64,000 nucleotides of DNA, taken from assembly GCA_034190875.2 (NCBI GenBank), contig CM067356.1:24855531-24919530 (forward strand), in the 5' to 3' direction. The notes beneath the pieces were generated by a model, which was given only the letters and a program-made list of their open reading frames with translations, was not told the origin of the DNA and ran no database searches. The DNA is from Urechis unicinctus. Its lineage: Eukaryota > Annelida > Polychaeta > Xenopneusta > Urechidae. A program made the translations under genes and the position numbers. Of this stretch, positions 1 through 64,000 are shown one piece after another (the first letter of the stretch is position 1; every line of letters starts with the position of its first letter).

Positions 1-739
1 ACTGATGTTTATTGTTGTATTTGTGTGAGATTAGTAGTGTTGCTAAGCAACAGCCTCATTGTGTTGTTGCAATTGAGCAGCTTGGTGACAGAAATGAGCC
101 TTCATTGTGTTGCTACTCATTGTGTTTATTTAATATCAACATGCTAAAATGATAACTTACTATTTAAAACCTGCTTTATATCTATGTGCATAATATATAA
201 ATGTGAATGATTCTAACATTTGTAAGATGAAAATAAATGTTAATTAAATCTGTTCAGTGTTAATGTTGTTTTACCTTCTTGGTGCTATAATTTGACATAG
301 AATGCTTAATGCTATGTTTATCGGAATACTTATTTATGTACGTACCTACTGAAGGCAAGATAAAACAATATGAATCCTGTGGCTTTTCTGGGTAAGCCAG
401 TTGAAATATCTTGATGGAGTAACATTAATTCTACACATGTAATCAACACTAACACACTAATGTTATAGTGATAAATTTATTTTTACCGCTGGTCATTTTA
501 TACACAGCCAGTTGTAGACACCCTTGTAATTGTAAAACCTCCCCCCTCAGACCCTTATTAGCCTTGGTTGAGCACCTTTGAGCATAACAGATCACCACAG
601 ACTTGGCTGGTTCATGTCAGTTGCGTTCTCAATTGTCTGAAAGGGTATTCGTCACAACACTAAGCATTCAGTGAGTCTTCACTAAAACACCATAGGCAAG
701 CGGAATATCAGTTATTATTCCACATAGCAGGGAGTTCGG
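1..739. other. Intergenic region downstream of ZMAT5
   Basis: No coding exon is seen here. On the minus strand an AATAAA (plus-strand TTTATT at 476-481) lies about 260 bp past the ZMAT5 stop codon and is a plausible poly(A) signal for that gene. The rest is AT-rich and featureless to the eye. Confidence 0.5.
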
Positions 740-3042
740 TCAGCCCCACTCGTTGATGGTGATTTGACTGAACACATCTTGATCCGGTGGGTAGAGAGAT
801 GGAGGTAAATCTGTCCTAGCCTGGAACTCTGTGGGTAGGGAGAACTTTCTCATCAAAGGCTGAGCTTTCTTAACATCCAGTCTTGGTGCAGATGCCTCAT
901 CATTGGAAAGTTCAGGATGTTTGGCTAACCAACTATCCAGTGTTGGTGTACACTGTTTTGCTGTGGTACTTTCTTTATCATGTGCAACTGTTAAACAGTT
1001 GCAATAATGAAATTCAATAAATTTCAGGATCATCAACTTAGCAATTATTACAGAGAATAACTGAATATCATTCTTTACATGCAGATAGAGAATTTACCAT
1101 CATAGAAATTAGATGACGACTCTCTTCTACGAGAAATTGGACGAATATGTCATTTTGAAAGAAAGACAAGTGACATTGAAGCTTTAAGATAATGAGAACC
1201 ATGCAAGATTTCACATGAATAATTGAAGCAGTCTGGGTACTGTATTATTGAATCATGCATGTACTGCTGTAAAATGATACATACTTTTATTACGAAGGCT
1301 CTGTTTGTCTTCTTCTGTCAGATGTGAATATCTACATGCATTCCCAAACTTGCAATAACCTGTCCGTGCATAAAAGGCAATATATATCTTCTGCAATATG
1401 ATAAAACAATAAATAAGCTATTGAAAAGAACAAACAGTAACAGATACCTGTGTTCCTATATTCCCGGCATGGAGCTTTCCCAAGCTCTTCAATCAGAATC
1501 ACTGATGGATCTGTGAAGTCAAACCAAACACTTGATAAAGCAAAATTGTCTAACCATCCAGATACTCATACAAGAATGGAAAAATGCCAATCTTCCAATG
1601 AATCTCACCACACCATAAATACTTCTCAACAATTCCTTGCAGTAGAAAAGGATTAAGGTGTAAAAATTGACCAGTCAATCCATCAAACAATGTAGTACTG
1701 CAGCAGTTAAGGCCAGCAGAACTCTAGGGAAGATCAGACAGACGTTCACAAGTCGTTCTTAGGGAGTTTTTATCAAACTTTATAAGGTACTTTTTAAGCC
1801 CCATTTAGAATATTCAATTCAGGCATGTTCACCATTCCTTCAACGTGACATAGATATATTATAAAGAGTTCAAAGACGTGCTACTAAGCTTGTAGCCAGT
1901 ATGGCCGAGTTAGGTTACGAACAAAGAATGTGCTTGTTAGGACTGACAACTCTTAAAATATGGCGTCTCCGGGGGACCTCATTCAGGTATATTAGATATT
2001 CAATGGATTCGAGATCCATACACTCACCCATACACTCTTACAAAGCCCATAGAATAGAATTTAGAAGAAACAGCTTATTCCGATTGTGTTGTGACCCATT
2101 GGAATAGTTTAGCAGTCAAGATATTTTCAGCGAGTTCACTGAACTCTTTTAAAAACCAATATGATATGTATTATAAGGACAGAAGTTTAATTTAATTTTT
2201 GTAACTCTACCTAATTGTTGGTGACCTCTGGACCTAACAGTATTTTAGCCCTTCACCATAAGGTATTGGGTGGCTATAATTGTAAAGCGTCTGTGACACC
2301 ATGGAATTATCCAAGGTGAGATCGGGTACTCCCAAGAGGGAGCACAAGCTCCACTTGGTTAAAAATAGCTACCCTAAAGACACATAAGCGCTGCTACTTG
2401 TAGCCCTACAGGACATCAATTTAGTTATAATGAAATGATACGCATGGGTTAGCCGCGCACGACGGTAATATAAATATATAATCAATAAGACGTCGTGCAC
2501 GGCTACGCAGGCGTATGCTTTTTGTTGCATGAATTATATTTCAATTCCCTCTAACATTGCGTCTTAGTCCTCTAAATGCATATGGAAATCAGGTAGCTGT
2601 TGCTACTTCAGAATTGGGAGAAATAAGACTAAGAGTAAGAGTCATCGCAACTTCGCTTTCCTGATCATGAGTGAATGGTAGCACAATGTCATTTATTTCA
2701 TTTATTTGGAATTGGTCAATTTTTAAGAGTTTTTTTACGTACTGGGACCCGACTAGGAGAGAACTGCAACAACCCCTACCTCACTCCTCAGGCCTCACCC
2801 CCACGGACTAGCCCAACAGACCAAGAGTCGATCGGGTACTCCACTTGGTTCATAAGAGCTACCACGGACACCTCCACTCTCTGAGCAGCTAAGAAAGTTT
2901 CCAATAAGGACTTACCTCTCAATGATTCATAATGAGCTTTTTTCTGTCGTTGATGCGTAAGTCCACGCATGTGATTTTTCCGACTGGTTGCATTGTCCGC
3001 AAATGATTTATCGCAATAGTCACAATAATATTTCTTTCCCAT
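740..3042 (-). CDS. ZMAT5: ZMAT5, U11/U12 snRNP 20 kDa protein
   Basis: Subunit of the U11/U12 di-snRNP of the minor (U12-type) spliceosome. Four exons join in frame on the minus strand: 3042-2916, 1510-1448, 1359-1285 and 987-740, giving 170 residues, the same length as the human protein. Exon 1 encodes a U1C/matrin-type C2H2 zinc finger near the start (C-x2-C, then H-x5-H within the first 30 residues). The second finger is a CCCH finger (C-x8-C-x5-C-x3-H) split across the exon 2/3 junction; its first Cys follows Ala-Pro in exon 2. The C-terminus has the D-W/S-W-L and L-P-P-S-L stretches of the family and ends Glu-Trp-Gly before TGA. Intron 1 (1511-2915) carries a LINE fragment and two copies of a dispersed repeat. 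UQCR10 lies divergently 1.9 kb away. Confidence 0.93.
1700..2200 (+). mobile_element. Degenerate 3' end of a CR1/L2-type LINE
   Basis: Conceptual translation on the plus strand gives the C-terminal part of a non-LTR reverse transcriptase. It reads LYK-x-L-x-KPHLEYS-x-Q, then RDIDIL, a stop, RVQRRATKLV, then a degenerate RLLGLTTL-type stretch (here CLLGLTTL) and, after a frame change, VVTHWNSL and NSFKNQYD. That order is typical of the end of CR1/L2-like ORF2. It contains a stop codon (near 1861) and frameshifts, so it is a fossil. It lies in ZMAT5 intron 1, opposite in sense to the gene. Confidence 0.75.
2310..2376 (+). repeat. Dispersed repeat family A, copy 1
   Basis: Shares GATCGGGTACT, a CAAGAGGGAGCACAAG stretch, CCACTTGGTT and AGCTACCCT, in the same order, with copies at 2805-2866, 5405-5503 and (inverted) 5881-5936. 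It sits just downstream of the LINE fragment in ZMAT5 intron 1. No coding potential. Confidence 0.6.
2805..2866 (+). repeat. Dispersed repeat family A, copy 2
   Basis: Has ACTAGCCCAACAGACCAA, GATCGGGTACT, CCACTTGGTT and AGAGCTACC, but lacks the GAGGGAGCAC block present in copies 1 and 3. It lies about 50 bp inside intron 1 from the ZMAT5 exon 1 donor. Confidence 0.6.
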
Positions 3043-4954
3043 ATTTGCCTGTTTACTTTGAGGTAGAATGTTATCATAACGGTTTCTATATGTATAAAAT
3101 GATTCTATTGAACTACGCCATACAAACCAGGAAAGTTTTCGTTCTCCCGTAATCTGTACATTGGTTAAAGCATTATCTACGAAACAACGAGCGTTTGCAA
3201 GACAGGGTCTTCGCGGATGGAAACCATGATTGAATTTACAGTTCTGCGACTTCTTTTAGTTTTACATAATGTACGAACCGTTACATTTACATAAAAAGGG
3301 TGTGTAGTGAGAACTTGCGGCTGTTTGACATATGATTTGAGTAGACATCCAAGGTGTAATGCCGATATTTGACAGCATTAATAAGATAATAATAAGATAA
3401 TTTATTAGCCCTATTCAGGAATTTGCTTTACAGTCTACATTTGACTCGTGTCTCTCTGTCACTCTCCTCGTGTCCCAGCCCCTGCTAGGCCCGTGTTTTG
3501 GCAGGAAAATTCCGTTAACGTTACATATTGATGTGGTGGTCAGAAAGACATTAGGTAAGTATCTGTCAAAAAAACCTATTTAAGATTAACTAATATTAAC
3601 AAGTCGCCAGCACACGGTGATCATCCTTTATGAGGCTCCCAAGATTCCCCTTGATGACGTATCTTGGTCACTACTCACCACGTGTCACGTACTTGGTGTC
3701 ATTAGAACGGCTTCTACGAGTTACTCTATCAAACGTGCACGTGGTTTAATGCAGTAATCTGTTCATGTTTCCCGCGTCCTTCATAAAAATTTTTCTTATA
3801 CTGACGGTCATTATCAATGGCTGCTGAGATCGCCTTGTCGAAGTCATTGACGGCCAAGATCACTTGGCTCCCGGTGTTACTTTGTTCTTGCGATCAAAAA
3901 AAATCAGAAAATATTATATAAATGAATCCACCACACTTACATCATACTCACTTTCTTACTTATTGATAGAGATAAATTAGTTAATATAACACCGACGCAC
4001 GCACAATTTCCTTTTGATTAATAACTTAATTATTACTGACAGAATGTGTTTCAAGTTTATAACTCGTGACTGGGTCTATGGTCTCGTTATATTATAGTGT
4101 GTGATAATGACACTCGTTGTATGTAGCAATAATATGAACCTTACAAGACACTCATGACAAATTATTGAAGTCACATGACTTACTTGTACAATGACGTGTA
4201 GGCAAGGCACTCGCCCCTGGTGTTTTGATGATCTGATGCCACCTCTACAGTAGTAAATAGCGCGGCGCTGTCAGAGGCGGAGTTTCTTTGCCTAAATGGC
4301 GTGTAGAAGGGATCATTCTAGTATGAGTTTTATGACTCTAGAGCTTGTGCGTGGAGTACTAACCATTGGCGATTTATGGATGATGATTTTTGCCGAAAGC
4401 TAAATTATATTTAAGTTTTCACCATGTCACTTGAGGTTAAACAATAAATAAAATGACCTAATTTTCCACTGTGCGATATTGGGTGAATATTATTTCTCCT
4501 CGATTAAACCAAGGAGTTATAACCAAGGTTAGGTTATATAACTCCTTGATTAAACGGATCCATGAATGTGTTGATCGCAGTTGAGGAGAAAGTTTATAGC
4601 CATGAGCTAATGATCTGATATTCTTGACCACGCATCAAATTTGCAATCAGTCATTTGCTCGATTAAGGAATGAGATTCGATAATTTCTTCTTGACACCGA
4701 CAAACAAATTAAAGTGTAGAGGTGTTTCCTCGAAGTCATATGTAATATAGCCATAGAATAATAGCAAAATATAGATCCTAATATACACCAAGCTGTTATG
4801 TAGATCGGTGATTTAGATACCGCAAAATGGGTAACACAGTACAAAAATATTTATTACATAATCACAGATTTGAAATGAAATGAAATTACACAATGAAAAT
4901 GAATACCCCTAATGTTAGACATTACTACGCACAAGCAGTACGTCAGCAAGCAAG
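3043..4954. promoter_or_regulatory. Shared upstream region of ZMAT5 and UQCR10
   Basis: This 1.9 kb stretch separates the divergent start codons of ZMAT5 (minus, 3042) and UQCR10 (plus, 4955). It must hold both promoters and 5' UTRs, possibly as one bidirectional promoter as in mammals. I see no strong TATA box or CpG-dense block that marks a start site. It contains no other coding exon that I can support. Confidence 0.5.
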
Positions 4955-7351
4955 ATGTCGTTCGTTACGAAGGTGTACCATGGCTTGTTCCGCAGAACGT
5001 CCACATTTGCCCTGACCATTATGGTTGGGGCATTTGCTTTCGAAAGAGTATTTGACCAAGGAGCAGATTATTTATTTGAACTGAAAAACAAGGGGGTATG
5101 TGATGATTTATCATCCGTTTGCAATCTTTCAATATTGACCTTGCATCTGACGGTAGCGATAATCGAGGATTGTATCCCATTTCCTCTCTGTTTCAATCCC
5201 CACTAAAACAGCAAATAAGCATGTTTGACGTGATTACTTTAACTGGTTGTTTTTCAAAATTACCGATCATGTCGTGCTTCGACCGGGGACTATGGTCCAC
5301 ATGTGGAGCATATAATTCCTTTTGAGCCTAATTGTTGAATGATTGTTGATTGATATCATTTGAAATATACCATTACCAGTCCAGTGTACTCTACCGTCTA
5401 CGGTCCCTAGCCCAACACGGCAACAGACCAACAGTCGGATCGATTACCTAGTTGTCAAGAGGGAGCACTAATCCCCAAACTTGGTCCAAAAGAGCTACCC
5501 TATTCCTGTACTTCTTCGGCTGAATTGTTCACCCGAGCGTGAATGACATTTTTTGAGGTGAAGAAACTTTAGGGCAAAAATAACTAAACAGATAACTAAA
5601 TGAAGTCCCTGGTGAATGTAATTATGCAACAACTGCTCAGGCCTGAATGCGATTTAATTAGTTTGAAGCACTGACCTAGTCCGACCTGTATCAGTTAATG
5701 TAAAGCTGAACGTACCATTCTAGTCTGCAGTAGTGAAATGAAGTGAGGGTCGTGCTTGTAGTACAATGAGAAATACTTTCATTTTAAAAGCCATCACCAT
5801 GCACAAACACTTAACTATCAAATCAAATTCATTGATCATCAGAAACACCGATCACAATTGCACGCGATGTAGTAACATATAGCTCTTTTGAACCAAGTGG
5901 AGCTTGCGCTCGATCGACAGTTGGTCTGTAGGGTAGTTACATAAAGTCTATTGATATACCTGACCCGAAGCCTGACACTGGGTACCTAGTGCCTATGGTT
6001 TCAATAATTTCAAAATTCTGAAAGAATGATAAAGTGACTATGAGCTCACCTTTTTGCCTGGAAACATCCCAAATTTTCATAGAACATAACTAATCGATCA
6101 CCATAGTGTTCTTGTAGATGTAAGTTTCCCCTGATATAATCAACTGTAATATTTAGTTAATCAGAATAGGATATATATCTGTGCACTAACTTCATTATGG
6201 TCCATTGTATAACATTAGGGGTAGAAATGTGCTCTCTTTCCAATTTTTTTTTACATTAGCGCATAGAAAATCTTACAATCACTGTTATCTTCCTTACATG
6301 TTTCTCATTTGAGTTATACACTATGAAGATGGCAAGGGGTTTAGTCAAACCATAATTTTTTGCGTATCACAGACGTTTTTGTGACGCCATGGTTTTCTTT
6401 TTGGGATTTCTTCTCATAAATATTCACTATTAACTGTTGAGTGGAAATGGTGGCAAAGGGGTATGGTTCCTGGTAAACCGGAAATTGGTGGCGAAAGGGC
6501 AGCCTGGAGCTATTTATAGGGACCAATGGCTCCAGCCTTTTTTGACACCTGAAGATATGTGAAAATGACATCACAAATCACCCTACAAATTTGCTGTTAA
6601 AAACGGCAAATAATTTCACCACTGTGGGACTTACTGTTCCCCTTAGACTGATGATTGCATTAATGACTAAAGTCTCGCAGGGTTAGATGCCGTAGCCAAC
6701 TGGTGAATTGATACCAGCCTCATGATACTGGCCTCTGTGTAAAGATGAAAGTGCAGTCAGAGCACAGCCCTGTGTGCACTAGATAATATGGAATTAGATT
6801 AGGTACCTCAAACAATCATATCCTTGTTGATGTTTTGGAGTTTCCAAAAACTGAAATATCAAAGCTTGCTAACAGCTGTTTGGCATTTTAACACTGAACG
6901 TAGCTGAGCTTCAAGTTGTTGAACACCATATCGAACCAAACTGCCACCTTGCAGCAAAAAGACCAGATTTTGAATCTAGCAGTAATGATGAAGGCTCTCG
7001 TTGGCATATTTGACAGCCTGTAGATGAAATATGACTATGAAAAGTCAAAGTCTATAAGATACAGAATGAAACAGCACTTTCAATATGTTCATTGAATAGC
7101 ATGCTACTTTGGTGAATTACATATCAGTTAATTACTTTTGAATTGATGGTCTCTGATGAAAGCACACATAGTCGATCAAGAGATCTTATCAAAGTCATGT
7201 TATCTTATCAGAAAGTCATTTAATATTAGTCGTCGCCTGTACACCATTCCCTGTATTTATTTATCATAAAATTGATGTTTTTGTTTGAGTACAGAAGCTG
7301 TATAAGCACATAGAAATGAACTTCCAGAAGGAAGCCGAGGATGAAGAGTAA
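4955..7351 (+). CDS. UQCR10: UQCR10, cytochrome b-c1 complex subunit 9
   Basis: Small membrane subunit of mitochondrial respiratory complex III, needed for assembly and for contacts with cytochrome c1. Two exons, 4955-5095 and 7295-7351, join in phase 0 to give 65 residues (the human protein has 63). Residues 9-22 (LFRRTSTFALTIMV) and 30-38 (RVFDQGADY) match the family core: the arginine pair before the single transmembrane helix and the FDQGAD motif after it. Exon 2 starts KLYKHIE, the conserved C-terminal segment, and ends in an acidic tail. Donor GTATGT and acceptor TACAG are canonical. An AATAAA at 7581-7586 is a likely poly(A) signal. The 2.2 kb intron carries two copies of repeat family A in opposite orientations. 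Confidence 0.93.
5405..5503 (+). repeat. Dispersed repeat family A, copy 3
   Basis: The longest copy: CCCTAGCCCAACA, ACAGACCAACAGTCGGATCG, CAAGAGGGAGCAC, CAAACTTGGT and AAAGAGCTACCCT. It lies in the UQCR10 intron. Confidence 0.6.
5881..5936 (-). repeat. Dispersed repeat family A, copy 4 (inverted)
   Basis: Plus strand reads AGCTCTTTTGAACCAAGTGG, AGCTTGCGCTCGATCGACAG and TTGGTCTGTAGGG, the reverse complement of copy 3 without its middle. With copy 3 it forms an inverted pair about 400 bp apart in one intron. Confidence 0.55.
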
Positions 7352-8049
7352 GTCTTCTGTATCTCAACAACAGCCCTCTGTACCATCATCATCATTCATC
7401 TGAAGGATTCCCCTGGCTGCCTCCATCCCAATTAACTTCAGGCCATCAAGATTAAGTGCAGCTTGTGTTTAATCATTTTGGCACTTTGGTTGGGACAAAA
7501 AGCATCTTGTTGCAATCTGCTGTGGTTCATTTAGGCAATGTTTCAAAAGAAGGAAAATTGTAAATCTGCATCTTCTTGTAAATAAAGAACTATAAAACAT
7601 GATGTTCGGTCACTTGGTTTTGTGTGTGAAGAATTTGGTTGTTACATGAACTAGAGCAGAATATAATAAAATATCCAGTTGTTTTAGTTGAAGATAAGAA
7701 TCTTTATTTTCTTGGGATATTCAAAATCAATAACAAATTCCCAGCAATTGAGTCGATCACTTCAAAGAACAATATTATATATAATATCAAAGCAAACTAT
7801 GCATATGCCAAATACATGAATTTCCATTTTTCTTTCCCTCATTCATAATATAATGTATGTGCCTTATAAAATAATATTACTGTCAGAATTACCTGCATTT
7901 TTATGATATATAACAAAACATACGGCAAAGCAATATATTCAACTAGAACAGGTCGTTAAGGGTAGTTATGAGTAGAAGCACGTTATAAAGCATGTTCATC
8001 ATATTTAGATGTCTTTGTGCTACTTGTCTTAACAGTAGTGTCACAGGGT
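7352..8049. other. Convergent 3' region of UQCR10 and RNF10
   Basis: The UQCR10 3' UTR runs to about 7600 (AATAAA at 7581-7586, plus). The RNF10 3' UTR comes the other way with a candidate AATAAA on the minus strand (plus TTTATT at 7703-7708). The two predicted transcript ends are within about 100 bp of each other. No other gene is seen. Confidence 0.5.
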
Positions 8050-11000
8050 TCATTTGGAGCGATTCATAGCTGTGGTGAAGAGAAGCTTCTTGGGTTTCTT
8101 TTTCTTCTTACTTCCAGCAGCTGTTGGAACAGATACCGATACTTCACATGTGCGAGATGATCCATCTACACCACACAACATAAATAAACACATTGTAACA
8201 CACTGAAACACAGGAGAAGGTTAGGATTCAAGTTTTGTACCAATCGATTAGGAGGAACAGAATAACCCACCCTTGGCTCCAAGATAGCTATCCAAAGCAG
8301 ACTGTATGGCGTCGCTGAACGAGGCTTGGAAAACTGGCACTGGAACACGATCTTCACTATCCCCGTCATCCGAGTCTGACCCTAGCTTCATCTTATGTAC
8401 CCCAAGGTTCGGTGCAGAGGCTGATTCCACCATGCCTTGGGCAGTTTCTTTTGCTCGACCCTCTCTCAGCATCTGGCAACATCAATTGCGAGATTTAAAA
8501 AAGTGTCCAATCTGATGCATGACAATCCTTAGTCTGCAATAAATATGTAATGTTGCATATATTCACAGTCAAGCCTGGATCACAGGGTCAAATACCCTGC
8601 TGGCATGGTTAGTTAATTATAGACAAGCAATTACATGAGGGAAGGTAGAGAACTAGGCCCTATCCTGCCAGTCAAGAGGGTAAGGCTCTGTTTTGGCAGG
8701 GGTTTAATGGGGCAAAATAGCTAAGATTTCTCTTACCAGACAGTATGTATCATATAAAATTGTCAAACTAGAAAGCATATAGGAAAATCTGGTGTAAAAG
8801 TCATAGAATTTTTACCTCATAAAACAATCGCTCAACCCTTTCAAGGCAGAATTTTTGCCAAAATTAACATGTGTGACCGGAGTTGATGGTTCATATACGT
8901 TCCCTGACCGGAATTAATCTGGGAAACGACCAAAGGAAATGGCCGATGACGTTTATGCATGGTTAATTGTAACTTATTCTCATTCTTATATATACAAGAG
9001 ATCAAGTGAAGCAGGAAGATCTAATGAGCAATCTCTCTGATAGATAGTCATGGGGCTATGTTTAGGCTCACTGGATCAGTAGATGAAAGTTGGCAGCGCT
9101 CAATCTCTCACCACAACTCCGTTTTACCGTCGTGGGCTATCCAAAGTGACAGCTCAGTCACCTCTTTCATATATCGCTACAAACATCCTAATCGTCATCA
9201 ATACTTTGACAAACAAGCATTCCCATGCAACTGCAGCCTATTCTTATTTATTTTCAATAAATTCTGCTCAGCTGAAGACTAACGAGTCATTGACATTGTT
9301 TACAAACGCACGAGCGGCCATTTTGAACGCCAACTCGAAACCAAAAGTCGAAACCGCCGTTCCCATATTTGCGTGTAATTGGATAAAACTAGCTCAAATG
9401 ATGAATATTTATTATGTAAAGTGTACCTCACTATCAGGGTCAAAATTCAATGATGTCATACACATAGGATTCTATTGGTTAACGCAAGAAACGTCACCGG
9501 TCGGAGGTCACTGTTAAAAGTTGCATTAGTTGCATTAATGCAACTCGCGGCCTGCGCCCCGGGATGCATTAAGGCAACTCCCGGTCTGACGTATGGGATG
9601 CATTAATGCAACTTGCGCCGTGAAAGGGTTAAGAGGGGGTGCTTCTTATACACAGCATTTTATGGCAGGTTAACTTACAATATTCTCACCTTAGCAAAGG
9701 AAATGGATGAGGTTTGCCCACCATCTTCAGAATTAGGAGAAGCAGGGGGCAGCTCGGACACCTCTACAGCAGACAATACAAACACAATATATCCACTGAA
9801 AGAAGAGGCATGTGAAAGGAGGACAATAAGCATTGTTCTATCAGTGTAGGTTTGTATAGCTCTCCATTCATCAGGTACCTACCGCTGCGAGGACTACCAA
9901 CAGGTGTGCTCTCAAAGCTCTCTGATGCTCGATGTGATCTCTGAGCACTTGGAGTGATCATCACTGGCTTCGCAACTACTGTATCTGAAGGCACTATCAG
10001 AATCGATGGATCTGAAACAATAGTAGCAAATGGTTAGCACATTCAAATCCCATGACGTGAACAGTGAATGAAATGTACCACACATCTGGGCAGCTGATAG
10101 AGAATCAAGCCAGTACCTATTCCGAACATGCGGTTTTCATCATCACGGATCCGCCGGTCTCTGCGCTGATCCTCGCGATGTTTCTTCTGACGGAAGCGTC
10201 TCCGTTTCTCTATGTCTTCTGCAAAACCAACGGCTCACCCAGGTCAGTATGTGCACACACACATCAAACACGTGTGGAGAGGATCAGGTTCAACAGAATC
10301 ACCATTATGTGAACACTGACCTTTAAAGAGGTCCAACGTGGAGCCACTAACAAGAGGAGGTTTCAGATTGAGCTCTGCCACCTGGAACTCACATGCCAGC
10401 GGCAGATGGCTGAGGTAGCGCAGGCGACGACGCAGGTCCTAACAAAACAAACACCATAGCTAGCATAAACTATACGACCCACATACAACAAGAAACAACA
10501 ACCAACAAGTCAGATCATACAACAACGGCCACTCAGGTGCAGTTGGAGAGATTGGTGTAGATTACAGAAGCGTTTACCTCATTCATGGTGACAGACTCAA
10601 GCTCAACGATGTTGGCTGTGATTGTTAGAGGAGAGTTCTGGAGACTGCCATACTGCTTCACGAGACAGCGAGCATTAATGGAGTGGAGGTATATATGCTG
10701 CCCATCCTCAGCTGCACAAAACAAGGCACCAGCTTATGTGTAGTGTAACAAGAGACCATAAATAATGAATGTAGTTCATCATTAAACTATTAGAATAGCT
10801 ATCAGCATAGCACAAGTCAGCTTCATAAGATAACATGTAGAATCTTGACTATAAATGAAATAACACAAGGTATGGAGTCATTGAGAGCTCTGATGACTCT
10901 GCATCAAATAACTCATAATACAGTGAATCAAGGTCACCAAAGGTATTAGCAGTTCAACATAATAAATAATATTCAACATTACATATAAGACTCAATGAAA

Positions 11001-14000
11001 ACATGACATTCATCTCCTGATGTTTCTACATGTGCCTGGTGTGAAATAGTGAAGGATTATGACAAATGAATCCAGCACATCGGATGTCCAGGAATTAATC
11101 TAGCATCTGTCAGGGCCACAACAAACAGATATAACTGGGAGCTGTGTCTCAAAATTAACAAATGCATCATACTAATGTTTAAATAAAAATGGCAGATTGT
11201 ACTTAAGCTGTTGATGTTGGATGAATATACATCTGAAATGGTACTCACAAAAAGACTTTGTTTTGTAAATTACCTTTCCTTATAGGAAGAGGAATTTGTA
11301 TAAGAAGAGAATTTGATAAGTGTCCATAAAACCAAATAATCAGTACAAGAAAACAAGGGTATTGTACCTGGGGTGAAATAGTGCAGGTTTTACTGCAAGA
11401 GAATCAGCACATTGGATATCCAGGTAATTAAACATTATAGCATTTTTCATCACCACAACCAGCAAACATAACTGCAAGCTGTTTCAGGATAAATCCACAA
11501 ATGCATTGAAATGTTATCTTCAAATAGCAAGATTAAGACTTTTTAACCCATAACTCTGTAATGTTTTTATACTTCGTAGGGTGAAATAGTGCGGCTTCAC
11601 CACAAAGATACCAGCACATTGGATATCCAGGGTTACTCTAGCATTTGTCTCGGCAACCAACAATTATATCTGCTAGTTGTTTCACAAAAAGTGGAAATTT
11701 TCAAATGCTTTCTTATGATTGTCAAAGGAAAGATGAAACTGTATAATATGTCTAGCCCAGTTCCTGATGAAAAAATAAACCTGATTTATTTTACTATAGC
11801 ATATAAAATCAATGCTAATAAAATGACTAATTTGACATAAAAATGATAGGGGTTCTGTAGAATGATTTCCCAATCATATGATAACCACAGAGATTTCATA
11901 TGAAATAAACACATGGTTGATTGTATACCTGGGGTGAAATAGTGCAAGTTTACCACAGTAGAATCTAGCACATTGGATATCCAGGGTTACTCTAGCATTT
12001 GTCTAGGCAACCAACAAATAATATCTGCTAGTTGTTTCACAAAAAGTGGAAATTTTCAAATGCTTTCTTATGATTGTCAAAGGAAAGGAGAAACTGTATA
12101 ATATGTCTAGCCCAGTTCCTGATGAAAAAATAAACCTGATTTATTTTACTATAGCATACAAAATTAATGCTAATAAAATGACTAATTTGACATAAAAATG
12201 ATAGGGGTTCTGTAGAATGATTTCCCAATCATATGATAACCAGAGACTTCATATGAAATAAACACATGGTTGATTGTATACCTGGGGTGAAATAGTGCAA
12301 GTTCACCACAGTAGAATCTAGCACATTGGATATCCAGGGTTACTCTAGCATTTGTCTAGACAACCAACAAATAATATCTGCTAGCTGTTTCACAAAAAGT
12401 GGAAATTTTCAAATGCTTTCTTATGATTGTCAAAGGAAAGATGAAACTGTATAATATGTCTAGCCCAGTTCCTGATGAAAAAAAACCCCCCGATTTATTT
12501 TACTATAGCATACAAAATCAATGCTAATAAAATGACTAATTTGACATAAAAATGATAGGGGTTCTGTAGAATGATTTTCCAATCATATGATAACCACAGA
12601 GATTTCATTTTAAATAAACACATGGTTGATTGTATACCTGGGGTGAAATAGTGCAAGTTTACCACAGTAGAATCTAGCACATTGGATATCCAGGGTTACT
12701 CTAGCATTTGTCTAGGCAACCAACAAATAATATCTGCTAGTTGTTTCACAAAAAGTGGAAATTTTCAAATGCTTTCTTGTGGTTTGTCAAAGGAAAGGAG
12801 AAACTTTAACGTCTAGCCCAAATCCCGATGAGAAATAAACCCAAACCAGATTTATCTTACAATAGGGTACTTATTTAAACAAAAAATGATGGGGTTAATT
12901 CGTGGAATGATTTCCCTATCATTACCTTGAAGATTGCATATGAGGCGAACACATGGTTGACTGGTATGAAATAGTGCTCGTTTACCTATCAAAATCAACC
13001 CCATTTGATATCCAGGGTAACTCTAGCTTTTTTCAAAACCATAAGCATGATATACTGATACACTGTAAAAAGACAAATTCTAACAGAGCAAAGAGTAACC
13101 GGTGCCATAGAAGGTTATCACCAGATGTTTGTGTTACAGTTGATGCTCCTCTGTCTATTATCGTCAAACCCAGACTACAGAGATCAAATACTGGTTACAA
13201 CCATACTAACCTTGGTAGAAGTAGTAAGAGTCTGCAAGAGGTTTAGCTTTACAGGTAGCATTTTGAGGTAATCCATCCTTTTGTCCAGACTCATTCACCT
13301 CTGTGGTTACTGCCCCAGTCTCTTCACATACAGGAGCAAGTGCTACTGCACCTGATTCAGTGCCAGACTCAAAAGCTGGAATACAAACACAATGCAGTTG
13401 TTAAACTTTTAAAGGTCAGACCATGCTAGGTCTTAAAGGCCAGATGTCTGTACTCATGACAATACCTGCATCACTAAGAGGTTTTTCAGAATCCTCTGAC
13501 TGGTCCGACTTGCAGGGTTCTGCCTGACTGAAATCCACATCATCCTCAAAAGCCGACGAGTAGGTCAAAGAATCCTACACAAACAGGTATAAACAGACCA
13601 ATCAAAACCAGCCTTCATCTGCTGTCATGATAGAGCATCAACTCACCATTGTTACTCAAGTTGCATGATAAAGGAATTTAATGTCAATTTGAAAAAGGGA
13701 TCCTTGACGTTGAAGGCTATGATTTGAACCAATCTGCTGGTTAAGAATGTACTTACAGCATACTCATAATCATACCAATGTTGTATTGGACTGGGAGCAT
13801 GATCCCAACCAAAACAACAAGTGTACAAACATCTACATTTCACCGGTATATGAAGTACTTGTAAAGCGATCCCAATGCCCCTATAAATACACACTTTATC
13901 AGTAGGTAGTTTAGCCGGCTTCCATTCAGGTGGTGCTGAATGAGTCACTGCCACAGCTCGTCTAGATGACAACACTTCATGGTCCTTCTTAGTTATATCA

Positions 14001-16552
14001 GCAAGTTTAGCTCTCTCCTAATCACCACACAGCAAGAACATCACTTAGTAAGGGAAAAGAATATACAGGCTTCTGAATCATTTGCAGCACTTACAAAACT
14101 TGTAAAACAGAAAAATGTTAATACCTGAAGTTTCTTCATAGCTGCTTCTATAAAAGAGGACTCTAGACTCTGAAATATTAAACAAAATGAACATCAGTCA
14201 TGGGAATCTGCCCCACACAATTATTAAAGATCAAACTGTAATTCAACTAATGTGTCCTCACATTATCATCTTCACAAGCCAGCAGGGTCTGTAAGGCTGT
14301 CGATTCACACGTTATTATATCATCCACTTGATGTGAGGAGGCTGTCATAAGCTTAGCAAACCTCATGTCAGCAGCATCTGCACACATATGAATAATATGT
14401 CAGCACCTTGATCAATACCAGTTTCAACTAAATAAGCAGCTCAGTGATGACACTTACCTGACAGGCCAGGCGGCCCGTTGACGGCCTCATCACCGATTGG
14501 ATGCTGCTCAGCCTCGTCATACTTTGGTATAGCAGTTGTAGCACCCCGAGGCTTCTTCATCAGACGTAGTGTCACCTGTTCACCTATTCGGTATGGGTGA
14601 ACAACCTCGATTTTGACACTAAAATCAAATAGAAACCAAAATATGTTAGCCACATACATTATTAGTACATTGATTTAATGAATGTACACATTAATGTGAT
14701 TGTAGTCACCTTTTGAGGTCGCTGGCATGCACAGACTCATAGCATATAGGGCATTTGCGCCATGTTTTGTCGTCTAGAGACAGATAGTGCAGCATGCAAG
14801 CCCAACAGTAGATATGGCCACATCGCGTGATCTTAGCTGTCATACAAAGCTCCCATTAGTCATCAGGTTAATCATAACATCAACATAATCAGACTTGATT
14901 AGATATAACTCTTGTCAATGAATCTACCTGCAACTGGTGGGTACAGACATATAGGGCAGGAAGTTTCCTCATGGGAGAACACCAACTGGACCAAACACAT
15001 CAACATAGTCACCACAACACAATACAGGTATATAAAACCTCTTTGAATGAACAGTGACAATGGTATAATTTTTTCTTACCACTTGCTCAATGAGATCCCA
15101 GTCAACCAGAACATCAGGGTCAACCAGGTGGCGCATGTAGCTTCCTGTCTGACGAACAACAAATCGACAGCTGCAAACAGCAAAATCAGGCAATTGTAAC
15201 TGCATCTTCAGCAGAATATTCATACATGTGATTTTTGCATATTAGAGCATTGGTTCACTGATCAAGTAGAAAAATAAAGTATAATCAAGTGGTGATTATT
15301 ACTTTGCTTGAAGGAATCTCTCCTTGTTGAAGCTGGCTCCTGAACTTCGGCCCTTCCCTCGCCATCCACTGTTACCCCAGCCACTACCCCGGGACCCACG
15401 CCCACCATGCGCTGCATCTCCGCGGGATGCGTAGTGGAAGTTCAACAAGTGATTCATGTTAGTTTTCTTGGATCCCCATGCTTGAACCGAGCCATATTCT
15501 GGCTCAAGTGAATCTTGTGTCACCTGTTTACAATATGAAATGAAATGAAATGACAAAGAGCTGCATACATATCAATGACCCTCATCATAGTGCAAACGAG
15601 AGGATATTTTATTTCTTAACAATGCAAAACTTAACACAGATGCCACAACTCCCCCTACCTCGCCACTCTTATCATCACTGTTATATCCCCGAGATCTTGG
15701 ACGCTTATCAAATCCCCTAGTCTTCTGGGGAAATGAGCGACCATTGTTGGATTCCGGTCTGAAGCTGTTCTTTCCTTTACTGGCTGCTCCTGATCCATTG
15801 CTGTTAAAATCCTTTCTCCTATTTCTTTGTCTACTTCCTCCATTGTCTGACGAAACACAATCATTTAAACATTCCAATAAACACCACAGAGAGCAGAAAT
15901 TTACCCATTTATTAGTATATTGACAAGAAGTGTTAACATACATTTTATAATTCAACCAGACCCAAACAACTAAAGCCAGGTAGAGCAATAAAGAAAAGCA
16001 AACCGGTGTGAATGTATTAATAATATTTACGTACTTTGCATTAATTCTCTAATATCAGTCAAATGGATTTATACCAGAAGTGGAGTCCAAAACACAACTG
16101 AAGTTCATATCTGAGGCAGGGTAAACTGCATTACTCATTATTGACAGCATTGGAAGCTCTTGTGACATATTTTAGTGGTGAAGATGATTGCACCACACCA
16201 AAGCATGCAAATAATTGCTAATTCTCTCAAGGTTCCTCAGGCTAAGCGAGCACATTTGTCAGTGTTGACCAGATGTCTGTCACTAGTGTCCATCAGATTC
16301 CTCACCCAAACAAACTGCTAAATTAAATTGAAAAACTGGCACGTTTGTTCTGATTAGCAACGGAACTGGGTTGCGAAATGCTTCCTAAAATAGGCGTGAC
16401 CTTCACCTTTTGCGGGTTCATTTTATTACCATCCGACTACAGCTGTCAAAATTACCTTTCTTAGAATCCCCGGCGGTGGCCTTCGGAGGCACTGACGATT
16501 GACGAACGGTTGATTTTCCCTCCATAGTTAAAATTTCCTCTCCCTCTGACAT
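8050..16552 (-). CDS. RNF10: RNF10, RING finger protein 10 (E3 ubiquitin ligase)
   Basis: Ubiquitin ligase of the RNF10/Mag2 family, known for ubiquitinating stalled 40S ribosomal proteins in quality control and as a transcription partner in vertebrates. Nineteen exons on the minus strand join in frame: 16552-16456, 15846-15659, 15523-15303, 15170-15080, 14985-14928, 14836-14710, 14618-14458, 14377-14262, 14169-14125, 14017-13757, 13574-13466, 13375-13211, 10711-10578, 10438-10321, 10218-10117, 10011-9883, 9763-9690, 8472-8271, 8165-8050. Total 837 residues (human 811). The N-terminus is basic, Ser/Gly rich; NHLLNF and [10 protein letters not shown] follow. The C3HC4 RING spans Cys209 to Cys250, split over exons 5 and 6. 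Later landmarks are [23 protein letters not shown], an Arg/Lys/Glu-rich helix, [18 protein letters not shown], and a KKKKKPKK tail. Exon 10 is the least certain: its second half is open but unlike RNF10. Start chosen at 16552; an in-frame ATG at 16525 is the alternative. Confidence 0.95.
8836..9628. mobile_element. piggyBac-like MITE in RNF10 intron
   Basis: The ends are inverted: left CCCTTTCAAGGC (from 8836), right GCCGTGAAAGGG (to 9628). They are flanked by TCAA (8832-8835) and TTAA (9629-9632), which fits the TTAA target and CCC termini of piggyBac elements, with one base changed on the left. It is 793 bp long. A 144-codon open frame inside (9083-9517) resembles no transposase that I know. 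The right end carries a subterminal tandem repeat. It lies between RNF10 exons 17 and 18. Confidence 0.65.
9520..9628. repeat. Subterminal tandem repeat of the MITE
   Basis: Three units of about 40 bp, each containing a palindromic TTGCATTAATGCAA-type core (GTTGCATTAATGCAACT, GATGCATTAAGGCAACT, GATGCATTAATGCAACT) followed by a GC-rich spacer such as CGCGGCCTG. It abuts the right terminal inverted repeat. Confidence 0.7.
11041..13040. repeat. Seven-unit ~353-bp tandem repeat in RNF10 intron 12
   Basis: The phrase GTGAAATAGTG (or TGAAATAGTG) recurs near 11041, 11373, 11581, 11934, 12287, 12643 and 12965, giving periods of 332, 208, 353, 353, 356 and 322. Each is followed by CACATTGGATATCCAGG (or a variant) and ACTCTAGCATTTGTC. 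The central three or four units are nearly identical; the outer ones have diverged. Short open frames recur once per unit on the minus strand and are by-products of the repeat. It fills most of the 2.5 kb intron between exons 12 and 13. Confidence 0.9.
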
Positions 16553-18590
16553 TCATGCGACCCCAACAGTGAGTTTCCTCTGAGCGTAGAACGCTTGATA
16601 AACCTCTGTTCAAAACTTTGGACTTCATTTTCAGAAAGCCATGTTGATAACAAATCCGAAGAGAAAAATAAACACTATTTCAAATAGTGTATTAGAATTA
16701 TGATATTATAAATTTGAAGTATAAAGGCTTAAGTTAAAGCTGGGGGGTTTCGGGGCGTTTGCACCCCTGTGTTTGGCGTCAAATGCGCTCCAAATATAGC
16801 CCAGGTGAGGGCCGTCCTGTTTTCCAAACTTCAGATCAACGATGGCGACAGTGGAGTCCCGGATGAAAGAGCAGATGGGCTAGTTTTGTTACAGACGCAA
16901 TGATTGTTTTGGTTCTTCCATCAGACAGAAAAATACGTAGCAATTAATCTGTGTAATCATTTGTCAATGCGAAAGAAGAATTAAAAGAATAAATTTACGT
17001 CATCAGAAAATGGATGAATCTCACAAATCACAAAATTATGATTAAACGATGAATGATTCAATCAATAAAGTCCCGGAACTCTCCATGCATCGACAATTTT
17101 AATCGACCAGTCAAACCAAATTAATCATTAAGGTGTGTGTTGTAGTCAAGGTCCCCTAGCCTGATGCCTGCGGGCGCTGTTTACATGTTACTGATGTTCA
17201 ATAGTCTCGCCTTCAGTCTAGGAGAGCCTAATGTATTGAACTGGATGGGCATCCCAGATTTGGGATGCTCCAATCACAAGCCGTGTCTCTCGGTCACTCT
17301 CGGGTAGCTTTGAGTCGTTGTCTCTCATTGGTCAGTTCTACAATTTCTGAAGTACTTGTCCAACCGGCCGAGTGATTTTTATGAGCCGGGCACACATTCT
17401 ACAACACTCCGATTTGTTGTTTCACGCTGAGTGGCACCGTTAATCACACATTCGGCGAGAGAAGCAGACACACAACTGGTTCTTTTTAACTTACTATCAC
17501 GTAAACATACTATCGTACAGCTAAGCGATTAAAGCGCTTGTTGTGGTGCCAATTTGAACTTTTGAGACGCCCCATAATTCCAGAACACATTCAATGTGTT
17601 CTCATTGGCAGCAGACCACTACAATGTCCAGACGTCACATAGAACCGAGGGTGCGTATCACAAACCAGTTCCATGAGCCAGACACGTGCAATTAAGGTCA
17701 ATCCGGGTCACAACCTTTGCTATGATTGGTCACAAAGATTAACGAACGTGTCTAATGAATATTCGGACGCGCCACTTTTAGAGCTGGTCGTGTCGTAGAC
17801 TCAAAGGGCGAGAAGCGTAGCGGAACCCCTGGAGTCTGGGACGCAGACTATGTGTGTTGCATGGCAGCTAGTTTAGTTAGTGTCAACAGTCATTCCTGAC
17901 ACTTATGTCTTGAAACGAACTATAGCTTGAGTAAAACAGAATTCTTAACAATTTCACCCACGAGCGAGAGAGAATTTTAAAATTAAATTTGGGCTACATT
18001 TGGCATCACTGTATTGTCCCATTATTTATTACTGTCCTAGCACAGTGATCCCCTCGTATCCGGCCATCTCTTCTGCCCGCAGAAAGTGGCCGGATACACG
18101 TAGAGTTGCAGCAGTTTACGCTGCAATTATGCTATGCTTCTGGTCAAATAATATATTCATATCCTTTGTATATTGCTTATGAACTTCAATGCATGGTTAT
18201 TAATGTATCATCTTAGAGCTTAACGTGAAAAATAACCTCCCGCTGACAAAAATAGGTTATTATAACTGTATTTCCCGAGAAAGAGATTTGATAACCTACT
18301 TTTGACTGCTGCAGCCAAGCCAAGTTTTTTATTCCATTTTTATCAACGACTTCGGGATTCCTGAACAGTTTGTTCAGAACAGTTTGTCATATAGGAGAAG
18401 ATGCATTTCATTCTTCTGTAATCTTCACACATTTTGTCATTTTAACAACACAAACATATGCAACTGTAAAGTAAATAAGTTGTAACCGCGCGAGACACAA
18501 CGAGAAAACACGAAGGGTTCCAATTTGAAAACTGGATAAACAGTTAAACGACACTGTTTTCTACGGTAAATGATCATCATTAATTACCAC
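16553..18590. other. Upstream region of RNF10, no gene identified
   Basis: The first few hundred bases must contain the RNF10 promoter and 5' UTR. The stretch 16730-17880 is richer in CpG than its surroundings. A short open frame starting at an ATG near 16842 (MATVESRMKEQMG, then stop) lacks a clear donor and is not called. Nothing else is supported. Confidence 0.4.
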
Positions 18591-18779
18591 CGAAAATAAC
18601 CCAGTTATGTTTTCATATCGTTTATACCTACATGCCCCTGGGCGTAGATATGTTTCTAATGTTGCACCCCAGGGTCTTAGCCAGGATTTCCAGACTGCCC
18701 GTCCATCCCTCCCCCCCTGCGCCCCAATCCCGTTCAACCGCCGCCCCACCTCCCACCTGGAAGCTTTAAACCGTCGTTC

Positions 18780-18955
18780 GCCCCCCCCCCCAACTCGGTA
18801 CACGCTTTAACTTTCATCACGCCTGTCAGCGTCGTCGCCCCCCCCCCCCCCAACTCGGTACAGTCAACAGGTCCAGGCCGAGCCTGGATTTCCAGGACGT
18901 CCTGGGAATCCAGGCGCGCGGCTGGAATTCCAGGACGTCCTGGTTTCCCAGGCGG
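18780..18955 (+). repeat. GC-rich collagen-like repeat, left copy
   Basis: Two C-tracts, each followed by CAACTCGGTACA, lead into GTCCAGGCCGAGCCTGG and two copies of the palindrome CCAGGACGTCCTGG (18892-18905 and 18930-18943). In one frame it reads EPGFPGRPGNPGA, a Gly-X-Y collagen-like string that ends at once. An inverted copy lies at 21700-21775. Confidence 0.6.
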
Positions 18956-19720
18956 ATTATAGTACCTGTGTTTTCATTCGTTCTCAATATATGTAAATAC
19001 GTTTGCTACGCATTTTCCTATTGGCTGAGGCTTTGGGAAGGATCATTTGTTAATTTGAGTGATCATCTATCATAATCGACCATTGTTTAGTGGAATTTTA
19101 GTCTTCCGAATATAGGGGTCTCCCTATAGCATGATTGCATGGGCTTGTTTAACTATCTCCGCGAACGTACGCTTCGTGTTGCTGAAAAAAGCGAATGGCT
19201 CACTTAAAAGAGGACATTTTGCTGAACATTTTCACCACAGCTTTTAATAATCTACCGTCCAGATGTCAAACAGTAGAGATTTGAAAAAAAAATAATTTCA
19301 AAATGGCCGATTTGGGAATGCAAAAAACTGATCACAATCAGGTGTTTTGATTAGATTGTTTGGACTTGTGCATTATTTATATGCTTCTATCTTTGCAGAT
19401 ACTACGTTACAGAATCAAAATAAGTCAAATGAGCTTGTGTTGTTTCATATGTATTCATAAAGTTGATCTCAAAATGTGATAAATTAATCTCACTTTGTAC
19501 AATAGACTATTAAAAAATGTTATTTCAAACTGTAGGGCTTTTCCTGGTGGAGATTGTTCACAGATCTCCTTTATCTTTATTATTCTCCAGGATAATAAAA
19601 AATTGGAATAAAATTGATTATTGAACTATCATTTATTTCATGTAAAAAATTGTCATCTGCATGCACAAAGGAGAAATACTACCATAATATTAATAGTATG
19701 ACTTGAATGTCATTTAAATG

Positions 19721-20327
19721 TTAAAGCCAATCATTAACACAACTGTCTTGCAAAAGATTACAAACTACAACATGGACAGATGTATTCCTTGTTAGAGACA
19801 CCCTGTCCAATAAATCTTCCTCAGCCAACACATCTGTGGTTGGCCCATGGATGACATTTTTGGTCTTCATTCTTACACCCAACCCAGGCATTTGTTTTAT
19901 AGTCTTTTTGTGTGTGTATGTGTTCATGCATACATTTGAATTCCTGCTGTGTGTTTTCTTGTGTTTGTATTTGGTTGTGATGCTCTGCAGTGCTTGAGAT
20001 GTTAGTGTGTGGATGTCTGCCTGCATCTGTTTAGGTGGTGGCTGAATGTTCGTCTGAGAAGATGTCGACGTTTGACTGCATTTGAATTGGTGGGGCCTGA
20101 AGGGCTGTTTGAGGGGTTGGTGTGGGAATATCTGCCCCAAGTTGAGTTGATGTTGTTTGATAGCCAAGTGTAGTTCAGATGGTTTGTATGTGTGATGCTT
20201 CACTTTGAATAATGAATGTTTAAATCCATCTATCTTTGTGTCCCCTTCCGGCTGAAAGAAGTTGGTTTCTGTTGTTGAAGCAGAATTTGAGGTGTTGTGA
20301 AGATTATGGGCACAGGGATTTGTCTGC
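19721..20327 (-). CDS. Unrecognised open frame, possible terminal exon
   Basis: An open frame of about 200 codons on the minus strand, preceded by an acceptor-like CATCTTGCAG ending at 20328, so it could be a last exon. The protein is rich in Thr, Asn, Gln, His and Lys and looks low-complexity in the middle. The last 30 residues (starting LDRVSLTRNT and ending CVNDWL) look more ordinary. I recognise no domain. I could not find an upstream exon, so it may be a chance frame or part of the element bounded by the inverted repeats at 18.9 and 21.7 kb. Confidence 0.25.
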
Positions 20328-20329
20328 AA

Positions 20330-21699
20330 GATGTTGTGTAAAGCAGGTTCAATTTTTGATTTTTTTAGTAGGCATAGGGTTTGTGATAGTGGCAGTGGGT
20401 GCAGGGTGTGAGGTGGTTGACTGGGCTTTATTCCAGTATTACATTACTCTGTCCATAAACTGTCTCAGTAAGTATAAGTAAAAACTTTTAGGTTTTGTCA
20501 TTTTATTTGGCAACAATTATGCCTTTGTCTCAGCTCCTCTGCTTTAGTGAAGAGGGTTTTCCATCAGTCCTTCCTCTTCTGTCATCCTAAACCATGTTTC
20601 TTGCATTTGGATATTGTTGGTGGTGAGCCCAGTTAGGATTGCTGAAAAAGAAGGAAAGTGAACAAGAAGAAAGTCAAATGGAAATATCATATATTACTCT
20701 CTTATCAAATTTTACGACACCTTGGAATGTATAGATGTATGGAGCAACATGTACATTTATCTTATACAGCCCTTTAATAATGACGAGGAATACTGTTATT
20801 CAATAAATTCCTTCTTAACACCTAACATGGAGCAATATTTTAATACTGTTCAAAAACTTTATTATTTTCTAGGGTTGCAATATTTTAACAAGAACATACC
20901 TTTATTTGACGATGAGGCTTAACCAATGCTTGAAATAAAACAATCCCAACAAACTGTTGATTCATCGTTTGAGCATGCAAATTTTTTGGAAATAAACTCA
21001 GGAAGAACGTATAAAAAAACATCATGCAAACATCATGCAAATAACGTTGGGCAATCATATAACGGTATGATTTTTTGCATGCAGGGGATGGGAAAACATT
21101 GAACAATTCTAACTAAATGGTGTAGAGTGCCTTTGAGGTCCAAGTTTGCTGTAAGACATCTGCACTTCACTGGACTCGCAAAGAAATTTCATTTTGTTAG
21201 TACAATTCACAATGTTTGTGGCATATGGAATAGCAATCAAAAAAAGATTGGTGCACTATTGGATATCAGCCCCAGTCGAACGGTAATACAAGTCTACGCA
21301 GACACCTTGTAGGGCTAAATTGGATGTCTGCTCAGTTGTTAAAAATAAAATGATCAATTAAATGTTTTTACACAACACACCAAATGACAATCTGACTATT
21401 TGGAGAGTGTAAAGAAATGTGGGTAACTTCAAATCTACTGCAAAATTTCACCTCATAGACCCCGCACTGTGACTATGTGAGCCATCGTAAGTAGACCTAC
21501 AATCGGCATAGTCTACCAGGCTACATCGTTAATTGATACAATAATAAACATGCACAAATAGATTTTAAGGTTTATAACTATAGTTTGTGAAAGAAAACAT
21601 CTTGCGTCGCAAAAATTAAAAACGAATAATAACCCTGAGCGCAGTGTATGTGGATTTAGAAATCGAGTGGGCTTGGGCGATAATGCGGGCGGTTCGGCT
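20330..21699. other. No gene identified
   Basis: AT-rich sequence with only short frames and no recognisable protein, RNA gene or repeat. Together with 18956-20329 it is the interior of the region bounded by the inverted collagen-like repeats. Confidence 0.35.
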
Positions 21700-21775
21700 G
21701 ATTTTACAGGACGGGTTGGAATTCCAGGACGTCCTGGAAATCCAGGCTCGGCCTGGACCTGGTCAACACGCCGCC
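21700..21775 (-). repeat. GC-rich collagen-like repeat, right copy (inverted)
   Basis: On the minus strand reads CAGGTCCAGGCCGAGCCTGG then ATTTCCAGGACGTCCTGG, matching the left copy at 18870-18905 over about 40 bp. It contains the 18-bp perfect palindrome TTCCAGGACGTCCTGGAA at 21722-21739. The frame reads QVQAEPGFPGRPGIP. Confidence 0.6.
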
Positions 21776-22435
21776 TCCGTACAGCCATTGACTGATCGAG
21801 CCTCCTCGCCCCCGCACCCCACCCCCCCTCCACCTGAGCACCTCCATCCCCTGCGACAACAGTTTACACCACAGCGCTTTCCCTTCACAACACCCTTATC
21901 GCGATTGTGGCCGTTATATTAGTCACGCCGGCGTATGACGAATCAGCCGATCTTGAGGTGCACCTAGGACCTAGGTCCTGACTCCTGGGCCAGGAGGAGG
22001 ATGTTTTACACTCGGTGAAGATGCGCACACAGTCTATTGGCAGACACTGAATCTGCCGTGGTTTGGGGCTCGGCTAAGGGTGGGGCATTGGAAGCGGCCG
22101 CCAAAACTGGTGTCTATTATTAAGGAATATTACAAATAGTAGAGAAAAACAAGATGAGAAATATGTAGGTTTTTATGTTTTATGATTTAAATCATATGGA
22201 TAGCTCAGCATTTAAAATCATACTGGCACTTAAAATAGATAAAGAAAATTAAATAAAAAGTATCATTTTTGTAAAGATCGCCAGATGGCACCGCACATTT
22301 GCCGAAAAAGTGTCACAAATAAACGCACGTTCACAGCAATCAGCACGCGCCGCCTAGCTGGAATTTGGCATAAGCCGGCGGAGACCATTCGAGCGCACCT
22401 AGTATTCAACATTGGTTTGTGTACTTCTGAGCCGG
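21776..22435. other. No gene identified
   Basis: A C-rich stretch (21800-21860) followed by ordinary AT-rich sequence. No coding or RNA feature is supported. Confidence 0.35.
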
Positions 22436-22700
22436 TTCCCATGGCGTAGTGGTAAACTGTGTCGCCTTTCAACCCACAGGTTGTGGGTTCGATACCAAGG
22501 TGTGAAAACATGACTGGCTCTCTGTAACTCTGATGATCACGTTAAATGGCGGTCCCATCTTTGAAAGAGGATGCATCGTCCCGGTAGCTCAATAGTACCG
22601 TGCTGGACCTTCGTCCCTGCGGCGTGGGTTTCGCAGCCTGGTCTGGGCAACAGGTTTGTGCCAAGTGGGTGCTGTAGCTGTCCAAGCATGACAATCATCC
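22436..22700 (+). mobile_element. tRNA-like SINE-type segment
   Basis: Two tRNA-like modules lie in a row. The first has a pol III A-box-like TGGCGTAGTGG (about 22441) and a B-box-like GGTTCGATACC (about 22486). The second has TAGCTCAATAGTA (about 22583) and a weaker GGTTTCGCAGCC (about 22626). Neither folds into a convincing full cloverleaf with a paired acceptor stem, so these look like tRNA-derived SINE heads rather than working tRNA genes. Confidence 0.4.
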
Positions 22701-24048
22701 TCATCAATCACCGTCGCTATATCATCTCGTTGTTGAAATTGAAGTTAAACCCCAATATCACCATTACTTTTTCGTGTAGTTCAGTAAACTATCGTTTCAT
22801 CAGAGTTGCCATTGCAACGTTACGACAGCTTATCAGAACAAATCTTTCATACACGATCTTGGTGGGCCAATAAGAGGAAAGCTTACTTACGCGCCAGGCT
22901 TCCTTTTCAAGATAACTTGTGATATGCGCTGATAAATCAATAATTTGTAATTTTGAAGCTTGGGAGCCCGGCGGGCTCTTTAGTAAAAGTATGAGCCCGG
23001 GTAGATTTTTATGAGCATCCAGCTCCTTCTACTTGGCATTCTGAAGTACACAAAATTTATTAACCTAACGACGGGGGCGTGCCCCTCCCTAATTATTCCC
23101 GGCTCCATATCTCTTGAGTCCTTGCGAACCTAACTACTGTAGTCTCTCTGTTATTTCTGGGACAATACCAAGCAAAAAGTAGTGGACTTTCAAACTTCCA
23201 CATCACTAACTTTTATGGTGAATGACATGTAACACAAACCATCCATGGGTATTATTGAATAGCTTACCTTACTCAGTGATGTATTAAGGATTTTAGATTG
23301 TCAATGTTTCTCATTTGATGTACACTTTCGTCGGTACTCCTCCGTATAAGCTATCGCCATTTCGTTGGAGACAACAATGCACACTATTTAGGAATTGCTA
23401 CCAGGTTAACGCACTTAATCATTGCTCTGGATCAAATTTTCATCACCAGTAGAGAACAGAATATGTGAAAATTAAAGAATCATTCACAGGGCATGCAACT
23501 AAGAAAATTTGCCACCGGCCATGCGGGCTGGTAGTTCCCAAAATCCACTGGCTTCTCAAAAGCCGACACTATTGACTAACCTTGGAGTCTTACCTCAGTG
23601 CACCTACTTACATTATTACCTGAAACAACAAAAAGTACTCGAATGCAATTCTAGCACAAAAATTTGCGTCTGCTTATGAGGGTTGTTTTACTCCCAAAGT
23701 ACAGAAAATATCGCAATCTTATTGACTAGGTCTTAATCTTGCAATAATCTACTGAAACAAGTTTTGACAAAATTCCAAGGCAAAAAAGGGTGTGGGGTTG
23801 TGGTGTCAACCTATACGCCTCACTATGAAAGACAGTTTGATGCGCAATGTCCTGTATTTGTTGTGAAGCTCAGTTACCTTGGCCATTTTTCACCCTTCTT
23901 CATAATATATCATTACTTTGTGCATTGCAAGTAGTTCAAATGGAACAACTTTTCTCATTTTAAAAATTCATTCGTTTGTTGCTTATTAGCAGGTGATTCA
24001 GGGTGAGTTTTGAGACTGTGACTACCTGTCCTTGCTTTGTGTGTCCAG
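22701..24048. other. Upstream of the PRR11-like gene
   Basis: No coding exon is recognised. It presumably contains the promoter and a 5' UTR exon of the gene starting at 24049, because the first coding ATG directly follows an acceptor-like TGTCCAG. A short inverted motif (AGCCCGGCGGGCT and AGCCCGGG) occurs near 22970-23005. Confidence 0.35.
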
Positions 24049-26379
24049 ATGGGAGATGTGTCAATGCTCAGCCTAACTGGCTTTGAACTGACTGACTCCC
24101 CTCGCTCATCACAATGCGCTGCTTCTGGCATGGGAACACCTGTACCAAGATTCAACTTCGAAGACTTTGCAGAGGCCTCTCCAATGCAGAACACTTACTG
24201 TAAACAGCTGTCTGAGGATGATTATCAGATGCAGACCATGACTGAAACAGAAAAGGCTTTGCAGGTGAGGCAACTCCAGGCGTGTATTGAAGCCATTAAC
24301 AGCATTTTCTTTAAAACAATGACTTAGACTTAGAAGTTATGTTACAGAATCTGGTGTCATACATCGAAAATGACCCCAAAGTTATTGCACAGCTTCTGCA
24401 AAAAAGAAAACAAGAAGAAATAGAAAATGCTGGATTTGTTTCATATCTGAAAGTGAGTTTCCTGCAATATCTTGAATAAGGTGAACACAGGGGGGGGGGG
24501 GGGCAATGATTGATTCCCGTGCCCAGCTGTACTTCACAGTATAGATGTGACTACCTATTTGTCAGTCAGTACTGTCCCTCAATGTGTTCAGTTAGTTTCT
24601 GTTAGTGTTTAGAAAATGAACATGATAATCAACTCCTTGTCAACGTTAAATGTGCATGCAATGTTTTTGCTGTGAAAATTTTGTTAAGAAGTTGTTTGTG
24701 CTGTGCATCAGGCCAGGTTTATGAAGAAGCTGCAGGGAGATAGGTATAGTGGTGACAGTGTGTCTGAATCCGAGTGCAGGGATAAGTTGGAAGAAATCAC
24801 TAATGGCATGATGATGGTCTACAACTACAGTCAAGGTAATCCAAGCCTCAAGTCACACATTGCTGTGCTGGTCAAGTCTTGCTACCTTGTGTATTGCCAC
24901 ATCTTTACATATGCTCTGATGGTAGATTAAACAATACACCCATGATTTAGGTATTTTTCACAAGGCAATTTTATGCATGCTGCCCTTCTTCAGTTTCCGG
25001 GCAGGTCTCAAGTCATAGACAAATGAACAAAAAACCTACAGAAATCAGACAACTTTGGACTGTCACTAATGTTTTTTTTACTATTGGCTCTTAGGGAACT
25101 ATGAATTATTTACAATTACCTGACCTTAGTATTGGGTCAATATCAAAACAAGCCTCTCAATGTGTGAGGGTAAAGTAATCTGCTGTGTAACATTTGATTT
25201 TTGGACTTTCATGTTCCAGAGTCCAAAGGGAGACGGTTCTCGAAGCGTTTGGCCGCCAAACAGAGGCAACGTGGTGACCCCAGCAGTTCTCCTGTCACCA
25301 GCCGATCATCACATTCACGGCTAGCACAGGCTAAGACACCTGCTAACAGCCAGGTGCCAGTTTTAAACACATCACTCACGTCTTTGTTGCAAACAGTGAT
25401 CTGTGTTCAAATTGATGTGTTATGAATATATTTGATATGCAGACATCCTTGGACACTGTGAGGACATATTTGCCACCTCATCCCCCACCCCCTCCCCCAT
25501 GTCCACCCCCTCCCCCGTGCCCACCCCCTCAGATGACCGTCTTAAGAGAGAAGACCAATGTCATGGTAACTCATTTGTTCTTTTGAAGTTACAGAGAGTA
25601 ATCTGTCAGTTATCACCTGTATTGAGTAGTATTGTTTATATGTGGAAAACATGGCAAGTACTGTGTGTAACAGAAGAAGGGCTTCTTAGTCAGTTGGTTA
25701 TTTCTTAATGAAGCACTGTTTGTTTTGGTCTAGACATCTCCATTTCCTGATGTTGACGAGCTTAAGAGGAAACCCCTGCGGCTCATGAGGTGGCCAATTT
25801 GGACGTCCATGATCTGTGTTTGATTGTAGACAGGATTTAATTCATTATTCATGTCCTGGTAGATTTGTCTGTATGTGAAAAATTGTGATATTTAGTCTAA
25901 TTTAATTTCTCATCAGACTAGTGTTTGTACCCAGGTCATCATCCTCCATCAGTAGCGTCCACCAAGAACTGCTGGCCACCAACCCTGTACAACGTTTACG
26001 CTCTACGCGACAACATCGGTTGGGCATTCGCTTTATTTATTATGATTTCTGTCATGTGAGTTTCTGATAACTAAAATGATGTTCCCTGCATTGTTTTGAT
26101 TATGTCATGAGAGTTTTGACTTTGCCCTGGTTTATATACAGGTCACCTGGCGGTACCCCGGTGAAGAGGAAGCGGACAAGATTAGATGCGCTTAAAGCCA
26201 CCGACCCCAACACAAGCTCAGACAGCCTGGGTTATGAAAACCCACTAAATAGCTCCGAGCCCCTTGCATCTGCCTTCCTTCGCATCATGGAGCAGAAATT
26301 CCGTAACGTGAGATCACCCAGCCCTGCCCCACATAGCCCATCAACTCCAGGCAATACAACGTTTGAATTTAGCCCCTAA
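24049..26379 (+). CDS. PRR11-like proline-rich protein
   Basis: Probable relative of proline-rich protein 11 (cell-cycle protein; MTFR proteins share parts). Exons: 24049-24264, 24328-24452, 24712-24835, 25220-25353, 25443-25565, 25734-25789, 25935-26018, 26142-26379; about 366 residues against 360 in human PRR11. Visible parts, in order: an N-terminal helix-rich region (EKALQ, VIAQLLQKRKQEEIENAGF, ARFMKKL), a basic Ser-rich linker, a polyproline run (YLPPHPPPPPP) in exon 5, a short basic segment DELKRKPLRLM, then LRSTRQHRSPGGTP and IMEQKFRNVRSPSPAP at the C-terminus. The SPGGTP plus KF..RSP.P end is the strongest resemblance to PRR11. All junctions agree in phase except exon 1 to exon 2: donor CAG|GTGAGG is phase 0 but exon 2 needs one extra base, so a donor variant, micro-exon or 1-bp error is present. 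The ATG directly follows an acceptor, so a 5' UTR exon is likely. Confidence 0.6.
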
Positions 26380-27949
26380 GACTCCTACCTTAATGACTAT
26401 CGATTATTTTACGGAACTCTATACAAAACTAGAAATAATAGTAACAACCACAGATGCCAAATGTACCTTGCATTTTTCAGCTTATTTTCTGAGCATATGT
26501 TATGAAAATATTTGTTGTGTATTTGCTTTTATACTCATTTCCTGTGGTGTAATTTAAGCTTAATATATGTGGTTGCGTCACAACTACCAGTTTTACCATT
26601 AAAAAGCTTAGATTGGTTCCCATCCATAGTAGGCTTATTGCAAGTTGCTATTGATGTATTGTATGCTTTTATGTTATTTGTCACCAAGTATGGGCTGGGT
26701 TTTATTCTATTGATTGTTCATTCAAACAATATGTGTTGAATCATTTGCTTTCCAAACTTCATTAATCTCCTGTTTCGTTGTAATTGTTGTCAGTTGTAAG
26801 GACTTGGAATAATATCATTCACATTATAACCATTGTAATTGTCTTGTGTGAGTAACTCTAGGCTACATATATAAATGTAATTGTTGTGACCTTTGATATG
26901 AAATTAAAATGTGTCATATTTTTAATAACTTTGTTAATTGTACCATATTAACTTATGCATTAGACTCCCCGTTTTGACTTGAAAGTTGGTACAAAACGTT
27001 TATAATGATATTTAAATGGAAGATGGACCCTTCTTTCATATCACATGGTGTGAGTACTGTATTTATAGTCAGTTTTCAGTCAACCAAATTGAGTTGTAAG
27101 CGTCCCTTTAAACATTAAAGAGGGCAAATTTGTATAGGAATCAAGGGTGGCTCGTTGGCTAGTAGTTACATGATCAGTTTGTTCTTAACCAGAGGTGCTT
27201 GGAAACACCAAATGGGAGATTACACACAGGCCACATGGCAACAAGTCGGATTTGTGCCCTGCTCGAATGAGAGACGCGTTGCTGTTTTGTCCGAGTTGTC
27301 AGGACAGAGCAATGCGGTCCAAAGCTCGACCGGAAGTTATCGCCTCAATGCGCTTACATCACGGTTAACGCGTAAACACAAAATATTCGTTTCCATTTTG
27401 TTCCACTGCGACGAAGAATTCTTGCATTTGGAGCTACGTCATGCGCTCATGTGAATATGATAGTACCGAATTGTTAAGGGTAAAGCTGTCACTGTCAATG
27501 CGCGTAGCGGACAAGCAGTTCCAAAACGCTGTAAAAAACTGGCTGTCGGCATACCAACCCTTTTCAGTAAGAAGAACCGACTGACAGGGAAAGTGGTGCA
27601 GTCCGACTGTTAGATCTCCAGCAAGAGGGTGCTTATTGTGCGCATTATAGGCTTGTGAAAAACCTTCAAAATCTTGGGAACACCAATGAACCACTGTGAG
27701 GTCCAGATTTCCTCCACATAATCTTAGTCTGTTAAACACTATGCAACTTTCGGTAGTTCATCGTCCCCACAACTGCCTAACGTGATGGGTAGTGTTTGTA
27801 AAATGTGAATGTGGATGAGAGGATATCCAAAATATCTATGAATTTCTAATTCAGGGTGTGACATAATATGAATATAGTAATCAAGTATCAATGTAATAAA
27901 GGTACAGATGAACAATTATTTATAGAAAAAAAGAAGTCAGTGCACAAGA
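26380..27949. other. 3' UTR and intergenic region
   Basis: The first ~540 bp are probably the 3' UTR of the PRR11-like gene (ATTAAA near 26903 is a candidate signal). Short frames further on (27155-27454 plus, 27434-27739 minus) have no recognisable similarity; the minus one could belong to the YqaJ-bearing element next door. Confidence 0.35.
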
Positions 27950-28370
27950 CTACACAAACTCAGTAACAGAAATGTTTAAAATACATGGAATCGAGCCCAG
28001 CATCTTTGATGGAGTCCCTGAAGGAAAAAAACTCTTTGCAACCATAGCAGAAATTAAGTCATTGTCACTGGAACAATCTCCACGAGATGACAAAGTCAAC
28101 TGTTTGCACAAAGCAATCTGGTAAAAGTAGTCATGTTGGCTGATGAAGGTCAGCTGAATGTTCACACTGACCAGGTATGGCACCGAGACGGGAGTGACAG
28201 GCTTGTCCCTGGTACTGATGGGGCACTTGACCTCAACTATCAGGTCATCAGACACAACACCATCTGGTGAACATGCTAGGCAGGGTGAGTTTGGGACACC
28301 ACAATCCGATATGGCTCGACTTTGGCTTCAGTCAACCCGGCATATTTCCTAAGAGCCACAGACTCATTGT
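27950..28370 (-). pseudogene. Broken YqaJ-type exonuclease domain
   Basis: Two minus-strand pieces in different frames together show the core of the YqaJ/lambda-exonuclease family (a PD-(D/E)XK nuclease). The first (about 28366 down to 28275) reads NESVALRKYAGLTEAKVE and ends at a stop near 28275-28277. The second (28274 down to 27950) reads SPDGVVSDDLIVEVKCP, with the catalytic D and E-V-K, then QHDYFYQIALCKQL, the usual Y-Y-Q helix. The frameshift at the junction and the absence of a long frame mean it is not functional. Such domains are common in invertebrate DNA transposons and virus-derived elements; which kind this one is I cannot tell. Confidence 0.7.
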
Positions 28371-29019
28371 GGATGCCGTGGTTTATCACTATCCGTTGCG
28401 AGCCCGGCGTTACGTCCGCCAGCTATCTTCACTTAGTTTTATGAAATCGTGGTGATTTGCAATTCCATATTGGTTTGCTGGGAGGAAGAGCTGCGAGGTA
28501 GACTTGCGGCAGGTGGATGTGGACGCGAAGTTGACACATTTGGTCATGAAAGATGAGTTGTAGTCTGGCATTGAGCGGTAACTGTATGGCCATTCCAAGA
28601 AGTTGCTGACCTCAGCTTCAGGTTCAGCGTCTTCAGCTTTATTTACAATTGTTGTAAGGTCAGAGGACCGTACTTATCCATGAGTGATGATTATCCTCAA
28701 GGTTTTCAACGATATAACTCAAAAGGTTCGATCAAAAATAACGTAGGACGTTGTGAAATCTTCTATGTATACCACGCGTATATGACCACCGGAAGCGGCC
28801 GCATAACAGATCAAAACTCGCGGTCTCTCATTGCACATTGTGATTTTTCTGCCATCGGCTAGCAATATTTTCTCATACTCTCGTGTAATAATTTTCTGCC
28901 TAGATGGATCCTCCTGACCTGTTACTCTCTGTAATATAAGTCGATTTTTTTAACATTAATACATTATAGTGGGCTATAACCTCAGCTCATATCACACAGC
29001 AATGTCTGCATAGCAGAGG

Positions 29020-29021
<2 letters not shown>
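28371..29021. other. No gene identified
   Basis: May include upstream parts of the element carrying the YqaJ relic (a minus frame 28410-28598 holds NQYGIANHHDFIKLS), but nothing recognisable. Confidence 0.3.

Positions 29022-29086
<65 letters not shown>
29022..29086. repeat. (AG)n microsatellite
   Basis: About 33 uninterrupted AG units, with a slightly imperfect lead-in from 29016. Confidence 0.97.
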
Positions 29087-29087
<1 letters not shown>

Positions 29088-32000
29088 AATAACGAGGTTT
29101 GCTTGGAGACCCTACCAATCTGTCGAACTGCTGTTGTTGTTCCTGTGCAGGCTGTGGGTGGAAAGGCGAGGCAGTTAACCACAGGGACCAGCTTTTAATC
29201 GAAGCTCGTTTGTTTTTACTGGATTAGGGTGTATTTGACAGCTAAGGACATTTGCGGCATTTGTTATTAAATCGTTGTTGGCTTTTATTGGCCACATACG
29301 GCGTCTAGTCAAACCAGTGCTGCGTAATGTTATCTATAAATATTTTATCCCGGTCCACGTCATGGTCCAGTTTCATTGGTTTTCCAGGTCAAGGGGTGCT
29401 TAAAAATACGCTATACCACCACTACAAATAACATCAAATCGCCGCACGGACTCACTTGAGTGCCTGTGTAAGTAACCGTTCACAACCTTATATTTCCAAG
29501 AACATCTCCTGCAGGGATAATGAGCTGAAGTCAGAAACGATCATCTCTGAGATAATATTCTTGCAGATTGTCTGGCATTGCCAAGGAAGAAAATTACCTA
29601 TCCATGGCAAAAACATTAGTGAAGGTATGCCTCGACTCAACCCTAATCTGCGCCGTGACCCCTCACTTTATATCCGCACTAACCCAACCCTTATGCGCAC
29701 TGATCCCACCCTTATCCGCGCCGTGACCCCAAGGTTATCCCTATACTTATATGCCGAGACCGAAATGAAATGGCTATGAACTGCGTTTATAGCAGTCCTG
29801 TGTGTAATGCATAGCATTTGATTTAAGTTATAAGTGTTTGACATAGATGCGACTCATCACGAGATGCGACTCATCACGGCACAGGTACCACCGTTTGGGA
29901 GGACAACATTTAATTAAAGTTTTTGTCTTGATGGCAGTTTTGACCTTGCATATATGTGGTACAATTTGCAACCGGCTAGATGCTGCCGTTTGGGCAGAGA
30001 AGGTTGACTTACTGACATACAGCCAGACACATGGGCACTCAAACTATCTCCAAGATATATAAGAAAATGTAGTTTATTCCAGGATCCAGTCCGGTTAGGA
30101 TATAGAGCATAGTGTGTCAGGGCTAGAATGTCTTTGAGATACTGGTGGATTTGCTCTGTGCTGTTGACTGCGGTTGAGTCCTGGTACTGAAGGAACTAAA
30201 TACATAGGCCCTTGGTTTGGCCGACTGAAGTGTGGAGAGCTTTCTGCGTCAAATATATGTTTGTCAATAAAAGCTTCATCTGCTACATAACGTTGATCAA
30301 GAGCAGAAGAGTTGAGGAATGGAGCTTGATTTGTCAAAACATGCCCACAACCAACCGGAGCTACGATTCAAACTTCCCCGTACATGAATTGAAGCTGTGT
30401 GTCACCTATGCATTGAAATGGCTTTTAGGGAGGTGACCAAAATAGTTAATCTGTCTGTGAGCATAGTCAGTGCATTGGTTCCGGTCTTACTCTAACCTAT
30501 CAGTTTTCTCCTCGTTCCCATTATCTCTGTGGAATCGTCATCGCCAGTCAGCTCAATTTGGTAACATGTATGCCTTTAAGCAGAATAATGAAATACAAAA
30601 GGGATTTCTTGAACAGCGCCAAATTTGAATCTAATGGCAGCAAGTGTCAGATCGCAACATGTTAATGCCGCGTTCTCATCCGCTTTCGTTCCGACTCGCA
30701 TCCCAGTTTGTAACAATTGGTTATATTGATGAATTAACGATTTCAAAGTTAATGTAATGGTTCTTGTAATGCGTATAGATAACGTATCTTGCCTGGCATA
30801 ACCCTCTCATTTAACCAATGGTATTCCAACTTATAGAGATGACACAAGAGTATCTGCTCGAATTGCTCCAGCTGTAGACAGTGCCTGTCCAAGGACACTT
30901 AATTTTATGCTTTTTCATACTCATCCCATAACCTGGCGCATAATGTTATCTGTTCCTTATTTGAGTGTTCTATACACTTATGCGATATGAAGAAATACAG
31001 TCAGCAACATTGATTTTATGTACAATTTTTTGTCTTGTACAGATATCAATGATTGATATTCTGAATGTCAGTGTTTGTTTACGCGTATGATGACTTGTTT
31101 CTCTTTGAATGCAAGTGGCATTCTAATTTTTCCTTGTGTTTGGAGTGGAGTCGAAGAATGGCTTCAAATGCCCTCGTTCTTGCTAGGTTCAAAGGAAAGG
31201 CACGTTTATCTGACCACATAAAGCAACAACACCAACGATTCGTCTGAATGTGCGTCTGTTCTTTTATGCAAGGAAAACAGGCGTATCATTTGGCCTCTCT
31301 AATATATCTTGAGCGATGTTTTGTTAAAGTTGATTGTCATAATAGCACATGGGTGATGGTGGAATCTGCCCTGTTCGACAAATTTGCGCTATGGTATTTC
31401 CAATATCCTGCTGCTTGTCATCCGACATTGGAACGAGGTGGCAGAAAACACAGCATAAGCTGCCTCCACCCATTGAATACCATAACCACCCACAGGTTGT
31501 ACGAAACATCGACTGGCACTTTCGTGCAAAATTTTCTTGCAAGAGAAAAGAAATTGTTGCTCTGTCTCCTACTTTCAATTTCAAGAAACTGGCGCTTGGT
31601 TTCATATGAGGATTATATACTTTAAGAAGCAGGATCAGAAATGATGGACAGGGGGATTCAGACCTTGTAGATGGGATTGTGTTATGCCGGTATAACGTAC
31701 CGGCATAATTTTTTTTATTGCAGATCAAAGAATTATGGATGCTGCTTCATGATAATCAATAGTAGCTGCAGTAACTACCACGCCCAATTCGCACGTCAAG
31801 GAGAAGGTGGAAAGGAAGTACTTGATTGCGGAATATGGCTCGCTCCACCAGCAGTGAGTAGTAATGAAAGCAGCTCGTATAGGATAGGATCGATCCCTAT
31901 CGGAGATTGGGGGCAGTATCCACCTCGATCACCGAGCAATCATATATGATGGTGGTGATAATGAAAAGTATTATATCAACCAGAAAAAAAGAATAATTCG

Positions 32001-33454
32001 CTAAGTTCACGGTTTTTCAAATGTTTTTTGCATGCCATTCAAAGATTAACCCCTACTCAGAAATGGTGCCCATGTGATCATTCTTGTGAACGACAACGAG
32101 AACACTTTGGTATTTAGTAAGCACCTTATATACCTTTGTCGCGGAGCCCGTCCTTCCGTTCGTCAGCGCCAAACAACATATGAACCCCTCTAATGTTACA
32201 TTCTCCTTGCAAAAATCAACGATGCATGACCTTTAACCCCTTAGTTAACAATGAAAAGTTATAACTGATACAAAAATCTCGTGTAGCATGTAAACCCAAT
32301 GAGGACATCCTCAAATAAGGAATGTCTGATGCATTTAGGTGGCAAGTTTTGTCAATACAGCTTGTTGAATATCATAATACCAACACTTTTGAGCATTCTC
32401 ATATGGTTCAATTACCAAGCAATATGACATAATAATGGGGGCACAGTGACCCCAAAATTGTCTCATTAAGAACAAATTGTAAATGTTATAGTTTAGTCAT
32501 GTCACAGCGTTGTATTGGAATTTATCAAAGAGCTCATAGCTTTGCCATAGCCCCGACTTGCTGTGAGAAGAGTGTGCAAATGAGTGAAAAACACACTTAT
32601 CATCAGGTGATGCTACCACGAAAACAACGCAAGGGACTATTAATCCAACGTCAACGGCTCTTCTGATTGGTCGACGCGACCACACCCCCGAATTAATAAG
32701 AAAATTCCATGTGTTTTAAAGGGACGCTATGACAAAGCACCATGCTGCTCACAGTTGGTGTTCACATATCTTCTCGGGCAGAGACACGAGTGGTCGTTCG
32801 AACGTAGCCATACGCTCTTTAAATTTATGTCAAGAGCAGCTTTGGGGCCTGTGTTGTTTTTTAACTATAGATTTTGTTCCTGTTCTTGCCTGCTATCACG
32901 GACTTTGTATCTGTATTTATACACGACAAACAATTACGTACCAAGTAATCCACCTACTTTAAGACGTTCCTTCTATCCAGGGTTGTGCGGTGATTATGTA
33001 TATGCGCAAAAGCTATCTTTTAATTATATGAGTTTTTCGAGTCTAAATATCTCTATAAACGATAGGTTTACATTTGGTATTGAAGGATCTTTTTAAAAAA
33101 GTCCATACAATATGGTCAATAGAGCATTTGCGTAATAATTATTACTTAAATATTGCCCTCACGAACGTCACAATGTTTTTTGGGTGTTTGATTGATGGAG
33201 TGCACTTTTGCCCCGGTCGCCGAGTACTGCCGTGGGTTCAGTAGTTAAAACAGCAGCTTCCGACAAACAGCTGTAGTTGCCCTGTCGACAGATTGACATA
33301 TTTGTGTTGCACCATGGACTAACGGAACACATCGAAGCTATTCCGCTGGACTATTGGAGAGAGAAGAAATACGTGGGACGCTGCATCAAAAGTTTGGTGA
33401 TAGTAGAGTTTTAGTGCTAGTGGACTTATTGAATTGGGCACTTCATTTTCAATT
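29087..33454. other. Intergenic region, no host gene recognised
   Basis: 4.4 kb upstream of the SLC17 gene. It contains a short degenerate minisatellite (about 29630-29735; units like CAACCCTTATGCGCACTGA and CCCTTATCCGCGCCGTGA) and overlapping frames at 31248-31728 on both strands that I do not recognise. The last few hundred bases should include the SLC17 promoter and 5' UTR. Confidence 0.4.
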
Positions 33455-36400
33455 ATGGATAAGGAGAAAGAAATGTCAATTGGCGAAGATGAACTGGTTT
33501 CAGTCGACCCAAAAAAAGGTTAGTCCGCTGATTGCACCTTTTAATTTAGCTAATAAAACCTATTTGACTAGACCCAACGTATAGCTTTAAATGTCTGTGT
33601 CCTAAGACGTTAACGAACTCCCACCCACCCCGCAAGCGACCTGAACACTAACACAGACATACAGCCACATATATACACACATTCATATTAACGCACACAA
33701 ACACGCACATACACGTGCTGGATTAAATAAGTGAAGGGCATGTGGCAAACTACATGTTCGGGGGTTTTTTTTATAGCAACTAAGAAATATAAGGCGTCAA
33801 GTTGAGAATTTTGGGAGGCCCTTTTTGAGACCCCTGCATGTGGGGGGGCCGGGGGAACTTGCACCTCTTGCCTCGTGGTAAATCCGACTCTGACGCAGAC
33901 TCACATCCACACACGCAGAAATGGTTAAAAGGTATTGTGTCCCTTAATTCTTCAAGCCATTCTCCCAGTCGAGGATGCGCCTGTGTATATATACCAGGTA
34001 GCGGGGTTGGGGTCAGACTTTCGCTCGCAGGCTTTGAAAAAGCGCACAGTTTATTTCGATGTTGAAGTATTCAAGATCACCGCATTGATAATAAATATGT
34101 GATATTTGATAATTATGTGGTAATGATCTCAACCGTAATACAATTGATGATGATGATGATGATGATGCTAATGACAAAGCCAACAGTCCAAACATAATCA
34201 ATGATGTCGATGTTTTCAGTGCCTTGGTGGTGTTCATGCCGATTTGCCCTGGCTCTCGTCGCCTTTTTCGGCTTCGTTAACCTCTACGCCTTGCGTGTTA
34301 ACCTCAGCGTGGCTATGGTGTGCATGATCAATCAGACCGCCCTGGATGAGGTCGACTCAGCTGTCATCAACGACAGCCACACCAGAGCCATAGACTCAGA
34401 CACCCAGTGCCGAGCTGACCTCACTAATGCGACTGTCAAGGTAATCACTGCCAACTGTGCATGCTGTCCTTAGCCTCGAATCGCTTTACGAAGAGTCGGT
34501 GTGGTATTTCCAGTTTACTTTTCGTATCAGAAGGACCCCCTGACTCTTAAGGGTCAGGGGGTTATCGAAGTACAATGTACCATGGCGTGGAGTTATGAAA
34601 GACTCAGCCGACGTTTCAAGTTCCAACAAGAAGCGTAGGTAGTTAGGTAGTTGATGCCAGAGTGTCCAAATGATAAATAGAAACAACAAGTGATATCATT
34701 TAGAAACAGGCACTCAGCACATGTCAACTGTAAGCAAGTAACATCAAACGAGCTTTTGACAATTGTTCCTCAAGAGTTGAATAAATGTATTATCCCTATG
34801 ACCCTATTTGAGGTCAATAAATTGACACTTGGTATATACATTTGTAATACGACGGTAGACCAGATTATATAGTTGGAATCGTATTTTAAGTCTCAATTCA
34901 ATAATGATCTAGCCTGCATCAAAGCATTCGTATGTGAAGTCATAATTTAAAAACCCATATATTTATTGAATGGTACGGACATAATCATTTATCTACAACG
35001 GATCATGTCCAAAATGGTAAGCATGTGCTAAGAAGAGGTGACAGTGCGGTTATATTTAGAAATGTATGCTTGACACTTGTCATATGTAAGCTATTACTAT
35101 TAGTACAAGTGTATATCGCGTGTTACAGAAATATCTTATCCATTGTCATCATATTATTAACCTCTATGGTTTGAATGAATATCCAATTTTATATCCAAAT
35201 CGAAGCATTTATAAATTTATAAATGGGTGTACATGGTGGTCGGAAATACATAGCGGTGCATAGCAGCCGTTGTGGTACATAACAGCTTATACGTAGTTAC
35301 ATGGCTTTAAATCTAAATTGGCTTGCAACTAATGACAGCGCGTGGAGTTTAGGCAGCTGGAACCAATTGATGACGGAGAAACACTCAATGCTGCTAGCAA
35401 ACATGAATGCTGTACAGCGGCTGTGCAATAACAACTGCCATATGGTGCGGGACAATAGTGCATTGAAAGAGCAATGATATGAGGAAGGGAAATTGGAAAG
35501 CCTGGCAAACGTAGTCGTTTTCTCCCAATTTTTTTTTTGCTTTGGTGATGTTGCTTGTGATAGGGCATACTGTTTCGATTGAGTGAAGCAATAAAAAGTG
35601 GAATGTAGGGCAGACAGGCTGTGGACTACATGACACACAATACGTTTGATGGATGTTTTGCACTTGTTTCTGCCGAGTAGAGAATTGAGGTGAATGCCGT
35701 TTCTGGACCATTTGCTGAATGGGAACGGTCCAAAAACCTCTGTGTGTGTGGTATATGATGTTGGGTTCCACTAGGAGCAACTGCTGAAGGTAATGGTTGT
35801 ATTTCTTAACCAATGATTTGAACCCTTCTACGGAGATAGTGCTTACGTTGTTGATGCGATGCAGTATGGAACAAACTACTACATGCTTAACTCAATGTCA
35901 CCTAATGAGGGTTAGAGCCAGCTCAGTGACCTCCAACAAGGTCATTGGTTCCTATGTCAAGGATGACACAATCTTGACAGGTTGTTCGGTGGTGTGGTAG
36001 CTTTGAATCCTCTGAATCCGTAAAGTTAAGCATGCAGCTCTCTATACCCTTTGAGTTACATCAGTAGTCCCTCAGCACAGACTCTTATCTGCATCCCACA
36101 GCTCTAACAGAGGAGTTACAGTGTGATGACACTAGCCAATAGAACACAAGGCGTAATAAAGAAGAAAAAATGTTTTGTCAAGGGATAGAGCTATTTGAAT
36201 ATGATGCATGAAGTTATACAAACGTCTTATATTCAGAGGTTGATTTAAACTCGTTTGACTGCAAAGATATTATATATTAATTTCGTGCATTTTAGCTCTG
36301 TAGTGCGAGGATGAGGGTATCAATCAACTGTCACGAACAATGCATATCATTATATTGGATAAGTAATATGATATGAGTAAATTATTACTTATTATTACAT

Positions 36401-39400
36401 TGAGTTGACAGTTACTTCGATTGCTTGATTTCTTGATCATCATAATTGTTTAATGTGAATATAAAATTTGAATACGATATAATATTGTTTACGTTTGCTG
36501 GTGATAACGTCGTGCAAGGGGTTGGTAGAATTGTTGGGGGCATGGTGGATGAAAGAAATGCAAGAACGCGTCCCTTTGCATTTTGTTACTTATTATGCAT
36601 TTTAGTGAATGAATTATGTATTTGGCCTCAATCACATGTATTTTGGGGTTTCTATATGGCTTAGTGACATGGATTGATACATCTACGGCAATACCATTCA
36701 GGTATTCGGTCTATTTTGATATACACATTCAAGTCGTGGGTTCAGTTTGAGAAAAAAATGAGAGTGATGAATTATGTTAATTTCATTCGTCATAGTGACT
36801 TTTATACTTCACTTTACAATGCCAACAGTGGTGATACGGACAAGGCAGAATGTCAGCATTAATATGAGTCTGATGGGACGACTTGCTTCAAAGACTATTT
36901 GATATATTACAATTCACATTGAAGTAGTTCAATAGTACTGTAGAGTCTACTTAGGAAAAGTGTAATGTCAACAAGTTTGTTGGGCCATCCATTGCCCCAT
37001 CAGGCTTGCAGCTCCTGATTTTACCCTTTTTACTATGGATCGTCGCTATATAGAAGTGGGTGGATTATGTTGCCCGCCTTCTGTGACGCATATGCCACCA
37101 AAGGTATCAATACCAGCAGATTTTGGGTGCCCGCCATTTATCTGTGGATGATTTGTGTGTCTAAAACCTAGCCTACTGGCATAGACCACCCTACATGCAT
37201 AAAACATACATTGAAACCCAATACCCATAAACAAGTGGATGGATATCCAATAATGTAAAATGGTTGTGGACACTGCATATTTTTCCAAAGCCACTGGTTG
37301 TTTGGAATATATGGTCACGCTTATTTCATATCGACCAATAAATAGCCCCATGATCCCGACACAGCATCCAAAAAAGCCACTTAATGATACACGGGTACAG
37401 TTGTTTGGTCAGTCAATACGGAGGGACTATGTAAATGAATGTTTTTGAACGGCATGGTATGGGGTGTGTGTTGTTGCAGGATGGAGAGTTCTCATGGGAC
37501 AAGTCGACCCAGGGTCTCATCCTTGGATCCTTCTTCTGGGGCTATTTACTCACTCAAATCCCAGGGGGCTGGCTTGCAGAGAGGTAAGCCGTGTACAACC
37601 CCTTAAAATCATCTCTGGTCCCAGCGACATCTTCCCTGGGGGCCTTCATTAACATTCAAACTGTTGTTCCTGAAAATACCATGAAACCTGAATTCTTGAT
37701 AACCTTAAAAAATCAATAACAAACAAGTCCGACGCCCACCCCCCCCCCCCCCCCCCCCCCCCCCCCCACACACACACACAAACATTTTTAATGATGGCCA
37801 CCAACGGCTGTTTGGTGAAAGGTAGCAAGATCAAGAAGACCATTTGTCCCTGTTTAGTACTTGCAGGTCAAGTCACATCTAGATCATTTAACTCAAACAC
37901 TTCCTCGATAAGTAGTACTTTCGCGAGGTTTAATATAGTAATTGTCAATGTAATGCGTTTTTCAAGCTGTGTACGAAGGAATGTGTCGGATTTCGGTGTT
38001 TATTGTTGAATATAGCTCGGTATTGTCAGTAAATGTAAACAACCCCCCCCCCCCCCCCCACATCAAAGTCAAACTATATCTAATGTACAGGACCATACGA
38101 AATCAAAAAACTAATTGTTAGACATAATCTCTTTTGTAGTAAGCCATATTGGGATGTATTCGTTAATTTATGCTCAACCAAGTGTTCAGTCAGTTTGCCT
38201 CTGGTACTGTTTTCAGTATTTTGTTTACTACGAAGTTTAGACTGACAAGCCGATAACTTACCGTCTGTCGATTTTATCATAATAAACCTCAGAATCGGAT
38301 TATGCTTCTGACAGAGTCGCCTCGTTGATAATTTATCATTGTTGTCGCTCGGAGCCTTGGCTGGCTCTGAGCGTCAGTTGTATTGACATAGCTAGCGTGC
38401 AAAACTTGCACTGAAATACAATCTCCGCACCGTACACCGTAAATCTTCCTCCTCCATGTCAGAACAGCAATGCAAACACAAAATCTATACTGATGGCGTA
38501 TCTGCGTCACAGCGAACTTTGAATTCTAGGATTAACATAATGGCGCAATAATACATTTTGAAGTGGCATTCTTTATGTCGAGCCTTATTACACAAAATAT
38601 TTGTACAAAACGTCCATACAAATTCGACATAAATTTGTATAGCGCTGATATATAACTTGTAGGTTGTCCTCTTAAAACCTCTATTTCGACTTAACTCATC
38701 ATTTACACATCACCCACACATCACCCACACGTCATTTAAACATCATTTACACATCAGTTACTCGTGGCCTATACATCATTTCACAAATAACACATGGCCT
38801 ACACATCATTTATTCATCACCAACTCATCATTTACACATCACCTACACTTCATTTACATATCATCTGCTCGTCATTTTTACATTACCCACGCATCATATA
38901 CACATCATCTACACATCATTTACACATCATTTACTCATCACTTGCACATCGCCTACACATCATTTACACATCACCCACGCATCATAAACACATCACCTAC
39001 ACATCATTAAAACATGACCTACTCAATGCCAACATACACATCACAAACACAGCAGTTGTCGAATAACTTCCATGTCCTTCACCACACCTGGAAAACTATA
39101 CACTATGCTTGCAGGTTTGGAGGTAAGGGCGTGTTTGGTTGGTTCATGCTGATGACGGCTGTGGCCACCATTCTGACGCCCGTAGGTGCCCGGTTCAGTC
39201 CCTGGCTGCTGGTTGTCCTCCGTATTATACAGGGACTCGGGGAGGTCTGTCTCCTTATCACGAATTGACAGCTTAGCGCTTCTTATTCCTTGTCATCTTT
39301 AAAGTCTTAGATGCATATTTCGTTTGAATATAGAATAACATATTATCTTTTATGCCGAGAAAACCATTCCATTCTAATGATAGTACAGTGTAAGTATACG

Positions 39401-41723
39401 GTTTCACTTAAAGAAATCCATTTTGTTTTCTTCAAACTCCTGTTTCCTTTTCAGGGGGTAGTGTTTCCTGCTATGCACAGTATGTGGTCGAGCTGGGCGC
39501 CACCTCTTGAGCGTAGTACCCTCATCAGTTTCTCTTACGCTGGTAGGTCGTGGTTCACACGCCACTCCACACACCGTTTAATACTCATTGGTCTGACTAT
39601 CGAACATTCACTTGTAAACACCACCGCGATGCTTTTGTGTTTCAGCCGTGCAATGAGCTGTGAGTAGCTTGTTGACTTCAAATTTGCGATTAACTAATTT
39701 GTAAGAAAAGAATAACTTTATACGTGCAGGAGCCCAGATCGGCAATGTGATAACCATGCCCATGTCCGGCTTGTTGTGTGACTATGGCTTCGATGGTGGC
39801 TGGGGTTCTATATTCTACATATTCGGTAGGCATGGTAACGTCGCTGAGTTACCTCTTTTACGAGAAACACGCCTAGCCATGATATAACAACATATTCAAT
39901 TATACGAATTCAATGTGTTGGCGAGTTTACTTTCAGCAAATCGCTATAATGCTATTCTTTGGTTCGTTATAGATGCGAATGTGGTGAGTTTCGTTATAGT
40001 TGACCCGGACCTATTTCTTTGGTAGCGTAGGTGGCCTGGGAGTTGTGTGGTTCGTTGTCTGGATGTTGATTGCTTCCAACGAACCCCACGGACATCCGCG
40101 TATCACCAAAGTCGAACGGCGCTACATCGAAGACGCTATAGGAGCCTCGAAAGAGATGGACCAACAGCGTAAGGTAAAAGCATCAGCATTAACTCAAGAC
40201 ACCTGACAAATCAACTGACAAAGGGAGGGACAGGTAGGTTTTTAAGGGGGTCAGAATCTCTTCGATTTTTCACTCTGGAATCTAATGAAAATGATTACAC
40301 TCGCCAAAAACCGAGTATGTTTTTTCTTTTATTCCACCCCACAACTTACTTAGCATGTGATATCTTTATGTGTTTCACATTGGATTTCAATCATTTCGTT
40401 GCCTCAGTGTTAAGGTCACTCTAAGTTTAAAACCAGACTTCAAATCAATTATCCCTCCGAATCAGCTCACAAGTACATGACCCTTCTCCACAAGGAATGT
40501 CAGGAAAAATGTGTGTCCCCATCGCACGGTCTCACGACCCTCACTGACCCATAAATAATTGACAATCCACAAGTGAAACATCATTCTGATAGCCTGGTTC
40601 ATTGATTATAGGATAATACATCATTACTGATGTAAACTGCTATGACGATGTATATGCGATCTGTACAGGCGATGGGCACGCCGTGGAGGAAGATTTTTAC
40701 ATCCATGCCTGTCTGGGCGATTGTGGTCGGTCACACGTTCGCCAACTGGGGCACATACACCCTGCTGACAAACATTCCTACGTATATGAAGGAGGTCCTT
40801 AAATTCAACATAAAAGCTGTAAGTGGACGTTTTAAAACTTTGATTGAGATAGAAACAGATGATATGTCACTAACACAGAATAAAGATCATCAACGGGGTC
40901 AACATGCGATTGTTTCCGCCGGTAGAACGGTCTCTTCTCAGCCATCCCTTACATCATGTTCTGGCTCTTCATCAACGTGGGGGGCTACCTAGCGGACGCC
41001 TTGAGGTCACGTGGCTTGCAAACCAAATTGGTCAGGAAGATTATGTATTCATTAGGTATGTTACCGCGTCAACTGTCCGGCATACCAAGCGATGTAAGTC
41101 GGTGATCACATGAATTTTTAACTTTAATTGATATTTCGCAGGTACAATTCTTCCCGGTGTCTTCCTTATCGCTGTGGGCTATATCGATTGTAGTCAACCC
41201 CATGTGGCCATCATCCTTCTCTCGCTAGGGGTCGGTCTGAGTGGCTTCCAATACCCCGGATGTATGGTGAACCACGTGGACATTGCTCCTCCATTTGCGG
41301 GAACTCTTTTCGGGATATCAAATACTGCCGCGACTTTACCGGGAATTCTGGCACCATATGCCATTGGCGTCATCACCAAAGATGTAAGTTCTATCTGAAA
41401 GCAATTGTTTTCCGTTTATTGAACTTAAATCTGAATCAATACTAGTCAAACATTGATGATTTTGATTAATTTTATAGCAAACTCAGGCTCAATGGCAAAT
41501 CGTCTTCTACATCTCGGCGGCTATATACCTAGCTGGTGCTATCTTCTTCGTCACCTTCTCTGACGGTGAGATCCAAGACTGGGTCATTCCGTACATGTTC
41601 GACACTCCCGAGCTGAGCGAAGTAAAGGACGAACTCACGAAGGATGTGACTGCAAATAACAGCCAGGGTAACAACGCAGTGGATAGCGAAAGCCTCCATT
41701 ATCACGAGCAAACTATATTGTAA
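33455..41723 (+). CDS. SLC17 family anion transporter (sialin/VGLUT-related)
   Basis: Major-facilitator transporter of the SLC17 family, closest by eye to SLC17A5 (sialin; lysosomal and vesicular H+-coupled export of sialic acid or acidic amino acids). Exons: 33455-33518, 34220-34440, 37480-37583, 39115-39244, 39455-39542, 39730-39829, 40026-40173, 40669-40818, 40926-41055, 41142-41383, 41478-41723; 540 residues. Landmarks: helix 1 [19 protein letters not shown]; a luminal loop with three N-glycosylation sites (NQT, NDS, NAT); [35 protein letters not shown] with His181 at the place of the sialin motif histidine; [29 protein letters not shown]. After the last helix is a longer polar tail than sialin's. 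The N-terminus lacks sialin's dileucine-type signal. Exon 6 must end at a GC donor (TAG|GC) for the frame to close. Human sialin has 495 residues. AATAAA at 42493-42498 is a likely poly(A) signal. The exact paralogue is not settled. Confidence 0.9.
34441..37479. other. SLC17 intron 2 (3 kb)
   Basis: No exon or clear transposon is seen. Overlapping minus-strand frames at 35297-35813 reach 139 codons but have no recognisable domain and many Cys/His/Gln residues of low-complexity character. Confidence 0.4.
37737..37781. repeat. Poly-C tract running into (CA)n
   Basis: About 31 C residues followed by about seven CA units, in SLC17 intron 3. A second C-tract of about 18 lies at 38042-38059. Confidence 0.95.
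38700..39035 (+). repeat. ACACATCA minisatellite in SLC17 intron 3
   Basis: About 30 imperfect 11-bp units alternating ACACATCATTT and ACACATCACCT, continuing to within 80 bp of exon 4. It gives a His/Ile/Thr/Ser-rich spurious frame. Confidence 0.9.
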
Positions 41724-43577
41724 AAAACGTCATAATGCTAAGTTTAGTCATTTGTCAAAATCACGAATTTGCATAATGATCCATGCATGTCATAATGACC
41801 AGGTGCTTTGAGATAGAATAATGTAGGAAGGGTATTGCTGTTTCGAACCTAGAATCATTAAACATTGTACTTGCTGGAAATAACAAAGGCAAACATGGCT
41901 TCTTGAACAAGGTTTCTTGTATGCAAACAACAGCGCTAGAAGCTTGGTGTGGTGCTTTATTACTTTTGTGGTTTTTGACCATTCTCATCCTCATCTATAA
42001 CTCATGATGGATGTAAATATGGTGTATATTGCTTGTTAATAGATGGGTTTTATATCTTACATTTCAATCCGATCACAAATGTATATTTTGCGTGTGCTTT
42101 TTTAAAAGTTTTTATTCCTTTTGAAATGTTGACCGAAAGCAAAGTGATCAGTCTTCCGTTTCAATTATATCAAACTTTAGTTGTAGTGTGGATGACGAGA
42201 GACATTTATGATATATATAGATCATTGAATATTAAGTGAATACAAAAAGGCGGCTTTACATGGCGATATGTGTGTGTTGTTGTTATTTAGTTCATGTGCG
42301 GTTCCTAGGCCATGCTCGACCATATCTGTGTGTAATTTGTACTATAGATCCTTTATCAATCGGAAGGCATCTAGATAAGGGTGCTGCAGTTACAGTGAAT
42401 AATTAATGCTTTATGTTTGTTTCATGTACTATTATCACTTAAACATGCCACAGCCATTTATCCAGATATGCATATATATAGTAAATTATACAAATAAACA
42501 ATTTTGTATGGTATGAGGAGGCATTTGTAAATCTGTAAGTTCCGAGGGAGAGGAACCATGCCAGTGATCATTATGCTTGATAATTGATGATAGAGGGAAT
42601 ATCACGAACTCTGGCCAAACGACGTATGTGTACGCCAAACAACCCACTCTGTTCAATTCTGTTCACCCACACCGCGTCGTTGAAACTATCACATATAGAT
42701 AGGAGTCTGCATCTTATTCCATATTGACAGCAGGTATACCACCAATTGGGTCGTCTTCTTCATCCAGTTCTTCGATTGCTGCATGCATTTGTAAGTTCCC
42801 TGGTGAAAACGTACCTTAATAAATCCCGGTGATGCCTAACATGGCGCACAATCCGTTATATAAGACGTACAACGCACCAAGCGTCCATTGACAAATATAC
42901 CACATATTCATGATATGCAATATAACGTATACATTTAGCTTTTTTATGATCGGTGTTACTGAAATATATCCACCTTCCACCAATTCCCTCTGGCATCTCC
43001 CAGATCCAGTGGATAGCATTTCACCACGAGCCTCTCACGGCGTGACAACATTGTCCATTGAGTGACATTGATTATATCCAAATTAGACAGGCGTAAGTAG
43101 TGGCTGAAGGGGCTGTCATGAGGGTCAATGATCCGCGATAACTTGACTAGGATGGGTACAGGGGTGGTTAGATAAAGCAAGGCGACTGGCAAGCCCTGCA
43201 ATAACAAAGTCCATCTTCGCGGGGCATGGTCTATTTATTCTGTTGCAAATGTCGATGAAGATATTGAGACCTACTCGTTTGTATGTCGCCCGAGGAGAAG
43301 ACCTCAGTCGTCTACAGTTCACACCACATCCTAGTTAGCTCCACTCCCCACTGGCGCCGCAGCACATCGAGGTCGGTGGTTCTGTGCGGGTTGGACCAAG
43401 CATCAGCAGCGGACGTAACAGCAGAGACAATCTTGCCACGGTATGTAACTGGCTCTGTAATCATAGGCATGATTGGATATATGATAATAAATATGGTACA
43501 CTTCGTTTGACCGTTTTGGTTTGTCACACCCAGTTCGCAGTGGAAAGGATACTAGTGCCGGGGTTGTAGAGAACAAG
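41724..43577. other. Between SLC17 and SEC14-like genes
   Basis: Begins with the SLC17 3' UTR (to about 42520). Minus-strand frames between 42816 and 43672 are adjacent and somewhat protein-like (for example ADAWSNPHRTTDLDVLRRQW) but are split by frame changes and match nothing I know; they could be an old transposon. The SEC14-like promoter should lie near the end. Confidence 0.4.
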
Positions 43578-50079
<6,502 letters not shown>

Positions 50080-50369
50080 TCGATGAAGTCTCATATACAT
50101 TTGTCTAATATTCCTCAGTTCTCTTTGGTACTAATTATCATTTTGCTACCAACTAAGGTTAAAATCAAGTCTATGCTGTTGACCTTTCATAGTTTGAAAA
50201 GAAAACATTGGATTGTACATTAAGTGAGGTTGATTAAGTTGATTGTGATCGGAAAGCTGCATATCACCTGCATGAATAATGGTTACTGTTTTATGTACAC
50301 TTTTCTCGTTGAAATATAAATTGTGAAGTCAACATATACGATCGGGTTAATGTCCGTTTTGTTAAATCA

Positions 50370-50550
50370 CGTGTAGTTGTCTCTCATGTCTGGTTAAATG
50401 TAGCAGTCTCTGTTGTCTGGTTTTGTGAAACAAGTGCTGCAGTTTCTGATGCCTGCTTTGATGAAGCAAGTATAGAAGTCTGTCATGTCGAGATTGTTGA
50501 AGAAAATGTGTAATTGTCTGATTTCTCGGTTGGTGAAGTATCCGTTCATA
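50370..50550. repeat. ~39-bp tandem repeat in SEC14-like 3' region
   Basis: About four or five units built on GTCTGTTATGTCTGGTT...GTGAA(A)CAAGT; on the minus strand it translates as repeated HQSRHxxLLxL-like strings. Probably within the 3' UTR. Confidence 0.7.
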
Positions 50551-52720
50551 AAATGAGTAACTAGTTTTAAATCCCACTAAGCCATGTGTTATTCTGATGC
50601 GCCCATGTTGTTTTGTACTTCATTTATTGAGATAATTTCATTGCAGTTTGATTTTCATACCATGCACAACACCCGGTGTGAATTACTGTTCAAAACATGC
50701 TGGAGAATATTATCAGGAAATAATAGATATTTTTGTTAAAATGCATATTGAATAAACTTTTACGACATGATTTGGCACCATTGCTAATTGCCACGTAGGT
50801 AGTAAAGACCGTTAACTCGACCGAGAATGTTGTAAAGACCAATACCTCGACCACGTGTCCTCCTCCAAGCGTCATACCTCAACACTGTTCGACAAGGGGT
50901 ATTTGCTAATTACCCAAAGTAAGACGCGAGACGTGCACGTTGTCACAGACTCAAATAATATACATTATGTAAATAATTAGCTCGAATGGAGTACCATGCG
51001 ACTCTATTCTCCTGGAAATACATTTATTGGTATTTGTCCGCATTATGTTCATTAAATAACGAAGTAAAAACTTGGAGTCGCTTTGATTGGATGATATATC
51101 AATACAAGAGACATTTATTGATGTAGTGTAATACACTGTCATCGGCCAAATGACGGGTGCTGAAGGACATTCCTGCACTGCAGGTGCTACACGAAGCATT
51201 GATTTATTAGGGCTAATAATAAACGGCGTAAGGTGTAAGAAGTAATATTCGTTTATGTGAAATTATTTATTATAGCTCCAACAAATATGCTCCTTCGCTT
51301 GAAACGAACCTTACACTGTGATACAACGTGACAGGAGCTAGTTACATATGTTGGCCTAATAACAACCATAATAAACGGTTAAATAAACATTTTGTACGCG
51401 GTATATAAATCATCGACGCATACAGCATTATTTGAAACAATGGACCGGTAATATCAACCAAACACAAGGCTCAAAAGCACACAAGTAACAGTCACTGTCA
51501 CTAGAGGTGAGTCACAAATTAGTTATTATGTAGTGAGATATCCATCTTGGGGGCAACCACCACGAGTAAGTATGATACCTGCTTCGTATTCACCCAGCTG
51601 TAAAAACTGTGATGTCTGTAAAATGAACATTTCAAATTATTCACCAATGATTAAACCACAAAAGCAAGCGCGTGGCGGCGGTAGAGAGCGATGCTACAAA
51701 AATATGTAACTATAAACTCCTGAAAACTAATTCAACCAATCGACCAACTCTTCCTATAATTCACGTAAACTTTAATAGACATCTACTTTTTCCCATTTTG
51801 TGGTTGATTTATTTTCAACAACCTAGGCTACAACAAATGGTGGAATGCTCAGTTGGAATCGCCAGTAGAAATACGCTGGGGAATCTACTTCATCTAGATC
51901 GTTATCTGATTTAGGTCTTTCTTGCTATTCGCATGAGTAAGCTCAAGAATATTTAAATGCATCCTCCCGTAAATATGAATATGTTGAACGCGCCTATGCA
52001 CGCTAAACGACATGCTTTTACGAGTAAAAAGTTAATAATTCACCGGAATTTTGTAAATCAATTCTTATTGTGCTCCCTCGATTTCGCTTCACTTAATTTA
52101 ACCTTTATTAAGAACCTCAGAAACTTTCCACGATGGTTAGTTGGTTAGCCTTCGATATATTTGGACGATGTTTTGCTTTGGTTACCATTGTATCATCAAT
52201 GGTGCGAAGTTGTGCAAATGAAAATCTATAGGGGACCAAAATCATACGATATATTCAATTAATATTATTTTCTCCGAATAACATGCATTCACCACACATT
52301 CTTATATCTGTTATCCTTTGAATATTCGTGACCAAGTCTATACAAATTAAGTTAAACGTATAATATACCAACCGAATTTCATAAGTGAGCCGAATGTGAC
52401 GATTTTAGATTATATATATAAAGTGAATGTATCAATACGCCTATATGTATATATATACACAAGCTCACGGTAATTTTCCTAACCAATTCATTATTATGCA
52501 CCCTTGATCGCCTTTAAATTAGGGCGACGCAAATTCTCACTCGTGCAATGGATCCGTTCCACGTAGACCCGGAAGTAAGTCTGGCAGTGGCTGATGTCGC
52601 AGGGGGTTTCAAATTTTTATTCAAACAAGAGGCATGGTTAGGTCGGGATAAGCACCATAGTCTTTAACAGCCCTCTCCAATGAAAATCTTCTTTTGTGGA
52701 TCGCGATATTTGCTGCCTCT

Positions 52721-52748
52721 TGTTATGATATTAATCTAGCTCTTTTGA
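52721..52748 (+). repeat. 28-bp LTR-start fragment
   Basis: TGTTATGATATTAATCTAGC and the next eight bases are identical to the first 28 bases of the LTR at 54536. The match stops abruptly. Confidence 0.7.
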
Positions 52749-53150
52749 GACTTAAATTAGGTGCAATTAAAGGGTGGCAGCTTGGGTCTCAGATACGCCG
52801 TGTTTATTGGAATTACAAAGGAGTCTGTAATCCTTGATAATTGGCGGACGCAAAAAAACGCGTAAAATTAGTGAACCTTTATGATACACATTACCCATAA
52901 CGCAATCTTACATTATTCAAGTATATGCGGGGTATCATTTCATGAAGGAATCTGCAGCTTAAGAGACGACGTGCATATTCATCAAACAATTAACGGAGAA
53001 GTATTTTGTATCATTTAATTCACAACGCATATGTGAGATGTTTATATTTATTTCCTCCGGCACGTACAACAAATACACCGCTGTTCTTCCGTACTTACAT
53101 GTTATTCAGTAATCGTGTACGATATGTGTTAAATTTATGCATTATTTCAG

Positions 53151-53974
53151 GTGCTATTATTCTTAGCATTATGCACCCCGAGAAGCGCACCATAGATGCT
53201 CTTCTGGACACTCCCTTCCCACCAACGACCGTGCCAGGCTCAGGAGGGCTCTACTGGGACCCGTAGGGAAACTGTCCAGAGGACTCTTTAATATGGCCGC
53301 GATAGACGACATTTAAAAGGTAAAAACTCGTAAAGTAAATCGCGTAATTAGTCGTTAAATGCACAGATATCGACCATCGACGCGTAATTTTCACTAATAC
53401 AGATCTAGTACCACAACCCACACAACCGCATCCGTACGTAAATTCGGAATTATCCACGCCAAAATCTCGCCAACCCCCGCGTCGCTCAGATTCACCACAA
53501 CGCTCCGCAAACAACACTCTCCATCTCGAACCACTTATCGAATCTTTGCCACGCATTCAATCTCCATACGCAAAATAATATTAAATAATTTTTAAATGTA
53601 TCTCCACTGAACACACTGATGTCATGATATTATACACTAGTTACTCACGCACATTAACCACACTGAGTACTCATTTTATTTCTTGTTTTTGTATAATTCA
53701 CATTACACATTACCAAGGCACACTGATCGCTGCCGTAAATTCATTTGTTCCCAGGTATATTTACGCCATACAAGAGGGAGATAGCGCCTTCACCGACGTG
53801 CCTTGCAAGCCAAAAAGCATACGTGTTCCTGACCATGGATACAGAAGACGTCCAACGGCTCAACCAAGCGTCATAACGCATATCTCCCCTCACCTCAAGC
53901 GACACCTGGCGAACCCAATACGGCAGCCCTTCAGAGATCTCATCTCCACAAAACAGCCATACTCATCAACTTAA
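53151..53974 (+). CDS. Last two exons of an unrecognised gene
   Basis: Exon A 53151-53262 (acceptor TTTCAG, enters in phase 1, donor CC|GTAGGG in phase 2) and exon B 53755-53974 (acceptor TCCCAG, ends TAA) join into one frame of about 110 residues. It starts AIILSIMHPEKRTIDALLD, continues PGSGGLYWDP-YIYAIQEGDSAF and ends in a basic, Pro/Ser/Arg/His-rich tail (PDHGYRRRPTAQPSVITH and onward). The matching phase across the junction and the non-repetitive composition argue that it is real. I recognise no domain. Upstream exons were not found; the mini-exon at 52549-52575 is a weak candidate. The frame from 53149 to 53265 stops at TAG if the donor is not used. Confidence 0.45.
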
Positions 53975-54535
53975 ATCATTTTCCTGGCATTGGACCAGTG
54001 TTATTATATAGAATAATTTCTGCAACATTAGTTATATTCTTCCAAATTTCAATTAGCTAAATAATTTATTTTCACCATTCCACCATTGTCTAGTATAGGC
54101 TCATCTCTTTTTTCCCACTGGGTTTTAGTGCGGAGTAATACTGTGGAATGTGATAAATGTTAAAAGTTAAATTTCAGTATGTAAACCAATAATAACCATA
54201 TTGTATAACTATTACACAATTCATATATATAATGCTTACAAATTTAGAGAAACAATTTTTGTAAAATTATTATAATCTCATCATCAATAATCCATCTATG
54301 TTAAATATCTTTGTTATGGACATGTGCCAATGTAAATTGATATTGGCGCATGTCCAAGCTACTCTGGAATCATTCTAAATTAAAAAATCAAATAATATTG
54401 GGCTAATGTCGTGCTGTCCCTTTACCCTTTAACTCATATTCCAAATTTCCTTTAACTTAGTCTATTTTCGAAATGCAAAGGTAAATCAAAATTGATTGAA
54501 CAGTGGAAGTTCAACTTAACTATGGTTGGGGAGGA
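53975..54535. other. 3' region of the unrecognised gene
   Basis: AT-rich, with no gene or repeat seen; probably 3' UTR and spacer before the solo LTR. Confidence 0.4.
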
Positions 54536-55015
54536 TGTTATGATATTAATCTAGCTCTTTTGACTTTTGAAACGCTCCCCCTCTTTTCCATTTTCAGCAC
54601 GACATGTTTCACTAGCCCGGGGATACCTCCGCCCTTAAGACGGGGGTGTGACCCTGATAAGTAGACCTGGCTGGAACCTTTTCCCATTGGCCAATGACCC
54701 TTCGAGCCCACGCCCCATGTGAGCAGTTGGGGTTGACCTTTGTGAAGGGGGACCGGCTATACCTAGACCAATGGGAGGCCAGCTGTGGGTGTGGTTCCGA
54801 GCGTAATCCAATGCCGGAACCCCGATAAAATAGCTGGCCTCGCCGAAGTACAGGGAGAAATACCTAGCGAAGAGACGAAGTATCTGAACAAGATTCTGAC
54901 CCGAGATTCCAGAGAAAGCTAATAAGCCAAACTCGAATAAATCAACAACAACTCAACTCCTGGACTCGTGTGTTTTCTCTGGCTAGTGTCCCCACTCAAG
55001 CAACTACAAGCAGCT
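54536..55015 (+). mobile_element. Solo LTR (unrelated to the element downstream)
   Basis: Starts TGTTATGATATT and has the anatomy of an LTR: a TATA-like GATAAAATAG at about 54823, a transcript-start zone, an AATAAA at about 54934 and a GT-rich stretch after it (CTCGTGTGTTTTCTCTGG). The 3' boundary is estimated; no second LTR or coding region follows, so it is a solo LTR. Its first 28 bases also occur at 52721. Confidence 0.55.
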
Positions 55016-55975
55016 ACAATATTCCTATATACGAAGGAGCTCGCAGAAATACGAATAACCAAGAAATATAAGTATAACAAGAGTATAGCTATATATGAAA
55101 GAAATATAGTTATAAGACTCTTCCCAGTCACAATCACCTTCCATCAGCTCCTGTGGTGTGTCCTTGATCTGTTAGTAATAAGGAGATTTTCTCAGCTCTC
55201 TATTAAAAGTCATATAATGCAGTCTTGGTCGGTCTGGTTTTCATGGTCTTCTGACACAGCCTGTGTTTCATCCATATCTGATAGCTAGCTGGCATTAACC
55301 GAATCATCTTGCTCTCTATCTCCATGTGCCGTTTCATATTATGCTGTCATATTCGACTCTAGGCTTGAGAGAAAAAGATCAGAAAAATAAAGAAAACGGA
55401 CTTGACGACTTTAACGCTGCATCCGAGTTCAAATTTATGTATCTTCTTCAGGTTGGGTAAATATGAGTAATATAGGATTCGTTTCGATGACGGCTTCATT
55501 CAGTTATCAAACTGTACTCTGTGTGATTTGTATGAAGAGTTCAATGATATGCAACATGAGCAGGTTTTCTATTGGTTGAATTAGATTCCAGCATGCTCAA
55601 ATAGATGCTGTGGCGATCGCCTGGTTTGGAAGAATTCATTGCATCGTTTGCCACACACCGCTATATTCATATCATTTTCACGCTACAGATCACGTTGGCT
55701 TGCTTGAATCAGAGACAAGCTAAAATTCACCACTGTGGACGGGACGAAGATAAAGAGGAAAGTCAAAACATTTTTTTATCTAAATATATATATAATCGTG
55801 TAAACTACAACTACATTAATATAATTGCACAATAAATAATATCGTTCTGAATATTTGATGACAATGATTTGATGATTAAGTATAACATAGTGAAATTAGA
55901 CTTTATGCATGATAATAAAATTAGATTGACCAAATCTATGTACATGTTGATATAAAAGTAACATCACTCACAGTT
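55016..55975. other. No gene identified
   Basis: Spacer between the solo LTR and the full-length element. It contains only short frames. The last five bases (CAGTT, 55971-55975) are the left target-site duplication of the retroelement. Confidence 0.4.
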
Positions 55976-56716
55976 TGTGACGATCCTGTCCTGATTTGCT
56001 AATGTGATTTTGTATTTTAATTGGATTGAAGTATTTTATTTATTTATTTATGAAGGGCGTTTTGACAAAGATGGCTGCCGGTTAGGAAAGTTATGTTATG
56101 ACGAGATTGGTTGGCTGTATTAAGCGTGATGCTGTTACTATCTGCAGGTCTATTAATATCTGCACATGCTTGTTGCTTACTCATTTTGGTTGCTAAGGAG
56201 TTAAGGCATTCCATTTTTGTCCGGCGTTGGTGGTTTGAATGTTGTGTGGGTAGCATCTCAACCCTCTTTCCCAACCGACTGACTATGCAGCCTCTCCCAT
56301 ACCATTGTCTTTGCCCTCACGCCAACTACTGTCTGATTCTGATGCCTACTATGATGCATACCATCGAAATGTGTTGGATGAGGAGGTAGCTTTCGGATGG
56401 TCGATTTTCCTTATATGGAGGCGGTAAAGCCTGTTCTTTGGTATATAAGATCCCAAGAACAGGCTCCTATAAAGACTCCAAAAGAGACTTAATTCGACTC
56501 CAAAAGAGACTCACTTCGACTCAAAAAGAGACTCACTTCGACTCCAAGAAAACCTCTTCTACCTCGTTTTCTGAAAATAAACCAATCTTAGTTCAAGACG
56601 GAGTCCTTCGTTTACCTGTGAGCTCATAAGCCGTGTTGGTTAATAAGAAGTAAAAAGGAACACGCAATAAAAGAACAAAAATAACATCTAAGCCTTACCC
56701 TAGGGAGCGATATTAA
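55976..56716 (+). repeat. 5' LTR
   Basis: Begins TGTGACGATCCTG, and aligns through its length with the 3' LTR: GAAGGGCGTTTTGACAAAG, GGTGGTTTGAATGTTGTGTG, ATCTCAACCCTCTTTCCCAA and others are shared. It contains a 22- to 23-bp tandem repeat (CGACTCCAAAAGAGACTCAC type, about four units at 56465-56550) and AATAAA near 56665. It ends just before the primer site at 56718. Confidence 0.9.
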
Positions 56717-56717
56717 T

Positions 56718-56736
56718 TGGTGACCCCGACGTGATT
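56718..56736 (+). other. Primer binding site for tRNA-Trp
   Basis: TGGTGACCCCGACGTGATT is complementary to the last 19 nt of animal tRNA-Trp, including the added CCA. It starts one or two bases after the 5' LTR, as expected for minus-strand priming. Confidence 0.8.
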
Positions 56737-56767
56737 GAGAAAAAAAAGAGAGAGAAAAGAAGAGACA

Positions 56768-56839
56768 ATGCCAGGTCTACTTACAACTCCCGGCATAAGC
56801 AACTCCACTTCACGCGGAAGTATCATCTCTTCTTGTTAA
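56768..56839 (+). pseudogene. Probable interrupted gag start
   Basis: A frame starting MPGLLTTPGISNSTSRGS stops after 23 codons at TAA (56837-56839). It lies where gag should begin. The following ~600 bp are foreign (actin fragment and tandem repeat) before gag-like sequence resumes, so this is likely the gag N-terminus cut off by the insertion. Confidence 0.45.
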
Positions 56840-56866
56840 CAACCTTGCCAAACGACACCAGCCAAC

Positions 56867-56918
56867 ATGTGTGACGATGGTGTAGCTGCCCTTGTTGTTG
56901 ACAACGGATCCGGTATGA
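56867..56918 (+). pseudogene. Captured actin 5' coding fragment
   Basis: ATG plus 16 codons read MCDDGVAALVVDNGSGM, identical to the conserved start of cytoplasmic-type actin (MCDD-x-VAALVVDNGSGM) except Gly for Asp at codon 5. The similarity stops after GGATCCGGTATG; the sequence GTATGATT at that point resembles a splice donor. The 30 bases before the ATG (ACCTTGCCAAACGACACC...) look like 5' UTR. There is no more of actin here (the full protein has about 376 residues), so it is a fragment, not a gene. It lies inside the retroelement between primer site and gag. Confidence 0.8.
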
Positions 56919-57007
56919 TTATATGCATACAAGTGATGGCTTCGTTTTGGCTGCCTCCGACGTTCCTGCCGTCCTGCCTCCTGAATTAGCTCTGGTTTGA
57001 TCCTGTT

Positions 57008-57145
57008 CGTCCGGGCTGCTTCTGTGCCCTGTGTGTCAACCTGGTGTGACAGTAACTTTTGCCAGACTTCTCGTCCGGCCTGCTGCTGTTTCCTGTGTGT
57101 AGGCCTGGTGTGACAGTACTTTATGCCAGTCTTCTCGTCCGGATA
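57008..57145 (+). repeat. 64-bp tandem repeat, two units and a bit
   Basis: Units starting CGTCCGG at 57008, 57072 and 57136 share CCTGTGTGT, CCTGGTGTGACAGTA and TGCCAG-CTTCT. It lies within the same foreign segment that carries the actin fragment. Confidence 0.8.
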
Positions 57146-57460
57146 CAGGTTTTCCCTAGCCTGACAACCAACCTACTAACGTTTGCATTCTCCTGGATGC
57201 ACACTATGTCCCGACTCTTATTCATCTGCTTTTTGTGTTGGAGGGTTATCAAATATTAGAATTTTGCTAGGATAGTGACTGTTTAATTTATGACAGGACA
57301 TCTAATGTTTATTTTATAATAGGTCGTTTAATGTTTATTTTTATGACAATGTTTTGTTTGGATAATGAAGAGATTGTCATTTACCCCGTTTGGCTAAGAC
57401 TCACGCTAAAGAAAAACTTGCTTCCTATTATAAATCTACAGGTACAAATACTCTCCTGAA

Positions 57461-58203
57461 ATGTTCAGCAAACAACCAAGCAAATCTCCCCCTGAAAAGC
57501 CCTGTCCATCGATTCCAGAGAGCCATCCCCCTCCTCCCGTGAACCCTCGTCCCTATTCTCTAATTCTGAAAAGCATGACCCCGAAATGTCCCCTGAGTCT
57601 TAAGATCTCATGCACAAAAAAAAACCGATCCTGATATGAGCAATTGTAATGAATGCGAGACTGAATCAGAAAACGAAGGCCTCACGCAAGATCAAAGAAT
57701 GGAAGAGATTTTTGCCCACAAACGCCTGGCCCATTTTGCAAAGGACATTGCTTCGTGCGACGGTGGAGATTCCACCAAAGAATTAGCTTGGCTGTGCGCT
57801 GTGCATATTACCCCTTATCCAAACTCGGGGGCGCAATTAACTGCAAGAGGACGGTTGCTAGAATTTATTATAAAACGTCAACGGGAACGGTGGTGCAAAA
57901 CATATTTCGCCATTGCAAAAGAGCTTGTCCATACATGTTTCCTGGACCGTCAGCGTGACGCACTCAAAACAATTCGTCAACGTCCTGTAGAGTCTCTGCT
58001 GCAGTTTAATCACGAAATTTAACAGTTAGTGTATGAAGCATTTGAACAAATGCCCGCAGACCATACTTCCCTTGTTAGAACTTACTTGTCTGCATTAGAC
58101 AACCGTGAGTTAGCACTGAAAGTGGTACAGGAAGATGCCCTTTTAACTCTTCCCAAATCAATTCAAACTGTGGTTGCTCGTAGCTACACTGGAGTCTTAT
58201 GAC
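57461..58203 (+). pseudogene. gag: gag remnant (capsid region)
   Basis: Structural polyprotein remnant. A proline-rich frame (57461 onward, MFSKQPSKSPPEKP) is followed, in another frame, by 57636-58022, a charged helical stretch ending LLQFNHEI before TAA. The same frame goes on past that stop (YEAFEQMPADHTSLVRTYLSALDNRELALKV...) to TGA at about 58202. The content agrees with a Gypsy-type capsid region. At least one in-frame stop and one frame change inactivate it. Confidence 0.65.
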
Positions 58204-58379
58204 CCCCCCCCCGCACCAGCAAACTAATTTAGTAGACGAAGGTCAGGCTAATAATAGCTCAGGCTATAACGGAAATAGTAAACATACAGAAAGAAATTTG
58301 CACCAAAATAGCGATTCTAGGCCAGAATCAGTCCCAGTCTAAATAACATATCTCGCGTCCTTTTAAAGCCCCACTAGAA

Positions 58380-58510
58380 TGCTACCTCTGTGGCAAACCA
58401 GGCCACTTTGCTCGTAACTGCAGAACCGTTATGACCCCTGTATAAACACCCCGTCTCCCGACAGCCCATGTCGGAAGTGTGGTGGCCGTCATTGGACCTA
58501 TGATTGTGCA
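58380..58510 (+). pseudogene. gag: gag nucleocapsid, two CCHC zinc knuckles
   Basis: First knuckle CYLCGKPGHFARNC (58380-58421) and second CRKCGGRHWTYDC (58469-58507) both keep C-x2-C-x4-H-x4-C, the RNA-binding motif of gag. They lie in different frames, with a TAA between them at about 58443. Confidence 0.85.
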
Positions 58511-58602
58511 AAAAACTAACAACGCAGACTTTTAGAGCCAGGGGACGCCCTGTCAATACAATCTCTGTCTTTCATCCTGGATCGACGTCCTATGGTCGTT
58601 TA

Positions 58603-58924
58603 AGAATGTGAAGGAGTATGTTTAATTGCACTAATAGACACAGGTTCAACGCATACACTTATAAGCAACAATACTCTTAACAGTTTTGTATGTATAGAGC
58701 TGCTTACTAATACTGCCAGTCAATTAACCAGCATTACAGGACATGCACTAAAAATATATGGAGTGTATACTATTGATATGATAGGGTATCGGGTAAACGT
58801 AATGGTAGTCGATATGCCAGATTGTGATCATTTGTTAGGAATAGGCTTCTTACATAAAACAGAAGCCGTGTTAGACGTCAAAATCGCATGCGTCTTAACA
58901 ATGGTTATTCTTATCATATCTTAG
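58603..58924 (+). pseudogene. pol: Retroviral-type aspartic protease
   Basis: Contains the catalytic LIDTGSTHT (Asp codon at 58637-58639) and, 70 residues on, DHLLGIGFL, the second conserved part of the fold. The frame is closed by a TAA just upstream and is out of frame with the following reverse transcriptase, so the gag-pro-pol reading frame is broken on both sides. Confidence 0.85.
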
Positions 58925-59424
58925 CACCTGATGAAACTATTGGCAAGTCAGCACAGTGTAGCCCCAGAAAGATAATTGGAAACGAAGGATTTGCATCAAT
59001 CCTCACTTATTACCACAATATTTTGAGTGAGAAAAACACTCCAGTTAGGCTTGCTAATATTTCTCCAATTGTAATTAACATTGGTAATATTGATCCAATT
59101 AAGCAAAGAGCATATCGCATTCCCGACACTAAGAAGCAGATGGTGGAGGATTGTGTTAGTGAGATATTGAGAGATGATATCATTCAGCCCAGTGATAGCC
59201 CATGGTCCAGTCCTATTACACTTGTCCCTAAGAAAGACAGCACAGCACGTTTTTGTGTTAAATACTGGAAGCTGAATGCAATTACTCAAAAAGATGCGTA
59301 TCCTTTGCCCAGAATACAAGAAGTATTTGACTCGTTAAAGGGTAATGCTGTGTTTGCTTTCAATGAGTTAAAGAGACAATTAACCACAACAATTGTATTG
59401 GCACATCCTGATACCAATCGTTAA
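58888..59424 (+). pseudogene. pol: Reverse transcriptase with its catalytic core deleted
   Basis: Keeps the N-terminal RT blocks: connection region YRIPDTKKQMVEDCV, SPWSSPITLVPKKD, FCVKYWKLNAITQKDAYPLPR (normally FCVDYRxLN) and VFDSLKGNAVFA. The sequence then jumps straight to LKRQLTTTIVLAHPDTNR, which belongs just before RNase H. The palm segment with the TLDL and YxDD aspartates is missing, a deletion of roughly 130-150 codons. It ends in TAA, followed in the same frame by RNase H. Confidence 0.85.
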
Positions 59425-59781
59425 TACACATTATATACTGACGCCAGCAATTATGCTGTTGGTGCTGTGCTTGCTCAGAAAGATGACTATGGTCAGGAGA
59501 AAGTTGTTTCCTATTTGTCTTGTAAACTGACTACTGCCCAGCAGAAATGGTCTACGATTAAAAAAGAAGCATTTGCAGAAATACATGCGTTAAAGAAATT
59601 TGATGCGTACTTACATGGGACTTCTATAACTATCAAAACTGACCATAAGCCATTGCGATCGCTTTTCAAAGCAGAAATCAATAATACAAAGATCAATTAT
59701 CAGCCAGGAAAGCTAAACCAAGCTGCAGATATGTTATCTCGGGTAGCATCGTTAAAACCACTGATCGTACTTCACTTGTGA
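59425..59781 (+). pseudogene. pol: RNase H domain
   Basis: Starts YTLYTDASNYAVGAVLAQ, continues KKEAFAEIHALKKFDAYLHG and TDHKPLRSLF, and ends NYQPGKLNQAADMLSR, the Ty3/Gypsy RNase H series. A short in-frame deletion appears after SLFKAEINNTK, where the usual R-W-x-x-x-L-x-x-Y segment is absent. It is in frame with the RT remnant, separated only by the TAA at 59422-59424. Confidence 0.85.
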
Positions 59782-59814
59782 GCTCTGGATGCTTATCTTT
59801 GTGTTCTCTTACCC

Positions 59815-60915
59815 AGGCTGTATCGCGAACGCGTAATTAAACGCTGTTATGAAGAAACAGCCCTCGCAGGCTTTGTGAAAACTCTAGCTCGCGTTCAAGA
59901 AACTTACATCTGGCTTGGAATGCAAAAGCATGTCAGAGAATTTATAACCACTTGTGTGTATTGTCGTACACTTACACCCCCAAACCCAAATTCAATAACT
60001 GGAGATATGCCAGTACCACCTCGCGCATTTCATACTTGGGGTATCGATATAGCTTGTCCATTTCCCCGTAGTAAGCATGGAAAAAGATACCTGTTAACTT
60101 GTATCGACCATTTGACAGGTTTGGCGGAAGCAATTCCGTTAGCAAGTAAAGTTAGAGAGACTTTAGCAATGCATATTATCAGTCGATATGGTATTCCAGA
60201 GGTTATTGTATCAGGTAATGGTGGTGAATTTACTTCGAAACCTATTGGAGATTGGATGAGAGAATGTGGGATTGAACATCATAAGACATTGCCTTATCAT
60301 CGCCAGAGTAACGGTAAGACGGAAAGATTTAATGGCACCATCCAAAAACTTTTGTTAAAATTAACTGGAGGCGATTCACGAAAGTGGACTAAGGATTTAG
60401 CTGAAGCCCTGTATACATACAGAATCACAATAGGCCCGTATGGAATAAGTCAATATCAGGCTATATATGATATCCGACCCAGATTGCCTAAAACCCCTGG
60501 TAATCGAAATGAAGGTGAGAGACTTAGAGAAGAGTTACTAAATAAAGTAAGGAGTAAGAAACAAATAACTTCTAGTTCCAATAAACTCCTGCCCCCTGGT
60601 ACATTTGTATCAATACACGTGCTAAATCCTCACAAAGGACAAGCAAAATGGAAACCTGGGTATCAAGTGGTAACACATTTTAAGGAAGGATTGAGACTTC
60701 TGGACCTCAAAACTAAACAAGAAATCAGCTTAAATCAAAGAGATGTGCGTGAAATACTGACGCAAAAGTCTTATGATGTGCGTTCTAAAAATGAGTCATT
60801 ACCAGATATGGAAATACCAATTTCCTTGCCGGAACGAGAGTTTATCTCCCATGTGCCACAATCCGCGGAACTTAATCCAAATGCTAGTGAATTTTGTCCA
60901 CTATTACACCGATAA
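59815..60915 (+). pseudogene. pol: Integrase with a substituted catalytic residue
   Basis: A long open frame (ATG at 59875, 346 codons, with more homology upstream from about 59815). It has the C-x2-C half of the zinc module (TCVYC), but the two expected histidines are not visible. The core has GIDIACPF (first catalytic Asp, residue 58) and NGKTERFNGTI (Glu150), with the D-35-E spacing kept. The second Asp is replaced: the motif S-D-N-G-x-E-F reads S-G-N-G-G-E-F (Gly114, codon 60214-60216). The C-terminal part has the GPY-like GYQVVTHFKEG region. Confidence 0.9.
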
Positions 60916-61254
60916 TCCCATGAGTGGCGTGCATGGTTGCCCACAGTTACCAGTGTAACTACTTAGCTTAGATTGTCAAAGTCTACATCCCAACAGCATG
61001 TGTTTGAGTAATTACGTATGCAGATGTATATGTGACTTTAGAAGATCACAAACCAATATTATGCTATTCAACAGATTTAACTAACACAGCTTGAACTAAA
61101 ATGTCGCTATTGCACCACTTGTAGAAATCCTCTCGCGTGCAGCGTGCACAGCATTTTTATTATTGGAGAGATACTGGACAAGGTTCATACAGCATTTGAT
61201 TAAAGAACCCATTATGATATAAAAATAAAACGTTATGATATTAAAACACTACAA

Positions 61255-61720
61255 CCTTTAGTTGTAAATTGCGTTATGAATTGCTATAACTCGGCTCGGG
61301 TTTCTCTGCGTTCTAGGATGGGGTGGCCAACCATCTTGGGACAGGAGATAGCCAGAGTTGAGGAGATAGCCAGAGTTGAGGAAGGCTTGGTAATATCCCC
61401 GTGGTGGGGGGGCACTTAAGTGTATAGAGGTAGTATATATGTGCCGCGCGACGGGGTATGTTTTTTGGGCCTCTAGACCTGTACGACGGGGTATGTTTTT
61501 CAGCTTCAATGTGAACGACGGGTTATACATTCGCATAATACCTTGTACGACGGGCTATACTTTTGGCCATTTGGACGGTTTATTTTGACCTTGTACGACG
61601 GGTACGGGTTTTTGAGGTCCTGCGGCACACCCCTATCCAGAATAAGGCCAAGGGCCCCGGCACACCCCTATCCAGAATAAGGCACCAAGTGCCCCCACCC
61701 CCCCGGGTATCGTGTTATAT
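61255..61720. repeat. Nested block of ACGACGGG repeats
   Basis: Five spaced copies of (GT)ACGACGGGGTATG-like sequence (about 61446, 61481, 61514, 61547 and 61595), then two copies of CACACCCCTATCCAGAATAA (61626 and 61661) and two of GGAGATAGCCAGAGTTGAGG (about 61343 and 61361). Composition differs from the flanking element; it looks like an inserted sequence between integrase and the env-like frame. Confidence 0.7.
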
Positions 61721-61758
61721 TCTATGTAACAGTTGAATATTATTCTCACTTTCAAGTA

Positions 61759-62418
61759 ATGCGAATAATTGGATTTGAAAATGAACTTCTTTGCGTTCTT
61801 CGTGCCCCATTGTTTAAAGAAAACGATCCTGTATTGATGAGAATCAATACTCTCCCTATTTATACTAATGCTAAATGTGCTCGTATTGTGCAACCGACCT
61901 TTTGTTGTGAATTTTGCTACCGAAAAACTTTATTTTCCTGAGAAGGGTGATATCGTAAATAAACAAGCGTGTCTACCTGGTGTTAGATACGATCGAACCC
62001 AACAAATATGTCTCCATGGTTTGGCACCAGAAGGAATGTCCTATCACTCTATACAATCACATGCCGCCCCCAGAAAGAATTGTTACGAATGATATTAACA
62101 GATTTATTCTAGTTTTGAAGAGTTAACAATTCCCTCTTATAAGGACATTGAACTCCCCCCTTCCTTTGACCGTCATGTTAATGATAACATCCAGTCAAAA
62201 ATTTGAATTCAACATGGATTTGGTTCTTTGTAGCCATAGTTTTATTTATCTCCCTGTCCATCCTTATTCATAATATGCTAAAAGCATTTAAATGTTGTCC
62301 CAGGTCCAAAAGTCCTGAAGTCTCAGTAATAACTTATGATCACAAAAATGATCAAATTAATTTGAGAATGAACCATTCTGAAGCAAATTCAGAACATGTT
62401 AGTGTTATTGATGAATAA
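61759..62418 (+). pseudogene. Envelope-like third ORF remnant
   Basis: Pieces in several frames: a Cys-rich stretch (61840-62090) and, at 62203-62418, a 71-codon frame with a strong transmembrane segment (FFVAIVLFISLSILI) and a short Cys-containing polar tail. Position (after integrase, before the 3' LTR), the C-terminal membrane anchor and the cysteines fit an errantivirus-type envelope. Stops and frameshifts leave no intact protein. Confidence 0.55.
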
Positions 62419-62648
62419 TTGATTGATTAATTGTAATATCGGACAATTGGTTTGATTGTATTCTGAATATTGATTAATTGTAATGATTTATTATTTTATT
62501 TAATTGTAACTGTGTAATGTTTATATTGGATATATGAATTATTGATGAATTTAAATTTCTTTTTATTTATTCATCTGATATTGTATTTTATGTTTGATTT
62601 GTATTTGGGATTTTTACTAGTTTTTCAAACTCCTTGTCATGGGAAGAA

Positions 62649-63398
62649 TGTGACGATCCTGGCCTGATTTGCTAATGTGATTTTGTATTTTAATTGGTTT
62701 GAAGTTATCTATTTATTTATTTATGAAGGGCGTTTTGACAAAGATGGCTGCTGACTAGGAAAGTTATGTTATGACGAGATTGGTGGGCTGTATTAAGCGT
62801 GATGCTGTTACTATCTGTAGGTCTTTTAATATCTGCACATCATGCTTGTGGCTTACTCATCTTGGTTGCTAACCAGCATTCCATTTTTGTCCGGCGTTGG
62901 TGGTTTGAATGTTGTGTGGGTAGCATCTCAACCCTCTTTCCCAACCGACTGACTATGCATCCTTTCCCATACCATTGCCTTCCCCCTCACGCCAACTACT
63001 GTCTGATTCTGATGCCTAGTATGATGCATACCGTCAGAATGTGTTAGATGAGGAGGTAGCTTTGGGATGGTCGATTATTCCTTTCCTTACATGGAGGCGG
63101 TAAACCAGTTTTTTTTGGGTATGTAAGATCTCAAGAACAAGCTCCTAGACAGACTCCAAAAGAGATTCACTTCAACTCCAAAAGAGATTCACTTCAACTC
63201 CAAAAGAGATTTACTTCGACTCCAAAAGAGATTCACTTCGACTCCAAGAAAACCACTTCTACCTCGTTTTCTGAAAATACCCCAATCTTAGTTCATGACG
63301 GAGTCCTTTGTTTACCTGTGCACTCATAAGCCGTGAAGGTAAATAAGAAGTAGAAAGGAACACGCAATAATATCTTAGCCTTACCCTAGAGCGCAATA
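62649..63398 (+). repeat. 3' LTR
   Basis: Begins TGTGACGATCCTG like the 5' LTR and ends CCCTAGAGCGCAATA just before the CAGTT duplication. The internal CCAAAAGAGATTCACTTC repeat has about one unit more than in the 5' LTR, and a stretch near the end (AAGAACAAAAATAACA in the 5' copy) is missing. Confidence 0.9.
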
Positions 63399-63403
63399 CA
63401 GTT

Positions 63404-64000
63404 GACATGCGGATCTATGTAGACCCTTAAAAGGAGAACATCACTGTTCGATTTATAGCAATGCAGGAAGGAAGCAAACGAATTCTTTGAATATACAAGC
63501 GTGTCTTTGGCTACATTGTCGAGATGTTATTATGAGCTTAGTGTCGTGTTTGATGAGTGATACTAGGAGGATGTCCATTGGATTGAAGTGTTTCACCTCT
63601 CTCTGGTAAATCATCCATTCATTTTAATTCGTTTAAGCTTGCAACCTGTGTTTATTCATCATTCACTAGTATCACATCTGGTATGCTGTCGTACATGGTT
63701 GGGATATTTTATCATGGTGTCCTCAATTTTGCCAAACTATGTTGATGAATTTATCTATGCTATTAAGGAATTAGGCTGTATTTCCCATATATTTTATCCC
63801 ACAGCGCCGTTTGTTTTTGTCAACCCGAGTCATGCGGTAGATTCGGAATGTACCATCATAAGTTCATCATGATTGCATGCGGAGATATATTCTTAGAAAT
63901 TATATTTCATATCGATCCCCTGAGAGGCAATGTCTTGTGTGCGTCAGACGAACTCGAATCTTAAGCTCGTGTTGAGTGCTAGAAAAAGCAGTTCGAGAAT
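63404..64000. other. Flanking sequence, no gene identified
   Basis: A 94-codon frame (63588-63872, plus) has no recognisable domain and is not called. CAGTT at 63399-63403 is the right target-site duplication of the retroelement. Confidence 0.4.

Follow-up and report, generated by a model that had tools for sequence, protein, structure and literature searches.

The window, a 64-kb stretch of the Urechis unicinctus genome, contains an LTR retrotransposon that is assigned by sequence to the Ty3/Gypsy type (all coordinates are window positions on the plus strand unless given otherwise). Comparison of its paired LTRs, located at 55976-56712 (right edge approximate) and 62649-63398, gave 662 matches, 54 mismatches and 55 gap columns, with a K2P distance of 0.080. 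Reading of the flanks revealed a 5-bp target-site duplication, CAGTT, at 55971-55975 and 63399-63403; because this repeat surrounds the whole element, the insert described below arrived inside one unit. Next to the 5' LTR we read a primer-binding site (TGGTGACCCCGACGTG, 56718-56733) of the tRNA-Trp type, complementary to the 3' end of that tRNA. Pfam matches place RNase H (59467-59781; PF17917, 3.5e-21) upstream of integrase (59875-60915; PF00665, 2e-8; PF17921, 1.6e-7) within pol, the order found in Gypsy elements. A protein search with the integrase returned 23 proteins, one of which bears a name (transposase InsO family protein). The window copy is decayed, with a fragmented pol and a broken gag frame; a reverse transcriptase domain was not recognised in this copy, and the open reading frame at 58888-59421 had no Pfam match at an E value of 0.01. 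The leader contains a 64-bp tandem repeat (57007-57142) that is not part of the actin homology, and gave no match against a phage collection. An Rfam scan at the gathering threshold and a tRNA scan of the 64-kb window were both empty. Elsewhere in the window, an open frame on the minus strand (2788-3255) resembles by eye the U11/U12 snRNP zinc-finger protein ZMAT5, to which its product may be related, and a long TA-rich simple repeat at 46497-47039 reads as a Y/I open frame and is not a gene.

Between the primer-binding site and gag, an ATG at 56867 opens a frame reading MCDDGVAALVVDNGSGM, which agrees in 16 of 17 residues with the start of a host actin encoded on contig C7 (MCDDDVAALVVDNGSGM). 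An actin-like stretch had been recognised at this position in the original prediction, and comparison with the actin loci of the same genome, including the 5' UTR and intron of the C7 gene, extends the homology beyond what was claimed to 138 nt (56780-56917), of which 130 are identical to the spliced C7 actin mRNA. This alignment scored 236, whereas the best of 300 shuffles reached 26. The block consists of 55 nt from the non-coding exon 1 (56781-56835, corresponding to C7:6824861-6824807) joined exactly to a piece of exon 2 (56836-56917, 78 of 82 nt identical) that comprises 31 nt of 5' UTR and codons 1-17. The central claim is upheld: actin sequence from the 5' end of a cytoplasmic-type host gene lies inside a Gypsy-type element. 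Translation from the actin ATG stays open for 40 codons plus a stop (56867-56989), and the actin part of this frame bears no sign of selection.

The best-fitting host actin gene is located at C7:6822184-6824861 on the minus strand. A search of the genome for the actin family produced 103 matches, and all 100 of 100 candidates were scored. When the block was compared with 25 actin loci, several of which represent one same gene, the C7 gene scored 150 and 18 others 72-102, giving 19 above the cut of 55 and six below it. Within the kilobase upstream, the C7 gene has a TATA box, TATATATAA, and 32 nt after the first base of this box begins exon 1, TCACAACTCCTGGC...TCTTCTCG, followed by GTGAGT. The 5' UTR intron is 616 nt long with the ends GTGAGT and TTTCAG, and exon 2 starts with TTAACAACC right behind the TTTCAG acceptor, at the same point where the exon-2 match of the element starts. 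The first coding exon of the C7 gene comprises 126 nt from the ATG (42 codons), and match rows place a break near codon 41 in several other host actin genes. The donor was probably the C7 gene or its ancestor, or else a paralog nearly identical to it; a paralog may indeed have supplied the mRNA, since the six loci did not score above the cut and the exon-1 comparison was made for the C7 gene only. The actin family is large, with members on contigs C9, C3, C16, C6, C12 and C7, including a C9 cluster near 35.03-35.22 Mb, and an acceptor-like TTTCAG occurs at one common 5' UTR position in several of its genes.

A search of the 1.19-Gb genome for copies of the element returned 64 matches and 128 candidates, 40 of which were scored, so that all counts of copies are lower bounds. 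Of these 40, all but C8:20391391-20391804 were read, giving 39 places (L001-L039); L040 is a neighbouring stretch rather than a copy and was excluded. Copies with and without the insert, the search for which the original prediction had proposed, were both found: the block is present in 31 of the 39 copies and the site is empty in eight (L022, L025 and L028-L033). A second search with the block alone, in which 40 of 67 candidate places were scored, recovered 22 of the earlier 31 and added 18 new places, 11 read as sequence and seven by their match rows. The block thus has a minimum of 49 locations, spread over many contigs (42 read as sequence, seven from match rows alone), and it is amplified together with the element to dozens of places. 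An insertion local to the window copy, missing from all others, or an assembly chimera would have produced a block confined to this locus, and as the same block recurs at dozens of other loci across contigs, we give these explanations a negligible probability.

The 616-nt intron that separates the exon-1 and exon-2 segments in the host gene has been removed exactly, and all 40 copies that span the exon joint, among the 42 block copies read, are without it; the other two, L021 and L035, do not have the exon-1 side and are uninformative on the joint. A one-base gap lies near the joint in three of the 40 (L024, L034 and L079). As the intron was removed precisely, the captured molecule is spliced mRNA rather than an unspliced transcript or genomic DNA. 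The original prediction had preferred an uptake of actin genomic DNA or unspliced pre-mRNA (exon 1 plus intron), because the insert terminates at a sequence resembling a splice donor. This now appears extremely unlikely, given that the 5' UTR intron is gone, that no intron interrupts the C7 gene at codon 17, and that the letters past the junction match the empty copies L022 and L025 and not actin. Nor does the GTATGA mark the end of an exon, as had been proposed, since the junction falls mid-exon at codon 17 of a coding exon that runs for 126 nt. With this exon extending to codon 42 in the C7 gene, and several other actin genes breaking near codon 41, the donor-like motif was created by the fusion itself.

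The empty copies give a view of the leader that received the block. A 67-codon open frame between the primer-binding site and gag, which we call ORF0, is intact in three of the eight empty copies, namely L028 (C14:35091300-35093600), L029 and L031, and is shortened, broken or unrecognised in the other five. The actin block interrupts ORF0 upstream of gag, and in the window copy an ORF0 remnant of 23 codons plus a stop is left (56768-56839), cut by the block. The remainder of ORF0 behind the block is kept in six of the 42 block copies (L021, L024, L026, L034, L035 and L099) and absent in 36. Gag was also thought to have been split by the fragment; in fact gag is not split, because it has its own start codon (MKRL...) at 57365-57367, approximately 450 nt downstream of the block. 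Although the gag frame is broken in the window copy, it spans 426 codons in the block-bearing copies L010, L012 and L020. Changes in ORF0 between L028 and L032 fall in excess at third codon positions (21/39, p = 0.007), with a less clear result between L028 and L025 (26/60, p = 0.07); this excess suggests that ORF0 may be a real protein. The 67-residue product has no relatives in Pfam or the protein collection searched, it contains the pattern CxxC...H...C, and it may represent a new accessory protein in this lineage of elements.

The edges of the block are informative as to how it was acquired. On the left, the homology edge coincides with the cap site of the C7 actin gene as predicted from its TATA box: the block alignments extend at most 1 nt beyond TCACAAC on the upstream side, even though the reference held 12 nt more of upstream gene sequence. 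Up to 8 nt at this edge (CTCACAAC) are common with the empty copy L022, and 3 nt with others. At the right junction the stretch ends GGTATG/A and 1 nt is common to both sequences; with a single shared nucleotide there, the right jump would have had little help from sequence. At the position of the block, the empty copies L022 and L025 read AACCCAAA followed by GAGTAT(A/G)TGC, and L028 reads AACCCAAA and then a divergent sequence. About 5 element bases were lost at the insertion, and in the alignment of the copies read there is neither a target-site repeat around the block nor a poly(A) behind it.

We consider it very probable that, through template switching, an ancestral Ty3/Gypsy-type copy acquired ~138 nt from the 5' end of a cytoplasmic-type actin mRNA that was already spliced and capped. 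In this mechanism, element RNA and actin mRNA would have been co-packaged in one particle, with minus-strand synthesis proceeding from gag toward the primer-binding site. Within ORF0, the reverse transcriptase would have left the element RNA and entered the actin mRNA at codon 17, copied it up to the cap and run off its 5' end, before returning to the element RNA via a few shared bases (CTCACAAC in L022, the closest empty copy). Such a double jump would leave the element about 5 nucleotides shorter at the site and ORF0 broken, with no duplication and no poly(A), and the block would later have been carried along as a passenger. Template switching between LTR-element RNA and co-packaged cellular mRNA is described in PMC5408686 and PMC13317346. 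An intron-free insert could also be left by a LINE, if a processed actin pseudogene had been inserted as DNA into an integrated element and then spread with it. Insertions made by LINEs retain poly(A) together with the 3' end of the transcript and have duplications on either side. The block is a 5' end that breaks off at codon 17; neither poly(A) nor a flanking duplication was seen at its edges, about 5 element bases were lost, and we therefore regard a LINE origin as very unlikely.

Capture by template switching leaves the question of whether the block has since become useful to the element, as a translation leader or, through in-frame splicing, as an actin-like N-terminus for Gag. Two observations speak for such a role. 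The block-bearing subfamily B, which includes copies with an open gag, is recent, because its leaders are nearly identical (nine are 95.5-98.5% identical to L010); moreover, a donor at G/GTATGA and a downstream AG/GTACAA acceptor would, by eye only, join in the gag frame. The codons themselves argue against it. Relative to the source, the 17 actin codons have 121 non-synonymous and 38 synonymous changes, where 120:33 is expected at random, with a p value of 0.50 that is rough because the 31 distinct versions tested are mutually related. The changes are hence indistinguishable from neutral, and no selection on the captured codons was detected. Between subfamilies A and B, block identity is 0.83-0.91 in 30-nt windows, within the range of most of the leader, with lower values (0.47-0.86) in its tandem-repeat part; this comparison covered 21 of 28 loci, the others having failed length or score filters, and the A-B figures come from seven A and ten B copies. 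In addition, a 4-nt deletion affects the actin codons of L036-L038, the ATG is lost in some copies (L002, L026 and L084), gag owns its ATG, and L028-L031 spread without the block. The presence of empty-leader copies with B-type gag at these four places indicates that the block is dispensable for spread. Taken together, a useful actin leader or peptide seems quite unlikely, and the block is apparently a passenger without a job, as judged from its pattern of change.

A more specific version, to which we give a slim chance, holds that the actin 5' end took the place of ORF0 and supplied a strong leader of host type, with the junction donor joining the actin N-terminus in frame to Gag. If true, an actin-Gag protein might help particles to associate with actin, or the RNA might pass as a housekeeping mRNA. 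A leader intron fusing the actin start to Gag, with the junction donor and an acceptor near 57441 in frame by eye, was among our candidates and was demoted, given the separate ATG of gag, the neutral codons and the origin of the 'donor' as a fusion junction.

The history of the copies is not a simple one of filled and empty lineages. In a gag tree that took in 31 of 37 loci having a match, filled and empty copies are intermixed and neither kind has a single origin, which requires that copies recombined or that capture or loss happened repeatedly; we read it as probable recombination among copies. Compared with L008-L020, the copies L028-L031 combine an empty-type leader with B-type gag, a mosaic that suggests recombination between element lineages inside the leader.

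Acquisition of actin sequence has a retroviral counterpart in the Gardner-Rasheed feline sarcoma virus, in which actin lies within the gag-actin-fgr oncoprotein fusion of a retroviral genome; here, unlike in that virus, actin is a leader insert upstream of gag. The primary paper on LTR-retrotransposon-mediated retroposition of cellular mRNA is that of Tan et al. from 2016. LTR elements that captured host sequences have been described from plants (PMC13317346) and, as endogenous retroviruses (ERVs), from vertebrates (PMC4299795). In LTR-mediated retroposition, as outlined in a review (PMC5408686), a partial mRNA enters the element by template switching at short similarities. The Urechis block is likewise a partial mRNA copy inside an LTR element, and differs in its capped 5' end, its position between primer-binding site and gag, its empty-site copies and its dozens of copies. 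Maize Bs1, according to PMC13317346, is an LTR element with transduced segments of ATPase, xylan endohydrolase and beta-1,3-glucanase genes; the Urechis element similarly transduced host sequence, but in place of pieces of three host genes it holds one mRNA 5' end, with no coding role detected. The KIT-ligand and nectin3 ORFs of crocodilian ERVs also represent captured host mRNA that later spread with the element, and are described as intact and under purifying selection in PMC4299795, unlike the 17 codons here, which change as if neutral.

No account of this actin capture came up in a limited search of the open-access literature. The mechanism itself, LTR-mediated capture of cellular mRNA, is known, and the Urechis case is an unusually complete example of it, as one genome holds the parent gene, both exons, the lost intron, the predicted cap site, both junctions, empty-site relatives and the subsequent amplification. 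That the homology starts at the predicted cap lends support to a run-off from the host mRNA followed by a jump back to the element. For this element family, a small leader ORF upstream of gag can be broken while the block copies spread, whether alone or aided by other copies.
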